In this document: piece by piece, positions 1-64,000 of the stretch
Layout: the number at the start of each line of letters is the position of its first letter
Position numbering within the stretch: the first letter of the stretch is position 1
NCBI RefSeq assembly: GCF_000703085.1
Contig: NZ_JNLL01000001.1
Location: forward strand, 1,798,001-1,862,000
Direction of reading: 5' to 3'
DNA from: Persephonella sp. KM09-Lau-8
GTDB taxonomy: Bacteria > Aquificota > Aquificia > Aquificales > Hydrogenothermaceae
Length of the DNA stretch: 64,000 bases
Position numbers and translations under genes: made by a program
Notes under the pieces: generated by a model
Told to the model about the DNA's origin: nothing
Seen by the model: only the letters and a program-made list of their open reading frames with translations
The model's database searches: none

Positions 1-323
1 TATCCTTTGATGGTTTCCATTGTAGGGTCGCTGAGCATTAAAAATTTTATTCCATGATCATGTTTGAATCTTTTATGTTCTTCAACAGGGTCTTTATCGA
101 TTAAAACAGGAATAACATCGTATTCCATTAATCTTTCCAGATTCTCTTTTAGAGGACATCCACTTCTATCGCATCTACTTTTTTCTTCTGTTGAAGTGAA
201 ATACAAAAGAATATATTTGTTTTCTCCAAGTAAATCGCTTAGACTTACCTTCCTGCCATCTGCCTCATAAAGGTGGAAATCAGGAGCTATCTCCCCTACC
301 TTTCTTAGTTTGTCTTTAGCCAT
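1..323 (-). CDS. Peroxiredoxin (AhpC/TSA, BCP-like), C-terminus cut by window edge
   Basis: Reading the minus strand from ATG at 323 gives about 107 residues before the window ends. The start (KVGEIAPDFHLYEADG) followed by a YILLYFTST strand and an LMLSDPT segment is the thioredoxin-fold layout of AhpC/TSA peroxiredoxins, which reduce peroxides in the cytosol. The usual TPxCTxE peroxidatic motif is replaced by a stretch with two cysteines, CDRSGC, so the active site is atypical and thiol-peroxidase activity is not certain. The ATG overlaps the end of the upstream esterase gene by 8 bases, implying translational coupling and a two-gene operon. The C-terminal part lies outside the window. Confidence 0.7.
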   Translation of the reverse strand, partial: MAKDKLRKVGEIAPDFHLYEADGRKVSLSDLLGENKYILLYFTSTEEKSRCDRSGCPLKENLERLMEYDVIPVLIDKDPVEEHKRFKHDHGIKFLMLSDPTMETIKG

Positions 324-894
324 AACGAACCTCCTTTTTGCTTTTTAAATCTTCCAATAGTTCATCCATATGTTGAAATCTATGATTCCCACCTTTAAAC
401 ATCTTCACATAAAATCCCTTAAAGTATTCTGCTGTTTCCTTGCTATCTAAAAGTTCATCTTCCTCATCAAGATAAATATATAGCTTATCTTTGATTTTTT
501 GTAGTTCCTGAATAGGAATTTCTATTTTTTTCAGGAAGTTCAAATATTCTTCTTTGAAATAATACTCTTCGTCAGTTTTATAGTTTTTTTGTTTCCCAAC
601 CTCAGTTTTAAGATCTTCGGATGGTTTTACAGATGGATTAATTATTACACCAGGAATATCAAATTTATAAGACAAATACAGAGTGTATGCACCACCTAAG
701 GATGTTCCTACAAGGAGTAAGGGCTCTTCATTTTTTAAATTTCTTATAAGATATTCCAGAAGAGATATGGCTTTTTCTGGATTGTAAGGAAGATTTATTG
801 ATAAGACATTTTCGTCGCCGAAATGCTCTTTTAACTTAGATACTTTATCCCCGTAACCTGCTGAATTAAATCCGTGAATATAGATAACTTTCAT
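316..894 (-). CDS. YqiA/UPF0227-type alpha/beta-hydrolase esterase
   Basis: A 192-residue cytosolic protein starting MKVIYIHGFNSAG, the N-terminal signature of the small YqiA esterase family. The nucleophile elbow GTSLGG places the catalytic serine at residue 65, and GGNHRF near the C-terminus supplies the expected catalytic histidine. Family members hydrolyse short-chain esters or thioesters; the natural substrate is unknown. The gene is followed with overlap by a peroxiredoxin and is divergent from the tRNA cluster. Length is normal for the family. Confidence 0.8.
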   Translation of the reverse strand: MKVIYIHGFNSAGYGDKVSKLKEHFGDENVLSINLPYNPEKAISLLEYLIRNLKNEEPLLLVGTSLGGAYTLYLSYKFDIPGVIINPSVKPSEDLKTEVGKQKNYKTDEEYYFKEEYLNFLKKIEIPIQELQKIKDKLYIYLDEEDELLDSKETAEYFKGFYVKMFKGGNHRFQHMDELLEDLKSKKEVRYG

Positions 895-928
895 AATTTA
901 AACCCTTGAAAAATTTAGTTCTAAATAT

Positions 929-957
929 ATATTAGTCTACCAGAGTTTATAAAACAA
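929..957 (-). promoter_or_regulatory. Candidate promoter for the esterase/peroxiredoxin operon
   Basis: Read on the minus strand, TTGTTT (957-952) and TAATAT (934-929) are separated by 17 bases and lie about 40 bases upstream of the esterase ATG. Both boxes match consensus at four of six positions. Confidence 0.4.
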
Positions 958-964
958 ATAGCTG

Positions 965-994
965 TTGACATTTTGCAAAATTTTTATATATAAT
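965..994 (+). promoter_or_regulatory. Strong sigma-70-type promoter of the tRNA cluster
   Basis: A perfect -35 box TTGACA (965-970) and a perfect -10 box TATAAT (989-994) are 18 bases apart, placing transcription start just ahead of tRNA-Thr at 1013. Confidence 0.85.
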
Positions 995-1012
995 ATTTGT
1001 CTCTATTGGTTA

Positions 1013-1085
1013 GCTGGCGTAGCTCAGTCGGCAGAGCAGGTGATTTGTAATCACCAGGTCGTGGGTTCAAGTCCCACCGCCAGCT
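1013..1085 (+). tRNA. tRNA-Thr (anticodon TGT)
   Basis: Full cloverleaf: acceptor stem GCTGGCG (1013-1019) pairs with CGCCAGC (1078-1084), the D arm contains AGCTCAG, the TTCAA T-loop is present, and the anticodon TGT sits at 1046-1048 in a seven-base loop. The 3' CCA is not encoded. Confidence 0.95.
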
Positions 1086-1103
1086 CTTTTGAATTGAATA
1101 TGT

Positions 1104-1191
1104 GGAGGAGTCGCCTAGCCTGGCCAATGGCGGGAGACTGTAAATCTCCTGGCGTATGCCTGCGCAGGTTCGAATCCTGCCTCCTCCACCA
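1104..1191 (+). tRNA. tRNA-Tyr (anticodon GTA)
   Basis: An 88-base class II tRNA with a long variable arm. Acceptor GGAGGAG (1104-1110) pairs with CTCCTCC (1181-1187). Anticodon GTA is at 1140-1142 and the CCA end is encoded at 1189-1191. Confidence 0.95.
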
Positions 1192-1205
1192 GTAAAATTG
1201 AATAT

Positions 1206-1281
1206 GCGGGAGTAGCTCAGCTGGTAGAGCATCTGCCTTCCAAGCAGATGGTCGCGGGTTCGAGTCCCGTCTCCCGCTCCA
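1206..1281 (+). tRNA. tRNA-Gly (anticodon TCC)
   Basis: Acceptor GCGGGAG (1206-1212) pairs with CTCCCGC (1271-1277), anticodon TCC is at 1239-1241, and CCA is encoded at 1279-1281. The order Thr-Tyr-Gly ahead of Thr-tuf is the classical bacterial arrangement. Confidence 0.95.
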
Positions 1282-1425
1282 TTAAATCCATCTTTCCCAT
1301 ACAATATCAATAAAATTCATCTGTGCGAATTCCCTTACTGATTATTTAGCTCTGAAAGAGAAATATCCGTTAATTTAAATCTGGTTTTTTTATTTTTCCC
1401 AAGAGATTTTTGGAGATGACTGGAA

Positions 1426-1453
1426 AGAAAAAAAGGGGGCGTAAAGCCCCCTT
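1426..1453 (-). terminator. Intrinsic terminator of the lipoprotein gene
   Basis: On the minus strand AAGGGGGC (1453-1446) and GCCCCCTT (1440-1433) form an 8-bp stem around a five-base loop, followed by a run of T, directly after the stop codon at 1459. Confidence 0.85.
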
Positions 1454-1458
1454 ATAGA

Positions 1459-2691
1459 TTACTTAATACCAAGAAGCTGGAGGGTCTTCAGAGTAACTGC
1501 ACCAGGAGTTATTGGGATATCATTATCTTTCTGGAAGTTTACAACAGCTTCCTGTGTTAAAGGTCCATAAATTCCATCTATTGGACCTCTGTAGTAACCT
1601 TTAGATTTTAATGCTTTTTGTAGCTTGATTATTGCATCTTTTGTCATATTATCCTTACACAGAACTTTAACCCAGAGGAATTGCTCATCTCTGACTTTAA
1701 CTCTTTTTGTTACATAATCATATTTTGGAGGGATCTTAATCTTTTGAACTTTAGCAGGTTCTACTAACTCTTTAACATATACAGTTTTATAAACTGCTGG
1801 AATCACTACTTCTTTAGTTTGTGCTGGTTTTACAAGGACTTTTTTAGTAATTGTTTTGTAAACTGGAGGAACAGGAACTTCTTTTACTACAGGAGGTTCA
1901 ACCATTACTTTTTTCTTAATATATTTGTATTTAGGTGGAACTTCTACTAAACAGAGGATATCCCCTGTATTCGGATCAAATCTGGTTGCAACTGCATGGG
2001 TGAGGAAAGATCTACCTCTTTTCCATACCTTTTTAGCAGGCTCAACGAGAACTTTTTCTGTAACCCATTTGTATTTAGCAGGTCTTACAACAACTTTTTT
2101 GGTTGTGGCAGGTCTCACTAAAACTTTTTCTGTTACAGTTTTATAAACAGGAGGAATAACAACTATTTTTTTGCTTTCTTCCCTAACAAGAATCTTTTTA
2201 GGAACCACTTTATATTTTGGAGGTGTTGTTATTACTTTTTCGCCTCCAGCATCAACCAGCACTTTAACTTTTTCGTATTTATATTTAGCTGGCAGGTATC
2301 CTATTGCGAAACACTCTCCTGGTTTTGCCTGTGGTGGATTAAGAGGAACTCCTAAATCAGGATTAATCTCACATTGTGCTGATTGAAGATTTTCAGCTTT
2401 TACGTTTTGGAACTTCTGTATTTTGGCAATCTGAGCTTTCTGTTTTTCCAGCTCTCTTTTTTCTTCCTGTAATCTCTGGAGTTGAGCCTGTAATTGCTGA
2501 TTTTCCTCCTGTAGTTTACGTGTTTTTTCCTCCAGTAGTTTTTGTTGCTGTTGAGTTTGTTCAACAACAGCTGCATGTTGTTCCTTTGCTTTCTCTATCT
2601 GGTCTGCAGTTGTTTGAGATTTTTGAGCACAAGAACCAAACCAGATAATGGAGGATGAGAAAGCAAGGGTTAAAAGTAAACGTTTGAACAT
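1459..2691 (-). CDS. Repeat-rich lipoprotein with C-terminal peptidoglycan-binding domain
   Basis: A 410-residue envelope protein. The N-terminus is a lipoprotein signal ending in a lipobox (FGSC, Cys about 21). Residues about 27-95 form a Q/E/K-rich coiled coil. Then come about eight degenerate repeats of 22-24 residues built on P-x-Y-K-x-V-x-K-x-V-L-V-x-P-A, interrupted after the fourth by a roughly 30-residue insert. The C-terminal 60 residues (from MTKDAIIKLQKALKSKGYY through PIDGIYGPLTQEAV) are a PG_binding_1 domain. This suggests an outer-membrane lipoprotein gripping peptidoglycan through a long beta-rich stalk. It has its own promoter and terminator, and sits on the opposite strand between two tRNA blocks that are normally contiguous. 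Confidence 0.8.
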   Translation of the reverse strand: MFKRLLLTLAFSSSIIWFGSCAQKSQTTADQIEKAKEQHAAVVEQTQQQQKLLEEKTRKLQEENQQLQAQLQRLQEEKRELEKQKAQIAKIQKFQNVKAENLQSAQCEINPDLGVPLNPPQAKPGECFAIGYLPAKYKYEKVKVLVDAGGEKVITTPPKYKVVPKKILVREESKKIVVIPPVYKTVTEKVLVRPATTKKVVVRPAKYKWVTEKVLVEPAKKVWKRGRSFLTHAVATRFDPNTGDILCLVEVPPKYKYIKKKVMVEPPVVKEVPVPPVYKTITKKVLVKPAQTKEVVIPAVYKTVYVKELVEPAKVQKIKIPPKYDYVTKRVKVRDEQFLWVKVLCKDNMTKDAIIKLQKALKSKGYYRGPIDGIYGPLTQEAVVNFQKDNDIPITPGAVTLKTLQLLGIK

Positions 2692-2748
2692 GAGAATTAC
2701 CTCCCCTTTATTTGATAGATTGAATTATCCTCCCTGGGTTTTGTTATT

Positions 2749-2777
2749 TATATAACTTAATCATATATTTTTATCAA
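2749..2777 (-). promoter_or_regulatory. Candidate promoter of the lipoprotein gene
   Basis: On the minus strand TTGATA (2777-2772) and TATATA (2754-2749) are 17 bases apart, about 55 bases upstream of the ATG, with a GGGGAGG ribosome-binding site before the start. Confidence 0.55.
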
Positions 2778-2939
2778 AATACTTTATAATAAAACAACCA
2801 AAAAGGCAATAGGTTAAAAACTTTTAAAATCTGGATATCTTGTGCTAAAATCTAATTACATTACTTGTTAAATGTTAAATAAAGTTTTCCAAATATGGCC
2901 TTTATAATCCCTGTAAATTTTCCTTTAAACATATAAAAC

Positions 2940-2969
2940 TTTACAAAATATATTTCTGTTTGCTATAAT
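2940..2969 (+). promoter_or_regulatory. Promoter of the tRNA-Thr/tuf/rpl superoperon
   Basis: TTTACA (2940-2945) and TATAAT (2964-2969) are 18 bases apart. A second perfect TATAAT at 2983-2988, with TTGCTA (2960-2965) 17 bases upstream, could be an alternative start; it is closer to the tRNA at 3001. Confidence 0.7.
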
Positions 2970-3000
2970 ATTTTTTTGCTTGTATAATTCCATCCATTTT

Positions 3001-3073
3001 GCCCACGTAGCTCAGTCGGCAGAGCACACCCTTGGTAAGGGTGAGGTCGGCGGTTCAAGTCCGCTCGTGGGCT
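3001..3073 (+). tRNA. tRNA-Thr (anticodon GGT)
   Basis: Acceptor GCCCACG (3001-3007) pairs with CGTGGGC (3066-3072), anticodon GGT lies at 3034-3036, and T-loop TTCAA is present. CCA is not encoded. It lies 40 bases before tuf and is probably cotranscribed. Confidence 0.95.
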
Positions 3074-3113
3074 TCGGCAAAGATTTTAAAATTTAAGGAG
3101 GTAAATAAAGAAG

Positions 3114-4304
3114 ATGGCGAGAGAAAAATTTGAGAGGAAGAAAGAGCACGTAAACGTAGGGACAATAGGGCACGTAGACCATGGTAAGACAACATTAACA
3201 GCTGCTATAACATACGTATTATCAAAGAAAGGGTTAGCAGAGTTTATCGGATACGGGGACATTGATAAAGCACCAGAAGAGAGAGACAGAGGAATTACAA
3301 TCAACATCACACACGTAGAGTATGAAACAGAGAAAAGACACTACGCACACGTAGACTGTCCAGGACACGCAGACTACATCAAGAACATGATAACCGGTGC
3401 TGCACAGATGGACGGAGCTATACTTGTTGTATCAGCAGCAGACGGGCCAATGCCACAGACAAGGGAGCACGTACTTCTTGCAAGACAGGTTAACGTTCCA
3501 TACATCGTAGTATTCTTAAACAAATGCGACATGGTAGACGACGAAGAGCTTTTAGAACTTGTAGAGTTAGAGGTAAGAGAACTTTTAAATAAATACGAAT
3601 TTCCAGGGGATGAAGTACCAGTAATCAGAGGTTCAGCACTTGGGGCATTAAACGACGAAGAGAAATGGGTTAAATCAGTAGAAGAGCTTCTCAATGCGAT
3701 GGACGAATATATTCCAACACCAGAGAGAGCGACAGACAAACCATTCCTCATGGCAATAGAGGACGTATTCACAATCTCAGGAAGGGGAACAGTAGTAACA
3801 GGAAGAGTAGAGAGAGGAACACTGAAAGTAGGAGACGAAGTAGAGATAGTAGGGCTGTCAGACGAGATTAAGAAGACAGTAGTAACAGGAATAGAAATGT
3901 TCAGAAAGACACTGGACGAAGCGGTAGCAGGGGACAACGTAGGGGTACTACTGAGAGGAATAGGGAAAGACGAAGTAGAGAGAGGGCAGGTATTAGCTGC
4001 ACCAGGAACAATCACACCACACAAGAAATTCAAAGCACAGGTATACATTCTTTCCAAAGAGGAAGGAGGAAGACACACACCATTCTTCCTTGGATACAGA
4101 CCACAGTTTTACATCAGGACAGCTGACGTAACAGGAACAGTAGTAGAGTTACCAGAAGGACAGGAGATGGTAATGCCAGGGGACAACGTAGAGTTAACAG
4201 TGGAATTAATGGAGCCAGTAGCTATAGAAGAGCAGATGAGATTTGCTATCAGGGAAGGTGGTAGAACTGTTGGTGCTGGTGTTGTTACTAAAATAATTGA
4301 GTAA
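3114..4304 (+). CDS. tuf: Elongation factor Tu, copy 1
   Basis: A 396-residue GTPase that carries aminoacyl-tRNA to the ribosome. P-loop GHVDHGKT is at residues 19-26, switch [10 protein letters not shown] at about 81-88, and NKCD near 136; beta-barrel domains 2 and 3 follow. The start is fixed by AAGGAGG and a 5' leader shared exactly with the second copy at 20375. The two proteins differ at a single residue (Thr here, Ile there, at 207). The gene follows tRNA-Thr and precedes rpmG in the classical thrT-tufB-secE-nusG order. Codon style is strongly biased to GTA, ACA and GAC, except for the last 45 or so bases. Confidence 0.98.
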
Positions 4305-4315
4305 GGGGAATATAA

Positions 4316-4468
4316 ATGGCAAGAGAAATAATTACTCTGGCTTGCACTGAGTGCAAAAGAAAGAATTACACAACAACCAAAAATAAAAGAAAGCACACAG
4401 AAAGACTTGAGCTTAGAAAATATTGTAAATTTTGTAAAAAGCATACAATTCATAGAGAGATAAAATAA
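4316..4468 (+). CDS. rpmG: Ribosomal protein L33, zinc-binding form
   Basis: A 50-residue protein of the large ribosomal subunit, read as [18 protein letters not shown] and onward. CxxC pairs at Cys10/13 and Cys37/40 make the zinc ribbon of C+ L33. A GGGGA ribosome-binding sequence precedes the ATG. It sits between tuf and tRNA-Trp as in many bacteria. Confidence 0.93.
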
Positions 4469-4475
4469 GCTAAAA

Positions 4476-4548
4476 GGGGCAGTAGCTCAGTTGGTAGAGC
4501 ACGGGACTCCAAATCCCGCGGTCGAGGGTTCGAGTCCTTCCTGCCCCG
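4476..4548 (+). tRNA. tRNA-Trp (anticodon CCA)
   Basis: Acceptor GGGGCAG (4476-4482) pairs with CTGCCCC (4541-4547), discriminator G4548, anticodon CCA at 4509-4511. CCA tail not encoded. The tuf-rpmG-tRNA-Trp-secE order is conserved in bacteria. Confidence 0.95.
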
Positions 4549-4569
4549 CTTTTGGTTTATGGAGAAAAG

Positions 4570-4758
4570 ATGAAAATTAGTGAATTACCTAAATTTTTTA
4601 AGGAAGTTCAAGAAGAGCTTAAAAAGGTAACCTGGCCATCTAAAGAGTTGGTTAAAAACGCAACTATAGGTGTTATAGTTTTTACTTTACTTGTGTCTTT
4701 ATATTTGTGGGGACTGGATTTTATATTTTCAAAAATTTTTGATTACCTTTACAAATAA
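4570..4758 (+). CDS. secE: Preprotein translocase subunit SecE
   Basis: A 62-residue single-spanning membrane protein of the Sec translocon. It has the SecE signature FFKEVQEELKKVTWPSKEL followed by one transmembrane helix (about residues 27-50). An upstream in-frame TTG at 4552 would add six residues, but ATG at 4570 has GGAG at 4561-4564 and is preferred. It is followed at 14 bases by nusG. Confidence 0.93.
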   Translation: MKISELPKFFKEVQEELKKVTWPSKELVKNATIGVIVFTLLVSLYLWGLDFIFSKIFDYLYK

Positions 4759-4772
4759 AATGAGGTAAATAG

Positions 4773-5564
4773 ATGTCTGAAGAAAAGAAAAATCAGGAAG
4801 AAATAAAAGAAGAAAACCAGCAGGAAAAGAAGGAAGATAAGAAAAAGTGGTATGCCCTTTATACCCAGTCTAATCTGGAGATAAGGGCAAAAGAAAATCT
4901 TTTAAGAATGCTTGAGCTTAACAATATGAAAGACCTTGTTGAAAAAGTGCTCGTTCCTGCTGAAGAAAAAGTTGTAATTAAATCAATGGGAAAAGAAAAA
5001 TACAGATTATCCCTTAAAGGAGCAAATAGAGAAATAGAAGTAATGGGCAAAAAGGGTATTACTAAATTTGTGATAGAGGATGGAAAAGTTAGAGTTGCCG
5101 AGAGTGTAGAAGGTGATGAGCAGTGTGTTCAGCATAGTCCTATATATAAACCAGGACAAAAAATACAATGTAAGGAAAACAAAACAGAAGCAAAAATAAT
5201 ACTCGAAAATAAAATATTCCCAGGATATCTTCTGATAAAAGCTGAGCTTAATGATGACCTTATAGATTTAATAAAGAAAACACCATACATTATAGGATTT
5301 GTAAGTGCAGGAGGAGTTCCAGTTCCACTTGATGAAAAAGATATCCAGAAAGTTCTTGGACAGATAGAAAAAGGTGCTCCAAAGGTCAAGAAATTACTGT
5401 TCCAGAAAGGAGATCAGGTAAGGGTTATAGAAGGACCATTTATGAACTTTACAGGAACTGTAGAAGAGGTAATTCCAGACAAAGAAAAATTAATAGTTTC
5501 AATATCAATATTTGGAAGATCTACACCGGTTGAACTTGAGTTCTCTCAGGTAGAGAAGATATAA
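4773..5564 (+). CDS. nusG: Transcription antitermination factor NusG with inserted domain
   Basis: A 263-residue elongation factor that binds RNA polymerase and couples it to the ribosome or Rho. After a charged Glu/Lys-rich N-terminal tail the NGN domain begins ([13 protein letters not shown], about residue 25), is interrupted by an insertion of roughly 60-70 residues (about 70-135), resumes at [12 protein letters not shown], and is followed by a C-terminal KOW domain ([19 protein letters not shown]). E. coli NusG is 181 residues; an insertion of this kind is known from Aquifex aeolicus NusG, supporting placement in Aquificota. Confidence 0.95.
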
Positions 5565-5608
5565 GTTCAAGCGGTTTAGCTTAAAGAACTCAAGGAGGTG
5601 TAATTTTT

Positions 5609-6046
5609 ATGGCTAAGAAAGTAGTAGGAACAATTGAGCTGATGATTCCAGCTCAACAGGCATCACCATCACCACCGGTTGGACCTGCTTTAGGTCAACA
5701 TGGTGTAAACATTATGGAGTTTGTTAAAAGCTTCAACGCTGCAACAGCGGAAATGAAACCGGGAACAATTGTTCCGGTTGTTATCACTGTTTACTCTGAC
5801 AGGTCTTTCACATTTATCCTTAAAACTCCACCAGCATCTTATCTCTTAAAAGAAGCTGCAGGAATTAAAAAAGGTGCTTCTGACCCAAAGAGAGAAAAGG
5901 TTGGAAAAGTCACAAAAGAGCAGCTTAGAGAGATTGCTGAGATTAAACTGAAAGACCTCAACACAGAAGATATCAATCAGGCAATGAAAATTATTGCCGG
6001 AACTGCTCGTTCTATGGGAATTGAAGTTGAAGGATTGGAGGCATAG
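5609..6046 (+). CDS. rplK: Ribosomal protein L11
   Basis: A 145-residue protein of the GTPase-associated centre of the 50S subunit. It contains the L11 proline-rich N-terminal motif [20 protein letters not shown] and the C-terminal rRNA-binding segment around [14 protein letters not shown]. An AAGGAGG site precedes the ATG, and rplA starts 2 bases after the stop, implying coupling. Confidence 0.97.
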
Positions 6047-6048
6047 CC

Positions 6049-6777
6049 ATGGCAAAAAGAGGAAAGAAATATCTAAAGGCTTTAGAACTTGTAGATAAAA
6101 ATAAAGCATACACAGTTGAAGAGGCTGTTGAACTTCTCAAAAAGATGGAAGAAGTTCTCCAGAGAAAATTTGATGAGACTGTTGAACTGGTTTTCAGACT
6201 GGGAGTTGACCCCAGATATGCAGACCAGATGGTTAGAGGTTCAGTAGTTCTTCCACATGGGCTTGGAAAAGAACTAAAAGTTCTGGTTATAACTCAAGGT
6301 GAAAAAGTTAAAGAGGCTGAAGAAGCTGGTGCTGATTATGTTGGCGGAGAAGATATGATAAATAAAATACTTAATGAAAACTGGTTGGATTTTGATGTTG
6401 TAATAGCAACTCCAGACATGATGCCAAAAGTTGCAAAATTAGGTAGAATACTGGGTCCAAGAGGACTCATGCCAAACCCAAAAGTTGGAACAGTTACACA
6501 GAATGTTGCAAAAGCTGTAGAAGAGGCTAAGAAAGGTAGAGTTGAATTTAAAGTAGATAAAACAGGAAACCTCCATGTTCCTATAGGAAAAATATCATTT
6601 GATAACCAGAAACTTGTTGAAAATGCCCTTGAAGTTATTGAAACAGTTCAAAAACTTAGACCATCAGGACTTAAAGGCCAGTATATCAAAAACATGGCTA
6701 TGAAAACCACAATGAGTCCATCTGTTAGACTTGATGTTGCTTCAGTATTAAAATCACTTGAAGCAAAAGCAGCTTAA
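6049..6777 (+). CDS. rplA: Ribosomal protein L1
   Basis: A 242-residue protein of the mobile L1 stalk. It contains the signature [19 protein letters not shown] at about residues 128-146. In other bacteria L1 represses its own rplKA mRNA; no separate L1-like leader could be confirmed here. It starts 2 bases after rplK. Confidence 0.97.
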
Positions 6778-6793
6778 TTTGGAGGAATAGAAA

Positions 6794-7339
6794 ATGTCAG
6801 CAACAGAAGTTAGAAAAGCTATACAGAAAAAACAACAGATAGTAAATGAAGTAAAGGAAAAGATAGATAGAGCAAAATTAATGGTTGTTTTTGATTTTAC
6901 CGGTATAGATGCCAATTCAATGGCAGATTTCAGAAAAGAGATTAGAAAAAAAGATGCAGAAATCAAAGTTATAAAAAATTCTATCCTTTACAGGGCTTGC
7001 AACGGAACAGAACTTTATGATAAAATTGATATTTTCCAGGGGCCTTCTGCTGTAATATTTGCTTATGAGGATATAGTTGCAGCTGCAAAGGCTCTAAAGG
7101 AATTTTTAAAGAATAATGAAAGTGCCAAAGTTAAGGCTGGGCTGCTTGAAGGAACTTTTGTTACACCAGAGAAAATAGATGAACTTGCTTCGCTACCAGG
7201 CAGAGAAGAACTGCTTGCACAACTGTTTGCTACAATGATGGCACCGGTTACAAACTTTGTGCGTGTGCTTAGTGCTGTTCCGCAAAAGGCAGTTATGGTA
7301 TTAAATGCAATTAAGGAAGAAAAAGAAAAACAAGGCTAA
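6794..7339 (+). CDS. rplJ: Ribosomal protein L10
   Basis: A 181-residue stalk base protein that anchors L7/L12 dimers. The N-terminal domain carries the conserved IKNSILYRAC region and the C-terminal helix that binds L12. Only 16 bases separate it from rplA, so there is no room for the long L10-binding leader used for autoregulation in E. coli. Confidence 0.95.
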   Translation: MSATEVRKAIQKKQQIVNEVKEKIDRAKLMVVFDFTGIDANSMADFRKEIRKKDAEIKVIKNSILYRACNGTELYDKIDIFQGPSAVIFAYEDIVAAAKALKEFLKNNESAKVKAGLLEGTFVTPEKIDELASLPGREELLAQLFATMMAPVTNFVRVLSAVPQKAVMVLNAIKEEKEKQG

Positions 7340-7375
7340 TAAAAATTTGAAAAAATTTAAGGAGGTTTAAATACT

Positions 7376-7759
7376 ATGGCAACAATCTCAAAGGAAGAAA
7401 TCAAGGAAGCTATCAAAAACATGACTGTTTTAGAGCTTGCTGAGCTTGTTAAAGAATTAGAAGAAGAGTTCGGGGTATCTGCTGCTGCAATGGTAGCTGC
7501 TGCTCCAGCTGCAGGTGGTGCTGCTGCAGGTGCTGCTGCAGAAGAAAAAACTGAATTCGATGTTATTCTCCAAAGCCCAGGAGACAAAAAGATTAACGTT
7601 ATCAAAGTTGTTAGAGAAATCACAGGTCTTGGACTCAAAGAAGCTAAAGAACTGGTTGACAACGCTCCAAAACCAATCAAAGAAGGAGTTTCTAAGGAAG
7701 AAGCAGAACAAATCAAAGCTAAACTTGAAGAGGCAGGTGCTACTGTCGAGATTAAGTAA
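7376..7759 (+). CDS. rplL: Ribosomal protein L7/L12
   Basis: A 127-residue acidic stalk protein that recruits translational GTPases. N-terminal dimerisation helix ([19 protein letters not shown]), an Ala/Gly-rich hinge (residues about 40-58), then the globular C-terminal domain ending in [13 protein letters not shown] strong TTTAAGGAGG site precedes the ATG, in line with the higher dosage of this protein. Confidence 0.97.
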
Positions 7760-7797
7760 GTTGATTTTCTACAGAGCTGAATTCAGTTTATAGATAC

Positions 7798-7840
7798 AAA
7801 GGCAGGCCATCAACGGAGTGGTCTGCCTTTATTCATTTTT
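7798..7840 (+). terminator. Attenuator/terminator hairpin between rplL and rpoB
   Basis: AAAGGCAG plus GCCA (7798-7809) pairs with TGGT plus CTGCCTTT (7819-7830), a 12-bp stem with one G-U pair, followed by T-rich sequence with an imperfect T tract. Placement after rplL matches the partial terminator that sets the ribosomal-protein to polymerase ratio in other bacteria. Confidence 0.75.
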
Positions 7841-7884
7841 ATATAAAAATTGAATAAGTAAAATAACATAAAAGGTGGTGTAGT

Positions 7885-10800
7885 ATGAGGAATATAGAAA
7901 AATTGCCTTTCAACCCATTAAGAAAAAGTTTATCCAGAAGAAAAGAAGTATTACAACCCCCTGATTTACTACATGTTCAGAAAAACTCATTTGAAGATTT
8001 TATCCAATTCCATAAAAATCCTTATGAAAGAGAAGATAAAGGACTGCACGGAATATTTAAAAGCTCATTCCCTTTTGAAGACCCAAACGGCCAGATAACA
8101 ATAAATTATATTGCCTACGAAATCGGTGATTGGGAATGTGGGAAGTGTAGGAAATCAGTTAAAGATGATAATGAACATGTAGGTGGTCCAGGAGTTCCAT
8201 GTCCTTATTGTGGTGGGGTTTTAATATACAAGGAAAAAAATACTGTAGAAGAATGTAAATACAAAGGCCTTACTTACAGCGCTCCGTTAAGGGTTTTACT
8301 TGAACTTGTTATAAATGAAGTAAATCCTGAAACAGGAGAAATAACCCCTAAAACCATTAAAAAACAGAAAGTATACTTTGGAGATGTTCCTTTACTTACA
8401 GAACACGCCTATTTTGTGATAAATGGTTCAGAAAGGGTTGTGGTTTCACAGCTTATAAGGTCTTCTGGTATTTTCTTTGAAGCAAAAGAAGATAAAACAA
8501 AAGACATCCTCACAAGAATTATATATAAAGGTTCAGTAATTCCTGAAAAAGGTTCCAGACTGGAATTTGAGCATGCAACAAACGTTGAGATATTCAATGC
8601 AAAAATAGATAGAAGAAAGCTTCTTGGGACAACTATCTTAAGGGCTTTTGGTCTTGATACTGCTTATAAAATTCTTAAAAAATTCTATTCTGAAGTAAAA
8701 AGATTTGAAGTTAAAGATGGGGAAATATTAGATGAAAAAGGAGTTTCTGTATCACCTGAGGAGCTTGTAGAACAACTCCAGAATGACGAGATTTTTATCA
8801 CTTACACCACCGAAGATAAAGACGAAAAAGGAAATCTTATTACTGTTAGAAAAGAAGTTGCTGTAGAGCCTGAACATCTGGATAAATACCTGAATGATGA
8901 CAGGATAAACATTGAAGAGATTGTTGCTATATCTCCACTTGTATTTAGAAAATCTCCTTATGGAAATATCATTATTGAAACCCTCAAAAAAGACCAGCCA
9001 CAGATTAATGCTAACTTTACTTTCAGGGATGCTGCGAGGGTTGATATATACAGAAAAATGAGACCTACTGACACCGCTGTAATGGATCCTAAGGCATTCC
9101 TGAGAAGAGCAAATGAACTGTTTGAAAACATATTCTTTGATCCACAAAGATATGATTTGTCAAAGGTTGGTAGAGTTAAGCTCAATGCTAAAATACATGA
9201 AATTCCAGAAACAATAAAACCTTTAGACCTTGATACTCTACTGGAAGACTATCCACCACTTGCTCTTGCTGAAGATATAAAAGTAGGAAGAGAAAAGATC
9301 CCTGCTGGAACAAAAATAGATGAGGCATTAATAGAGAAACTTAAATCTAAGAAGTTTAAAGAGATTAAAGTTCAGCCATATCTTGATGACGAAGCAAGAT
9401 TCATACTTCTACCAGATGTAATTGGTATTGTTAAGTATCTCCTTGAACTTAGACTTGGTAAAAAAGAACTTGATGATATAGCACACCTTGGAAACAGAAG
9501 GGTAAGACCTGTAGGTGAACTTCTTGAAAATCAGACAAGACTTGGTCTTGTTAGAATGAACAAAGCTTTCAAGGACAGGGTCGCAACAGTAGATATAGAA
9601 GACCCTAACCTGAAAGCAGCTGATATGATTAATCCAAGATATGTAACAGGTTCAATTCTTGAGTTCCTGAAAGGCGGACAGCTTTCACAGTTTATGGATC
9701 AGGCCAACCCACTTGCTGAACTTACACACAAAAGAAGACTTTCTGCATTAGGTCCCGGAGGTCTTACAAGGGATAGTGCGAAGTTTGAAATCAGGGACGT
9801 TCACCCAACCCACTACGGAAGGGTATGTCCAATTGAAACACCTGAAGGACAGAACATTGGTCTTATTTCCTCAATGACAGTATATGCAACAATAAATGAG
9901 TTTGGATTTCTTGTTTCACCGTATAGAAAGGTTAAAAATGGTGTTGTTACAGATGAAATAGAATATCTTGCTGCCTATGATGAAGAAAAATACGTAATAG
10001 CACAGGCTAACGCCCCAATAGATGAAAAAGGAAGATTTATAAACGACAGAGTTCTTGCAAGGGCTAAAGGAGATATCAGGCTTGTATCTCCAGATGAAGT
10101 TGATTATATGGACGTATCTCCTAAACAGGTTGTATCTGTATCTGCATCCTTAATTCCATTCCTTGAGCATGATGATGCTAACAGGGCACTTATGGGTTCT
10201 AACATGCAACGTCAGGCTGTTCCACTGCTGAAAACAGAGTATCCACTTGTTGGAACAGGAATGGAAAAGATTGTTGCAGAACACTCTGGAGCTGCTGTAA
10301 TCGCTAAAAGAGGTGGAGTTGTTGAGTCTGTTTCAGGAGATAGAATTGTTATCAGTGTAAATCCTGAAGAAATAAATGAAGATGACCCACTGGATATAGG
10401 ACTTGATGTATACGAACTTATGAAGTTCAAAGGTTCTAACCAGGCAACATGTATGAACCAGAGACCTCTGGTTAGAAAAGGAGATACAGTTGTTGCAGGT
10501 TCAGTAATCGCAGACGGAACCTCAACATACAAAGGTGAACTCTCACTTGGTAAAAACGTTCTGGTAGCATTTATGCCATGGAGAGGGTATAACTTCGAGG
10601 ACGCTATTGTTATTTCAGAAAGACTTGTTAAAGATGATGTATTTACATCAATACATATAGAAGAGTTCACATGCGAAGCCAGAGAAACAAAACTTGGACC
10701 AGAAGAAATCACAAGGAATATTGTTGGTGTAAATGAAAAAGCACTGGCAAACCTTGACGAGCACGGAATAGTCAGAGTTGGTGCTTATGTAAAACCGGGA

Positions 10801-12363
10801 GATATTCTCGTTGGAAAAGTAACTCCAAAAGGTGAAACACAGCCAACTCCAGAAGAAAAACTGCTTCTTGCAATATTTGGTGAGAAAGCAGCAGATGTTA
10901 AGGATTCATCCCTCAGGGTTCCTGCTGGTGTGGAAGGTATAGTTATTGATGTCCAGGTTTTTGCAAGGAAAAAATCAGGTAAGAAGGAGAATAAATATAT
11001 CCAGAAGCTTATAGATGAAGAAATTGCCAAGTTGGACAAAGAACTTGAGGAGAAAAAGAAATTTATAACAGCAAGAAGAGATGAACTGGTAAAAGAACTG
11101 ATTATTGGACAGAAAGTTCCAAGGGATATCAAAGTAGCAGGAAAGGTAATACTGAAAAAAGGTGAAGAAATCACTGAAGAAACAGCAGACAACGTTCTTA
11201 GATTCATAGTTGTTAATCCATCTGGATTCCTTTCAGACAAAAAAGTGATAGAAAAGGTTGAAAATATCGTAAATAAAGCAAAATTACAGATAGAACTTTG
11301 GGAAAATATCTACGAAAAACAAAAGCAGCAGGCACAAAAAGGTGCAGACCTGAAACCAGGAGTTAATGAACTGGTAAAAGTTTTCATAGCCCAAAAGCGT
11401 AAAATTCAGGTTGGTGACAAAATGGCCGGTAGACACGGAAACAAAGGTGTTATTTCCGTTGTTTTACCGGAAGAGGATATGCCATTTATGGAAGATGGAA
11501 CACCTGTTGATATAGTGCTCAACCCACTGGGTGTTCCTTCACGTATGAATGTAGGACAGATACTTGAAACCCACCTTGGACTTGCAGCCAAAAAACTTGG
11601 TGAAAAATTAGGAGAAGAACTTAAGAAAATCTCTGGCAAAGATGCAATTATCAAGAAAATTGTTGAGTATTACAAAATAGCAAGCAAAACAGGTGACAAG
11701 ATAATTGATAAGTATAGAAAAGAGGATATAAAAGAGCTTGAAAGATATCTGAAAACACTGGATGAAGATACATTGAAAGCTGTTGTAAAAGACCTGACAG
11801 AGATAGGTATTCCGGTAAGAACACCTGTATTTGAAGGTGCAACAGAAAAAGACATTAAAGAAATGCTTGAAGCTGCCGGATTTAAGCCTTCTGGAAAAAT
11901 GAAACTGATAGATGGAAGAACAGGAGAGCCATTTGACCTTGAAGTAACAGCCGGATATATGTATATGCTTAAACTGATACATATGGTTGATGATAAAATA
12001 CACGCACGTTCTACAGGACCATACTCACTTATTACACAACAGCCTCTTGGTGGTAGAGCACAGTTCGGTGGTCAGAGATTTGGGGAAATGGAAGTATGGG
12101 CACTGGAAGCACACGGAGCTGCATACTCACTTCAAGAAATGCTTACAGTTAAGTCTGACGACATAGAAGGTAGAAAAAGAGTTTACGAATCTATCGTTAA
12201 AGGCAAATACTACTACGATATAGGTGTTCCAGAATCATTCAAAGTTCTGGTAAGGGAGCTGAAAGCACTTGCACTGGATGTTGAATGTAAACTGGAAGAT
12301 GGTGAGCAACAAGCCTGTGATACAGTTGATATAGTCTCAAAAAGTAAGAAAAAAGAGCTTTAA
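7885..12363 (+). CDS. rpoB: RNA polymerase beta subunit with N-terminal zinc-ribbon insert
   Basis: A 1,492-residue catalytic subunit. Conserved landmarks include the rifampicin-region stretch around [20 protein letters not shown] and [10 protein letters not shown], the [16 protein letters not shown] block, and the C-terminal [20 protein letters not shown]. Unusually, residues about 82-120 contain four cysteines (Cys85, 88, 106 and 109 as CxxC-x17-CxxC) inserted just before the conserved [15 protein letters not shown] block, where E. coli beta has no cysteine cluster. Further lineage insertions lie around the [16 protein letters not shown] region and after [12 protein letters not shown]. It starts with ATG behind AAAGGTGG and is separate from rpoC, not fused. 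Confidence 0.98.
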
Positions 12364-12403
12364 AAAGGGGCTTTAGCCCCTCCTTTTAAACTTTTAAAGG
12401 AGG
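12359..12403 (+). promoter_or_regulatory. Competing hairpins over the rpoC ribosome-binding site
   Basis: GGGGC (12367-12371) pairs with GCCCC (12376-12380), extendable by flanking A/T pairs with a two-base bulge. Alternatively CCTCCTTT (12379-12386) pairs perfectly with AAAGGAGG (12396-12403), the rpoC Shine-Dalgarno sequence. The two stems share bases 12379-12386, so they exclude each other. Confidence 0.6.
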
Positions 12404-12412
12404 TTTACAACC

Positions 12413-15400
12413 TTGATAGAAGAAAACAAAGCAAAAGGCTTAATGCCATTTGAGAGCATAAGACTTTCACTTGCTTCACCTGAAAAAATAAGGGAATGGT
12501 CCCACGGTGAAGTTAAAAAACCAGAAACCTTAAACTACAGAACATTAAAACCAGAAAAAGATGGTCTGTTCTGTGCAAAAATATTTGGTCCAGTAAAGGA
12601 CTACGAATGTTTATGTGGAAAATACAAAAAGAAAAAGTATGAAGGAACTATATGTGATAGATGTGGGGTTGAGGTAACAAGATCCGATGTTAGAAGAGAA
12701 AGATTTGGTCATATTGAGCTTGCATCCCCAGTTGCCCATATCTGGTATCTAAAGTCAACACCTTCAAAAATCGGTAATCTACTTGGTCTTACATCAAGGG
12801 ATATAGAAAGGGTTATATACTTTGAGTCTTATCTTATAGTTGAACATCCAGATGAAGAGGAAGAAGAAGCATTTGAGAATGATCCAAACACAATTCCTTT
12901 AATGGATGGTGCTCTAACAAAATATGTGAAGTTATATGTAAAATCAGAGGAAGAATTCAGAGAAGCTTACGAATATGAGCACTCAGAAAAATATGAATAT
13001 GGAATGGGTGCTGAGAAAGTAAAAGATATTCTCTCCAGACTTGACCTTGAGGCTTATGCTGCAAAACTTAGAAAAGAGATGAAAGCCTATGCTATAGGCT
13101 TTGATGAGCTTGGTCCTGAATTTAAACAAACACAGGATAGACTTTATAAAAAGGTAATAACAGAAATTGCAAGAAGATTTGCAGAAGCTGGAATTAAGTT
13201 TGGAGAGAAAATTCCTACAGATAAAGAGATAGATGCTGTTATATCCAAAGAATACTATCTGGTAATAGACCCTAAAGATACAAATCTACAAACTGGACAA
13301 CTTATCCATGAAGAAGAATACAAAGACCTTGTTGCCCAATACGGTGAAGATGGTTTTGTGGTAGATAGAGGACCTTCTGCTCTTGAAAAACTTTACAAGC
13401 TTTATAGAGAGAAGAATCCAGATATCCCAATATTCGAAGTCATAAAAGACTCTGTAAGACAGACAATTCTTAAAGAAGTTGCAGAGCAGAAACTGAAAAA
13501 ATTAGTAAGAAGACTCAGACTTATCGAAGGATTTATAAAGTCAGGAAACAGACCTGAATGGATGATTCTTGATGTAATTCCTGTTATCCCACCAGATTTA
13601 AGACCTCTTATTCCTCTGGATGGTGGAAGATTTGCAACATCTGACCTGAACGACCTTTACAGAAGAGTTATTAATAGAAATAACAGGCTTAAAAGACTGA
13701 TTGAGTTAGATGCTCCAGAGATTATTATCAGAAATGAAAAAAGAATGCTTCAGGAAGCAGTTGATGCACTTATAGATAACGGTAGAAGAGGAAGAATCGT
13801 TACACAGAATAACAGACCACTTAAATCCCTGTCAGATTCATTAAGAGGTAAACAGGGTAGATTTAGACAGAACCTCCTTGGTAAAAGGGTTGATTACTCA
13901 GGTCGTTCTGTTATTGTTGTGGGACCTGAACTGGAAATGCACCAGTGTGGTTTACCAAAAATAATGGCTCTTGAGCTTTTCAAGCCATTTGTATACAGAA
14001 GACTTGAAGAAAAAGGATATGCAACATCCATCAAAAACGCTAAAAGAATGGTTCAGGAAAAGGCACCGGAGGTATGGGAGTGCCTTGAAGAAGTTGTAAA
14101 ACAACACCCTGTTCTGCTTAACAGGGCACCAACACTCCACAGGATGTCTGTTCAGGCATTTGAGCCTGTTTTAGTGGAAGGCAAAGCTATAAAACTTCAC
14201 CCATTAGTATGTCCTCCATTTAACGCTGACTTTGACGGAGACCAGATGGCTGTTCACGTGCCTTTATCTGTAGAGGCACAGATAGAATCTTATGTTTTAA
14301 TGCTTTCTACACAGAATATTCTTTCTCCTGCACATGGAAAACCTATCACAATGCCTTCTCAGGATATTATTCTTGGTGCCTATTACCTTACACAGATTGT
14401 AGAGGGCTCTAAAGGTGAAGGAAAGCTATTTGCAAATGAGGACGAAGCAATTCTGGCTTATGACCTTGGAAAAGTTGACCTCCTTGCAAAAATAAAAGTC
14501 AAAAAAGACGGAAAAATAGTTGAAACATCAGTAGGAAGATTAATCCTTAACAGGGTTTTCCCCGAAGGCTTTAGATTTGTAAACGAACCACTTGACAAGA
14601 AAAAAGTTTCAGCAATTATCTCTGAGATATATGAACAGTTTGGAAATGAGATAACAGCCGAAACTCTTGATAAGCTAAAAGAGCTTGGCTTTGAATATGC
14701 TGCTAAAGCAGGTGTATCAATATCAGCAGATGACCTGGTAGTTCCTAAAAACAAATGGGAAATCATAAGAAAAGCTGAAGAAGAAGCTCAGAAAGTATGG
14801 CAGCAATATGTTGACGGAATTATCACAAAAGGTGAAAGACATAACAAAATTATTGATATCTGGTCACAGACCACAAATGAAGTAACAAGACTTCTGTTTG
14901 AAGAACTTGAGAAGACAAAGAGAATAGAAAATGGAAAAGAATACCCTGGTATCTTTAACCCAATCTATATGATGGCACTCTCAGGTGCGAGGGGTAATAA
15001 AGACCAGATCAGGCAGCTTGCCGGTATGCGTGGTCTGATGGCCAAGCACTCAGGTGAGTTTATAGAAACACCAATCAGATCTAACTTCAAAGAAGGTCTG
15101 ACAATTGTTGAGTACTTTATTTCCACATACGGTGCAAGAAAAGGTCTTGCAGATACAGCATTAAAAACAGCTGTTGCTGGATATCTTACAAGAAGACTTG
15201 TTGATGTTGCACAGGATGTAATTATTACAAATGACGACTGTGGAACACTTAATGGTCTTGAAGTATCTGCAATCATAGAAGGTGGAGAAATTGTTGTATC
15301 ACTCAAAGATAGGATAATAGGTAGATATGCTGCTGAAGATGTAGTAGACCCATATACAAACGAGGTCATTGTAAATGCAGGTGAAGAAATAGATGAAGAA

Positions 15401-17173
15401 AAAGCACAGGCCATAGAAAATGCGGGAATAGAAACAGTTAAGATCAGATCTGTCCTTACATGTGAACAAAAAAGAGGTGTATGTGCAAAATGTTACGGAA
15501 GAGACCTGTCACAGAAAAAACTGGTTGATATTGGAGAAGCTGTTGGAATTATTGCAGCTCAGTCTATCGGTGAGCCTGGAACGCAGCTTACAATGAGAAC
15601 TTTCCACATTGGTGGTGCTGCTACGGCACAAAAAGCACAAACAAAACATGAAGCCTCTGTTGAAGGTATAGTTAAACTTCTTAATGTGAAAACTGTTGTT
15701 GATAGAGAAGGAAAAACTCTTGTGATAAACAGGGATGGTGCAATCCAAATTGTTGATGAAGAAGGAAAAATCAAAGAAAGATTCCCTGCTCCATACGGCG
15801 GTATCCTGAAGGTAAAAGATGGACAAAAGGTTAAACCTGGAGATGTTCTTGTTGAATGGGATCCATTTGCTATTCCAATTATTGCAGAGAAATCAGGAAC
15901 GCTTGAACTTAGAGATGTCATACTGGATGTAACAGTAAGAGAGGAAAGGGATAACATAACAGGAAAAACAATTATAGATATCTCCTTTATGAGACCTAAA
16001 GATGCAGTTCTCCACACCCCAAGAGCTGTTATCAAAGGAGATGATGGTAAAGAATACACTTATGACCTGCCTGTAAACACAATAATAATGCTTTCAAGAA
16101 ATGACCTTGAAACAAAATGGGATAAATGTCTTGCATGTTCGGAAGCTGAGGATGCAGATGTTTACCACAACTACCTGCAGGTAAAACCAGGATTCAAAGT
16201 TCAGGCAGGTGATATAATTGCTAAGATTCCAAGGGAAACAGCAAAAGTTAGAGATATCGTTGGAGGTCTTCCAAGGGTTGAAGAACTCCTTGAAGCAAGA
16301 GAACCTAAGAACAAAGCTATAGTTTCAGAGATAGACGGAATAGTCAGAATATATGAAGATGCTGATGATATAATCGTTTACAACCCAATTACAGGACAAT
16401 CTCAGAAATATGATGTTCCAAAGGATGCTCTGGTTCTGGTTAAAAATGGTCAACATGTCCATGAAGGGCAGATGCTCACAGACGATGGTTCTATAAAAGC
16501 TGAATTTGAAGGTGTAGTAAGACTTAAATCCAAAGGATACAAAGTTATCGTGTTTAACAAAGAAACAGGCCTCCAGAAAGAATACTCAATCGCAAAAGGT
16601 AAATATATGATTGTTAAAGATGGAGAAGTTGTTAAAGCTGGAGACCCACTTACAGATGGAACACCTAACCCACATGATATCCTGAGAATTATGGGACCTG
16701 AAGAGCTTGCCAAATTCCTTGTAAAAGAAGTTCAGATGGTTTACAGAATGCAGGGAGTTGAGATCAGCGATAAACACTTTGAAGTAATAATCAGACAGAT
16801 ACTCAGAAAAGTTAAGATTGTTGATCCAGGAGACTCCAGATTCCTCCTTAATGAAATAGTGGACAAAGTTGACCTTGAGGAAGAAGCAAAAAGAATAGCA
16901 GAAGAAGGTGGAAGACCACCTAAAGCAGAACCTGTTCTGGTTGGTATTACAAAAGCATCTCTCTCTACAAAAAGCTGGATTTCTGCTGCATCATTCCAGG
17001 AAACAACAAGAGTTCTTGCTGATGCTGCAGTTGAAGGAAAAGAAGACCACCTTGAAGGTCTCAAAGAAAACGTTATTATCGGTAATATAGTTCCAGCAGG
17101 AACAGGTATTAGACAATATGCAGAAGTTGAGGCAATTATTCCTCAGGAAGAGATAGAGAAACTTTCTGAATAA
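12413..17173 (+). CDS. rpoC: RNA polymerase beta' subunit
   Basis: A 1,586-residue catalytic subunit. The N-terminal zinc-binding domain reads [20 protein letters not shown]; the catalytic magnesium motif [12 protein letters not shown] is at residues 604-615; the second zinc cluster begins [13 protein letters not shown]; and the trigger-loop region contains [19 protein letters not shown]. It is about 180 residues longer than E. coli beta', with extra sequence in the N-terminal third (about residues 145-310) and in the barrel-like inserts after the trigger loop. The start is TTG at 12413, positioned 9 bases after the AAAGGAGG site. It is followed by a clear terminator. Confidence 0.98.
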
Positions 17174-17181
17174 ATTTACTC

Positions 17182-17210
17182 AAGGGGGTTTAATCCCCCT
17201 TAATCTTTTA
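17182..17210 (+). terminator. Intrinsic terminator after rpoC
   Basis: AAGGGGG (17182-17188) and CCCCCTT (17195-17201) form a 7-bp stem with a six-base loop, followed by AATCTTTTA. It separates the rpoBC unit from the str operon. Confidence 0.85.
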
Positions 17211-17240
17211 TATTAAATTTATCGTCTTACGGATAAGTAT

Positions 17241-17269
17241 TTGACTTGCAGTCCATATTTTATTATAAT
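17241..17269 (+). promoter_or_regulatory. Promoter of the str/S10 operon
   Basis: TTGACT (17241-17246) and a perfect TATAAT (17264-17269) are 17 bases apart, about 37 bases ahead of the rpsL start. Confidence 0.85.
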
Positions 17270-17305
17270 GTTAGCTTGTCTTTATATTTTAAAGGAGGTA
17301 TTAGT

Positions 17306-17680
17306 GTGCCAACGATAAACCAGCTTGTTAGAAAGGGAAGAAAAAAGGTTAAGAAAAAATCAAAAGCACCAGCGCTTGAAGGAAACCCTCAAAAAAGAGG
17401 TGTTTGTGTAAGGGTTTATACAACGACCCCAAAAAAGCCAAACTCTGCTTTAAGAAAAGTAGCAAGGGTTAGACTTTCGAACGGATATGAGGTGACCTGC
17501 TATATTCCAGGAATCGGACATAATCTTCAGGAACACTCAATTGTTCTTGTTAGAGGTGGAAGGGTAAAAGACCTGCCTGGTGTTAGATATAAGATTATCA
17601 GAGGAGCTCTTGATGCTGCTGGTGTTAAAGATAGAAGACAATCCCGTTCTAAATATGGAACAAAAAGACCAAAACAATAA
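17306..17680 (+). CDS. rpsL: Ribosomal protein S12
   Basis: A 124-residue decoding-centre protein of the 30S subunit. It starts with GTG at 17306 ([12 protein letters not shown]), 7 bases after AAAGGAGG; a longer in-frame reading from 17246 would begin inside the promoter and is rejected. The decoding loop [18 protein letters not shown] with the universally conserved lysine is intact, as is the [11 protein letters not shown] segment. First gene of the str operon. Confidence 0.97.
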
Positions 17681-17697
17681 AGTAAGAGGTAAGTAGA

Positions 17698-18177
17698 ATG
17701 CCAAGGAAAGGACCTGTAAAACCAAGAGAAATAATGCCAGATCCAATTTATAAAGATGTTCTGGTTCACAAATTAATAAATAAAGTAATGAAAGATGGAA
17801 AAAAATCAGTTGCAGAAAAAATTGTTTATACAGCAATGAAAATTCTTGAAGAAAGAACAGGGGAAGATGCTTTAACAGCACTTCACAAAGCAATTGAAAA
17901 CATAAAGCCAGTTCTTGAAGTTAGACCAAGAAGAGTTGGTGGTTCTACGTATCAGGTTCCAATGGAAGTACCACCAAGAAGACAGATATCACTTGCTTTA
18001 AGATGGCTTGTTGAAGCTGCAAGGAACAGAAGTGGAAAAGGAAACTACACAATGATAGAAAAACTGGCAAATGAACTTTATGACGCTTATAACAACAGAG
18101 GTGCAGCTGTTAAGAAGAAAGAAGATACACATAGAATGGCAGAAGCAAATAAAGCATTTGCACATTATAGATGGTAA
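17698..18177 (+). CDS. rpsG: Ribosomal protein S7
   Basis: A 159-residue 30S head assembly protein starting [16 protein letters not shown]. It contains the conserved [17 protein letters not shown] segment and ends in [12 protein letters not shown]. It follows rpsL by 17 bases with an AAGAGGTAAG ribosome-binding site. In E. coli S7 is the translational repressor of the str operon; whether that holds here is not visible. Confidence 0.97.
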
Positions 18178-18191
18178 TCAAATAAAAATTG

Positions 18192-18234
18192 AAAATTTAA
18201 TCAAAATTAATAAATTTTGAAACTTTAATCAAAA
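18192..18234 (+). other. AT-rich rpsG-fusA spacer with stem and direct repeat
   Basis: AAAATTTA (18192-18199) can pair with TAAATTTT (18211-18218). TTTAATCAAAA occurs twice (18196-18206 and 18224-18234). The role is unknown and the composition makes chance likely. Confidence 0.3.
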
Positions 18235-18255
18235 GAATCTGGAGGAAAAAAGAGA

Positions 18256-20340
18256 ATGGCAAGGCAAGTGCCAATTGAAAAATTAAGAAACATAGGGATT
18301 GTAGCCCACATTGACGCAGGTAAAACTACAACAACAGAAAGGATCCTGTTCTATACAGGTAAAACATATAAGATTGGTGAGGTGCACGAAGGTGCAGCCA
18401 CCATGGACTGGATGGAACAGGAAAAAGAAAGAGGTATCACAATTACCTCTGCTACAACAGCTGCTTACTGGAAGGGCTATCAGCTGAATATAATTGACAC
18501 ACCAGGTCACGTTGACTTTGGTGTTGAAGTTGTTCGTTCTATGAAAGCCCTTGATGGTATTGTTTTTGTTTTCTCTTCTGTTGAGGCAGTTCAGCCTCAG
18601 TCTGAAGCAAACTGGAGATGGGCTGATAAATTCAAGGTCCCAAGAATTGCCTTTGTTAATAAAATGGACAGGGTTGGAGCAGATTTCTTCAAAGTTTATG
18701 AAGATATGATTGAAAAATTAGGTGCAAGACCTGTTCCAATCCAGGTTCCTATCGGAAAAGAGGATAATTTTGAAGGTGTGGTAGACCTCTTTGAAATGAA
18801 GGCTTATATCTGGAGAGGAGATGAGCTTGGTGCTAAATATGACATAACAGATGAGATACCAGAAGATGTTAGACCTGTAGCTGAAGAATGGCGTGAAAAG
18901 ATGATTGAAACTATTGTTGAAACAGATGAAGAATTAATGGAAAAATATCTTGAAGGTGAAGAAATCTCTGTAGATGAACTCAAGAAAGCATTAAGAAAAG
19001 CCACAATAAATCTTGAACTTGTTCCAATGCTTTGCGGTTCTGCATTCAAAAATAAAGGTGTTCAGCCATTACTTGATGCTGTTATAGATTTCCTTCCTTC
19101 TCCAGTTGATGTTCCACCTGTTAAGGGTGTAAATCCACAAACTGGAGAAGAAGAAGAAAGACATGCATCTGATGATGAACCATTCTGTGCCCTTGCATTC
19201 AAAGTTATGGCAGATCCTTATGCAGGACAGCTTACTTACTTTAGAGTTTACTCTGGTGTTGTAAAAGCTGGAGATACAGTTCTTATAGCAAACAAAAATA
19301 AAAAGGTTAGAGTTGGTAGAATTCTCAGAATGCATGCTAACCAGAGAGAAGAAATTACAGAAGTTTATGCAGGGGATATCGCTGCTGCTGTTGGACTGGA
19401 TACAGTTACAGGAGATACACTTTCAGATCCAGATCATCCAATCGTTCTGGAATCTATGGAATTCCCAGAGCCTGTTATTGCTATGGCAATTGAGCCAAAA
19501 ACAAAATCTGATCAGGAAAAACTTTCTCAGGTTTTAAATAAATTTATGAAAGAAGACCCAACATTCAAAGTAACTGTTGATCCAGAAACCAACCAGACCC
19601 TTATTCACGGAATGGGTGAGCTTCACCTTGAAATTATGGTTGACAGAATGAAAAGAGAGTACGGAATAGAGGTTAACGTAGGTAAACCTCAGGTTGCATA
19701 TAAAGAAACAATCAAGAAAAAAGCTGTTGGTGAAGGTAAGTTTATCAGACAGTCTGGTGGTAGAGGTCAGTACGGTCACGCAATTATTGAAATTGAGCCT
19801 CTTGAAGGAAAGGATTATGAATTTGTGGACAAAATCGTTGGTGGTGTAATCCCAAAAGAATACATTCCAGCTGTTGATGCTGGTATTCAGGAAGCAATGC
19901 AAAATGGTGTTGTTGCCGGATACCCAATGATTGGAGTTAAAGCTACACTGTTTGATGGTTCATTCCACGAAGTTGACTCTTCTGAAATTGCTTTCAAAAT
20001 AGCAGGTTCTATGGCATTCAGAGAAGCCGCTAAAAAAGCAAACCCAGTACTCCTCGAACCTATAATGCTTGTTGAGGTTGATACGCCTGAGGAGTATATG
20101 GGAGATGTTATGGGTGACCTGTCTAAAAGAAGAGGTAAGATCCTTGGATCTGAGAAAAAAGGAACAACAATGACAATCAGAGCAGAAGTTCCACTTGCTG
20201 AGATGTTTGGTTATGCAACAGACCTCAGGTCTTTAACACAGGGTAGAGCAACATTCTCAATGGTATTTGAAAAATATGAAGAAGTTCCAAAAAATATCGC
20301 CGATGAAATTGCCGGCGAAAGAGCCAAAGCTACAAGCTAA
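18256..20340 (+). CDS. fusA: Elongation factor G
   Basis: A 694-residue translocation GTPase. P-loop AHIDAGKTT is at residues 17-25, followed by switch I around RGITITSA, switch [10 protein letters not shown] and NKMDRVG. Domains II to V follow, including [14 protein letters not shown] and SQGG-like [12 protein letters not shown] sequences. It has a GGAGG site 8 bases ahead of ATG. Length is normal for bacterial EF-G. tuf copy 2 follows by 34 bases. Confidence 0.98.
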
Positions 20341-20374
20341 AAATTAAGAAAATTTAAGGAGGTAAATAAAGAAG

Positions 20375-21565
20375 ATGGCGAGAGAAAAATTTGAGAGGAA
20401 GAAAGAGCACGTAAACGTAGGGACAATAGGGCACGTAGACCACGGTAAGACAACATTAACAGCTGCTATAACATACGTATTATCAAAGAAAGGACTGGCA
20501 GAGTTTATTGGATACGGAGACATTGATAAAGCACCAGAAGAGAGAGACAGAGGAATTACAATCAACATCACACACGTAGAGTATGAAACAGAGAAAAGAC
20601 ACTACGCACACGTAGACTGTCCAGGACACGCAGACTACATCAAGAACATGATAACCGGTGCTGCACAGATGGACGGAGCTATACTCGTTGTATCAGCAGC
20701 AGACGGGCCAATGCCACAGACAAGGGAGCACGTACTTCTTGCAAGACAGGTTAACGTTCCATACATCGTAGTATTCTTAAACAAATGTGACATGGTAGAC
20801 GACGAAGAGCTTTTAGAACTTGTAGAATTAGAAGTAAGAGAACTTTTAAATAAATACGAATTCCCAGGGGACGAAGTACCAGTAATCAGAGGGTCAGCAC
20901 TTGGAGCATTAAACGACGAAGAGAAATGGGTTAAATCAGTAGAAGAGCTTCTCAATGCGATGGACGAATACATTCCAACACCAGAGAGAGCGATAGACAA
21001 ACCATTCCTTATGGCTATAGAGGACGTATTTACAATCTCAGGAAGGGGAACAGTAGTAACAGGAAGAGTAGAGAGAGGAACACTGAAAGTAGGAGACGAA
21101 GTAGAGATAGTAGGGCTGTCAGACGAGATTAAGAAGACAGTAGTAACAGGAATAGAGATGTTCAGAAAGACACTGGACGAAGCGGTAGCAGGGGACAACG
21201 TAGGGGTACTACTGAGAGGAATAGGGAAAGACGAAGTAGAGAGAGGGCAGGTATTAGCTGCACCAGGAACAATCACACCACACAAGAAATTCAAAGCACA
21301 GGTATACATTCTTTCCAAAGAGGAAGGAGGAAGACACACACCATTCTTCCTTGGATACAGACCACAGTTTTACATCAGGACAGCTGACGTAACAGGAACA
21401 GTAGTAGAGTTGCCAGAAGGACAGGAGATGGTAATGCCAGGAGACAACGTAGAGTTAACAGTAGAATTAATGGAGCCAGTAGCTATAGAAGAGCAGATGA
21501 GATTTGCTATCAGGGAAGGTGGTAGAACTGTTGGTGCTGGTGTTGTTACTAAAATAATTGAGTAA
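20375..21565 (+). CDS. tuf: Elongation factor Tu, copy 2
   Basis: A 396-residue EF-Tu almost identical to the copy at 3114: one amino-acid difference (Ile207 here) and roughly two dozen mostly silent base differences over 1,191 bases. The ribosome-binding leader (from about AAATTTAAGGAGG to the ATG) is also identical. This copy occupies the standard fusA-tuf-rpsJ position. Such similarity over tens of kilobases is best explained by gene conversion between the two loci. Confidence 0.98.
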
Positions 21566-21579
21566 GAGGGTAGTGAAAG

Positions 21580-21888
21580 ATGCAAGAGAAGATAAGAATA
21601 AAACTTAAAGCTTTTGACCATAAAGCACTTGACCAGTCTGTTAAGCAAATTATAGATACAGTGAAAAGAAGCGGTGGGGTTATAAAAGGCCCCATCCCTC
21701 TTCCTACACAAAGAAAGATATGGTGTGTGCACAGATCACCACACAAATTTGAGCAGTCAAGAGAACATTTTGAGATGAGAATTCACAAAAGATTAATAGA
21801 CATTGAAAATGCTACTCCACAGACAATAGAAGCATTAATGGACATCAGCCTGCCTGCAGGTGTTGATGTAGAAATAAAATTAAGCTAA
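21580..21888 (+). CDS. rpsJ: Ribosomal protein S10
   Basis: A 102-residue 30S head protein (also NusE in antitermination complexes). It carries [17 protein letters not shown] near the start and the loop [16 protein letters not shown] characteristic of S10. It starts 14 bases after tuf, so the S10 operon continues the str operon without a visible terminator. Confidence 0.97.
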
Positions 21889-21906
21889 TAAGAAGGAGTG
21901 AGAACA

Positions 21907-22590
21907 ATGCCAAAAGGCATAATCGGTAAAAAGATAGGAATGACCAGAGTTTTTGTAGGAGATAAAGCTATACCTGTAACTGTTATACAGGTTGAGCCTA
22001 ACTATGTAGTAAACATAAGAACACCTGAAAAAGATGGATACTCAGCAGTGGTTTTAGGGGCTGGTGAAAGAAAAGAAAAAAGAACCCCAAAACCACTTAA
22101 AGCAATTTTTGAAAAAGCAGGTGTTAAACCATTAAAAACACTTGCAGAATTTCCTCTCAAAGAAGGGGAAGAAGTCCAGCTCGGACAGGAAATTAAAGTA
22201 GAAGAGGTATTTGAGAAAGGCGACCTTGTTGATGTAACAGGTAAATCAAAAGGTAGAGGATTTGCCTCTGCTATGAAAAGATGGGATTTCTCTGGATTTA
22301 AAAAATCCCACGGTTCAAGATACCACAGAGCTATAGGTTCTATTGGAGCCTGTGAAGACCCAGGTAGAGTATGGAAAACAAAAAGAATGCCTGGACATTA
22401 TGGAAATGAAACAATAACAGTTCAGGGGCTTGAAGTTGTTGATATCATCCCTGAAAAAAATGTAATCCTGGTTAAAGGTTCTGTGCCAGGACATACAAAT
22501 AGCATAGTAAAAATCAAAGCATCTGTTATACCAAACAGAAGAAAAGGAAAAAGAAAATTAGAAAGAGCTAAGGCAACTTATGCTTCTTAA
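21907..22590 (+). CDS. rplC: Ribosomal protein L3
   Basis: A 227-residue protein next to the peptidyl-transferase centre. It starts MPKGIIGKKIGMTRVF at ATG 21907, 9 bases past AAGGAG; an earlier in-frame GTG at 21898 overlaps that site and is rejected. The extension loop contains KKSHGSRYHRAIGSIGACEDPG. Confidence 0.96.
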   Translation: MPKGIIGKKIGMTRVFVGDKAIPVTVIQVEPNYVVNIRTPEKDGYSAVVLGAGERKEKRTPKPLKAIFEKAGVKPLKTLAEFPLKEGEEVQLGQEIKVEEVFEKGDLVDVTGKSKGRGFASAMKRWDFSGFKKSHGSRYHRAIGSIGACEDPGRVWKTKRMPGHYGNETITVQGLEVVDIIPEKNVILVKGSVPGHTNSIVKIKASVIPNRRKGKRKLERAKATYAS

Positions 22591-22612
22591 AAATCAGAAA
22601 GAGGTGGCTTAA

Positions 22613-23236
22613 ATGGAAGCTAATGTAGTAAACATAAAAAAAGAAAATGTAGGAACAATAAACTTAAACGACAACATATTTAACACAGAAGTAAAAGAGC
22701 ATACTATCTGGGAAGTAATTAAGTGGCAGCTTGCCTCAAGAAGAGCTGGAACTGCTTCTACAAAAACAAGGGCAGAAGTCAGAGGCTCAAGAAGAAAGAT
22801 ACTTCCACAGAAAGGAACAGGTAATGCAAGACATGGAGACAGAAAAGCAAACATATTCGTAGGTGGTGGTGTAGCCCACGGACCACATCCAAGGGACTAC
22901 TACTATGCACTTCCTAAAAAAGTAAGAAAAAAAGCCCTAAAAGGCGTTCTCTCCATGAAGCTTAAAGATGGAGAGCTTACCATTGTTGAGGACTTTACAT
23001 TTGATGAACCAAAAACAAAAAAAGCAATAGAAGTCCTCAAAAACTTCGGTCTTGAAAAATCAAAAGTTTTACTTGTTATAGCTTCTAAAGATATGAATGT
23101 TATCAAATCTTTTAGAAACTTACCTAAAGCAAAAGTTCTGCTTGTTGATGGTCTTAATACTTATGACATACTTAACGCAGACCATGTTTTAATCACAAAA
23201 TCTGCAGCAGAAGAAATTAATGAGAGGTTGGGATAA
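22613..23236 (+). CDS. rplD: Ribosomal protein L4
   Basis: A 207-residue exit-tunnel protein. It has the tunnel-loop motif AGTASTKTRAEVRGSRRKILPQKGTGNARHG and the C-terminal Rossmann-like half. In E. coli L4 represses the S10 operon; the E. coli-type leader is absent because the operon continues from tuf. The stop overlaps the rplW start by one base. Confidence 0.96.
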   Translation: MEANVVNIKKENVGTINLNDNIFNTEVKEHTIWEVIKWQLASRRAGTASTKTRAEVRGSRRKILPQKGTGNARHGDRKANIFVGGGVAHGPHPRDYYYALPKKVRKKALKGVLSMKLKDGELTIVEDFTFDEPKTKKAIEVLKNFGLEKSKVLLVIASKDMNVIKSFRNLPKAKVLLVDGLNTYDILNADHVLITKSAAEEINERLG

Positions 23237-23535
23237 TGAGCACAAGAACCCCGTATGATATACTAATACGCCCTGTTTTGACAGAAAAGGCTGTTAAACA
23301 GAATGAAAAAGAAAACAAGCTTGTGTTTGAAGTTCCACTGGATGCTAATAAAATTGAAATAAAAAAAGCAGTGGAACAGGTTTTCGGTGTAAAAGTAAAA
23401 GAAGTTAGAACAATGATAGTAAAACCAAAACAAAAAAGAGTTGGTTTATCCAGACCAGGATATACCAAAAAATGGAAAAAAGCTATTGTAAGAATCGAAT
23501 CTGAAGAACCAATAAACATAGCAGAATTAATATAG
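23236..23535 (+). CDS. rplW: Ribosomal protein L23
   Basis: A 99-residue protein at the tunnel exit that docks trigger factor and SRP. Signatures are IRPVLTEKAVKQ near the start and the EVRTMIVKPKQKRVG loop. It starts in a TAATG overlap with rplD, indicating translational coupling. Confidence 0.96.
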   Translation: MSTRTPYDILIRPVLTEKAVKQNEKENKLVFEVPLDANKIEIKKAVEQVFGVKVKEVRTMIVKPKQKRVGLSRPGYTKKWKKAIVRIESEEPINIAELI

Positions 23536-23547
23536 AGGTGAAATGAA

Positions 23548-24372
23548 ATGGGTGTTAGAAAATTAAAGCCTGTTACAAACGGAACAAGGCATGCAATCTT
23601 ATATGATTTTTCTGAAATAACAAAAAAAGAGCCTGAAAAATCCCTGGTAGAGCCTTTAAAAAGCAAAGCAGGAAGAAATAACCAGGGAAGAATAACCGTC
23701 AGACATAAAGGTGGCGGACACAAAAGAAAATACAGAATAATAGACTTTAAAAGAGACAAATGGGGTGTTCCTGCAAAAGTTGCAGCAATAGAGTATGACC
23801 CTAACAGGTCAGCAAGAATAGCACTTCTCCATTATGCAGATGGAGAAAAAAGATATATTATCTGGCCAGAAGGACTTAAAGTTGGAGATACAGTTGTTGC
23901 TGGACCAGATGCAGAAATAAAAGTAGGGAACGCCCTTCCACTTGAGAACATTCCAGTTGGTACATTTGTTCATAACATTGAACTTACACCGGGAAAAGGT
24001 GGGCAGCTTGCAAGAGCTGCAGGAATGTCTGCTCAGATACTTGGAAGACAGGGAGATTACATACAGCTCAGACTTCCATCTGGAGAGATCAGACTTGTTC
24101 ACAAAAAATGTATGGCTACTATTGGAACAGTAGGACTTGCAGAGCATGAGCTTGTCAAATTAGGTAAAGCAGGTAGAGCAAGATGGCTTGGAATAAGACC
24201 AACTGTTAGAGGAACAGCCATGAACCCTGTTGACCACCCACACGGTGGTGGTGAAGGTAAAACCTTCGGTAAACATCCTGTTTCTCCATGGGGACAGCCT
24301 ACAAAAGGTTACAAAACCAGACGTGGAGCCAAATATTCTGACAAATTCATTATCAAACGTAGAGGTAAATAA
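23548..24372 (+). CDS. rplB: Ribosomal protein L2
   Basis: A 274-residue core 50S protein required for subunit joining and peptidyl transfer. The C-terminal motif [16 protein letters not shown] (about 220-235) with its essential histidine is intact, as is the N-terminal [20 protein letters not shown]. Ribosome-binding site AGAGGTGAAA. Confidence 0.97.
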
Positions 24373-24374
24373 CC

Positions 24375-24674
24375 ATGGGATACAAAGGTAAATGGAACGA
24401 AAGAAATAAAAATCCATACGTAAATGAAAAAATACTCAAAAAAATAAGAAAAATGAATGAAACCGGTGAAAGAAAGGTTATAAAAGTATGGGATAGAGCC
24501 TGCACCATTACAGAAGAGATGGTGGGGCATACAATAGCCGTTTACAACGGTATGAAATTTATACCTGTATATATCCAGCCGGAAATGGTTGGACATAAGC
24601 TTGGTGAGTTCTCTTTAACAAGAACATTTAGAGGACATCCTGACAAATCAGCTAAAGCTGTCAAGAAAAAATAA
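24375..24674 (+). CDS. rpsS: Ribosomal protein S19
   Basis: A 99-residue 30S head protein. The start [19 protein letters not shown] differs from the usual RSxKKGPFVD form but aligns with it. The core [24 protein letters not shown] and [15 protein letters not shown] are typical S19. It starts 2 bases after rplB. Confidence 0.95.
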
Positions 24675-24687
24675 GAGGTGAAAGAAA

Positions 24688-25041
24688 ATGGCAGAAGCTA
24701 CTAAAAATTTAGAAGCAAGAGCTATCTTAAGATATGCCAGAACATCACCTACAAAAGCAAGACAGGTGATTAATCAGATAAGAGGCAAAGATGTTGGACA
24801 GGCACTTGCTCTTCTTCATGGAATGAATAAAAGAGCAGCAAGAATTGTTGAAAAGCTCCTGAAAAGTGCAATTGCAAACGCAGAAATGAAGGATATGGAT
24901 ATTGATAACCTTTATATCAAAGAAATAAGAGCTGAAGATGGCCCTATCCTCAAAAGGTATATGCCAAGGGCATACGGTAGGGCTACACCTAAGAAAAGAA
25001 GATTTTCTCACATCTATATAACATTAGCTGAAAGGCAGTAA
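24688..25041 (+). CDS. rplV: Ribosomal protein L22
   Basis: A 117-residue exit-tunnel protein. It has the RYARTSPTKARQVINQIRGK N-terminal segment and the tunnel hairpin GPILKRYMPRAYGRATPKKRR. Start preceded by AAGAGGTGAAAG. Confidence 0.96.
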   Translation: MAEATKNLEARAILRYARTSPTKARQVINQIRGKDVGQALALLHGMNKRAARIVEKLLKSAIANAEMKDMDIDNLYIKEIRAEDGPILKRYMPRAYGRATPKKRRFSHIYITLAERQ

Positions 25042-25053
25042 GGAGGAATAAAA

Positions 25054-25737
25054 GTGGGTCAAAAAGTACATCCAATAGGATTTAGATTAGGAGTAACAAA
25101 AGACTGGAAATCAAAATGGTTTGCAGACAAAAAAAGATATAGTCAGATACTCCATGAAGACCTCAAAATCAGACAGTTTATTGAAGAAAAATATAAACAG
25201 GCAGGAATTGCTGACGTAATAATAGAAAGACTTGGAGAAAAAATCAGAGTTAAAATCCTTGCTTCAAAGCCAGGTATTGTTATTGGAAGAAAAGGTGCAG
25301 AGGTTGAGGAGTTAAACAAAATTCTTCTGGCTCTCACAGATGCAAAAGAGGTCCTTGTTAACGTAGATGAAGTTAAAAAACCAGAACTGAATGCAAAGCT
25401 TGTTGCAGAAGATATAGCTCTTCAGCTTGAAAGAAGGGTATCCCACAGAAGAGCAATGAAAAGAGCTATAGATAACGCAATGAGAGCTGGAGCAAAAGGA
25501 ATAAAAGTTCAGGTTGGTGGTCGTATTGGTGGAGTTGACCTTGCAAGAAAAGAATGGTTCATGGCAGGAAGAATGCCACTTCAAACAATCAGAGCAGACA
25601 TAGACTACGGAACAGCAAGAGCTTCAACAAAATACGGAATATTAGGAATTAAAGTATGGATTTACAAAGGAGATAAACTTTCTGAACAGAAAGAAGAAGT
25701 TCTCAAGAAAATAGAAGAAGAACTCCACACAGTTTAA
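25054..25737 (+). CDS. rpsC: Ribosomal protein S3
   Basis: A 227-residue 30S protein at the mRNA entry channel. It starts with GTG at 25054 behind AAGGAGG and reads [13 protein letters not shown]. The KH domain GxxG loop is [10 protein letters not shown], and the C-terminal domain contains [21 protein letters not shown]. Confidence 0.97.
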
Positions 25738-25758
25738 TAAAAATAGGAGGAAAAATAG

Positions 25759-26175
25759 ATGTCTCTCTTACAACCAAAGAAATTAAAATGGAGAAAACAG
25801 CATAGAGGTAGAATGAAAGGGAAGGCCAGCAGAAGAAACTATGTGGCCTTCGGTGAGTATGGTCTTCAGGCTCTTGAACCTTGCTGGATGACATCAAGAC
25901 AGATAGAAGCTGCCCGTATTGCAATAGTAAGGGAAGCAAAAAAAGGTGCAAAGGTATGGATTAGAGTATTTCCCCACAAACCTGTTACCAGAAAACCAGC
26001 AGAAACAAGAATGGGTAAAGGAAAAGGTGACCTTGACCACTTTGTAGCAGTTGTTAAACCGGGACATATCCTTTTTGAGCTTGCTGGAGTTCCTGAAGAA
26101 GTTGCTGCCGAGGCATTCAGAAAGGCAGGACATAAACTCCCAATAAAAACAAGACTTGTAAAAGCGAGGTCGTAA
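25759..26175 (+). CDS. rplP: Ribosomal protein L16
   Basis: A 138-residue 50S protein contacting A-site tRNA. Signatures: [21 protein letters not shown] at the N-terminus (only the pattern is cited) and RIFPHKPVT-like [21 protein letters not shown] in the middle. One base separates it from rpmC. Confidence 0.96.
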
Positions 26176-26176
26176 G

Positions 26177-26386
26177 ATGAAGGTAGAAGAACTGAGAAAA
26201 CTTACAGATGATGAACTTAAAGAAAAATTAGTTGAACTTAAGAAAAAATTAATGAACCTCAGATTTCAAAACTCTATTGGTGGACTTGAAAAACCATCTG
26301 AAATTAGAGAAACCAAAAGAACAATAGCAAGAATTCTCACTATCCTTAGAGAAAGAGAGCTTCAAGCTCAAAGTGGAGGTAAATAA
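26177..26386 (+). CDS. rpmC: Ribosomal protein L29
   Basis: A 69-residue two-helix protein near the tunnel exit: [17 protein letters not shown] followed by the basic [16 protein letters not shown] segment. Its stop overlaps the rpsQ ATG by one base. Confidence 0.95.
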
Positions 26387-26637
26387 TGGCAGTAAAATCA
26401 GGAAAAAAGGAATTCATAGGCAAAGTAGTCTCAAATAAAATGGATAAAACTGTGGTTGTTGCTGTAGAAAGGCAGCTTCCCCACCCACTTTATGGAAAAA
26501 GAATTAAAAAGACATCAAAATTCTATGCCCATGACCCAGAAAACAAATGCCAGATTGGAGATATTGTCAGAATAAGAGAGTCCAGACCTATATCTAAACT
26601 CAAAAGATGGGTTGTTGTTGAAATTCTTCCACAGTAA
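26386..26637 (+). CDS. rpsQ: Ribosomal protein S17
   Basis: An 83-residue OB-fold 30S protein: [19 protein letters not shown], then the [27 protein letters not shown] block typical of S17. The longest gap inside the S10/spc cluster (92 bases) follows it. Confidence 0.96.
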
Positions 26638-26639
26638 TC

Positions 26640-26668
26640 TTGATTTTATTTGCTTTAAATATTAAAAT
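26640..26668 (+). promoter_or_regulatory. Possible internal promoter ahead of rplN
   Basis: TTGATT (26640-26645) and TAAAAT (26663-26668) are 17 bases apart in the rpsQ-rplN gap. The match is moderate in an AT-rich stretch. Confidence 0.35.
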
Positions 26669-26679
26669 ATTATTTTGTC

Positions 26680-26712
26680 TTTCTGCCCTGCTGGGCAGAA
26701 AATTTTATTTTA
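26680..26712 (+). terminator. Terminator-like hairpin between rpsQ and rplN
   Basis: TTTCTGCCC (26680-26688) pairs perfectly with GGGCAGAAA (26693-26701) around a four-base loop, followed by ATTTTATTTT. It may attenuate the spc part of the operon or cap the 5' end of a transcript from the nearby promoter. Confidence 0.6.
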
Positions 26713-26729
26713 CAGATGAGGTGTAGGAA

Positions 26730-27110
26730 ATGATAAGAAGAGGAACTTATCTTAATACAGCGGACAACTCAGGTGCAAAAAAGGTTCAGTGTATAGGTAT
26801 ACCTAAAAAGGTTAACTTTGGTAAACAGACTGACTTTGCTACACTTGGAGATGTTATTACAGTAACAGTAAAAGATGCTATTCCAAACGGCACAGCTAAA
26901 AAAGGAAAAATATACAAGGCTGTTGTTGTTAGAACAGCCAAAGAAGTAGGAAGACCTGACGGAAGCTATATAAAATTTGATGATAATGCAGTTGTTCTCC
27001 TTAACAACAACCTTGAACCTATAGGAACACGTATCTTAGGGCCTGTTGCAAGGGAAATCAGAGCTAAAGGATTTTACAGAATAGTTTCTTTAGCACCGGA
27101 GGTAATATAA
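26730..27110 (+). CDS. rplN: Ribosomal protein L14
   Basis: A 126-residue 50S interface protein. It starts [20 protein letters not shown] and has [29 protein letters not shown]. First gene after the internal hairpin and thus the head of the spc segment. Confidence 0.96.
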
Positions 27111-27113
27111 AAG

Positions 27114-27479
27114 ATGGTTAAAACAAAGCTGAAAAAAGGCGACACAGTTATAGTTATAGCCGGAAAAGAAAAAGGAAAAACAGGAAAAATCAAACAAATT
27201 ATAAGAAACTCAGACCCTAATAAAGTTAGGGTGATTATTGAAGGTGTAAATATAGGGAAAAAACACCTCAAACATATAGAAGGTGTTCAGGAAGGTGGCA
27301 TTGTAGAAATAGAAAGACCTATCCATATATCAAATGTTATGTACTATGATGAAAAATCAGGTCAGAGAGTAAAAATAGGTATCAGAATTAAAGAAGAAGG
27401 AAACAAAATAATAAAAGAAAGATTTAATAAAAAAACAGGCGAAACAATAGATATCATCTGGGAAAAAGAAAAAAAGTAA
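27114..27479 (+). CDS. rplX: Ribosomal protein L24
   Basis: A 121-residue assembly-initiator protein. A KOW motif (KKGDTVIVIAGKEKGKTGKI) occupies the N-terminus, followed by GVNIGKKHLKHIEGVQEGGI. Slightly longer at the C-terminus than E. coli L24. Confidence 0.95.
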   Translation: MVKTKLKKGDTVIVIAGKEKGKTGKIKQIIRNSDPNKVRVIIEGVNIGKKHLKHIEGVQEGGIVEIERPIHISNVMYYDEKSGQRVKIGIRIKEEGNKIIKERFNKKTGETIDIIWEKEKK

Positions 27480-27492
27480 GAGGTAAAAGATA

Positions 27493-28053
27493 ATGGCAGT
27501 TGCAGAAAGGTATATTCCAAGACTGAGAAAAAAATATGAAGAAGAAGTTGCTCCAAAGTTAATGGAAAGATTTGGATACAAATCTCCTATGGAAATACCA
27601 AGAATAAAGAAGATCGTTGTTAATATGGGTGTTGGTGAAGCTGTCCAGGATATCAAGCAACTGGACAGGGCAGTTGAAGACCTTATGGCTATAACAGGCC
27701 AGAGACCAGAAATCAGAAGAGCAAAAAAGGCTGAGGCAGGTTTCAAACTCAGAAGAGGCCTTCCTGTAGGGGCAAGGGTTACCCTCAGAAAAGAAAGAAT
27801 GTGGGATTTCCTTGACAAACTAATTTCTGTAGCTCTTCCAAGGGTTAGAGACTTTAGAGGACTCAACCCTAACTCGTTTGATGGAAGAGGAAATTATGCT
27901 TTTGGAATTTCAGAACAGATTATCTTCCCAGAAATCGATTATGACAAGGTAGACAGAATAAGAGGTATGGACATTATCATTGAAACATCTGCAGAAACAG
28001 ATGAAGAAGCAAAATACCTCTTAGCATTACTTGGATTACCAATTAGAGGATAA
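27493..28053 (+). CDS. rplE: Ribosomal protein L5
   Basis: A 186-residue 5S rRNA-binding protein of the central protuberance. Signatures: [11 protein letters not shown] near residue 38, [19 protein letters not shown], and [17 protein letters not shown] near the C-terminus. Confidence 0.97.
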
Positions 28054-28070
28054 CAGGAGGAAATAGAAAT

Positions 28071-28259
28071 ATGGCACGTAAATGCTTAATGGCAAAATCC
28101 TTTTTAAAGGAACCTAAATACAAAACAAGAAAACACTCAAGATGCCCAATCTGTGGAAGACCAAGAGGTTATATAAGACAGTTTAATATGTGTAGAATAT
28201 GTTTTAGAGAAAGAGCTCTCAGAGGAGAAATCCCTGGAGTTAAAAAAGCGAGCTGGTAA
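28071..28259 (+). CDS. rpsN: Ribosomal protein S14, zinc type
   Basis: A 62-residue S14 of the short zinc-binding form. [20 protein letters not shown] supplies the four zinc ligands (CxxC-x12-CxxC). AGGAGG precedes the ATG by about 8 bases. Confidence 0.96.
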
Positions 28260-28271
28260 GGAGGCTAAAAG

Positions 28272-28682
28272 ATGATAGTAGACCCAATTGCTGATATGTT
28301 GGCAAGAATAAATAACGCAATCAAAGCAAGAAAAAGCGAAGTTTATATTCCCCACTCAAAAATAAAAGAAAGAATTGCAGAAATTCTTAAAAGAGAAGGT
28401 TATATAGAGGACTATACAATTTCAGAAGAAAATAAAAAAGGAAATCAGGGAACTCTTATAATCAAATTAAAATACCTTGGTCCAAGAAATACAAAACCTG
28501 TTATCCAGGGACTCAGAAGGGTCTCTAAACCTGGTTTAAGAAAATATGTTGATGTAAAAAATATCCCTTATGTAAGAAAAGGACTTGGAATTGCAATTCT
28601 TTCAACAAACAAAGGAATAATAACAGACGCTGAAGCAAGGAAAGAAAGAGTTGGCGGAGAAGTTCTCTGTTATATCTGGTAA
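28272..28682 (+). CDS. rpsH: Ribosomal protein S8
   Basis: A 136-residue 30S platform protein. It starts [19 protein letters not shown] and ends with the conserved [20 protein letters not shown] and GGEVLCYIW. In E. coli S8 is the spc operon repressor, but the target site was not identified here. Confidence 0.96.
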
Positions 28683-28702
28683 TAAAAAAGGAGGCATTAT
28701 AA

Positions 28703-29245
28703 ATGTCAAGAATTGGTAAGAAACCAATAGATATCCCACAGGGAGTTGAAGTAAAAGTAGGTGAGAATAATCATGTTGTAGTAAAAGGCCCTAAAGGCCA
28801 GCTTGAAGGGGATTTTAACCCTAACCTTACAATCAAAGTAGAAGACAATCAAATCAAAATAGAAAGACCTAATGATAGCTCATTTATGAGAGCTATACAT
28901 GGAACAACAAGAGCTCTTATTGCAAATATGGTAAAAGGAGTTACAGAAGGTTTCACAGTGGAGCTGGAAATTGTTGGTATCGGATACAGAGCTGCTATGA
29001 AGGGGAAAACTCTGGAACTCCAGCTTGGATATTCACATCCAGTTATTTATGAGCCACCTGAAGGAATACAGATTGCTGTTGAAGGAAACATAATCAAAGT
29101 TTCTGGAATAGACAAACAAAAAGTAGGTCAGGTTGCTGCTGAAATCAGAGACTTCAGAAAACCTGACCCATACAAAGGAAAAGGTATCAGATACAAGGGA
29201 GAAGTTCTTAAACTTAAACCTGGTAAATCTGTAGGTAAAAAATAA
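28703..29245 (+). CDS. rplF: Ribosomal protein L6
   Basis: A 180-residue 50S protein near the factor-binding site. It has the [16 protein letters not shown] start and the C-terminal signature [16 protein letters not shown]. Confidence 0.97.
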
Positions 29246-29268
29246 ATCTCTTTAAGAGGAGAACATAA

Positions 29269-29640
29269 ATGGCAGTAAAAACAAGAAGACAGAAAAGAAT
29301 AATAAGACATAAAAGAATAAGAAAAAAGGTTTTTGGAACTGCAGAAAGGCCAAGAATGGCGTTTTTCAAAAGTCTGAACAACCTTTATGTCCAGATTATT
29401 GATGATGAAGCTGGGAAAACACTGGTAAGTGCTTCAACTATTGATAAAGATTTTGTTGAGAAATACGGAGTTAGAGGCGGTAAAAACATAGAAATAGCCA
29501 AAAAATTAGGAGAATTCATAGCTGAAAAAGCCCTTGCAAAAGGAATAGAAAGGGTTGTTTTTGATAGAGGTGGTTTTATCTATCACGGTAAAGTTAAAGC
29601 TTTTGCTGAAGCAGCAAGAGAAAAAGGATTAAAATTCTAA
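29269..29640 (+). CDS. rplR: Ribosomal protein L18
   Basis: A 123-residue 5S rRNA-binding protein: [20 protein letters not shown] followed by [20 protein letters not shown] and the C-terminal [20 protein letters not shown]. Confidence 0.97.
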
Positions 29641-29652
29641 GGAGAGAAACAG

Positions 29653-30236
29653 ATGGGAGCAAAAAGCATAGAAAGACTTATTGAAGAAAGACAAAAGATC
29701 CAACCTATAAATCCTGCAGAACTTCAACTTGAGGAAAAAGTAGTTGAAATCAGAAGAACAACAAGGGTTGTTGAAGGTGGTAGAAGATTTTCTTTCTCAA
29801 CACTGGCAGTAGTCGGGGATAAAAACGGTCATGTTGGATTTGGACATGGGAAAGCAAATGAAGTTCCACCTTCAATAGCAAAAGCAATAGCCGAGGCAAA
29901 AAAACATTTAATAAAAGTTCCTCTTATAGAAGGAACGCTCCCCACGATGTGATAGGGGAATATGAATCTGCAGTAGTTCTTCTTAAACCTGCCAGAAGAG
30001 GTACCGGTGTTGTGGCAGGTGGACCCGTAAGACCTGTGCTTGAGCTCCTTGGGGTTACAGACATCCTCACAAAAATTATAAGCAGAACCACAAACCCAAA
30101 TAACATAGTAAGAGCTGTTTTTGATGCTCTTTTAAAAGTCCAGTCCCCTGAAGATGTTGCAAAAGTAAGGGGAATTGATGAAGAAAAAATTAGAAAGAAC
30201 TACAAAATATATGCATCTTCTCCAATAGTTAAGTAG
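29653..30236 (+). CDS. rpsE: Ribosomal protein S5, interrupted by an apparent one-base frameshift
   Basis: S5 is an essential decoding-fidelity protein of the 30S subunit. Residues 1-97 are read in one frame (29653-29952, including the [21 protein letters not shown] domain) and the rest, from [20 protein letters not shown] to IYASSPIVK, in the -1 frame to 30236. The first frame hits TGA at 29950. Adding one C to the C4 run at 29940-29943 restores a continuous protein of about 194 residues through [12 protein letters not shown]. Both halves are otherwise perfectly conserved, so the gene must make full-length S5 or the base is a sequencing error. A tRNA-Pro slip of -1 on CCCC would also join the frames. 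Confidence 0.9.
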
Positions 30237-30248
30237 GAGGAATAATAA

Positions 30249-30428
30249 ATGAAAATAAAAGTAAAACTTGTCAGAGGACTGGCAGGAAAAAGAAAAGATC
30301 AGATACAGGCTGTTAAATCACTTGGATTAAAAAAGATTAATGATGAAAGAATTTTAGAGAAAAACCCAATGGTTCTGGGTAATATAAGAAAAGCTCATCA
30401 CCTTATACAAGTGGAGGAAGTAGAATAA
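30249..30428 (+). CDS. rpmD: Ribosomal protein L30
   Basis: A 59-residue 50S protein: [20 protein letters not shown] followed by [23 protein letters not shown]. The stop overlaps the rplO ATG by one base. Confidence 0.95.
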
Positions 30429-30880
30429 TGGGTATAAAACTGCATGAACTCAGACCTGCAGAAGGAGCTACCCACAGAAAAAAAAGAGTGGGTAGAGGTA
30501 TAGGTTCAGGACACGGAAAAACTTCAACAAGAGGACATAAAGGACAGAAATCAAGAAGAGGATATGGTGACCTTCCAGCATTCTTTGAAGGTGGTCAAAC
30601 ACCATTTATTATGAGAATTCCCAAAAGAGGATTTAAAAGTCCAAATAAAAAAGAGTATGAAATTGTAAATCTCAAAACATTAGAAGAAAGATTTGAAGCC
30701 AACGAAGAAGTAACACCTGAAATCCTCAAAAATAAAAGGATAATCCACTGCACAGAAGCAGTAAAAATCTTAGGTGATGGTGAACTTACAAAACCACTCA
30801 AAGTAAAAGCACATAAGTTCTCTAAATCTGCTGAGGAAAAAATTAAAGCTGCAGGTGGGAGCTGCGAAGTAATAGAATAA
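30428..30880 (+). CDS. rplO: Ribosomal protein L15
   Basis: A 150-residue late-assembly 50S protein. The Gly/Arg-rich start ([20 protein letters not shown]) and GFEGGQTP-like [18 protein letters not shown] are typical. In an ATAATG overlap with rpmD. Confidence 0.96.
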
Positions 30881-30903
30881 TTTTTCGTTAGAGAGGGCTA
30901 TTA

Positions 30904-32196
30904 TTGATTAATCAAATAAAAAATATTCTGGAGATACAGGATTTAAGAAGGAGAATCCTGTATACACTTATAATGCTTGCAGTATACAGGCTGGGAACAC
31001 ATATACCTGTTCCCGGCATTGATACTGCCAATATAGCCCAGTATTTTAACGCAGCCGGGGGAGCTTTATTCAATATCTATAATCTTTTTTCCGGTGGTGC
31101 ACTGGGAAGATTATCTGTATTCGCACTGGGTATAATGCCTTATATATCAGCTGCAATTATTATGCAGTTACTTACAGCTGTAATTCCGACTCTGGAACGT
31201 TATCAGAAAGAAGAAGGTGATTACGGTAGATGGAAAATTACCCAGTATACAAGGTATCTCACTATTGCTATTGCTGGACTTCAATCATTTGTGCTGGCAA
31301 CCTGGATTAGTAATATAACTACAGAAACAGGTCAACACCTGATATCTATGTCTCCTATTTTCTTTGTTATCCTTACAACAATTATTATTACCACCGGTGT
31401 TGTCTTTTTAATGTGGATAGGTGAAAGAATAACAGAGTTTGGAATAGGAAATGGAATTTCCATAATTATTCTTGCAAGTATTGCCGCTGGAATTCCTAAT
31501 GCTATATATACAACATATACACAGTTAAGAACAGGAGAACTAAGCGTATTAAATGGTGGTCTTGCAATAGCCATAATTATCATAGTTATTGCAGGGATTA
31601 TCTATATCCAGGAAGCAGAAAGGAGAATACCAATAAATTATGCCAGAAGAAATATTGGTTCACTGGGAGAAACAGCCACTTATATCCCATTTAAGCTAAA
31701 CCCTGCAGGTGTTATTCCTATTATATTTGCTGTTGCTATCCTTATGTTCCCTGCAACAATTGCCACTATGTTTGTTGAACAGAGTAAAATAGCCAGAATT
31801 ATTGCTGATATTTTTTCTCCACAGAGCTATATATACTTTCTGATTTATGTAGCGCTAATCATATTTTTCTCATATTTCTACACAGCAATACTGGTAAACC
31901 CTACGGAAATTGCAGATAATTTACGAAAAAGTGGAGCATTTATTCCAGGGGTTAGAGCAGGTTCACAGACTGCAGAATACTTAAACTATGTTTTAACAAG
32001 AATAGTTTTTGTAGGTTCAATTTTCCTTGCTGCAATTGCTGTCCTTCCAATGATTCTTATCAAAATGCTCCATGTTCCATTTTACTTTGGTGGAACATCT
32101 GCACTAATTGTGGTTGTGGTTGCATTAGATACATTGCATCAGATAGAGGCTCACCTTGCTATGAAAAAATATGAAGGATTCCTTAAAAGGAGTTAG
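30904..32196 (+). CDS. secY: Preprotein translocase channel subunit SecY
   Basis: A 430-residue inner-membrane protein with ten predicted membrane segments, forming the Sec channel with SecE. The plug/first-loop region (GGALFNIYNLFSGGALGRLS), ERYQKEEGDYGRWKI cytosolic loop and SGAFIPGVRAGSQTAEYL are diagnostic. It starts with TTG at 30904 behind GAGAGGG; no in-frame ATG fits the N-terminus. Confidence 0.96.
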   Translation: MINQIKNILEIQDLRRRILYTLIMLAVYRLGTHIPVPGIDTANIAQYFNAAGGALFNIYNLFSGGALGRLSVFALGIMPYISAAIIMQLLTAVIPTLERYQKEEGDYGRWKITQYTRYLTIAIAGLQSFVLATWISNITTETGQHLISMSPIFFVILTTIIITTGVVFLMWIGERITEFGIGNGISIIILASIAAGIPNAIYTTYTQLRTGELSVLNGGLAIAIIIIVIAGIIYIQEAERRIPINYARRNIGSLGETATYIPFKLNPAGVIPIIFAVAILMFPATIATMFVEQSKIARIIADIFSPQSYIYFLIYVALIIFFSYFYTAILVNPTEIADNLRKSGAFIPGVRAGSQTAEYLNYVLTRIVFVGSIFLAAIAVLPMILIKMLHVPFYFGGTSALIVVVVALDTLHQIEAHLAMKKYEGFLKRS

Positions 32197-32823
<627 letters not shown>

Positions 32824-32835
32824 TAGTTTGTCAAA

Positions 32836-33597
32836 ATGATTGAATTAAAAAGTAAAGAGGATATAGAAAAACTCAGAAAAGCGAATAGGATTGTTGCAGA
32901 AATACTCCAGACTATAAAAGAAGAAACCAGGCCTGGAATGACAGGTGTTGATTTAGACGAGATAGCTAGAAGGGAAGCAGAGAAAAGAGGAGTTAAGCCT
33001 GCTTTTTTAGGTTTGTATGGATTTCCAGCGGCTTTATGTGTTTCGATAAATGAAGAGATAGTTCATGGAGTGCCTAAAAAGGATAAAAAGATAAAGGAAG
33101 GCGATATTGTTAGCATAGATTTTGGCGTTGTTTATGATGGCTGGTATGGAGATGCTGCTATCTCCTATGTGGTTGGAGATAAAATAAGCGATAGAAAAAA
33201 AAGACTGCTGGAAGGCGTTGAAAAGGCTTTGATGGCTGGTATAGAAAAATGCATTCCAGGTAATACTGTAAAAGATATTGCGGCTGCTATAGAAGGCACG
33301 TTGGAGGCCTACCGACTCGCCCCTATTTGTGATTATGGGGGACATGGAATTGGGCGTAAGCCCCATGAGGAGCCACACGTTTCAAACTGTGTGGCAAACG
33401 CTGAAAATATTGTTTTAAAGCCAGGTATGGTTCTTGCTATAGAACCAATGGCTACACTTGGTAGGAGGAAAAACTTCTACCGTAAATTAAAGGATGGCTG
33501 GACTGTGGTTTCAAAGGAAAAAGCTATGGCTGCTCATTTTGAGCATTCTGTAGCTATTACAGAAAATGGTCCAGACATACTTTCTAAACTTGATTAG
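32836..33597 (+). CDS. map: Methionine aminopeptidase, type I
   Basis: A 253-residue dimetal enzyme removing N-terminal methionine. Metal ligands are recognisable in [14 protein letters not shown] (two Asp), [12 protein letters not shown] (His), IEPMA (Glu) and FEHSVAIT (Glu). No N-terminal SH3-like extension. The ATG lies 12 bases after adk with a weak ribosome-binding site. Confidence 0.96.
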
Positions 33598-33605
33598 GAG
33601 TAAAG

Positions 33606-33842
33606 ATGGCGAAGAAAAAGAAGAAGGAAGAAAAGGAAAAAGGTATAGTTGTTGAAGGAACAGTAGAGGAAGCTCTTCCTAATGCTATGTTCAGGGTTAA
33701 ACTGGACACAGGGCATGAAGTGCTTGCCCATGTATCTGGAAAGATGAGAATGCATTTTATTCGTATTTTACCTGGTGATAGGGTAAAGGTGGAACTATCA
33801 CCTTATGACCTGACCAGAGGAAGAATAATATTTAGAATGTGA
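33606..33842 (+). CDS. infA: Translation initiation factor IF-1
   Basis: A 78-residue OB-fold protein that blocks the ribosomal A site during initiation. Core reads [45 protein letters not shown] in family pattern and ends [12 protein letters not shown] basic Lys-rich N-terminal tail adds about six residues relative to E. coli. Confidence 0.95.
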
Positions 33843-33853
33843 GGTGGAAAAAA

Positions 33854-33967
33854 ATGAAAGTAAGATCTTCAGTTAAAAAAAGATGTGAAAAATGCAGAAT
33901 AATCAAAAGAAATGGCAGAGTTATGGTTATCTGTGAAAACCCAAGACACAAACAAAAACAAGGATAA
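33854..33967 (+). CDS. rpmJ: Ribosomal protein L36
   Basis: A 37-residue zinc-binding 50S protein: [20 protein letters not shown] with zinc ligands Cys11, Cys14, Cys27 and His32. GAGGTGG precedes the ATG. Position between infA and rpsM is the usual one. Confidence 0.95.
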
Positions 33968-33980
33968 TTAGGAGGAAAAA

Positions 33981-34343
33981 ATGGCTCGTATAGCTGGTGT
34001 AGACTTACCAGATAGAAAAAGGCTGGAAATAGCCCTTACCTATATCTACGGAATAGGAAAAACAAGAGCTAAAGAAATTCTGGAAAAAACTGGAATAGAT
34101 GGAATGAAAAGGGTTGGAGAGCTTACCCCTGATGAGCTCAACACAATCAGGAAATTTATAGAACAGAATTACAAGGTTGAAGGTGACCTGAGAAGAGAAG
34201 TTGCTGTTAATATCAAAAGACTTATGGATATGGGTTGTTATAGAGGAATCAGACACAGACTCGGTCTTCCTGTTAGAGGACAGAGAACTAAAACCAATGC
34301 AAAAACCAGAAGAAAATTCACAGGAAGAATTAAAAGAAGGTAA
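33981..34343 (+). CDS. rpsM: Ribosomal protein S13
   Basis: A 120-residue 30S head protein: [20 protein letters not shown] start, helix-two-turn-helix [13 protein letters not shown], and the basic C-terminal [20 protein letters not shown] contacting tRNA. Confidence 0.97.
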
Positions 34344-34356
34344 TTGAGGAGGAATC

Positions 34357-34749
34357 ATGGCTAAAAAAAGAAAAAGAAGTGCTAAAAAAGTAAAAAGAAC
34401 CGTTCCATACGGAATAGCTCATATACAGGCTACATTCAACAACACAATTGTTACAATCACCGATAAAGAAGGTAATGTTCTCACATGGGCATCTGGAGGA
34501 ACTGAAGGCTTTAAGGGAACAAGAAAATCCACTCCATACGCTGCTCAGAAAGCTGCTGAAAAGGCTGCTAAAAGAGCAATGGATGAATTTGGAATGAAAG
34601 ATATTGAGGTCTGGGTTAAAGGACCCGGAGCAGGAAGAGAGTCTGCAATAAGAACTCTTGCTGCTACAGGACTTAATATAAAAGTAATTAAAGACGTAAC
34701 ACCAATTCCACACAACGGATGTCGTCCACCAAGCAAAAGGAGGGTGTAA
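34357..34749 (+). CDS. rpsK: Ribosomal protein S11
   Basis: A 130-residue platform protein: [38 protein letters not shown], and the C-terminal [24 protein letters not shown] precedes ATG. Confidence 0.97.
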
Positions 34750-34752
34750 TTT

Positions 34753-35382
34753 ATGGGTAGATATTTAGGACCTTTAACAAAGGTAAGTAGAAGACTTGGC
34801 GTTTTCGTTGGCGGAAACTTAAAAGCATTTCAAAATAGAAACTTCCCACCAGGACAACACGGAAGAGTTCAGGGAAGAAAAGTAAAACTTTCTGACTATG
34901 CTGTTCGTCTTCAGGAAAAGCAAAAACTGAGATACCTTTACGGTGGTTTAAGGGAAAAACAGTTCAAAAGATATTTTGATGAAGCTGCAAGAATAGCAGG
35001 TATCAAAGGTGGAAACACAGGTCAGATTTTCCTTCAGCTCCTTGAAAGAAGACTGGATAATGTGGTTTACAGACTTGGTTTCGCTAAAACAAGAAGACAG
35101 GCAAGACAGCTTGTTAGACATGGACATTTCCTTGTAAATGGAAAAAAAGTTGATATCCCATCTTACAGAGTTAACCCAGGAGATATTATTGAAGTTAGAG
35201 AAAAAAGCAGAAAATCACCATTATTTAAGGAAAACTTAGAAAATAGAGATCCAAGAAGTATTCCAAACTGGCTTGAACTGGATAAGGATAATTTCAGAGG
35301 AAAAGTTCTGGAAATTCCACAGGAAATAGAGCTTGAAATTCCAGTAAATGTTCAGCTGATTATTGAGTACTACTCAATGTAA
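34753..35382 (+). CDS. rpsD: Ribosomal protein S4
   Basis: A 209-residue primary 16S-binding protein. It is the zinc-free form; the S4 RNA-binding domain begins near [25 protein letters not shown]. The ATG lies 4 bases after rpsK. Confidence 0.97.
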
Positions 35383-35423
35383 TAAATTTTGGGAATAATC
35401 CCATAACGGAGGTAAAAAAGCCT

Positions 35424-36398
35424 ATGCCTTTTTTAGAATTTATTAAACCTAATAAGATTTACTGGGATGAATCAACAAAAACAGAAAATTATGGAAAGTT
35501 ATTTGTTGAACCTCTTGAAAGAGGCTATGGTATAACACTGGGTAATGCTCTCAGAAGAGTTTTACTTTCCTCTCTGGAAAGTGGTGCTATAACAGCTGTT
35601 AAAATACAGGGAGTAGCCCACGAGTTTACAACAATAGATGGTGTTCTGGAAGATGTATCTGAAATAATCCTTAATCTGAAACAGATTAAATTTAAAATGG
35701 AAGAAGGTTTAGATAGTGACATTGCTATTCTTGAGTTTAAAGGACCAGGAGAAATAAAGGCATCTGATATAAAAGTATCATCCGGTATACAGATTGTTGA
35801 CCCTGATATCCATATAGCCACTGTAGAAGATGAAGTCGAAGTGAAAATGGAGCTTAGAATAGAAAAAGGTCGTGGATACGTAATGGTTGAGGAAATGGAG
35901 CCTCCAACAGAGATAGGCTGGATTCCAATAGATACAGCTTTCTCACCAATCAAAAAATGCACATTCAAAGTTGAACCAACAAGGGTTGGGGAAAAGACAA
36001 ACTACGATAAACTTATACTTGAGTTCTACACAGATGGCACAATCACACCTGAAGAAGCTTTAACAAAAGCAACAAATATACTTATAGAACACTTCCAGCT
36101 TCTACTTAACCCAACCACAAGAAAGGTTGAAGTTGTTAAAAGAGCTGAACCTGAAAGCATTGCAGAAAAAATAGAAGCAGATAAGCTTTCTCTGGCAATA
36201 GAAGAGCTTGAAATATCTTCAAGGGCTACAAATACACTGAAAAAACTTGGTATCCAGACAATAGGTGACCTTGTAAAAATGACTGAAGAGGACCTTAAAG
36301 AAGCCAAAAGCATAGGAAGAAAGGCCTTAAAAGAAATTAAAGAAGCCCTTGCTGAACTTGGACTTGAACTTGCACCATCCCCAACAAAAAAAGAATAA
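35424..36398 (+). CDS. rpoA: RNA polymerase alpha subunit
   Basis: A 324-residue subunit that dimerises to nucleate RNA polymerase assembly. The N-terminal domain contains FVEPLERGYGITLGNALRRVLLSSL; the C-terminal domain (from about 240) has the helix-hairpin-helix LEISSRATNTLKKLGIQTIGDLV that contacts UP elements and activators. Confidence 0.98.
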   Translation: MPFLEFIKPNKIYWDESTKTENYGKLFVEPLERGYGITLGNALRRVLLSSLESGAITAVKIQGVAHEFTTIDGVLEDVSEIILNLKQIKFKMEEGLDSDIAILEFKGPGEIKASDIKVSSGIQIVDPDIHIATVEDEVEVKMELRIEKGRGYVMVEEMEPPTEIGWIPIDTAFSPIKKCTFKVEPTRVGEKTNYDKLILEFYTDGTITPEEALTKATNILIEHFQLLLNPTTRKVEVVKRAEPESIAEKIEADKLSLAIEELEISSRATNTLKKLGIQTIGDLVKMTEEDLKEAKSIGRKALKEIKEALAELGLELAPSPTKKE

Positions 36399-36413
36399 GA
36401 GAGGTAGGAATAA

Positions 36414-36791
36414 ATGAGACATAGAGTTAAAACAAAAAGTTTCCACAGAAAAAAGGAACACAGAGAGGCATTATTTGTAAATCTTGCTATTGCACTTATT
36501 GAACACGGAAGAATTGAAACAACTCTTCCAAAGGCAAAAGCCCTGAGACCTTTTGTTGAAAAACTTGTTACACTGGCTAAAAAAGAAACAGTTCATGCAA
36601 GAAGACTGCTTAATTCAAGACTTAGAAACAATACTAAAGCAGCAACAAAACTGTTTAAAGAAATAGCTCCACTTTTCAAGGAAAGAAACGGTGGATATAC
36701 CAGAATATACAAGCTGGATAAAAGAAGAAGAGGCGATGATGCCGAAATGGCAATAATTGAATTTGTTGAATACCCAGGTAAAGAAGAATAA
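36414..36791 (+). CDS. rplQ: Ribosomal protein L17
   Basis: A 125-residue tunnel-exit 50S protein: [20 protein letters not shown] start and [25 protein letters not shown] end. Closes the alpha operon. Confidence 0.96.
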
Positions 36792-36796
36792 TAACA

Positions 36797-37105
36797 ATGT
36801 TTATACTGGCAAATTTCATAGAGGCGGTGTCCAGAATACTGGACATCGCCTTAACTATTTATATGTGGATTGTAATCATATCAGCCCTTTTATCATGGGT
36901 TAATCCAGACCCACATAACCCTATAGTTCGTTTTCTTTACAATGCCACTGAGCCGGTTTACAGAAAAATCAGGAAAATTATTCCTACAGTATACGGTGGA
37001 ATAGATATAGCTCCTATCATAGTCCTGTTTATCATAATGTTCCTTCAATACTTCCTTGTTCCATCTCTCCATGAGCTTGCAATCAGGCTTAGATATGCAG
37101 GCTGA
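36797..37105 (+). CDS. YggT-family integral membrane protein
   Basis: A 102-residue protein with hydrophobic segments at about 5-30 and 68-90 and the family signature SALLSWVNPDPHNPIVRFLYNATEP. YggT/Ycf19 proteins are associated with cell division and osmotic tolerance in some bacteria; the biochemical role is unsettled. It starts 5 bases after rplQ and overlaps truD by one base (TGATG). Confidence 0.88.
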   Translation: MFILANFIEAVSRILDIALTIYMWIVIISALLSWVNPDPHNPIVRFLYNATEPVYRKIRKIIPTVYGGIDIAPIIVLFIIMFLQYFLVPSLHELAIRLRYAG

Positions 37106-38274
37106 TGAATCTTGAAAAGCATATAAAACAAAAACCATCAGATTTTATTGTAGAAGAAGTCCTTGATTATGAATTATCCCCTTCAGGTGAATACCAGTTA
37201 TACCAGCTAAAAAAAACAAATCTATCAACTCTTCAGGTTGTCAGATTTTTATCCGGCCTTTTTAAGATAAAACCTTCAGAGATAGGCTTTGCAGGTTTAA
37301 AAGATAAGTTTGCCATAACGACCCAGTATTTATCTTTTCCTGCAAATATAAACATTCCAGACCATTTATGTTTTATTAATAAAGCAGGCAGACTGGTAGA
37401 AACAGATAAACTGGATTTTCTTAAACAGCAAGGATTTTGCATTAAAAAAATTGGTTATATAAACAACCCTATTAATCTGGGAGATAACACAGGAAATAAT
37501 TTCACTATAAAAATAACCAATCTTACAAAACAGCATAAAAGATTAATCTATGAAAATCTTGATATTGTCAAAAAATACGGGTGTGCAAATTATTTTGGTG
37601 AACAGAGATTTGGCAGTGTAAAAGGCAGAAATGATTTTATATTCAAATATCTTCTTGAAGGGAAATACGAAAAAGCCCTTAAAACATATTTTTCTATAAA
37701 AGGAAATATAAAAAACTGGGGCAACTGGCAACAACTTTATAAAGACCTGAAAGGAAATCTTGAACAGTATGAAAAAGATTTAATTCTTGGTCTTAAAAGA
37801 GGTCTTTCTCCAGAAAAAGCAATCAGAATACTTCCTAAAAATATCAGACTTATGTTTAATTTTGCCTTCCAGTCATATCTGTGGAATGAGTATCTCAGAA
37901 AATATATTGAAGCAAAATACCCATACAAAAAGGTTCCTTTCATCCATAACTGGAAACTCAGCTTTTATCTTGAGGTTGATGATATAGAATATCTGAAAAA
38001 CTTAGAAATTCCATACACAGCACAGGAATACAAACCACAGGATAAGCTTCTGCAAAAAATAATAGAGGAAACTCTGAAGGAAAATAATGTTCATCCAGAA
38101 TATTTTGAAAAAGAAGTTGCAGGGATAAAGGTTTTAACAGACGGCCTTAGAAAAGCAATATTTTTCCCTGAAAACCTTAGAATAAAAGGAAAAACAAAAA
38201 ACTCAATCACCCTCAGCTTTTTCCTCCCTACCGGAAGCTATGCCACTATCCTTCTCAGAAATCTCCTTTCCTGA
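37105..38274 (+). CDS. truD: tRNA pseudouridine synthase TruD
   Basis: A 389-residue enzyme making pseudouridine 13 in tRNA. The catalytic motif GFAGLKDKFAITTQ contains the essential Asp, followed by TruD motifs TGNNFTIKI and NYFGEQRFGSVKGRN. The C-terminus LPTGSYATILLRNLL is family-like, so the stop at 38274 is genuine even though it overlaps the convergent gene by 72 bases. Translationally coupled to the YggT gene. Confidence 0.93.
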   Translation: MNLEKHIKQKPSDFIVEEVLDYELSPSGEYQLYQLKKTNLSTLQVVRFLSGLFKIKPSEIGFAGLKDKFAITTQYLSFPANINIPDHLCFINKAGRLVETDKLDFLKQQGFCIKKIGYINNPINLGDNTGNNFTIKITNLTKQHKRLIYENLDIVKKYGCANYFGEQRFGSVKGRNDFIFKYLLEGKYEKALKTYFSIKGNIKNWGNWQQLYKDLKGNLEQYEKDLILGLKRGLSPEKAIRILPKNIRLMFNFAFQSYLWNEYLRKYIEAKYPYKKVPFIHNWKLSFYLEVDDIEYLKNLEIPYTAQEYKPQDKLLQKIIEETLKENNVHPEYFEKEVAGIKVLTDGLRKAIFFPENLRIKGKTKNSITLSFFLPTGSYATILLRNLLS

Positions 38275-39153
38275 ATTCTCTAAAAAGTAAAGAATCAGTT
38301 GTTCTCTTATAAACTCAATATCATTTAGATTAATATCCTTTAGGGAAGAAAAGAATACCAATGCCCCAACAGGCTCCCCGTTTATATCAATAAATGATGC
38401 TGCAATATGTGGAAAACCTGTTTCTTCATTAATTTCCTGACCACTTATTTTCTGAACAGGCTCCTGTATATATTTCAATATATTTTTATTACACTCTACT
38501 TTTCCTGTGCTATAACATTTGTGCTCTGTAAAATCAAAAAATACTACCCCATCTGTTCCCATAATCTCATTAAGATCATAAATCCATATCTTAAGGGGAA
38601 ATCTGTTATCCCGTAGTTTTTTCAGTGATTGATAAAGCTGCTCTTTTCTATCAAGCTGTTCTATTTTTTCCTGAAAGGAAATATTTTTGATATATAGATT
38701 TTCCATTTCTTGTTTAAGTTCTTTGTAATGGCTGTCTTTTTCAATAAAGGTTTTGTATAATCCATATATACCTGCCAGTCCTGCAAATAAAATCGGAATT
38801 ATAGTAAGCTCAGAGAAATTGGATACATATAGAGAGAGCATAAGAGGTGAGGCAGATAAAAGTAGGAAATATCCTATATCTTTTATATCTTTAACAAACT
38901 CAGAAAATAAAGGAATAACAAACAGGGCAAGATATGCATTTCCTGTCAGATAAACAGCTATTGATATAAAAATGGTGTCTATTATCAAAAACAGATATTT
39001 TGAGTTTTTGCCTTTTGGCAAGATTATATAAGAAAAAAAGTAGATTATAGATAAAACAGCCAGTGCAGTTGCATAATCAAAAGCACCTGTATATAACGAT
39101 AATAAAACCCCTCCAGAGATTAGAATCCTTATTATAATCTGGTATATATTCAT
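38203..39153 (-). CDS. Membrane protein with coiled coil and GAF-like C-terminal domain
   Basis: A 316-residue protein of uncertain family. Four to six membrane segments fill residues 1-135; a coiled coil follows (HYKELKQEMENLYIKNISFQ), then a domain at about 185-290 with GAF-like features (GVVFFDFTEHKCYSTG, HIAASFIDINGEPVGALVFF). There is no kinase, cyclase or DNA-binding output domain, so it may be a sensor or localisation factor. Its start overlaps the preceding M28-like gene by 4 bases (ATGA), placing it last in the ilvE operon. Its end overlaps truD on the other strand by 72 bases. Confidence 0.65.
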   Translation of the reverse strand: MNIYQIIIRILISGGVLLSLYTGAFDYATALAVLSIIYFFSYIILPKGKNSKYLFLIIDTIFISIAVYLTGNAYLALFVIPLFSEFVKDIKDIGYFLLLSASPLMLSLYVSNFSELTIIPILFAGLAGIYGLYKTFIEKDSHYKELKQEMENLYIKNISFQEKIEQLDRKEQLYQSLKKLRDNRFPLKIWIYDLNEIMGTDGVVFFDFTEHKCYSTGKVECNKNILKYIQEPVQKISGQEINEETGFPHIAASFIDINGEPVGALVFFSSLKDINLNDIEFIREQLILYFLENSGKEISEKDSGIASGREEKAEGD

Positions 39154-40162
39154 ATATTTGCCCTATACAAATTATTTATAAAATAAAAGGCTTTATTAAC
39201 AAAGTTTAATATTAATTTCTCATTTAGGAAATCTTTTTTCAAGTTATACAGTTCTTCAGCAGGTTGGGAGGTGAACCATACCACTGGAATATCTATTTCC
39301 TCTATTGTTGAATATCCATAAAAATCAGCTTCATCCACAGGCTGATTTCCTTTTTCAGATAGTCTGTGTATTTTTTTATAATGAAACTCATCAAGCAGAT
39401 ATTTTATATTTTTGATGATTAATTTTTCGTTACCCATTCCTGTATTCTCAATATGGAATATGGAGATTATGTCGTTTTCATTTTTTAAATGTTTTTTTAA
39501 GCCATAGTAATCCATAAATTTCATATCTGTAAATAAAAATCTTATTCTGTAGCCGCGGGGATATTTTACTTCAAGCAGTTTTTTAATCAGGTTTATAGCT
39601 GTTTTAAAAGATGCGTAAAAATATATTCTATCTTCTTCATCAAAAAATGAGTCAAAGGGAAAATGAATATAGAAAAAGTAAGGTCCTGCCCCTATATCAA
39701 AATAAAAGTTTTTGTTTTAAAGCTTTTTTTCTTGGTTTTAATCTGAATCTTTATACTACCTGACCGTATAAACGAGGGTATATATAAAATAGGAAATTCC
39801 TTTATAAAGATTGGTCTATCAACAGGAGTGTTTGTTATAACTGCAGCGGGAGATATCTGTTTCAGGAAATGTAAATATTTAAGTTTTGGAATTTTATGTA
39901 TATAGAGTATTTTTCCTTTTAATTCTTCTTTAAATACTACATCTGGTTCCAGTTCGTCTATAAAAATGATTTCATCTATAAATGTTTTTATTCCGTTGTA
40001 TCCGTAGCTTACAGGTGTTGCTTTTATCTTTTTGCCTTCTGTGAAAACAACCGCTTTTTCAATAACAAAAAACTCCCCCTCTACCTTTTCCTCCTTAAGA
40101 GGAATGTCCTGCACCGTTTCCTTTACTTCTTCAAATACAGTTTTCCATAAATCCTGTTTCAC
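39150..40162 (-). pseudogene. PA/M28-peptidase-like gene split by a one-base frameshift
   Basis: The first part (40162 to about 39714) encodes a PA-like region (KGKILYIHKIPKLKYLHFL, AAVITNTP). The second, in another frame, continues FYFDIGAGPYFFYIHFPFDS through YRIRFLFTDMKFMDYYGLKK to 39150, the beta-strand and loop pattern of M28 aminopeptidases. One extra A in the A5 run at 39713-39709 (minus strand) joins them into roughly 338 residues. The metal ligands usual in M28 (the EE after the FLFTD strand) are absent (MKF), so catalysis is doubtful even if the frame is intact. GTG at 40162 overlaps the ilvE stop (GTGA), so translation is coupled. It may be a sequencing error, a pseudogene, or two products. 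Confidence 0.6.
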
Positions 40163-41067
40163 TCTATTGGTATCACCCAATCCCTGTATTTTTCTATTTT
40201 GCCTCTAACGGCATCAAAATAAACATTTTGTATCTCTTTTGTTATTTTTCCTGGTTTTCCATCCCCTATTTTTCTGTTATCAATCTCAACTACAGGGGAA
40301 ACCTGTGCACCTGTTCCGCAGAAAAATACCTCATCAGCCACATAAAGCTCTGTTCTTGCTATATGCCTTTCTTCAACTTCATATCCAAGGTCTTTAGCTA
40401 TTGTGATTATTGCATTTCTGGTAATTCCCTCAAGAATATCGTCGGATACTGGGGGAGTTATCAGTTTTCCATTTCGGACAATAAAAATATTCTCTGCTGA
40501 ACCTTCTGACACATAACCATTTTTGTTTAAAACTATTGCCTCATCTGCCCCTGCCAGAATTGCTTCTGTCTTCGAAAAAGCACTATTTACATAAGCACCG
40601 GCAACCTTCAGCCTTGGGGGTATCATATTATCATTTAATCTTGTCCATGAGGAAACAATGGCTTTAATTCCCTCATTTATATCTATATAATCTCCCAGTG
40701 GATATGTGTAAATAGCGATTTTTGCAGTGTATCCAATTAATTTTGGACTGATTTTCAGATCAGCAAAGTATACTAGAGGTCTGATATAGATATCAGATTT
40801 TATTTTATTTATCAGTATCAGCTCTTTTGTTATTTCCACAAGGTCATCAATATTTTCTTCAATTTCCATATTTAATACTTTCATATTCTGGAAAAGCCTC
40901 TGATAGTGCTCTTTAAAAAAGAGCCCCCACATTTTGTCAGTATCTTTATCATAATATGCTCTAATGCCTTCAAAAATTGCAGTCCCGTAATGCAAAGAGT
41001 TTGTTTTTATGCTGATTTTTGCTTCATCTTCAGGGACGATTTTTCCTTCAAAATAGACGTATTCCAT
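40159..41067 (-). CDS. ilvE: Branched-chain amino acid aminotransferase
   Basis: A 302-residue class IV PLP aminotransferase that interconverts Val, Leu and Ile with their 2-oxo acids. It has the N-terminal SLHYGTAIFEGIRAYY, the PLP-lysine region PPRLKVAGAYVNSAFSKTEA, and VSEGSAENIFIVRNGKL and GITRNAI motifs. It leads a minus-strand set with two unusual coupled genes. Confidence 0.93.
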   Translation of the reverse strand: MEYVYFEGKIVPEDEAKISIKTNSLHYGTAIFEGIRAYYDKDTDKMWGLFFKEHYQRLFQNMKVLNMEIEENIDDLVEITKELILINKIKSDIYIRPLVYFADLKISPKLIGYTAKIAIYTYPLGDYIDINEGIKAIVSSWTRLNDNMIPPRLKVAGAYVNSAFSKTEAILAGADEAIVLNKNGYVSEGSAENIFIVRNGKLITPPVSDDILEGITRNAIITIAKDLGYEVEERHIARTELYVADEVFFCGTGAQVSPVVEIDNRKIGDGKPGKITKEIQNVYFDAVRGKIEKYRDWVIPIE

Positions 41068-41107
41068 TTACTTCCTCCAACTAAATAGGATTAAATATTA
41101 TTTTATC

Positions 41108-41140
41108 ACTGAAAAATAAAAAAGGGGCTAAAAGCCCCTT
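41108..41140 (-). terminator. Intrinsic terminator downstream of cydAB
   Basis: On the minus strand AAGGGGC (41140-41134) and GCCCCTT (41128-41122) form a 7-bp stem with a five-base loop, followed by a T-rich tail. Confidence 0.85.
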
Positions 41141-41186
41141 CTGGAGAAAAAAGGCGGAGTATGGAGGGCAAGATGGAGGCAGGCTT

Positions 41187-42221
41187 TTAATGGTATCCGC
41201 CTTCTGCTGATACTTTTCCTTTGAATACTCTGTAAACATACACAGTATAGAAAATCACAATAGGCATAAATATAAGGGTTGATATAAGCATTACTGTAAG
41301 TGTTATATGGGATGAGGCAGAGTTCCAGATTGTCAGGTTAAACTCAGGTTTTATTGTTGACCTCATAAGCACAGGGTAAGATGCAAAGGCTATTGTTAAA
41401 ACTGTTCCGATTGTTGTCAGAGTAGAACCATAGATAACTTTGTTATACTGTCCACCAGAAAGATATTTCAGATACAGTATAAGTCCGATAACAATAAGAG
41501 CCGGTGCTATCCAGAATAATGGATATCTGAAGTAATTTGAATAAAGATAAGGTGCAGTAATAACCAGCAGAAAATCTGTGATTATAAGTGAGCCAATAAA
41601 TCCAAAGAAGCTTATATAAGCAAACTTTCTTGCAAGATTAAACACTTCTCCTTCTGTTTTTCTGAGTAGATAAGCCATTCCGTGCATAAGGAACATAAAC
41701 ACTCCTACCACGCCCATAAGCAGTGGTGCAGGTCTAAGGAGTGTAAAGAATGAGCCATGATAAACTCCCTGCTGGTCAATTGGAACACCGATAACTGCAT
41801 TTCCAACAGCAACACCGAAAAGTAATGCTGGAACAAAATTACCTATCCAGTAAATCCAGTCCCATGTGTTTTTCCATGTAGGGCTGTCCTTTTTGTTTCT
41901 ATATTCAAAGGCGATTGCCCTTCCAATTAAAGCCCATAGAACAATTAAGATAGCCAGATAAAATCCACTAAAGGAAGCAGCATAAACAACAGGGAATGCC
42001 GCAAACAGCATTCCACCACCGGCTATAAGCCATACTTCATTTCCATCCCATACAGGTGCCACGGCATTGTATAAAATCTGTCTATTTTCATCCTTTTTGG
42101 TAAAAATGGTCAGTATTCCTGTTCCAAGGTCAAATCCGTCTGTTAATGCATACCCAACTAAGAACACACCTGCAAGCAGGAACCATATTCCCTCAAGTGT
42201 TGTAAACATTTCCACAGGCAT
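41187..42221 (-). CDS. cydB: Cytochrome bd oxidase subunit II
   Basis: A 344-residue inner-membrane protein with about eight or nine helices, partner of CydA in the quinol:O2 oxidoreductase. The start LEGIWFLLAGVFLVGYALTDGFDLGTGIL and PVWDGNEVWLIAGGG are CydB signatures. It follows cydA by 12 bases, and a terminator follows it. Confidence 0.95.
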   Translation of the reverse strand: MPVEMFTTLEGIWFLLAGVFLVGYALTDGFDLGTGILTIFTKKDENRQILYNAVAPVWDGNEVWLIAGGGMLFAAFPVVYAASFSGFYLAILIVLWALIGRAIAFEYRNKKDSPTWKNTWDWIYWIGNFVPALLFGVAVGNAVIGVPIDQQGVYHGSFFTLLRPAPLLMGVVGVFMFLMHGMAYLLRKTEGEVFNLARKFAYISFFGFIGSLIITDFLLVITAPYLYSNYFRYPLFWIAPALIVIGLILYLKYLSGGQYNKVIYGSTLTTIGTVLTIAFASYPVLMRSTIKPEFNLTIWNSASSHITLTVMLISTLIFMPIVIFYTVYVYRVFKGKVSAEGGYH

Positions 42222-42233
42222 TTTTATCCCTCC

Positions 42234-43781
42234 TTACATTTTTGTTTTAGAAAATGCTGTTACAGTAGCAGGGGATTTTGATGGAGGTGTTGGCTGAGTA
42301 TTATCTTCCTGAGGTCCTTTTTTAATCGCCTTAATCATTGCATAAAGGAAAACAATATAAATCAGTGTGTATATCACTATAAAGAATATTACTGAGAATA
42401 GAACGTTTCCTGTTGGGTGGAAAGAAACACCATCTTTTGTGAGCATTACTCCCTGAACAAGCCATGGCTGTCTTCCTACTTCAGCAGCAATCCATCCAAA
42501 GTTTGTTGCTATAAACGGTAGTGGTATAGATAGCAGAACTGTCCATAGAAAAGCCTTGTTGGTGTAAATTGTTCCTCTTTTCAGCAGGAATAATCCCCAC
42601 AGGGTAACTGCTGCAAAGAAGAAACCAAGATAAACCATAATATGAAATGTTGTAAACACCATAGATACAGATGGTAAATCATCAAGGGTTATGTTGTATG
42701 CTTTAGCGTTTGCTTTTGCAAGGGCAAGTTCTGATTGGACTTTTTCTATTTCTTCTTTAGAGGCATTTGTTGCTTTTAACTGTGCTAATTTTTCTTCCAA
42801 TATTTTTACTTTTTCCTGAGATTTTTTGGCTATTTCCTGATATTCCTTAACTAAATCAAATATTCCTTTAAACTCTGCATTAGGGTCGTGATAAGAAAGA
42901 ATACTGAGCAGATAAGGTATTTTCAGAATTACCTTTGTTTCATGTTTTTCATCATCAACAACTCCAATTAAATCAAGGGATGCTCCTTTTTCTGTATACC
43001 ATTTACCCTCCATCATAGCCATTTTTAAAGGCTGATACTGGGTAACCTGATAACCATGCAAATCGCCAAATATGATTTGAGCTATAGAAACAATTGCTGT
43101 AAATATCAGAGCAAACTTAAGACCTATCTTTGCCAGCTCCACATGTCTGTTTTTAAGTAGATAGTAAGCCATAACACCCATTACAAAAAATCCACCAACA
43201 ATATATCCAGCATCAACACAGTGGAGAAATCTGATAAGGGTTGAGTGATTTACAACAGCTTCCCAGAAATCAGTAAGAACAGCTTTTATTCCCTGAGGTG
43301 ATTCTACTATTTTGTATCCGGCAGGGGTCTGCATCCATGAGTTTGCAATTAAAATCCAGAGGGCAGAAAGAGAGCTACCAAGTGCTACCATCCATGCGGC
43401 AAATGTATGCATTTTGTCTGAAATTCTATCTTTACCAAACAGGAATAATCCGATAAATGTTGATTCAAGGAAAAATGCCATTAATCCTTCCAGTGCAAGG
43501 GGAGCACCAAATATATCACCTACGAATTTTGAATACTGGAACCAGTTTGTCCCAAACTCAAATTCCATGGTGAGCCCTGTTGCCACTCCAACGGCAAAAT
43601 TGATAGCAAACAGCTTCATAAGGAACATTGCCAGCTGGTCGTATTTCTTGTTTTTGTTTTTCAGGTAGAGCGTTTTGAGAATGGCAATCATAACGGCAAG
43701 TCCCAGAGTAAGAGGAACAAAAAGAAAATGATAAAAAGCTGTCATCCCGAACTGAAAACGGGATAATGTCAGCAAGTCCAT
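42234..43781 (-). CDS. cydA: Cytochrome bd oxidase subunit I with coiled-coil insertion
   Basis: A 515-residue heme-bearing subunit of the high-affinity quinol oxidase. It starts MDLLTLSRFQFGMTAFYHFL with heme ligand His18; the quinol motif GRQPWLVQGVM is near residue 433, and EFGTNW and other heme-region motifs are present. Residues about 305-360 carry a Lys/Glu/Ala-rich heptad-like stretch (EYQEIAKKSQEKVKILEEKL and onward) in the periplasmic Q-loop region. An AGGAGGG site precedes the ATG. Control sites lie at 43804-43885. Confidence 0.95.
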   Translation of the reverse strand: MDLLTLSRFQFGMTAFYHFLFVPLTLGLAVMIAILKTLYLKNKNKKYDQLAMFLMKLFAINFAVGVATGLTMEFEFGTNWFQYSKFVGDIFGAPLALEGLMAFFLESTFIGLFLFGKDRISDKMHTFAAWMVALGSSLSALWILIANSWMQTPAGYKIVESPQGIKAVLTDFWEAVVNHSTLIRFLHCVDAGYIVGGFFVMGVMAYYLLKNRHVELAKIGLKFALIFTAIVSIAQIIFGDLHGYQVTQYQPLKMAMMEGKWYTEKGASLDLIGVVDDEKHETKVILKIPYLLSILSYHDPNAEFKGIFDLVKEYQEIAKKSQEKVKILEEKLAQLKATNASKEEIEKVQSELALAKANAKAYNITLDDLPSVSMVFTTFHIMVYLGFFFAAVTLWGLFLLKRGTIYTNKAFLWTVLLSIPLPFIATNFGWIAAEVGRQPWLVQGVMLTKDGVSFHPTGNVLFSVIFFIVIYTLIYIVFLYAMIKAIKKGPQEDNTQPTPPSKSPATVTAFSKTKM

Positions 43782-43803
43782 GGCTGTTAACCCTCCTGAT
43801 AGT

Positions 43804-43819
43804 GTTAGTGAATACTAAC
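43804..43819. promoter_or_regulatory. Palindromic operator A in cydA-hemN intergenic region
   Basis: GTTAGT-gaat-ACTAAC is a perfect 6-bp inverted repeat. It resembles the palindrome at 43868-43885: 14-base cores TTAGTGAATACTAA and TAAGTTAATACTTA agree at 11 positions. Confidence 0.6.
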
Positions 43820-43843
43820 TAATTTGAACTGATTACTATTAAC

Positions 43844-43872
43844 TGTATATGATTGTTATCATAGAAAAGTAA
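43844..43872 (-). promoter_or_regulatory. Candidate cydA promoter
   Basis: Minus-strand TTACTT (43872-43867) and TATACA (43849-43844) are 17 bases apart, giving a start near 43837, about 55 bases upstream of cydA. The -35 box overlaps palindrome B. Confidence 0.45.
43848..43863. promoter_or_regulatory. CRP/FNR-type site upstream of cydA
   Basis: TATGAT-tgtt-ATCATA is a perfect inverted repeat containing the TGAT-N4-ATCA core of CRP/FNR-family sites. It lies inside the spacer of the candidate cydA promoter, suggesting repression if bound. Confidence 0.5.
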
Positions 43873-43885
43873 GTTAATACTTACT
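43868..43885. promoter_or_regulatory. Palindromic operator B in cydA-hemN intergenic region
   Basis: AGTAAGT-taat-ACTTACT is a perfect 7-bp inverted repeat, centred 65 bases (about six helical turns) from operator A. Confidence 0.6.
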
Positions 43886-44020
43886 AACTCTATAGAGGGG
43901 AGATTTTGTCTAAATTTTCCTGCTTATTAATTTTTTCTTCCATCATGATTTTAACAGTTGTTTGCATAGATTCTGACATACAACATTTGATACAGCATGG
44001 CACTTATCTATATTTATGTA

Positions 44021-44026
44021 TATAAT
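44021..44026 (+). promoter_or_regulatory. -10 box of hemN
   Basis: A perfect TATAAT lies 28 bases ahead of the preferred hemN ATG. No clear -35 box. Its position makes the earlier in-frame ATG at 44016 untranslatable from this promoter. Confidence 0.45.
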
Positions 44027-44054
44027 TTCCATAACTAAACTTGAGGTCAGGATA

Positions 44055-45440
44055 ATGAAATTTCATCCACAGGATGTTAAGTTTGATTTAGACCTAATCT
44101 TGAAATATGCAAAGCCTGCTCCAAGATACACAAGTTATCCAACTGCTCAGGAGTTTTCTCCTGAATTAACGGAAGAAGAATGGCGGGAAAAGATTATCCA
44201 GTCTAATGAAAGGAAAACTCCATTATCTTTATATTTCCATATTCCTTTCTGTGAGTCTGCCTGTCATTTTTGCGGCTGCAATGTAATTATAACCAGAAGG
44301 AAAGAAGTTGTTGAGCCTTATCTGGAGCATGTTTACAAAGAAATGGATATAATGGGCTCACTCCTTGATAAATCCAGAAAGGTTGTCCAGCTTCACTGGG
44401 GAGGTGGAACCCCTAACTATCTGGAAGATGACCAGACAGTTCAATTAATGAATGAAATCAAAAAAAGATTTGATTTTGATGAAAATGCAGAAATCTCCAT
44501 AGAGATAGACCCAAGGCATGTAAGCAGGGATAGGATATTTTTGCTAAGGGAAATAGGATTTAACAGGGTTAGCTTCGGGATTCAGGATTTTAATCCTAAG
44601 GTTCAGGAAGCTGTAAACAGAATTCAGCCAGAAGAAATGATTTTTAATGTTATGTCTTGGATTAGGGAAGCAGGTTTTGAGAGTGTAAATATAGACCTTA
44701 TATATGGACTGCCTTATCAGACACTTGAAACATTCTCAGAAACAGTTGAAAAAGTTATAAAACTCAACCCAGATAGAATAGCAAACTTTAATTATGCCCA
44801 TGTGCCATGGTTGAAAAGACTCCAAAGAATGATAGATGAATCAGCACTTCCACCTCCACAGGAGAAATTAGATATTCTCAAAATGACAATTGAGAAGCTG
44901 ACCAATGCAGGATACCTGTTTATCGGGATGGATCATTTTGCAAAACCTGATGACGAGCTTGCTGTGGCACAAAGGGAGAGAACCCTCCACAGAAACTTTC
45001 AGGGATATACAACCCATGCAGAGGCTGAGCTTATAGGATTTGGAGCAACATCTATCAGTATGCTTTATGATGCCTATGCCCAAAATCACAAGAAGCTAAA
45101 AGACTACTATGGAATGATAGATGAAGGAAAACTTCCAATAGAAAGAGGAGTTGTTCTAAATCAGGATGATATCATCCGTAGAGATGTAATAATGAGGCTT
45201 ATGTCCCACTTCCAGCTTTACAAAGGGGAGATTGAGGAAAAATATGGAATTGATTTTGATACTTACTTTGCATCTGAGATGGAAGAACTTAAAGAACTTG
45301 AAAAAGACGGTCTTATAAAAATATATCCGGATAGAATTGATGTAACCCCTGCAGGAAGACTACTTATCAGAAATATTGCAGTAACCTTTGATATCTATAC
45401 AAAAGCTAAAAAGGAAAAAAGATTTTCTAAAGCAATTTAA
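44055..45440 (+). CDS. hemN: Oxygen-independent coproporphyrinogen III oxidase
   Basis: A 461-residue radical SAM enzyme of heme synthesis that decarboxylates coproporphyrinogen III without oxygen. The [4Fe-4S] motif with HemN's extra cysteine reads CESACHFCGC (about 56-65); GGGTPNYL, SIEIDPRH and RVSFGIQDF follow. ATG at 44055 behind GAGGTCAGGA is chosen over 44016. It is divergent from cydAB, and both pathways serve heme-dependent low-oxygen respiration. Confidence 0.93.
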   Translation: MKFHPQDVKFDLDLILKYAKPAPRYTSYPTAQEFSPELTEEEWREKIIQSNERKTPLSLYFHIPFCESACHFCGCNVIITRRKEVVEPYLEHVYKEMDIMGSLLDKSRKVVQLHWGGGTPNYLEDDQTVQLMNEIKKRFDFDENAEISIEIDPRHVSRDRIFLLREIGFNRVSFGIQDFNPKVQEAVNRIQPEEMIFNVMSWIREAGFESVNIDLIYGLPYQTLETFSETVEKVIKLNPDRIANFNYAHVPWLKRLQRMIDESALPPPQEKLDILKMTIEKLTNAGYLFIGMDHFAKPDDELAVAQRERTLHRNFQGYTTHAEAELIGFGATSISMLYDAYAQNHKKLKDYYGMIDEGKLPIERGVVLNQDDIIRRDVIMRLMSHFQLYKGEIEEKYGIDFDTYFASEMEELKELEKDGLIKIYPDRIDVTPAGRLLIRNIAVTFDIYTKAKKEKRFSKAI

Positions 45441-45462
45441 AAATTGCCGGAGTGGGATTGCT

Positions 45463-45981
45463 ATGTTTAGATTTTTAGTATCTTTGGCTCTTTTAATATT
45501 TAGTCTATCTTACGGAAATGATTTTTCTCTCCGGTCTCCTGCATTTGATTATGGTAAGCCTATCCCTTCTGTTTATACCTGTGATGGAAAAGATATATCC
45601 CCTGAAATAATCTGGAATAATCCTCCGGCTAATACAAAAAGCTTTGTTTTAATCATGGATGACCCTGATGCACCATTTGGCACGTTTACCCACTGGGTTG
45701 TTTATGATATTCCTGCAAATAAAAACAAACTACCTGAAAATTTTCCCAAAAAACCTGTTGTTGATGGCATAAAACAGGGAATAAATGATTTTGGCAGAGT
45801 AGGATATGGTGGACCCTGTCCACCTCCAGGAAAACCCCACAGATATTTCATTAAACTTTATGCAACTGACCTGAAATCTGTTGACCTTCCTCCAAAAGCT
45901 ACAAAATCACAGGTTTTAAAGGCCATACAGGGACATATCCTTTCTAAAGCAGTTTATATGGGAATTTACAAAAGAAAATAA
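45463..45981 (+). CDS. Exported PEBP/YbhB-family protein
   Basis: A 172-residue protein of the phosphatidylethanolamine-binding/Raf-kinase-inhibitor family. The ligand-site motifs DDPDAPFGTFTHWVVYDIP and GYGGPCPPPGKPHRY are intact. The N-terminus (MFRFLVSLALLIFSLSYG) is a cleavable signal peptide, so it is probably periplasmic. ATG at 45463 is preferred over an earlier start inside hemN. Function in bacteria is not established. Confidence 0.88.
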   Translation: MFRFLVSLALLIFSLSYGNDFSLRSPAFDYGKPIPSVYTCDGKDISPEIIWNNPPANTKSFVLIMDDPDAPFGTFTHWVVYDIPANKNKLPENFPKKPVVDGIKQGINDFGRVGYGGPCPPPGKPHRYFIKLYATDLKSVDLPPKATKSQVLKAIQGHILSKAVYMGIYKRK

Positions 45982-45991
45982 GCTTGATTTT

Positions 45992-46046
45992 TAGCCCTCC
46001 TGACATAACTTGTAAGGTTAGTGTTTATTAACTTACAGGAGGGCTA
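45992..46046 (+). promoter_or_regulatory. Inverted repeat masking the ribosome-binding site of the 70-aa ORF
   Basis: TAGCCCTCCTG (45992-46002) is perfectly complementary to CAGGAGGGCTA (46036-46046), the Shine-Dalgarno sequence plus the first base of the start codon, with a 33-base loop. Confidence 0.6.
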
Positions 46047-46258
46047 TGGGAATGGAAGAGCTGAAAGAAATTAAAGAAGAGCTTGAAGAAATCAAAGCAA
46101 AGCTCCAGCAGATTCAGGAAGAAGCACTAAAAATAGAGCACCTTGAAGAGTATTCCCAATCCTCAAACTTCCCAACACTTATTGCTATTATCCTTCTACA
46201 GCTTTTTACAATATTTCTGATAGGCTGGATTATGTATAAAGGAGGATATGGATTTTAG
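46046..46258 (+). CDS. Small coiled-coil, single-span membrane protein
   Basis: A 70-residue protein of unknown function. Residues 3-38 are a strong Glu/Lys heptad-like helix (MEELKEIKEELEEIKAKLQQ) and 44-64 a transmembrane helix (LIAIILLQLFTIFLIGWIMY). ATG follows AGGAGGG by 3 bases; a second ATG two codons later (46052) has better spacing and could be the true start. It sits between the PEBP gene and uvrA. Confidence 0.65.
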   Translation: MGMEELKEIKEELEEIKAKLQQIQEEALKIEHLEEYSQSSNFPTLIAIILLQLFTIFLIGWIMYKGGYGF

Positions 46259-46267
46259 AGTCTTGAA

Positions 46268-46339
46268 ATGCTCCACCTCTGGCACAAATTTTTTAACTCA
46301 TTGTATTATATAGATTTATTACCTTTAGAGGTGGAGCAT
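46268..46339 (+). promoter_or_regulatory. Inverted repeat masking the uvrA translation start
   Basis: ATGCTCCACCTCT (46268-46280) is perfectly complementary to AGAGGTGGAGCAT (46327-46339), which contains the uvrA ribosome-binding site and the AT of its ATG. The loop of 46 bases contains AT-rich -10-like sequence (TATTAT at 46304-46309). Confidence 0.65.
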
Positions 46340-49097
46340 GGATAAAATAGTCATACACGGGGCAAGACAGCACAACTTAAAGAATATAGACCTTGAAATA
46401 CCAAAAAATAAACTGATTGTAATAACAGGACCATCAGGCTCAGGAAAATCATCTCTTGCATTTGATACCATATACGCAGAAGGACAGAGAAGATATGTAG
46501 AAAGTCTTTCAGCCTATGCAAGGCAGTTTTTGGGGCTGATGGAAAAACCTGATGTTGACAGCATAGACGGATTATCCCCTGCAATAGCTATAGACCAGAA
46601 AACAACCTCAAAAAATCCCCGTTCAACAGTTGGAACGGTAACAGAGATTTATGACTATCTGAGGCTTTTATTTGCAAGGGTGGGAAAGCCCCACTGCCCA
46701 GAATGTAGTAATCTTATTGCGTCCCAGTCTCCAGAGGAGATAGCAGACCAGATATTAAAATTTCCAGAAGGAACAAAACTCCAGATTTTAGCCCCTATCA
46801 TAAGAGGTAAAAAAGGAGAGCATAAGGATATCTTTGAAAAAATCAACAGAATGGGATATCCTCGCGTCAGAGTTGACGGAGAAATATATATGGTTGAGGA
46901 TGTTCCAAAACTTGAGAAAAATAAAAAGCATACAATAGAGGTTGTTGTTGACAGAATAGTCCTGAAAGAAGGCATACGAACAAGGCTCGTTGATAGCATA
47001 GAACAGGCTTTAAGACTTGGGGATGGTCTTGTTGTTGTGAATAATCTGTCAGAAGGGAAAGATTATCTGTTTAGTGAAAAATTTGCCTGTCCTGAACACG
47101 GATTTTCTATCGCAGAGCTTTCTCCGAGACTTTTCTCATTTAACAGTCCTTACGGAGCATGCCCTGAATGTAAAGGCCTTGGTGTTATCCACAAGATAGA
47201 CGTTGATGCCCTTGTTGATTACAACAGGTCAGTTATAGAGGCTTTCAGAATAACAGACAGCTTTTATTTCAAATATATAAAAGGAATGATTTTTGATATT
47301 CTCTATTATCATGGGATAAACAAATACACCAAATTTAAAGACCTTCCAGAAGAGGTAAAAGAAGACCTTCTCCTTGAGATAATCCCTCACCTTGAAAGAA
47401 AATACCTTGAAACAGACAACGAAAAGCAAAGAGAAGAGCTTGAGAAATATATAAGGGAGGTTACCTGTCCAGTCTGCCATGGGGCAAGACTGAGGAGAGA
47501 GGCTTTATACGTCCTGATAAACGGCAAATCAATCTGGGATGTTGTAAGAATGAACATACAACAGGCTTATGATTTCTTTACAGAGTTTGAAAACTCTCCA
47601 ATGTCCCAGAAGGACAAAATTATTGCGGAAAAAATCATAAAGGAAATTAAAGAAAGGCTTGGCTTTCTGCTGAATCTAGGACTTGATTATCTAACCCTTG
47701 AGCGTTCAGCAACCACCCTTTCAGGAGGAGAGGCACAGAGAATAAGACTTGCAACTCAGATAGGTTCAAAGCTAAGCGGTGTTCTGTATGTCCTTGATGA
47801 GCCATCTATTGGACTTCACCCAAGGGATACAGCAAAGCTGATTAACACACTAAAAGAGCTAAGGGATTTAGATAACACGGTAATAGTTGTGGAACATGAC
47901 CCAGAAACAATAGAGGAAGCAGATATCATCATTGATATGGGTCCCGGAAGTGGTGTTTATGGTGGTGAAGTTGTGGCTATGGGAACTCCTGAGGAAGTAA
48001 TGGAAAATGAAAACTCTCTGACAGGTAAATATCTCAGTGGAAAACTGACTATACCTGTTCCAGAAAAAAGAAGAACTCCAGACCCTGAGAAAAAGCTGGT
48101 TATCAGAGGAGCCTCAGAGCATAACTTAAAGAATATAGATGTTGAGATACCACTTGGTCTGTTTGTTGCCATTACAGGTGTTTCAGGTAGCGGAAAATCT
48201 ACTCTTATTTACGATATTCTCTGGCAGGCTGCTAAAAACAGATTTCACTACAGGAATGAATATGTAGGAAAACATGAAAAAATAGAAGGCTGGGAGCATA
48301 TAGACAAGGTTATAAATGTTGACCAGTCACCAATAGGCAGAACTCCCCGTTCAAACCCTGCAACATACACAAAGGTTTTTGACCACATAAGGGCTCTTTT
48401 TGCTGCCACACCAGAAGCAAAGATAAGAGGATATACACCGGGAAGATTTTCCTTCAATGTCAAAGGCGGTAGATGTGAAGCATGCAAAGGGGATGGCGTT
48501 GTAAAAATAGAGATGCATTTCTTACCTGATGTTTATGTAACTTGTGAGGTATGTCAGGGCAAAAGATACAATAAAGAAACCCTTGCTGTTGAATACAAAG
48601 GAAAAAATATAGCAGATGTTCTTGATATGACTGTTGCAGAAGCCCTTGAATTCTTCCAGAATGTCCCTTCAATAAGAAATAAACTGCAGGTTTTATATGA
48701 TGTTGGTCTTGACTACATAAAACTTGGTCAACCTGCAACAACTCTTTCAGGTGGAGAAGCACAGAGGATAAAACTAACAAGAGAGCTTTCAAAAAGGGAC
48801 ACAGGAAGAACCCTTTACCTTCTTGATGAGCCAACAACCGGGCTACACTCTCACGATGTTGAAAAACTGATAAGAGTTTTAAACAAACTGGTGGAAAAAG
48901 GAAACACTGTTGTGGTAATAGAACACAACCTTGATGTTATAAAAAATGCAGACTGGATAATAGATTTGGGACCAGAAGGAGGGGAAAGAGGCGGCCAGAT
49001 CGTAGCCACAGGAACACCGGAACAAGTCGCAAATAATCCAAACTCCCACACAGGCAGATTTTTGAAGAAATACCTACAGGAAAGGGTAAGAGTATGA
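46338..49097 (+). CDS. uvrA: Excinuclease ABC subunit A
   Basis: A 919-residue damage-recognition ATPase of nucleotide excision repair. It has two ABC modules: Walker [10 protein letters not shown] at 31-39 and GVSGSGKST in the second half; signature loops [12 protein letters not shown] and [12 protein letters not shown]; and zinc modules with [15 protein letters not shown] and [17 protein letters not shown]. Length is slightly below E. coli (940). Translation may be controlled by the inverted repeat that covers its start site. Confidence 0.97.
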
Positions 49098-49210
49098 ACA
49101 AACTGAGTTTTTGAAAGCAGAAAGCAAGATGTTAAACGCAAAAACAATTGTTTTTCAAAATGGGAAAACATACATTTAGTTGTATAAATTTTTAAATAAG
49201 AGCAAGAAAT

Positions 49211-49539
49211 ATGAAATATTTATCTGAAAATGAAAAAAAGCAGTATTAGCTTTGAAAAAAGAAGTATTAAAGTTAGACAAAAAAGCGAAATTAATTATTT
49301 ATGGTTCAAAAGTAAGGGGGGATTTTGATGAGGAAAGTGATATAGATATTCTTATCATTTTAGGTAATCCTTTGCCAGAACTTAAATACAAAATAATTAG
49401 ATATTGCAACAGAAATAGAGCTAAACTACGATGTAGTTTTTGGAATAGTAATAATAAGTCAAGAAGAATTCAAAAGTTCAAACATCTTTAAACAATCTTT
49501 ATATTTCAAAAACTAAAATCAGAAGGAATATATCTGTGA
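49211..49539 (+). pseudogene. MNT-type nucleotidyltransferase (antitoxin) with three frameshifts
   Basis: From ATG 49211 the reading MKYLSENEKK breaks at the A7 run (49233-49239); one more A continues it as AVLALKKEVLKLDKKAKLII and YGSKVRGDFDEESDIDILII, the nucleotidyltransferase GSxxRG...SDxD motif of MNT proteins. A second shift near 49399 (one extra base) restores IATEIELNYDVVFG, and a third at the A5 run 49508-49512 restores KLKSEGIYL and a stop at 49539. The stop overlaps a GTG start of a HEPN-like remnant, the usual MNT/HEPN arrangement. With three indels, this is probably a decayed antitoxin gene. Confidence 0.65.
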
Positions 49540-49598
49540 AAAAAGAGATTGTAAATCATTGGATAGAAAAAGCATATAGACCTAAAATTGGTTATTAG
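49536..49598 (+). pseudogene. Truncated HEPN-domain toxin remnant
   Basis: GTG at 49536 reads MKKEIVNHWIEKA, the N-terminal helix typical of HEPN partners of MNT antitoxins, then diverges and stops after 20 residues at 49598. The rest of the domain, including the RNase motif, is missing. Confidence 0.5.
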
Positions 49599-49726
49599 TA
49601 TATAGCAATATTCACCAAATCTTATTTCTAATATTTTCTATTAGTTATTAGTGTTGCTCCCTCTATATGTCAATTATCGTAATTGTTCGCAAGAAGGCAA
49701 AATAACTTTGTATAATTAAAAGTTAT

Positions 49727-49746
49727 AATGGTAATATATTGCCATT
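49727..49746. promoter_or_regulatory. Near-perfect palindrome at the TAC promoter
   Basis: AATGGTAATATATTGCCATT is a palindrome except for one symmetric mismatch. It overlaps a perfect TATAAT (49724-49729); another TATAAT is at 49711-49716. It is a good candidate autoregulatory operator for the HigA-type antitoxin. Confidence 0.5.
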
Positions 49747-49790
49747 GCGCAAAAATTAATTTACAATAAATTTAACTTATAGGTTAAATA

Positions 49791-50162
49791 ATGAGTAAGA
49801 AATTTTCCTTTTATGGCGAAAAGGTTTTTAGGATTTTTATACTAGAAGAAGTTGAAAAGGAAATTGAGAGTTTAAGAGATATTAAAGGACAGAAGAAAAT
49901 ATTGAATACGTTAGATAGACTTCTTGAGAGAATACCTAATAACCCTGAGCAGTGGAAAAGGATAGAAAATTGTAAAACAGCTTATGAATTGAAGCCAAAA
50001 CCTTACAGATTAGGTTGTTTCTTTGATGGTGGTAGAGATATTTTAGTTGTGCATGTTTGGAAAGTGCAAAGTAAAAAGAGTAAAACGAAACAACAAGATA
50101 TTAAGAAAACATGTAAAAAAATTGAGGAGCTAAGAGATGAGTTTAAGAGATTTACGAGATAA
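49791..50162 (+). CDS. HigB/RelE-type toxin of a three-gene TAC module
   Basis: A 123-residue basic protein. The core FILEEVEKEIESLRDIKGQK, ERIPNNPEQWKRIENCKTAYELKPKPYRLGCFFDGG and ILVVHVWKVQSKKSK follows the fold pattern of Gp49/HigB toxins, which cut mRNA in the ribosome. It precedes the antitoxin gene, the inverted order typical of HigBA, and overlaps it by 26 bases. There is no obvious Shine-Dalgarno sequence before ATG 49791, suggesting low or coupled translation. Family assignment is from sequence pattern and context. Confidence 0.7.
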   Translation: MSKKFSFYGEKVFRIFILEEVEKEIESLRDIKGQKKILNTLDRLLERIPNNPEQWKRIENCKTAYELKPKPYRLGCFFDGGRDILVVHVWKVQSKKSKTKQQDIKKTCKKIEELRDEFKRFTR

Positions 50163-50493
50163 ATTTAAATACGATGAAGAATATATACATTGTGGTCTAA
50201 TGCTTGATTTATCTTACTACCTTAAACAACTTATGCTTGAAAAAGGACTTAATAAAAAACAGCTTGCAGAAAGAATGGGAGTATCTCCTGCATACATTAC
50301 CAAAATTTTCAGCGGACAAAACATATCCCTTAAAACTGTAGCCAAAATTTTGTCGGCCTTGGAGGTTGATGCTGGCATAAAAATAATTGATAGGGAAAAA
50401 GAAGAATACAAAGTAGCACCTAATAAAGAACTTTTAAAACTGGTTAAAAAAGGAAAAGAAGATGAAAGCAAAGCTTTCTCCATTGCAGCTTAA
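50137..50493 (+). CDS. HigA-type XRE antitoxin with C-terminal extension
   Basis: A 118-residue DNA-binding antitoxin. Residues about 28-85 form an XRE helix-turn-helix (KQLAERMGVSPAYITKIFSG, QNISLKTVAKILSALEVD). The C-terminal tail (YKVAPNKELLKLVKKGKEDE and on) is the position where TAC antitoxins carry a chaperone-addiction segment. It overlaps the toxin gene by 26 bases and the SecB-like gene by 32 bases. Confidence 0.85.
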   Translation: MSLRDLRDKFKYDEEYIHCGLMLDLSYYLKQLMLEKGLNKKQLAERMGVSPAYITKIFSGQNISLKTVAKILSALEVDAGIKIIDREKEEYKVAPNKELLKLVKKGKEDESKAFSIAA

Positions 50494-50887
50494 AGATATA
50501 CAGATTATAAGGCTAAATCTTGATGAAAATATAAAAGGTGAGAAAAAATTTAATATAGATGTTGATTTTGAACCTGTAAAAGTTAATATAGATGAAAAAG
50601 AGTATGAAGGTCTGATTTTTCACCTTAAAGTAAATAACAGAAGCAGAAAAGTAAGACTAAAAGTAGATACAGAAGCTCTGGCAATTTTTGAGTTTGAAAA
50701 AGGATTACCTCCTGAGAAGAAAGCACAACTTTTACTTTATAACGGATTATCAATTATTTATGGTTTTCTTAGAGGCTTAATTTTTCAAAAATGTTCATAC
50801 CTTCGCCCTGAAGATAGACTCCTTCCAAGTATTAATCTACTTGATATTATTGATAAGAAACTAAAAGACAAAAATAATAATTCCTAA
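50462..50887 (+). CDS. SecB-like chaperone of a TAC module
   Basis: A 141-residue protein resembling SecB-like chaperones: an N-terminal beta-rich half (IQIIRLNLDENIKG, FNIDVDFEPVKVN, RKVRLKVDTEALAIFEFE) and a C-terminal helix-strand block (LYNGLSIIYGFLRGLIFQKC and LLPSINLLDII) like SecB's ending helices. In M. tuberculosis the Rv1955-1957 TAC, SecB-like Rv1957 stabilises the HigA antitoxin. The same HigB-HigA-SecB order and the overlap with the antitoxin gene support that role here. AAGGA precedes the ATG. Confidence 0.75.
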   Translation: MKAKLSPLQLKDIQIIRLNLDENIKGEKKFNIDVDFEPVKVNIDEKEYEGLIFHLKVNNRSRKVRLKVDTEALAIFEFEKGLPPEKKAQLLLYNGLSIIYGFLRGLIFQKCSYLRPEDRLLPSINLLDIIDKKLKDKNNNS

Positions 50888-50928
50888 ATCCCTTTACAAT
50901 TACAATTTCTGAAACCAAAAATTTCCTA

Positions 50929-50957
50929 TTGACTTTCTAATCAATAATCATTATCGT
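50929..50957 (+). promoter_or_regulatory. bfr: Promoter of bfr with Fur-like box
   Basis: TTGACT (50929-50934) and TATCGT (50952-50957) are 17 bases apart. Between and across them, CAATAATCATTATCG (50942-50956) matches the 7-1-7 Fur consensus TGATAAT-N-ATTATCA at 11 of 14 positions, within a larger imperfect palindrome 50937-50963. Confidence 0.5.
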
Positions 50958-50983
50958 TATTAGAAAAATAGGAGGGTAGTATT

Positions 50984-51490
50984 ATGAACAGGGAAAAATC
51001 TGTGGAGTTATTAAACAAAGCTATTGCTGAAGAACTGACGGCAATACACCAATATATGTATTTCCATTTTGTATTAGATGACCTTGGATATGATTTACTG
51101 GCGGCAATATTCAAAAGAACGGCCATTGATGAAATGCTTCACACAGAAAGATTTGCAGAAAGAATTCTTTTTCTTGGTGGAGAGATAGAGATGAAACCTG
51201 CCAATGATATAGAACATATTAGAGACCCTGAAGAAATGCTCAAGTGGGCTATGAATGCAGAAGAAGAAGCAGTGGATATGTATAATGAATTTGCAGTGGA
51301 AGCCTCTAATAACAGAGACGCAGGAACAAAACAGATTTTTGAAGCAGTAATAATGGATGAAGAAAGGCATTACGATACATTCAATATTGAATATGAAAAC
51401 CTGAAAAAATTTGGTCTGGAATACCTGTCACAACAGGCTATGGAAAGAAGCAAAAGGATTGGTTCACAGGGAGGTAAAACAGGTCAGTAA
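50984..51490 (+). CDS. bfr: Bacterioferritin
   Basis: A 168-residue four-helix iron-storage protein. The ferroxidase ligands are present: Glu17 in EELTAIHQY, Glu50 and His53 in IDEMLHTER, and the DEERHYDTF pair in the last helix. Met51 corresponds to the methionine that ligates heme in bacterioferritins. Ribosome-binding site TAGGAGGG. It ends directly against the convergent LysE gene with no intergenic base. Iron regulation is suggested by the Fur-like box. Confidence 0.9.
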   Translation: MNREKSVELLNKAIAEELTAIHQYMYFHFVLDDLGYDLLAAIFKRTAIDEMLHTERFAERILFLGGEIEMKPANDIEHIRDPEEMLKWAMNAEEEAVDMYNEFAVEASNNRDAGTKQIFEAVIMDEERHYDTFNIEYENLKKFGLEYLSQQAMERSKRIGSQGGKTGQ

Positions 51491-52087
51491 TTAAATCTTA
51501 GAAAGACCATCCTTAAATAGCATAATTCCCAGAGCTATAAACAGAACGCCAATAAAACGGAGCAGGTAGATATAATACCTGCTCTCTATAAACTTTTTTA
51601 ATTTTTCTGTGAAAACAGCAATCAGCATCATACTTCCGGTAATTCCTATAAAGAAAAACATTGTAAACAGAATACCGCCAATAAAACCTGCTTCTCTTAC
51701 ATAAGGAGCACCAATAAAAAACCAGAATAAATAGGTATAGGGATTCAAAATATTTAAAATAACACCTTTTTTTAGAGAGCCGGTTAAATCAGTATCAAGC
51801 TGAAAATGTTCTATCCTCAAATTTTTATATCCAAAATAAAAAAGTATTAAAGCACCCAGAAAATATACAAAAGAAATCAGGTGCTTTACTTCACTGATTT
51901 TGTCCAGAATAAAAAGAGAAATCAGTAAAATCGGAACATCTGTTATGATTGGGGAAACAGAAACAAGAATTCCATTTTTTCTATGGCCTTGCAAGGTCTC
52001 TGATATTAACAAAGCCATTAAAGGTCCCGGAGATAGACCTGCAGAAACTCCAAAAATAAATCCAGTAATAATATCCTTTATATACAT
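51491..52087 (-). CDS. LysE-family amino-acid exporter
   Basis: A 198-residue protein with about six membrane segments. It starts ITGFIFGVSAGLSPGPLMAL, matching the LysE/RhtB SPGP motif, and has NILNPYTYLFW. The exported substrate cannot be told. It follows upp by 3 bases, suggesting an operon. Confidence 0.85.
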   Translation of the reverse strand: MYIKDIITGFIFGVSAGLSPGPLMALLISETLQGHRKNGILVSVSPIITDVPILLISLFILDKISEVKHLISFVYFLGALILFYFGYKNLRIEHFQLDTDLTGSLKKGVILNILNPYTYLFWFFIGAPYVREAGFIGGILFTMFFFIGITGSMMLIAVFTEKLKKFIESRYYIYLLRFIGVLFIALGIMLFKDGLSKI

Positions 52088-52090
52088 AAC

Positions 52091-52714
52091 TTAAGTGTTA
52101 TAAGCCCTGTCCCCTGCATCCCCAAGACCGGGGATTATGTATCCTTTATCGTTTAGTCTTTTATCTATCTGCGCTATGTAGATAGTTATATCTGGATGGT
52201 TCTGTGATACTTTTTGCAATCCTTCAGGTGCACCAATAATATTTAGAGAGATTATTTTTTCTGGATTTTTTTCTTTTATTACAGATATCGCATAATCCAG
52301 AGAACCACCTGTAGCAACCATAGGATCAAGTATTATTGCTATTTTCCCATTAAGCTGGGGAACACGGTCATAGTAAAGGACACTTTCAAGGGTTTCCTCA
52401 TCTCTTTTAATTGCCAGAAATCCTGAAACAGCCTCAGGAATAACCTTTAAAACCCCATCAAGCATAGGAAGACCAGCCCTTAAAATAGGAATGAACACAT
52501 ATTTTTCCTCCTGAAGCACAGGAAATCTACCTTTTCCAATCCATATATCCACTTCTTTTTCCACTAAAGGTTCATTTTTTAAAGCCTCAAATAACAAAAT
52601 TCTGGCAATTTCCGATATAAACTCACGGAAATTATACGGTTTTGTGTTAATATCTCTAAGCCTGGTTACCAGATTTTTCAAAAGAGGATGATTAACTTCT
52701 ATAACATTTTTCAT
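52091..52714 (-). CDS. upp: Uracil phosphoribosyltransferase
   Basis: A 207-residue salvage enzyme making UMP from uracil and PRPP. The PRPP loop reads LDPMVATGGS and the uracil site GLGDAGDRAYNT. ATG at 52714 is chosen over 52732 because AGGAG sits at 52725-52721 and a minus-strand TATAAT (52740-52735) would start transcription between the two ATGs. Confidence 0.93.
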   Translation of the reverse strand: MKNVIEVNHPLLKNLVTRLRDINTKPYNFREFISEIARILLFEALKNEPLVEKEVDIWIGKGRFPVLQEEKYVFIPILRAGLPMLDGVLKVIPEAVSGFLAIKRDEETLESVLYYDRVPQLNGKIAIILDPMVATGGSLDYAISVIKEKNPEKIISLNIIGAPEGLQKVSQNHPDITIYIAQIDKRLNDKGYIIPGLGDAGDRAYNT

Positions 52715-52775
52715 TTTTTTCTCCTGAGGCATATATTATATTGCTTAAATATTCTAACACTGAGGGAGGCTATTT

Positions 52776-53552
52776 ATGGAGTGTAGAGAGGAAGGGAAGA
52801 ATTTCCAGAGACTTGTTGATATAATGGCAAGACTTAGAAAAGAATGCCCATGGGATAAGGAGCAAACAAGCCAGTCTATAAAAAATAATCTTATAGAAGA
52901 GGCTTATGAGCTTTTTGAAGCTATAGAAAAAGATGATACAGATGCTATGATTGAAGAGCTTGGCGATTTATTGCTACAGGTTGTTTTCCATGCACAGATA
53001 AAAAAGGATGAAGGTAAGTTTGATATAAATGATGTTATAAACGCATTGATTGACAAGCTTATCCGAAGACATCCCCATGTATTTGGAGATCAGAAATATG
53101 AAGAATTAGAAGGTGAAGACCATCTAAAAAAATGGGAGATGATTAAACAGAAAGAGAAAAAAAGGGAATCTATTCTGGAAGGAATTCCCGCACGTATGCC
53201 TGCCCTTATGAGAGCTGTAAAAGTTCAGAAAAGAATGTCAAAAGTAGGATTTGACTGGCAAAATCCTCAGGAAGTTATGGAAAAAGTTGAAGAGGAGCTT
53301 AATGAACTGAAAGAAGCCAAAAATCCAGAAGAGATAAAACATGAACTTGGAGATTTACTGCTTACAATAACAAATCTGGCAAGGGCTTATGGAATAGACC
53401 CTGAAGAAGCTCTACACGAAGCAACAGATAGAAGTATTAGAAGATTTAACTATATTGAAAAGAAAGCAAAAGAAAAAAATATTGATCTGAAGGAGATGCC
53501 GCTAAATGATATGGAATATTACTGGCAGGAAGCAAAAAGTAAAGGATTATAG
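52776..53552 (+). CDS. mazG: Nucleoside triphosphate pyrophosphohydrolase MazG
   Basis: A 258-residue house-cleaning enzyme with two MazG domains. The first carries LRKECPWDKEQT and LIEEAYELFEAI with EELGDLLLQVVFH (the ExxE..ExxD magnesium site); the second has EEELNELKEA and HELGDLLLTITNLAR. Divergent from upp. The next gene starts 17 bases later. Confidence 0.95.
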   Translation: MECREEGKNFQRLVDIMARLRKECPWDKEQTSQSIKNNLIEEAYELFEAIEKDDTDAMIEELGDLLLQVVFHAQIKKDEGKFDINDVINALIDKLIRRHPHVFGDQKYEELEGEDHLKKWEMIKQKEKKRESILEGIPARMPALMRAVKVQKRMSKVGFDWQNPQEVMEKVEEELNELKEAKNPEEIKHELGDLLLTITNLARAYGIDPEEALHEATDRSIRRFNYIEKKAKEKNIDLKEMPLNDMEYYWQEAKSKGL

Positions 53553-53568
53553 GCTCCATAAAGAGCAT

Positions 53569-54381
53569 ATGCTTGATGAAAGTTCAGAGATATACCAGAA
53601 AATAACTGCAGCAATAAAAGAAAACAGAGATTTTATTGCAAATCTGGGACATTCTACATTTTTGATTTCATATAAAGGTAAAAGAGTTCTGACCGATCCA
53701 TTTTTAAGTCCCCATATATTTGGAATTAAAAGACAGAAGCCTGCTTTGAGACCTGACCTTGTGCCTCAAGTTGACCTTATTGTAATATCCCATGCCCATT
53801 ATGATCATCTTGATATGAGAACTTTAAGAAGATTAAACAGGGAAAGTGTAGTGATAATTCCTGAAAACACAAAACCTGTGCTTGGAAGAATTCATTTCAA
53901 AGAAATCATGGAACTTAAGCACTTTGAAACTACACAAAAAGAAGGAATACAGATAACCTCTTTACCTGTAAAACATAATAAAGGTCGTTCAATTCTGTTT
54001 CCTAATACAGAAGTGGCCAGTTATCTGATAACTATTGAAGATAAAACTTTTTACTTTGGCGGAGATACAGCCTATTTTGAGGGTTTCAAAGAATACGGGA
54101 AAAAATTCAAGATAAATATTGCCTTTCTGCCAATAGGTGGTTATGAACCAACTCTTATTCTACATAAGGTTCATATGAATCCCCATGAGGCTGTAAATGC
54201 CTTTTTAGACCTGAATGCCGATTATATAGTACCGATTCACTATGGAACCTTTCACACAATCCCAAAATTTGTTCAGGTGGAAGCCCCTTTAAAACATTTT
54301 AAAGAAGAAATAAGTAGACGAAATATAAATAATAAAGCTATAATAATTGAACCTAATAATATATTCGTATTAACACAATAA
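53569..54381 (+). CDS. Metallo-beta-lactamase-fold hydrolase (NAPE-PLD/UlaG-like)
   Basis: A protein of 270 residues. The metal-binding motif SHAHYDHLD is near residue 76, followed by LPVKHNKG, GGDTAYF and VPIHYGTFHT ligands. Related to the N-acyl phosphatidylethanolamine phospholipase D-like branch; substrate unknown. ATG 53569 is chosen to avoid overlap with mazG, but the ribosome-binding site is poor and a start at 53506 inside mazG cannot be excluded. Confidence 0.85.
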   Translation: MLDESSEIYQKITAAIKENRDFIANLGHSTFLISYKGKRVLTDPFLSPHIFGIKRQKPALRPDLVPQVDLIVISHAHYDHLDMRTLRRLNRESVVIIPENTKPVLGRIHFKEIMELKHFETTQKEGIQITSLPVKHNKGRSILFPNTEVASYLITIEDKTFYFGGDTAYFEGFKEYGKKFKINIAFLPIGGYEPTLILHKVHMNPHEAVNAFLDLNADYIVPIHYGTFHTIPKFVQVEAPLKHFKEEISRRNINNKAIIIEPNNIFVLTQ

Positions 54382-54426
54382 ATAAAATTTTTAATAGCAA
54401 ATTCCGATTATAAATTTAGACAGACT

Positions 54427-54457
54427 TTGGTTATCTATATCTAAATTATGCTAATAT
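54427..54457 (+). promoter_or_regulatory. Candidate promoter of the exopolysaccharide cluster
   Basis: An extended -10 element TGcTAATAT (-10 hexamer 54452-54457) has a weak TTGGTT (54427-54432) 19 bases upstream, about 40 bases ahead of wecB. Confidence 0.35.
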
Positions 54458-54496
54458 TTTTATAAGCTAGTTTTGTAGAAAAAAAGCGGGGGAAGT

Positions 54497-55705
54497 ATGA
54501 AAATAGCTGTTGTCTTTGGAACCAGACCTGAAGCTATAAAATTAGCCCCAGTTATTAAGCAGTTAAGAGAAAAATTTGAGACCATAGTTATAAATTCTGG
54601 ACAGCACCACAATCTGGTTCAGCAGATAATTGATTTTTTTCATATTGAAGTGGATTATGATTTAAGGGCATATGTATCAAAGGATAGAACACTTCCTCAA
54701 TTGTCTTCAATGTTAATAGAAAATTTGGATAGAGTTTATTCAGAAATTTCTCCAGATCTTGTTATTGTTCAGGGAGATACAATGACAACTTTTACCGGAG
54801 CATTTGTTGGTTTTTTACATAAAAAACCTGTTGCCCATGTGGAAGCAGGCCTGAGAAGTTTTAGTAAATTTGCACCTTTTCCAGAAGAATTAATGAGAGA
54901 GATGGTAGGGAGGCTGGCTGATTTGCATTTTCCTCCAACTGTTGTGGATAAAGAGAATCTTTTAAATGAAAATATAAGACCAGACAGAATTTTTCTTGTT
55001 GGTAATACGGTAGTTGATGCCCTCAAACTTGGTAATTCAATATTAGATGAAAATCAAGTATTTCAAGAACTTAAAGAGTATGGAATTACTCCAGATATAC
55101 TTAAAGATAGAAAAATAGTTCTTATTACTTCCCATAGACGGGAGAATATAGGGGAGCCACTTGTTAGAATCTGCCAGAGTATTAAACATTTAGCACAAGA
55201 ATATCCAGATTTTGTATTTATCTGGTCTATGCATCCAAACCCTGAGGTTAAGGAAATAGTTTCTAATTATATGCAAACAAAACCCGATAATATATATATA
55301 ACCAAACCGGTTTCTTATCCTACTATGATTTATTTACTTAATCATGCATTTTTGGTGCTTACAGATAGTGGGGGACTGCAGGAAGAAAGTGCCAGTATTG
55401 GCGTTCCGGTGTTGGTTCTAAGAACTGTTACAGAAAGATCAGTTGTGATAGATGCTGGAGCAGGTTTTTTAGTAGATAGCGATAGAAACAAGATTGAATA
55501 TTACTTTAATAAACTTGTTCAGGACAAAGAATTTTATAAAGAAGTTTCAGATAGAGGAGAACATCTTTTTGGAGATGGGACAGCATCCATAAGAATACAG
55601 AAATTACTTGAAAATAATGAAGTTCAAAAATTTATAAAGGATTATCCATTAACAGAGAAAATGAATTTAGAACATATTAAAAAGGAGGGTATAGAGATAT
55701 TATGA
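54497..55705 (+). CDS. wecB: UDP-N-acetylglucosamine 2-epimerase
   Basis: A 402-residue cytosolic enzyme converting UDP-GlcNAc to UDP-ManNAc. Motifs: FGTRPEAIKLAPV near the start, NSGQHHNL, VQGDTMTTFTGA, HVEAGLRS and DSGGLQEESASIG. It heads the cluster and overlaps the next gene by 4 bases. Its presence suggests the polymer contains ManNAc or needs UDP-ManNAc. Confidence 0.93.
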   Translation: MKIAVVFGTRPEAIKLAPVIKQLREKFETIVINSGQHHNLVQQIIDFFHIEVDYDLRAYVSKDRTLPQLSSMLIENLDRVYSEISPDLVIVQGDTMTTFTGAFVGFLHKKPVAHVEAGLRSFSKFAPFPEELMREMVGRLADLHFPPTVVDKENLLNENIRPDRIFLVGNTVVDALKLGNSILDENQVFQELKEYGITPDILKDRKIVLITSHRRENIGEPLVRICQSIKHLAQEYPDFVFIWSMHPNPEVKEIVSNYMQTKPDNIYITKPVSYPTMIYLLNHAFLVLTDSGGLQEESASIGVPVLVLRTVTERSVVIDAGAGFLVDSDRNKIEYYFNKLVQDKEFYKEVSDRGEHLFGDGTASIRIQKLLENNEVQKFIKDYPLTEKMNLEHIKKEGIEIL

Positions 55706-56475
55706 AAAAGGCAGGTATTTCTATTGCTTTGATTGGTGCTATAGCTGTTAATTCATATGCTCTTTCTCCAAAAAGATTTGAAGTTCAGTATAACTATGAA
55801 AGATTAGATCCATATTCAGATTATGGAGAGTGGAACAGTATTGATATGATGCTTTATGGAAAAGAAGGTGAAGACTGGACACCATTTGTTGGCGGGAGCA
55901 TTATAGATAGAAAAATAGAAGGTAGTGCTGCTTTAGGAGTTTTAGGCACCTACAAAGACTGGACAGACTGGCTTTATACATACTCTTCAATATCTTTTGG
56001 AACAAATTCTGAGTATTTACCTAAGTATAGACTTGACCATGAATTTAATTTTAAGCTGGGTCCCCAGCAGCAGTATGTATTAACAGCTGCAGGAACATAT
56101 ATAAAATACTGGGATGTTCATAAAGATATCGTTCTTTCTCTTGGAGGAACTGTTTATTATGGAAAATTTGTAGGAACCTTAAGATATTTCCATAATATAA
56201 GCAAACCTGGTAATGTCCGTTCATCTTCATATTTAATAAGTCTTGAATACGGTGCAGAAAAAGATCAGTGGACATATCTAAATTTATCCTGGGGTAAACA
56301 GGCTTATATGGCTACAAATCTCAGTAATCCGGAAGAGGTGAGAGAAAATTCAACTATCGTTGGAATAGGACACAGACACTGGCTAAGTAATACATTTGGG
56401 GTTATAGGTGAGCTTGAGTATATGAGACTTGAGAACTCTTACAACAAATATAGAATATCTGGGGAGTTTTTATAG
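55702..56475 (+). CDS. YaiO-like outer-membrane beta-barrel
   Basis: A 257-residue exported protein. Signal peptide MKKAGISIALIGAIAVNSYA, then alternating aromatic strands (e.g. FEVQYNYERLDPYSD, WLYTYSSISFG, LEYMRLENSYNKYRISGEFL) resembling YaiO-family barrels, ending in a strand with terminal FL. Probably the outer-membrane pore or accessory for the polysaccharide. Overlaps wecB by 4 bases. Confidence 0.7.
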   Translation: MKKAGISIALIGAIAVNSYALSPKRFEVQYNYERLDPYSDYGEWNSIDMMLYGKEGEDWTPFVGGSIIDRKIEGSAALGVLGTYKDWTDWLYTYSSISFGTNSEYLPKYRLDHEFNFKLGPQQQYVLTAAGTYIKYWDVHKDIVLSLGGTVYYGKFVGTLRYFHNISKPGNVRSSSYLISLEYGAEKDQWTYLNLSWGKQAYMATNLSNPEEVRENSTIVGIGHRHWLSNTFGVIGELEYMRLENSYNKYRISGEFL

Positions 56476-56487
56476 ATTTTTAGAGCT

Positions 56488-57270
56488 ATGCGAAAGAAAG
56501 ATAATCTTAAAGAAAAAATCCTTCCACACAGGGCATACAGGATAATAAAACTTGATACATTTGAGCTTATAGGAAGTTTTATAGCTATTTTCCTGATTTT
56601 TATCGCTGTGTTTTCATTTTTTCCTCTTATTCTGGAAAAGGGCATAGAGTTTTGCAAAGAGTTTTTAGATACACTTTATGTGTCTGCTGTATTTGAGATA
56701 AACCACAGGAATTTTCTAATATTTGATGTTCCATATATAGAGACTTACGGAAAATATCCAACAAAAAATTTTGCGATACTGACATTAATTGTCTCTTTTA
56801 TACTTGCAATCGCTTTATATAAAAATAAGTATCTGAAAAATATATCTATGACCCTTTTTGTTCTTGTATTTATAAATATTCTTTCTGCTTTATACTTTAT
56901 ATTCTTTTCCCAATATTTCCCATATAGTTTATCTAGTTTTTCCTATTTATTTATCAGCACTTCTGTAATAAATTGGGCGGTGTTGATGTTTATTTTTGGT
57001 TTACTAATTGCTCCAATTCCTGCAAATTTTTTTCTGAAAATAATCGTTTATATATTGATAAGTCTATCTGTAGTTGTTCTGGGATTTCTAAGATATCTGT
57101 TAATAATTGTGGTTCTAAAAGAATATACATACATTTTTATGCCAGTGTTGTTTTTAGGTTTTGGCATAATTGTTGATTATGTATATGCTGTAATGCTTTA
57201 TGGATTTTTTGTAAGTTTTGTAACAGCATCCTTACTTAAAAAGGTAGATGAGTGGCGATGGGTGGAATAA
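56488..57270 (+). CDS. Polytopic membrane protein of the exopolysaccharide cluster
   Basis: A 260-residue protein with about six membrane helices (first at 28-48; others at 96-112, 118-140, 150-172, 178-205 and 212-250). I do not recognise the family. It overlaps the glycosyltransferase start by 19 bases, so the two are probably made together and may form the synthase complex. Confidence 0.7.
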   Translation: MRKKDNLKEKILPHRAYRIIKLDTFELIGSFIAIFLIFIAVFSFFPLILEKGIEFCKEFLDTLYVSAVFEINHRNFLIFDVPYIETYGKYPTKNFAILTLIVSFILAIALYKNKYLKNISMTLFVLVFINILSALYFIFFSQYFPYSLSSFSYLFISTSVINWAVLMFIFGLLIAPIPANFFLKIIVYILISLSVVVLGFLRYLLIIVVLKEYTYIFMPVLFLGFGIIVDYVYAVMLYGFFVSFVTASLLKKVDEWRWVE

Positions 57271-58532
57271 TTATTTTGATACTTAAAGGATATATTTTGA
57301 CTGTTGCTGGCCTATGTGCCCTGTATGCTATAAGACACTTGATATTTGCCTATGACAGACTTCTTGGAAAACAGAGAATATTTTATGGAGATATTATAGA
57401 TGATGAATTGCCATCTGTATCTGTTCTGGTTCCAATGCATAATGAAGAGAAGGTTGCTCCAAACATACTAAAACTTCTTGTTGAAGCAGATTATCCCAGG
57501 GATAGATATGAGATTATTCCTATAAATGACCATTCTGAAGATAAAACAAAAGAGATTATTGATGAGTTTGCACAGAAGTATGATTTTATTCATCCATTGC
57601 ACAGATATAGTGGTAAAAGAGGAAAACCAGCCGGTTTAAATGATGCTTTAAAAATGGCAAAAGGAGAAATAGTTCTCATATTTGATGCAGATTATTTACC
57701 TCCAAAAGGAATAATTAAGGAATTAGCAGTTAATTTTAAAGACCCTATTGTTGGTGCAGTTATGGGAAGAGTTATTCCCATTAATGCAGATAAAAATCTT
57801 CTTACAAAACTACTTGACCTTGAAAGATGCGGTGGATATCAGGTTGACCAGCAGGCAAGATATAACCTGAATCTAATACCCCAGTATGGTGGCACAGTAG
57901 GAGGATTTAGAAAAGATATTGTTCTGGAAACAGGGGGTTTTGATGAAAATGTTCTTGCAGAGGATACAGAACTTACTTACAGGATGTATACATCTGGCTA
58001 TAAGGTTGTATATGCCAATAGAGCTGAGTGCTGGGAGGAGGCTCCTGAGGACTGGGAAGTAAGAGCCAGACAGGTCAAGAGATGGTCACGGGGACATAAT
58101 CAGGTAATGTTTAAATACTTTTTCAAAGTTCTTAAATCAAAATATCTTACATTTTTCCAGAAATTTGATGGAATATTGCTTTTAATGGTTTATCTAATAC
58201 CTGCTTTATTGCTACTTGGCTGGTTAGATCTTCTAATCCTGTTCTTCCTTGGAGATATAAATATAATTGCTCCTGTATTTGTTATGCTGGTTCTTCTTTT
58301 GTTTTCTGGCTTTGGGAATTTTGCTCCGTTTTATGAAATTGCCACAGGAACAATGATTGATGGTCTTACAAAGAGAGTCAGATTATTACCATTTCTGATG
58401 TTCAACTTTGTTTTTAATGGAGTTTATATAACTTTAGGTTTCTGGCAGGCATTTATGGATTTTGTAAAAAGAAATAGAGAAATTCACTGGGATAAAACGG
58501 AAAGATTTAGGGAAGAAGAGGTAGTAGAGTGA
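57252..58532 (+). CDS. Processive family 2 glycosyltransferase
   Basis: A 426-residue membrane polysaccharide synthase. One N-terminal helix, then a GT-A domain with VSVLVPMHNEEKVAP, DHSEDKT, a DxD at FDADY (about 144-146), the base AEDTELTYRM, and QVKRW at about 274-278, the QxxRW motif of processive synthases (cellulose, PNAG, hyaluronan). Several C-terminal helices follow. GTG 57252 is chosen because AAGG lies 7 bases upstream; ATG 57258 is an alternative. Confidence 0.88.
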   Translation: MAMGGIIILILKGYILTVAGLCALYAIRHLIFAYDRLLGKQRIFYGDIIDDELPSVSVLVPMHNEEKVAPNILKLLVEADYPRDRYEIIPINDHSEDKTKEIIDEFAQKYDFIHPLHRYSGKRGKPAGLNDALKMAKGEIVLIFDADYLPPKGIIKELAVNFKDPIVGAVMGRVIPINADKNLLTKLLDLERCGGYQVDQQARYNLNLIPQYGGTVGGFRKDIVLETGGFDENVLAEDTELTYRMYTSGYKVVYANRAECWEEAPEDWEVRARQVKRWSRGHNQVMFKYFFKVLKSKYLTFFQKFDGILLLMVYLIPALLLLGWLDLLILFFLGDINIIAPVFVMLVLLLFSGFGNFAPFYEIATGTMIDGLTKRVRLLPFLMFNFVFNGVYITLGFWQAFMDFVKRNREIHWDKTERFREEEVVE

Positions 58533-59422
58533 TAGAGGTTGTCTTTTTTATGATTTTCTTTCTGTTTGTGTTCCCTTTTGCCTTAAGTTATGTGCTTGCA
58601 TCTGGAAAAGAACGCCTTAATATAGATCTCAACTATACAAAGAATCCCAGATATTTTGCTGTATCTTTTAGAAAAAAGATAACAAGAGCATTAACTCTTG
58701 CCTCAGCTATAAGCAAAGATTCAAGAGTTGAGGTTCAGTTATCAAAAAAGGAATATATCAAATATGGAAAATTTAATAATCTCACATTTAGCCTTTTCCC
58801 GAACCATATCTACGTAATAACCAATAGAAGTTTCACAATCAAAAAAGGAACAGTTATAAAAAAAGAGATATATGCCCTTTACGATTTAATAATAGAGGAT
58901 GATTGCTTTTTAAGAGCAGTGGCCTGTGATGGAAACTGTATAATACACAATGATGTAATAATCGTTAGATGGGTAGATGCCATCAAAAGTCTTAAGGTAG
59001 GATCAGGATGTTCTCTTGGTGTGGTTGGTTCATCTAAAGGAAATTTACATCTTGATAAGAATAATATATTTACCAGATTATACGGATATCCTGTTACAAC
59101 CTATGGGATTAAAGATAAAAAATATGATGAATTTTCTATAGTAATTGAAAAGACTTTGAGAGAAAATCCTGTTGAATTAGAAGGCACAGACTCCAAGCCT
59201 GTTTATGTAAAAGGAGATATATTTTCCGACGAAAATATAAAACTAAAAAATGTAATAGTAGAGGGAACAATATTCTCTTTTAAAAATATATATCTTGAAA
59301 ATGTGGTTGTGGGTTCTCCTGATAGAAAAGTGTCTGTCATTGGAGAAAAGGTAACCCTTGGAAAAAATGTAAAGATATACGGGTATGTGCAGGCAAATAC
59401 TAAATATGGGAAGATAGCGTAA
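58529..59422 (+). CDS. Membrane-anchored bactofilin/solenoid-like protein
   Basis: A 297-residue protein beginning with a hydrophobic anchor (residues 4-24), followed by repeated short strands. The C-terminal third (VYVKGDIFSDENIKLKNVIV, EGTIFSFKNIYLEN and KVTLGKNVKIYGYV) reads like a parallel beta-solenoid of the polymer-forming/bactofilin kind. It may scaffold the synthase. GTG start overlaps the glycosyltransferase stop (GTGA). Confidence 0.6.
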   Translation: MIEVVFFMIFFLFVFPFALSYVLASGKERLNIDLNYTKNPRYFAVSFRKKITRALTLASAISKDSRVEVQLSKKEYIKYGKFNNLTFSLFPNHIYVITNRSFTIKKGTVIKKEIYALYDLIIEDDCFLRAVACDGNCIIHNDVIIVRWVDAIKSLKVGSGCSLGVVGSSKGNLHLDKNNIFTRLYGYPVTTYGIKDKKYDEFSIVIEKTLRENPVELEGTDSKPVYVKGDIFSDENIKLKNVIVEGTIFSFKNIYLENVVVGSPDRKVSVIGEKVTLGKNVKIYGYVQANTKYGKIA

Positions 59423-59423
59423 A

Positions 59424-61190
59424 ATGAAAAGAATAAGCGTGTTGTTGGGGATTATCTTATTTTTTTCTGTAACTTTCGCACAGGAATTTAGAGTCTTGAT
59501 TGTTTACAGTCCTAAGCAGATATCTGAGAAGAAATATGCAATAAATGCCCTTGAAAGTGTTCTTCAAGAAGAAGGTATCCTTTTTTCTAAAATGAGTGCT
59601 AATTCCCTTCTGACATATTATCCAGAAAAGATTAAAAAAATATTTCCTGTAATAGTTTTTCCTGATGGGGTGGCTCAGCAGTTACCAGATGATATTAGAT
59701 ACTGGAGTGAGGAGTATGTAAATAGTGGAGGACATATTTTTGTTATTTATGATGCAGGAGTTAAAGATATACATGGACACTATAGAAATAGACCCCTCTT
59801 TGATAGTTTAGTTGGTGTAAATTATTGTTTATATCCTGAAGAAGAAGAGAAAACATATACACTTGGCTATTTCAAGTTAAATGAATTTTATCTAAAAGAT
59901 ATAGATATTCCACCAGGTAAAACCATAGATAACACCATAAGTGGATACAAATACGGAAAGCTAAAATATCCTGTAGCTCTTACCAGACAAATTGATAGGA
60001 GAATTGAAAAAGTTGCCTACGTATATAACTCACAATTTCAGGGAATAGGAGCCTCATTAAAAAGATATGGAGAAGGCTCAGCTTTTTTTGTAAATCTTCC
60101 CCTTTGTCATCTAAAAGCCGAAAGTGATGATCTGCTCCTTAGAGCATTTATAAGATTTTATTTATTTAGGATTGTTCATTTACCCCATTTGTTAAATGTC
60201 CCCTATGGAAAAGGTGGTCTTATTATAAACTGGCATATTGATTCATATCTGGACTGGAAATCTATTCCTATGATGATAAAAAAAGGATATTTAAAAAAAA
60301 CAATAATATACTCAAATCACATAACTGCTGGTCCATTTTTGCGAAAACCTGGAGATGGTAAAGGATTTGATGCCTGTGGCAGAGGAAAAAGATTTGCTTT
60401 GATGTTGACTAAATATGGAATTACAGGTTCCCATGGTGGTTGGGCACATAACTGGTTTGCAAGGAATATACTTACAGGTAAGTTTGGATATGAAGAGATA
60501 AAAAAATATATAAAGAAGAATAATGAGTGTCTCCAAAAAATAACCCATCAAAAAATAGAAGAATATTCAGCTCCAAACGGAGTTCATCCTCAGCCCATAA
60601 TGACAAAGGCATTGGAAGAACTTGGAATGAAATGCTATTACTATACTGGTGACTCTGGTTCTGCTCCAAACAGAACTTTTTATAATAAAGAGATGGTTTC
60701 AGATAAAGTCTGGGCATTTCCTGTGACACCGCTGGGAGATGTTGCTTCTTTTTATGAGATGGCTGTTAAAGGCTATTCTTCCAAAAAAGTAGAAAAATGG
60801 CTCAAGGCAATGGTTGATTTTGTCATAGATAGGAAAACGATAAGACTTATATATTCGCACCCTTATGATATACCCCACTACCCGAAAGCAATCCTAAGAT
60901 TTATTAATTATGCAGAGAAAAAATATAAGCAGGGAAAACTGATAGTAAAACCTATGCTTTATTTTGAGAATTATTTAGAAAGATTTGTAAAAACCCAGTT
61001 TTCCTTTGAAACAAAAGGCAAAAAATTTATTGTTGATGCGTATAATTCTAAAGGCCTGAAAGGAATTCCAATTGCTATTCCAAAAAGAATGTGTTCTGGG
61101 AAATTGTCTAATGTTCAAGACAAACACTTTTATTATATAATAATAACTAAAAACACAAAAAATTTTCATTATGAGTGTAGATTGCGATAA
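59424..61190 (+). CDS. Exported two-domain polysaccharide-deacetylase-like protein
   Basis: A 588-residue periplasmic protein with signal peptide MKRISVLLGIILFFSVTFAQ. Residues 22-260 form a Rossmann/GATase-like domain (FRVLIVYSPKQISEK, GGHIFVIYDAG). The C-terminal domain starts at GLIINWHIDSYLDW, has SHGGWAHNW, APNGVHPQP and IYSHPYD, consistent with the NodB fold (metal Asp and HxxxH). It probably deacetylates the nascent polymer, like PgaB or PelA in other systems. Starts 1 base after the solenoid gene. Confidence 0.72.
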   Translation: MKRISVLLGIILFFSVTFAQEFRVLIVYSPKQISEKKYAINALESVLQEEGILFSKMSANSLLTYYPEKIKKIFPVIVFPDGVAQQLPDDIRYWSEEYVNSGGHIFVIYDAGVKDIHGHYRNRPLFDSLVGVNYCLYPEEEEKTYTLGYFKLNEFYLKDIDIPPGKTIDNTISGYKYGKLKYPVALTRQIDRRIEKVAYVYNSQFQGIGASLKRYGEGSAFFVNLPLCHLKAESDDLLLRAFIRFYLFRIVHLPHLLNVPYGKGGLIINWHIDSYLDWKSIPMMIKKGYLKKTIIYSNHITAGPFLRKPGDGKGFDACGRGKRFALMLTKYGITGSHGGWAHNWFARNILTGKFGYEEIKKYIKKNNECLQKITHQKIEEYSAPNGVHPQPIMTKALEELGMKCYYYTGDSGSAPNRTFYNKEMVSDKVWAFPVTPLGDVASFYEMAVKGYSSKKVEKWLKAMVDFVIDRKTIRLIYSHPYDIPHYPKAILRFINYAEKKYKQGKLIVKPMLYFENYLERFVKTQFSFETKGKKFIVDAYNSKGLKGIPIAIPKRMCSGKLSNVQDKHFYYIIITKNTKNFHYECRLR

Positions 61191-62037
61191 TCTAAATCCC
61201 CCATTGAATATATGGAGATATTTTTCTAACGTAAAAAATGAGAATTATGTAATTCCTTACATAAGCAACCTTATAGCAATATATTTACTTCTTGAAGATA
61301 GAATTCAACTTAGTGAAGTTGAAAAATATATCTACTGGTATCTTGACAGAGTTAATATCAGGGATTGTAATGGAATCTCAGGGACTGTTTACGATTTGGA
61401 AATTACCCTTGATGGTAATGAAAAGCCTCTTAATATATACGATTCTGCTGATGGGTATGCAGGAACATTTCTTACATTGACAAATCTATATTGCAGGAAA
61501 AAAAGAGATTTCTCTATTTTCCAAAAAAATATTGATAAATACTTACATATGGCATATTTAATAGTGCATCTTAGGGGTGAAAATGGTCTCACAATATCAG
61601 ATCCAAAACATCCTGAGAATTATTTAATGAATAATCTTGAGGCTTATGGCGGGTTATTATCAGCATGTTATGCTTTAGAAAAAATATCCCATCCAGATTT
61701 TTCCTATTATAAAGAACATGCAATATCTTTTAATGAGAGTATATGGTGTAATTTTTATGATGTATCAACCGGCTATTTTTACTGGGCAATAGAGGATGGA
61801 AAGAAATACCCTATTAATCCAGATAAAGTTTATCCCGATGTATATTCCCAGATTTTCCCTATAGCTTATGGCCTCGTTTATAAGAAAACCCAGATACGCC
61901 AAAATCTGATAAATCTTATCTCTGAAAAACTAAATCCTCTAAAAATACCAAAAGAACAGTATTTTATGTATAGGTCTATGCTTCCACTTGAGCAGATTTT
62001 TGCTTATATTTCCCAAAAATATCTCCCTGAGTTATAA
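61171..62037 (+). CDS. Alpha/alpha-barrel glycosidase-like protein
   Basis: A 288-residue protein without a signal peptide. Helical repeats with YDSADGYAGTFLTLTNLY, NNLEAYGGLLSACYALEK and YPINPDKVYPDVYSQIFPIA resemble (alpha/alpha)6-toroid glycosidases such as GH8 enzymes found in cellulose clusters; catalytic residues were not assigned. It overlaps the deacetylase gene by 20 bases and the convergent bioB by 62. Start uncertain because no ribosome-binding site is evident. Confidence 0.6.
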   Translation: MSVDCDNLNPPLNIWRYFSNVKNENYVIPYISNLIAIYLLLEDRIQLSEVEKYIYWYLDRVNIRDCNGISGTVYDLEITLDGNEKPLNIYDSADGYAGTFLTLTNLYCRKKRDFSIFQKNIDKYLHMAYLIVHLRGENGLTISDPKHPENYLMNNLEAYGGLLSACYALEKISHPDFSYYKEHAISFNESIWCNFYDVSTGYFYWAIEDGKKYPINPDKVYPDVYSQIFPIAYGLVYKKTQIRQNLINLISEKLNPLKIPKEQYFMYRSMLPLEQIFAYISQKYLPEL

Positions 62038-63010
62038 GTTTTCTGTTTAATCTTTTTACCATTTCTTCATCTTTACCGGGAGCTCTTCCAGCCCTTGTTA
62101 AATAACCACCTGCCATAAGGCAGTTTGCAATTTCCATGGCTTTGTCGTGGTATTCTCTAAGATTTTGTTCTCTACCGCCACACAGTCTTATTTCAGATTG
62201 GGGGTTAAAGAATTTGAAAAGGGCTATTATTTTTATGCATTTTTCAGGGGTCAGCTGTCTGTTATTTTCAAGAGGTGTTCCTGGAATAGGGATTAAAAAG
62301 TTAAGTGGTATTGAGTCTACATTAAGTTCCCTATATGTCATAGCAAGGTCAACTATATCCTCATCACTCTCTCCTATTCCGAATATTCCACCTGTGCAGG
62401 TTGATAGACCAACTTTCTGAATTTTTTTGATAGTTTCATATCTTTCTTTCCATGGATGTGTAGTTACTATATTTGGAAAGAAATTTTCTGATGTTTCCAG
62501 ATTATGATTTACCCTTTCCACCCCTGCTTCTTTAAGCAGTTTCAAGTCTTCTTCATCAACACTTCCAATTGATACACATACCTTAACAGGCAGATTTTTT
62601 CTTATTTCTCTAACTGCCTCTGCTATTTTCTCAACTTCTTCTTTTGTGGCTCTTCTTCCACTGGTAACGATACAATACCTGTTTGCCTTGATTGATACAG
62701 CTTTCTGTGCACCTTCTATTAGTTCTTCTTTAGGCACAAGAGGATAAGCATTTATTGGAGTAGGATATTTTGAGGACTGGGCACAGAATGAGCAATCTTC
62801 TGTGCAGGCACCATTTTTTGCATTTATAAGGGAGCAGAACTCTACTTCATTTTGGAAAATAGCTTCCCTGACCTTTGAGGCTTCTTTTATTAAAAGATCT
62901 ATATATTCATCAGGAATATTTAATATTTTTAATCCTTCCTCTTTAGTAAGCTTTTCACCGTTCAAAACTCTTTCTGCAAGTCCATTTATGAAATTTTCTA
63001 TATTCTCCAT
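61976..63010 (-). CDS. bioB: Biotin synthase
   Basis: A 344-residue radical SAM enzyme inserting sulfur into dethiobiotin. The SAM cluster CTEDCSFC gives Cys69, Cys73 and Cys76; YxTPINAYPLV, TCTGGIFGIGES, PLNFLIPIPGTPL and the [2Fe-2S] ligand region around RLCGGREQN are present. ATG 63010 (GAGG five bases upstream) is preferred to a TTG at 63028. The 3' end overlaps the convergent gene by 62 bases. Confidence 0.95.
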   Translation of the reverse strand: MENIENFINGLAERVLNGEKLTKEEGLKILNIPDEYIDLLIKEASKVREAIFQNEVEFCSLINAKNGACTEDCSFCAQSSKYPTPINAYPLVPKEELIEGAQKAVSIKANRYCIVTSGRRATKEEVEKIAEAVREIRKNLPVKVCVSIGSVDEEDLKLLKEAGVERVNHNLETSENFFPNIVTTHPWKERYETIKKIQKVGLSTCTGGIFGIGESDEDIVDLAMTYRELNVDSIPLNFLIPIPGTPLENNRQLTPEKCIKIIALFKFFNPQSEIRLCGGREQNLREYHDKAMEIANCLMAGGYLTRAGRAPGKDEEMVKRLNRKLITQGDIFGKYKQKSAQVEA

Positions 63011-63101
63011 CTTAACCTCGTTAACCAAAATTTTTAATCAAGTTTACCACATACAAAAATATATTTCCTGTTTGTTTTGTTTTTTTATTGGCAGCAAGCT
63101 G

Positions 63102-63107
63102 TATAAT
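63102..63107 (+). promoter_or_regulatory. -10 box of surE
   Basis: A perfect TATAAT 27 bases before the TTG start. The upstream TTGTTT (63077-63082) is 19 bases away, a weak fit. Confidence 0.45.
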
Positions 63108-63133
63108 ATTTTCAAAAAATAAAGAGGGCAAAA

Positions 63134-63904
63134 TTGGAAAAATATAAAGTTTTACTGGTAAATGATGATGGTTATCATTCCAGAGGATTACAGGCAATAA
63201 GAGAAGAACTTTTAAATAATAATTTTGAAGTGGTTACTGTTACACCTGATAGGAATATGTCTGGAACAAGCCATTCTTTAACATTTACAAGACCATTAAA
63301 AATTGAAAAATTAGAAGAAAATTTTTATTACATAGTTGACGGGACTCCTGCTGATTGTGTTCACCTTGGATATTATATTGTTTTGGAAGGTAAAAAGCCG
63401 GATATCCTGATTTCTGGAATAAATACAGGACCCAATCTGGGAAATGATATTTTTTATTCTGGGACAGTTGGAGCAGCAAGGGAAGGAACGCTTCTTGGCA
63501 TTCCATCTGTGGCTTTTTCTCCAGCTTCGGCTAAAAATCCTGATTTTAAAACAATGGCAAAATTGGCTTTGAAGGTAGTTAGACAGGTGTTAAAAAAAGG
63601 ATTACCTGAAAAAGTATTTTTGAATGTGACTTTTCCTAATTTACCTGAGGAGCAGATAAGAGGTTTTATGTTGACCCGTCAGGGTAGAGGAGCTTATAAG
63701 GAAGAAATTAAGAAATATATTTCTCCATCTAAAGAGGTTTATTACTGGATAGGTGGGGAGGAGAGTTTAGAAGAAGAATGCGAAAAAGGAACGGATTATA
63801 CAGCTGTCAAAGAAGGTTTTGTTTCTATAACACCTATAAAACTGGATTTAACAGCTTATGACGGAATAGAAATCTTAGAAAAAACAGGATTTTTGTCCTT
63901 CTAA
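63134..63904 (+). CDS. surE: Survival protein SurE (5'/3'-nucleotidase)
   Basis: A 256-residue metal-dependent nucleotidase. It reads [17 protein letters not shown] (Asp pair for metal), [51 protein letters not shown], all SurE signatures. TTG start at 63134 behind GAGGG. The CRISPR repeat begins 2 bases after its stop. Confidence 0.95.
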
Positions 63905-63906
63905 AT

Positions 63907-64000
63907 ACTACTATCCCATATAGTTCAGATAAAACTAATTGTCGGTTTTTACAATCTTAAAAACGAAGAGCAACTTTCTATCCCATATAGTTCAGATAAA
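63907..64000 (-). CRISPR. End of a CRISPR array (two repeats, one spacer), cut by window edge
   Basis: A 29-base unit at 63907-63935 recurs from 63974 (cut after 27 bases): identical from CTATCCC to GATAAA, period 67, with a 38-base unique spacer (63936-63973). On the minus strand the repeat begins GTTTTATCTG and ends GATAGAAAG, resembling thermophile type I/III repeats. The left copy differs in its last four bases (TAGT versus AAAG), as expected for the leader-distal terminal repeat. The array and any cas genes continue to the right. Confidence 0.85.

Follow-up and report, generated by a model that had tools for sequence, protein, structure and literature searches.

The stretch of DNA analysed here (64,000 nucleotides of Persephonella sp. 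KM09-Lau-8, referred to below as the window) carries at positions 49791-50887 what is very probably, at a rough probability of 0.87, a chromosomal operon encoding a toxin-antitoxin-chaperone (TAC) system of the HigB-HigA-SecB type, in which the chaperone would guard the tail of the antitoxin from proteolysis. The features computed here are the gene order, the intact frames, the SecB fold, the disordered antitoxin tail, the conserved operator, the -AA end of the antitoxin, the loss of the tail in a chaperone-less relative and the presence of ClpX and tmRNA; RNase activity, a tetrameric chaperone, chaperone dependence, degradation by ClpXP and release by phage or stress are ascribed by analogy with homologues. 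TAC systems have been described in mycobacteria, proteobacteria and further groups, and the open-access papers searched included none that names TAC together with Aquificota. The module is a typical and intact one, whose basic mechanism brings nothing new.

All three open reading frames lie intact on the forward strand and overlap in the order toxin, antitoxin, chaperone: a HigB/RelE-type toxin of 123 amino acids (49791-50162), an XRE/HigA antitoxin of 118 amino acids with its HTH at residues 29-78 (50137-50493), and a chaperone of SecB fold (HigC/SecB-TA type) of 141 amino acids (50462-50887). The first two frames share 26 nt and the last two 32 nt, overlaps which suggest a single operon; since gene order and overlaps are seen again in relatives, the arrangement is not due to chance. 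The preliminary description had proposed three overlapping genes for a HigB/RelE-like toxin, an XRE antitoxin and a SecB-like protein, and reading frames, profiles and fold agree on this; the peptides that it quoted are present in the translations.

The product of the first gene exceeds the gathering scores of both Gp49 (PF05973; E=5.8e-6, 26.7 bits against 23.9) and ParE_toxin (PF05016; E=3.6e-5, 24.7 bits against 23). A search of the PDB with the single toxin sequence gave no useful match, and the profile of its family matches the solved HigB 6af3 weakly (E=0.021). Residues E66, K68 and R73 are invariant among 12 homologues and align with E, R and R of 6af3, and W90 followed by K or R at position 91 is also conserved; the residues used for comparison are E66, R68, R77 and K95 of the M. 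tuberculosis TAC HigB and R68, R73 and K92 of S. pneumoniae HigB (PMC9098466). The catalytic basic residues of HigB thus appear to be present in the toxin, K91 being a less certain counterpart of the last lysine of the characterised HigBs, and by analogy the protein is a probable ribosome-dependent mRNA endonuclease.

The second gene matches HTH_3 (E=2.2e-14) and, in the PDB, the HigA chain 6af3_B. Residues 91-118 of its product (50407-50490, forward strand) have a pLDDT of 31-47, compared with about 90 in the body, and are therefore predicted to be disordered. The preliminary description had taken approximately this C-terminal tail (about residues 92-118) for an addiction segment, and as a candidate chaperone-addiction segment (ChAD) it holds up, being disordered here and missing in a chaperone-less relative. 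In that relative (L074, from genome G022 of the same family) a solitary antitoxin at 1480-1845 has a conserved body but ends in LKQKSKKTLEIVK, with no match to the tail and no -AA, and no chaperone was found in G022; this tail-less antitoxin is a single case. Across 13 antitoxin homologues, E110 and A117 alone are invariant in the tail and A118 is almost so, and the middle of the tail is variable.

The third protein is named SecB-like by its fold, since its score against the Pfam SecB family (PF02556; E=0.0053, 17.1 bits) lies under the gathering score of 26. Of the profile searches suggested beforehand, those with PF05973 and HTH_3 came out positive and that with PF02556 stayed below its cut-off. 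The PADLOC CmdC family (PD-T4-9_C, itself SecB-like) is matched at 1.1e-6. Of the 18 members of the chaperone family, 12 match PF02556 (best 1.3e-5), and a PDB search with the profile of all 18 picks up E. coli SecB, weakly, at 0.009; the single sequence gave no useful match there, and identity to solved SecBs is below 20%. The AlphaFold model, for which 18 homologues from Aquificota and Bacteroidota were aligned, reaches a mean pLDDT of 91.7; in it, two long helices come after four long strands. Its best Foldseek match is Rv1957 with the antitoxin peptide (5mtw, 4.2e-6); the matches to 5mtw and to SecBs span 4e-6 to 1e-4, and each of the 19 PDB matches with E <=0.001 is either a SecB or the TAC chaperone of M. 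tuberculosis. VIA-align superposes the model on SecB 1ozb with Z 12.1 (rmsd 3.0, 128 residues) and on 5mtw with Z 9.6 (rmsd 3.6, 113 residues), as compared with Z of about 8 for two streptococcal proteins of unknown function and about 5 for unrelated folds. As modelled, then, the third protein has the SecB fold, and the similarity to SecB on which the preliminary description had staked its case is found in structure, Rv1957 (5MTW) and SecBs being the best Foldseek matches.

A protein of this fold could instead serve mainly as a general SecB for export, the adjacent HigBA pair being an ordinary one that works without a chaperone. Such a role would accord with no second SecB-family protein being found in the genome and with complementation of a secB mutant of E. 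coli by the TAC chaperones tested so far (PMC5105189); moreover, in the whole phylum the Pfam cut-off is reached in just one further genome, by a different SecB that is TA-linked. It is nevertheless very unlikely. The chaperone is found in only 15 of 136 Aquificota genomes, so that export in this phylum is independent of it, and in 13 of 13 copies examined its gene starts inside the end of the antitoxin gene with the same 32-nt overlap, while the disordered antitoxin tail is lost where the chaperone is absent. By analogy with characterised systems, the chaperone most likely keeps the antitoxin from degradation.

Among known systems, HigB1-HigA1-Rv1957 of M. tuberculosis (Rv1955-Rv1957) has the same gene order, the same HigB and HigA families, a disordered tail and the same chaperone fold. 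The likeness in order and overlaps to this TAC, pointed out at the outset, is upheld by the toxin-antitoxin-chaperone order and by Rv1957 as top Foldseek match. The two differ in that their chaperones are only 18-19% identical in the Foldseek alignments, and the WHRLSSY motif of M. tuberculosis cannot be recognised in the antitoxin tail here. E. coli HigBAC, an anti-lambda TAC, likewise consists of HigB, HigA and a SecB-like HigC, and is likened here by its component families; it is triggered by the lambda tail protein (PMC11980606). The anti-T4 system CmdTAC (PD-T4-9) is related through the chaperone, which the PD-T4-9_C profiles match, and through antitoxins that both end in -AA (PMC11618068), but its toxin is an mRNA ADP-ribosyltransferase and its antitoxin belongs to another family. 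Canonical SecB shares the fold, whereas the chaperone here falls below the Pfam cut-off, is TA-linked and is patchy in its phylum.

The extreme C-terminus of the antitoxin, DESKAFSIAA (50461-50490, forward strand), is a candidate ssrA-like ClpXP degron, being conserved and similar to the tmRNA tag of the host. The antitoxin ends in FSIAA here and in -AA or -AS in 13 of 13 homologues; the tag of the genome's own tmRNA (read from an Rfam match, the tmRNA having been missed by ARAGORN) ends in EREIALAA, and ClpX is encoded in the same genome. Judging from these sequences, the terminal -AA is probably a ClpXP degron that the chaperone shields. That a degron may stand at the end of a TAC antitoxin is already known from the CmdTAC paper, according to which CmdA shares its LAA end, and degradation by ClpP, with other TAC antitoxins (PMC11618068); the likeness of the antitoxin end to each host's own tmRNA tag has apparently not been stated before.

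The DNA coding for DESKAFSIAA is, in another frame, the start of the chaperone gene, and the -AA codons overlap the conserved SPLQL start of the chaperone, so that part of the -AA conservation is enforced by the overlap. At the extreme, the locus might be an ordinary HigBA pair, its tail a passive remnant and the -AA end a mere consequence of the DNA shared with the chaperone gene. The 32 nt shared by antitoxin end and chaperone start in all 13 Aquificota copies examined would be compatible with this, as would the last alanine, which comes from CAG, the codon for 75% of Gln residues in the window. The penultimate alanine is another matter: the third base of the chaperone Leu8 codon is the first base of the Ala117 codon, and Ala117 therefore needs a G-ending Leu8 codon. 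Such a codon (TTG or CTG) is used in 12 of the 12 loci with Leu there (related loci, not 12 independent events), as against only 23% of Leu codons in the long ORFs of the window. Nor does a similar end depend on a long overlap. In Cyclobacteriaceae, where antitoxin and chaperone genes overlap by 4 nt, YAMAG, YALAG or IAMAG forms the end of most antitoxins, the tmRNA tags of those genomes being GESNYAMAA, GETSYAMAA or GEESYAMAA; in an unrelated HicAB-SecB operon of the window's own family (G016), again with an overlap of only 4 nt, the antitoxin also ends in -YAA. An origin of the -AA end purely as a by-product is thus most unlikely, and the reading of a tail that addicts the antitoxin to its chaperone is preferred.

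A promoter is predicted on the forward strand at 49739-49767, with a -35 box TTGCCA (49739-49744), a 17-nt spacer and a -10 box TACAAT (49762-49767), the best match of a consensus scan (10/12). Since the scan by itself yields about as many sites as it does in shuffled sequence, the main evidence for the promoter is conservation: in seven loci the block preceding the toxin can be aligned and is nearly unchanged, and in the toxin-less locus L009 the antitoxin is preceded by a version that reads TTGACA-18-TACAAT. Three nucleotides after the -10 box begins the palindrome TTTAACTTATAGGTTAAA (49771-49788), the probable operator, which ends just before the toxin start at 49791. The preliminary description had laid the palindrome over the -10 box; it lies just downstream of TACAAT, where it would cover the transcription start. 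The same or nearly the same palindrome occurs directly 5′ of the operon in nine loci (L001-L009), the toxin-less one included, and the promoter-palindrome block as a whole is conserved in nine; the palindrome has diverged in L056, is free of mismatches in L059 (TTTAACTTATAAGTTAAA), and L057 also has a diverged or perfected form. This conservation suggests that HigA autoregulates the operon via the palindrome. A wider operator regulon was also considered and dismissed, because the genome has no other site with fewer than three mismatches and the count at three mismatches is within that of the control.

Comparison of relatives indicates that the toxin is the part that changes. In L002, the operon occupies the same place as in the window, with uvrA on one side and a ferritin-like gene on the other, and the two copies are 96% identical in their chaperones and 88% in their antitoxins but only 44% in their toxins. 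Similarly, in another genus, L004 and L005 have identical chaperones, antitoxins of 94% identity and toxins of 47%. Crosswise, the toxins of the window and L005 are 91% identical, and those of L002 and L004 87%. In both pairs the DNA identity falls at the toxin start codon, right after the conserved operator; it is regained within the first antitoxin codons (about position 50171) in L004/L005 and by about antitoxin codon 25-40 in the window and L002. Toxin trees that hold the window and L002 together, or L004 and L005 together, are rejected (AU p 1e-69 and 1e-4, respectively, for pairs picked after the sequences were seen). As read from these sequences, toxin alleles have been swapped in nature, in two genera, under near-identical antitoxin-chaperone pairs.

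Beyond these pairs, several natural variants occur. Members of the Hydrogenothermaceae, the family to which the window belongs, are thermophiles, and within Aquificota the distribution of the chaperone is patchy, one of the 15 genomes (G008) having only a fragment; in the copies examined the gene adjoins an antitoxin, several times beside defence genes. No relatives of the chaperone were found among the viral contigs, plasmids and phage records searched; more distant ones exist in Cyclobacteriaceae. In L009 (1477-2227), the toxin has been lost cleanly, with the operator now immediately preceding the antitoxin-chaperone pair, which adjoins a gene resembling a restriction-modification methylase; toxin-less antitoxin-chaperone pairs are already known (PMC4257090). 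The TAC operons of Cyclobacteriaceae (L038-L049, about 4500-5460) combine at least two toxin-antitoxin types with nearly the same tail and chaperone, which, on the sequences, amounts to a natural graft of the tail-chaperone unit.

Some further loci are worth recording. A second TAC type is found in G016 (L101, 739-1899), with a HicA-like toxin, a HicB-like antitoxin ending in RYAA and, as third gene, a SecB protein that passes the Pfam cut-off. A diverged, probably broken HigA-like gene (L082, 1495-1758) lies on the second contig of the window's own genome, and in G008 (L060, L075) fragments of antitoxin and chaperone with small TA-like genes between them represent a decayed TAC copy. The Gammaproteobacteria label of the GenBank record QOAS01000137.1 (L037 / L010) is probably wrong; its counterpart in G048 is placed in the order to which the window belongs.

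As to its present role, the module in the window lies between uvrA and the ferritin-like gene without an intact defence gene beside it. The interval between uvrA and the operon contains a truncated ORF with a nucleotidyltransferase domain (49252-49491; PF01909, 4.2e-11), which is probably left over from a different TA or defence gene, and in L097 the position of this ORF is taken by an OLD-like nuclease gene. TA modules are often maintained through addiction, and this, together with the lack of an intact defence neighbour, would fit a module kept now for selfish maintenance or a general stress response instead of phage defence, an explanation that deserves to be taken seriously even if it is not the one favoured here. 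Relatives of the operon point the other way: an OLD/GajA-like nuclease gene precedes it in L097 and L100, at two different genome locations, another such gene and a WYL-domain protein stand beside it in L099, and in L098 it is preceded by a helicase that matches PDC-S53, a defence candidate, and followed by the R subunit of a type I restriction system. These neighbours favour defence without proving it, the closest PADLOC family is the CmdC of an anti-T4 system, and the exchange of toxin alleles fits an arms race. Defence TACs have precedents in E. coli, namely HigBAC (PMC11980606), CmdTAC (PMC11618068) and MqsRAC (PMC9519451). On neighbourhood and analogy, phage defence is somewhat favoured as the main present role.

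The module could work as follows. HigA would bind the palindrome and so repress the operon, and would also bind and neutralise the toxin, the probable ribosome-dependent mRNA endonuclease. The SecB-like protein, as a tetramer, would hold the last ~28 residues of HigA, disordered and with their ssrA-like -AA end, whereby HigA folds and is protected. Titration of the chaperone by a phage structural protein or by proteins unfolded under stress would then leave HigA to ClpXP, and its degradation would free the toxin and stop translation. A bolder proposal, put forward tentatively and thought somewhat doubtful, is that in this lineage a fixed control unit, made up of operator, antitoxin and chaperone, takes varied toxin alleles, and that the tail copies the tmRNA tag of the host, whereby the unit would report on chaperone load and on ssrA-type proteolysis at once.

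Crystallisation of the full-length Rv1957-HigA1 complex has failed (PMC6377645), an obstacle that a thermophilic TAC could help to get past. The exchanges (L002 with the window, L004 with L005), the toxin-free L009 and the tail-less L074 also offer a ready series for dissecting the antitoxin, which could show which part of it meets the toxin and which creates the dependence on the chaperone. If the proposal of a fixed control unit is true, chaperone addiction would make the toxin, and not the antitoxin, the replaceable part of such modules.

Follow-up and report, generated by a model that had tools for sequence, protein, structure and literature searches.

The window analysed here, a stretch of 64,000 nucleotides (G000:C1:1798001-1862000), comes from a Persephonella host (Aquificota), and between positions 54497 and 62037 it holds a block of seven ORFs on the same strand (Table 1). 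An earlier note had described this block as a tightly packed seven-gene set, and we find all ORFs where it placed them, with the list of parts that it gave; four of the six junctions overlap. The overlaps are of 4 bp (wecB/yaiO), 19 bp (p260/GT2), 4 bp (GT2/p297) and 20 bp (deacetylase/p288), and the two gaps are of 12 bp (yaiO/p260) and 1 bp (p297/deacetylase). The G+C content of the operon, 0.30-0.35, is the same as that of its flanks. In comparison with the close relative G001, all seven genes have a dN/dS of 0.03-0.10, indicating purifying selection.

Table 1. The seven genes of the operon, with positions in the window.
Feature	Position	Strand	Basis of assignment
wecB, non-hydrolysing UDP-GlcNAc 2-epimerase, 402 aa	54497..55705	+	TIGR00236
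YaiO-family outer-membrane beta barrel without TPR region, 257 aa	55702..56475	+	TIGR04390, PF19413
p260, polytopic inner-membrane protein with about six predicted helices, 260 aa	56488..57270	+	no known family
GT2 processive glycosyltransferase (synthase), 426 aa, GTG start	57252..58532	+	PF13641
p297, N-terminal membrane helix and bactofilin-like beta solenoid, 297 aa	58529..59422	+	hhalign
Exported two-domain protein with C-terminal CE4/NodB-like deacetylase domain, 588 aa	59424..61190	+	PF01522, sub-threshold
p288, predicted (alpha/alpha)6-barrel protein, probable glycosidase, 288 aa	61171..62037	+	model fold match

At its 3' end p288 overlaps with bioB, a convergent ORF (window 61976-62037), as it does in related Persephonella loci. 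Elsewhere in the window, at 49791-50493, two adjacent small genes resemble, from their translations, a toxin of the RelE/HigB type and its helix-turn-helix antitoxin.

In tblastn and whole-genome searches the deacetylase was found in 13 of 136 Aquificota genomes, which belong to two families and four genera of one order. The order wecB-yaiO-p260-GT2-p297-deacetylase-p288 is constant wherever the contig is complete, the exception being G005, which has no wecB in the operon and a different wecB elsewhere in the genome. The recurrence of the same order in two families, together with the purifying selection on its genes, indicates that the arrangement of the block is not due to chance. In Persephonella the operon lies between mbl and bioB. 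In sister species without the operon (G004 and G011) mbl directly adjoins bioB, and in G012 mbl is followed by the start of wecB and then by the end of the contig, so that the cassette is gained or lost as a whole. In the Aquificota assembly G100, four or more divergent operon copies are spread over short contigs (L045-L048), and one of them has a broken deacetylase; these copies represent either a strain mixture or real multiplication.

The genes are also kept together outside the Aquificota, as the earlier note had proposed to check by a neighbourhood search. In a protein search of plasmids, two full sets of all seven families were found on pMTS1 of Cupriavidus sp. P-10, in the order wecB, deacetylase, GT2, solenoid, barrel, YaiO, p260. 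The IncI1 conjugative plasmid pRHB18-C04_2 of Escherichia fergusonii carries solenoid, wecB, YaiO, p260-like, acyltransferase, barrel and GT2 genes, and the E. coli AH19B041 chromosome has the same six families and the acyltransferase. The Escherichia sets thus comprise six of the seven families, an acyltransferase taking the place of the deacetylase; of 5,426 E. coli genomes, three have the acyltransferase-barrel-GT2 part. The Escherichia operons (L051 2353-9206; L054 7669-14580) have regulators of fimbriae or adhesins and a gene of the DsbA family in their vicinity. Because Cupriavidus and Escherichia have the operon, it is not a speciality of hydrothermal vents, which is a correction to the earlier note.

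The synthase is a GT2 enzyme (PF13641, 99 bits) with hydrophobic helices, and 11 operon synthases share invariant D, DAD, ED and QxxRW motifs. The Cupriavidus and Escherichia synthases are 46-47% and 42-43% identical to the window protein, versus 24% for PgaC. In a maximum-likelihood tree built without G125 and without NfrB (a long branch), the ten operon synthases form one clade with support of 99/99, while PgaC, BcsA, YaiP and the PssC group all fall outside it. The operon synthases are therefore a supported clade distinct from those of PgaC, BcsA, YaiP and Listeria PssC. The partner protein p260 has no Pfam or NCBIfam match, but it aligns with its counterparts in the Cupriavidus and Escherichia operons (hhalign probability 95.7%, E 8.6e-9).

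One alternative is that the operon is a Pga-type system, making PNAG. The best NCBIfam match of the GT2 is the PgaC_IcaA model, and deacetylase-like and hydrolase-like proteins are encoded together with a small membrane partner and an outer-membrane barrel, as in PgaABCD. The match, however, scores 127 bits where the cut-off is 422, so that the GT2 is not assigned to the PgaC/IcaA equivalog, and no PgaC over cut-off was found in a scan of the host genome. Neither p260 against PgaD nor the deacetylase against PgaB gave a profile match, although the power of these comparisons, with a single sequence as template, is low. In addition, wecB, which is tied to the synthase here, is absent from pga, as is a bactofilin, and PgaA has TPRs, which the operon YaiO lacks. 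We consider it unlikely that the operon is of the Pga type.

WecB converts UDP-GlcNAc to UDP-ManNAc. The host genome has no wecB besides the operon copy (TIGR00236, 378 bits, cut-off 210). Among Aquificota, wecB is present in 12 of the 13 genomes with the synthase versus 13 of the 123 others (Fisher p ~1e-9, not corrected for kinship), and the one synthase genome that lacks it, G098, is 70% complete. The host also has two nucleotide-sugar dehydrogenases, which by motif presumably resemble UDP-GlcNAc/GalNAc and UDP-Glc enzymes; they might consume UDP-ManNAc and so constitute another use of it. No ManNAc transferase of the WecG/TagA type was found in the host genome. Outside the window, at about 1341610-1344330 of G000:C1 (L078 1465-3759), a gene of the UDP-glucose/GDP-mannose dehydrogenase family is split by a LAGLIDADG-containing intein (PF14890, PF14528), which sits at the GGHC motif holding the catalytic Cys. 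The linkage of wecB to the synthase points to UDP-ManNAc as the substrate of the operon, by the same logic that has been applied to NfrB in E. coli (PMC8669469), where a ManNAc polymer of NfrBA was inferred from the same wecB linkage (PMC8669469; PMC8669472). Of the ManNAc/GlcNAc polymer that the earlier note had put forward, a product of ManNAc type is thus best supported, by inference from genes rather than from chemistry.

The YaiO protein belongs to its family well above threshold (TIGR04390, 141 bits, cut-off 32; PF19413, 94 bits), is the only YaiO encoded in the host genome, and is encoded alongside synthase genes in all lineages examined. None of the window proteins matched a TPR family in the scans, in agreement with the earlier observation that the set encodes no TPR scaffold. 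YaiO gave no profile match to NfrA, with a single-sequence template and low power, and we found no described role for the family in the literature.

In family scans p297 has only a weak hexapeptide signal and does not reach the gathering score of PF04519 (27.9 bits), for which the Cupriavidus counterpart scores 19.8 and that of E. fergusonii 29.4. Its homology to the proteobacterial counterparts is supported by profile alignment (hhalign probability 98.3%, E 1.6e-14). It had previously been read as a solenoid or bactofilin-like anchor; the bactofilin-like character and a membrane anchor, in the form of a single N-terminal hydrophobic helix, are borne out. In nearly all members this helix is followed by basic residues, so that by the positive-inside rule the solenoid should face the cytosol, which corrects the earlier picture. 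Bactofilins mark local envelope sites, and the presence of a bactofilin-like protein in all lineages examined would also be consistent with an operon that serves to decorate the cell surface or to build a short glycan (a capsule, an S-layer, a lipid-linked or a bactofilin-localised structure) rather than a free exopolysaccharide. However, genes for a ligase, a flippase and an ABC exporter are all missing from the cassette, trimming barrels and deacetylases usually accompany secreted polymers, and the GT2 has the motifs of a processive synthase, all of which makes such a role improbable. For a secreted exopolysaccharide, a scaffold role of p297 is plausible in view of the cytoskeletal belt that has been proposed to line up cellulose synthases in Gluconacetobacter (PMC7811197).

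The 588-aa protein has an N-terminal hydrophobic segment and scores 19.6 bits against PF01522 (cut-off 23.1; Cupriavidus counterpart 22.6). In this family H271, H337, H342 and H479 are invariant, together with an AP-x-G loop, and D273 is kept in Aquificota but lost in Cupriavidus. CE4 enzymes have an Asp-His-His metal triad and a catalytic Asp; the two conserved His here are H337 and H342. The predicted structure has a pLDDT of 40. The description as a two-domain exported deacetylase stands as far as the CE4-like domain is concerned, but a canonical metal triad appears to be missing in part of the family and Escherichia has an acyltransferase instead. The presence of an acyltransferase and the absence of a deacetylase in Escherichia suggest that the systems may have in common an acyl modification of the chain.

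The last protein of the operon, p288, has no Pfam or NCBIfam match. Its model (pLDDT 57), which was used for fold class only, gives VIA Z scores of 14-16 over 250-268 residues to many barrel glycosidases, with many GH families tied, and has no Foldseek match with E <0.001. Modelling thus assigns p288 the (alpha/alpha)6-barrel fold, and p288 is a probable glycosidase. D91, D94, N155 and E157 are conserved. The profile match to the proteobacterial counterparts is weak (E 0.0035, probability 9%), but it is collinear over 184 columns, the counterparts have the D-x-x-D, N-x-E and YP motifs in common, and the shared operon adds support to it. A signal-like N terminus is present in the second Aquificota family, in Cupriavidus and in Escherichia and absent in Persephonella. 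The earlier identification of an alpha/alpha-barrel protein is thus upheld, with the correction that the Persephonella copy has no signal peptide while its relatives have one. The signal peptide is lacking in all operon-bearing Persephonella examined, and the homology starts at the mature N terminus (window 61171-62037; L022 126-962; L019 8351-9160). Three further proposals for p288 were set aside. Kinship with GH8/BcsZ gave no profile match, with a single-sequence template and low power; YbcH is not a counterpart, being a DUF4434 protein; and a programmed frameshift fusing the deacetylase to p288 would have to reach the +1 frame, for which the conserved A-rich run gives no simple slip.

The earlier note had judged that the set matches none of Pel, Pga, Alg and Bcs, and we found no named operon that matches it. 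Neither of the two outcomes that the note had named as refuting its reading, a known named operon and a lack of joint conservation elsewhere, was thus encountered. A search of the literature on YaiO, on bactofilins with exopolysaccharide or NfrB, and on Persephonella exopolysaccharide gave no description of the set, which is weak evidence, the search having covered open-access papers. The operon works like the Nfr/NGR, Pga and Bcs systems but departs from each in the defining features that were tested. The NGR system of E. coli (NfrB-NfrA-YbcH with WecB) is similar in its processive GT2, its outer-membrane barrel, its dependence on or linkage with wecB and its proposed ManNAc polymer (PMC8669469, PMC8669472). 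It differs in that NfrB has a C-terminal MshEN c-di-GMP domain, which the 426-aa GT2 lacks, and its BLAST match to the GT2 is not significant (E 0.12), so that an NfrB orthologue is missing from the operon; NfrA is a large TPR and barrel protein with no detectable kinship to YaiO; and NGR has no deacetylase, solenoid or p260, nor is its YbcH equivalent to p288. The Bcs system likewise has a processive GT2, an alpha/alpha-barrel hydrolase (BcsZ) and an outer-membrane pore, but the operon has no BcsB, PilZ domain or BcsC, BcsA is 25% identical to the GT2, and the GT2 scores 69 bits against the CelA model, whose cut-off is 699. No PelF, the glycosyltransferase of Pel, is present in the operon, and none scored over cut-off in the scan of the host genome. 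The yaiS-yaiP-yaiX-yaiO locus of E. coli also brings together genes for a YaiO barrel, a GT2, a deacetylase and an acyltransferase. YaiP, however, is 28% identical over half its length, the locus has no wecB, solenoid, p260 or p288, and YaiS is, we assume, of the PIG-L type, a deacetylase differing from that of the operon. As a broad kind, synthase-dependent exopolysaccharide systems share with the operon the GT2 motifs and the outer-membrane barrel, while the periplasm-spanning TPR scaffold (as in PgaA, BcsC, AlgK and PelB) is absent from it.

The nearest characterised relative of the GT2 outside its clade, by BLAST score, is PssC of Listeria (158 bits, 31% identity; PgaC scores 95 bits), whose exopolysaccharide has ManNAc and galactose in a ratio of 2:1 and is degraded by PssZ, an alpha/alpha-barrel glycosidase (PMC7479077). 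Pss differs in belonging to a Gram-positive bacterium; the pss operon includes a BcsB-like protein, a DUF2334 protein and a diguanylate cyclase and has no YaiO, wecB, solenoid or p260, and PssC itself is in a separate supported clade. It is very doubtful that the operon makes a comparable heteropolymer, or one built from a different UDP-sugar in which ManNAc is a minor unit or a branch, given the single glycosyltransferase gene per operon in every lineage examined.

We therefore consider it probable that the operon encodes a synthase-dependent exopolysaccharide system using UDP-ManNAc. In the mechanism we propose, WecB would turn UDP-GlcNAc into UDP-ManNAc, which the membrane GT2 with its partner p260 would polymerise, passing the chain through the inner membrane. 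The bactofilin-like solenoid, on the cytosolic face, may tether the synthases or line them up. In the periplasm, the CE4-like protein would remove some of the acetyl groups, an acyltransferase being present instead in Escherichia, and the predicted alpha/alpha-barrel glycosidase would trim the chain. The YaiO barrel is a putative exit for the chain through the outer membrane.

More tentatively, and as a possibility that we would not yet rate as likely, this may be an undescribed exopolysaccharide system that extends across Aquificota, Beta- and Gammaproteobacteria, has been spread in part by plasmids, and produces a modified ManNAc polymer with its own bactofilin-like scaffold to position the synthase and a TPR-free YaiO for export. 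If true, a polysaccharide machine would include a cytoskeletal element among its own subunits. The conserved polytopic partner, the dedicated bactofilin-like scaffold and the YaiO barrel set the operon apart as an apparently distinct class of synthase-dependent exopolysaccharide system, and the YaiO family gains a function that can be tested. The secretion of ManNAc polymers by bacteria, proposed for E. coli NGR and indicated by the ManNAc in Listeria Pss, becomes testable with proteins from a thermophile. The E. fergusonii plasmid also shows that a conjugative plasmid of Escherichia can carry a whole surface-polymer operon.
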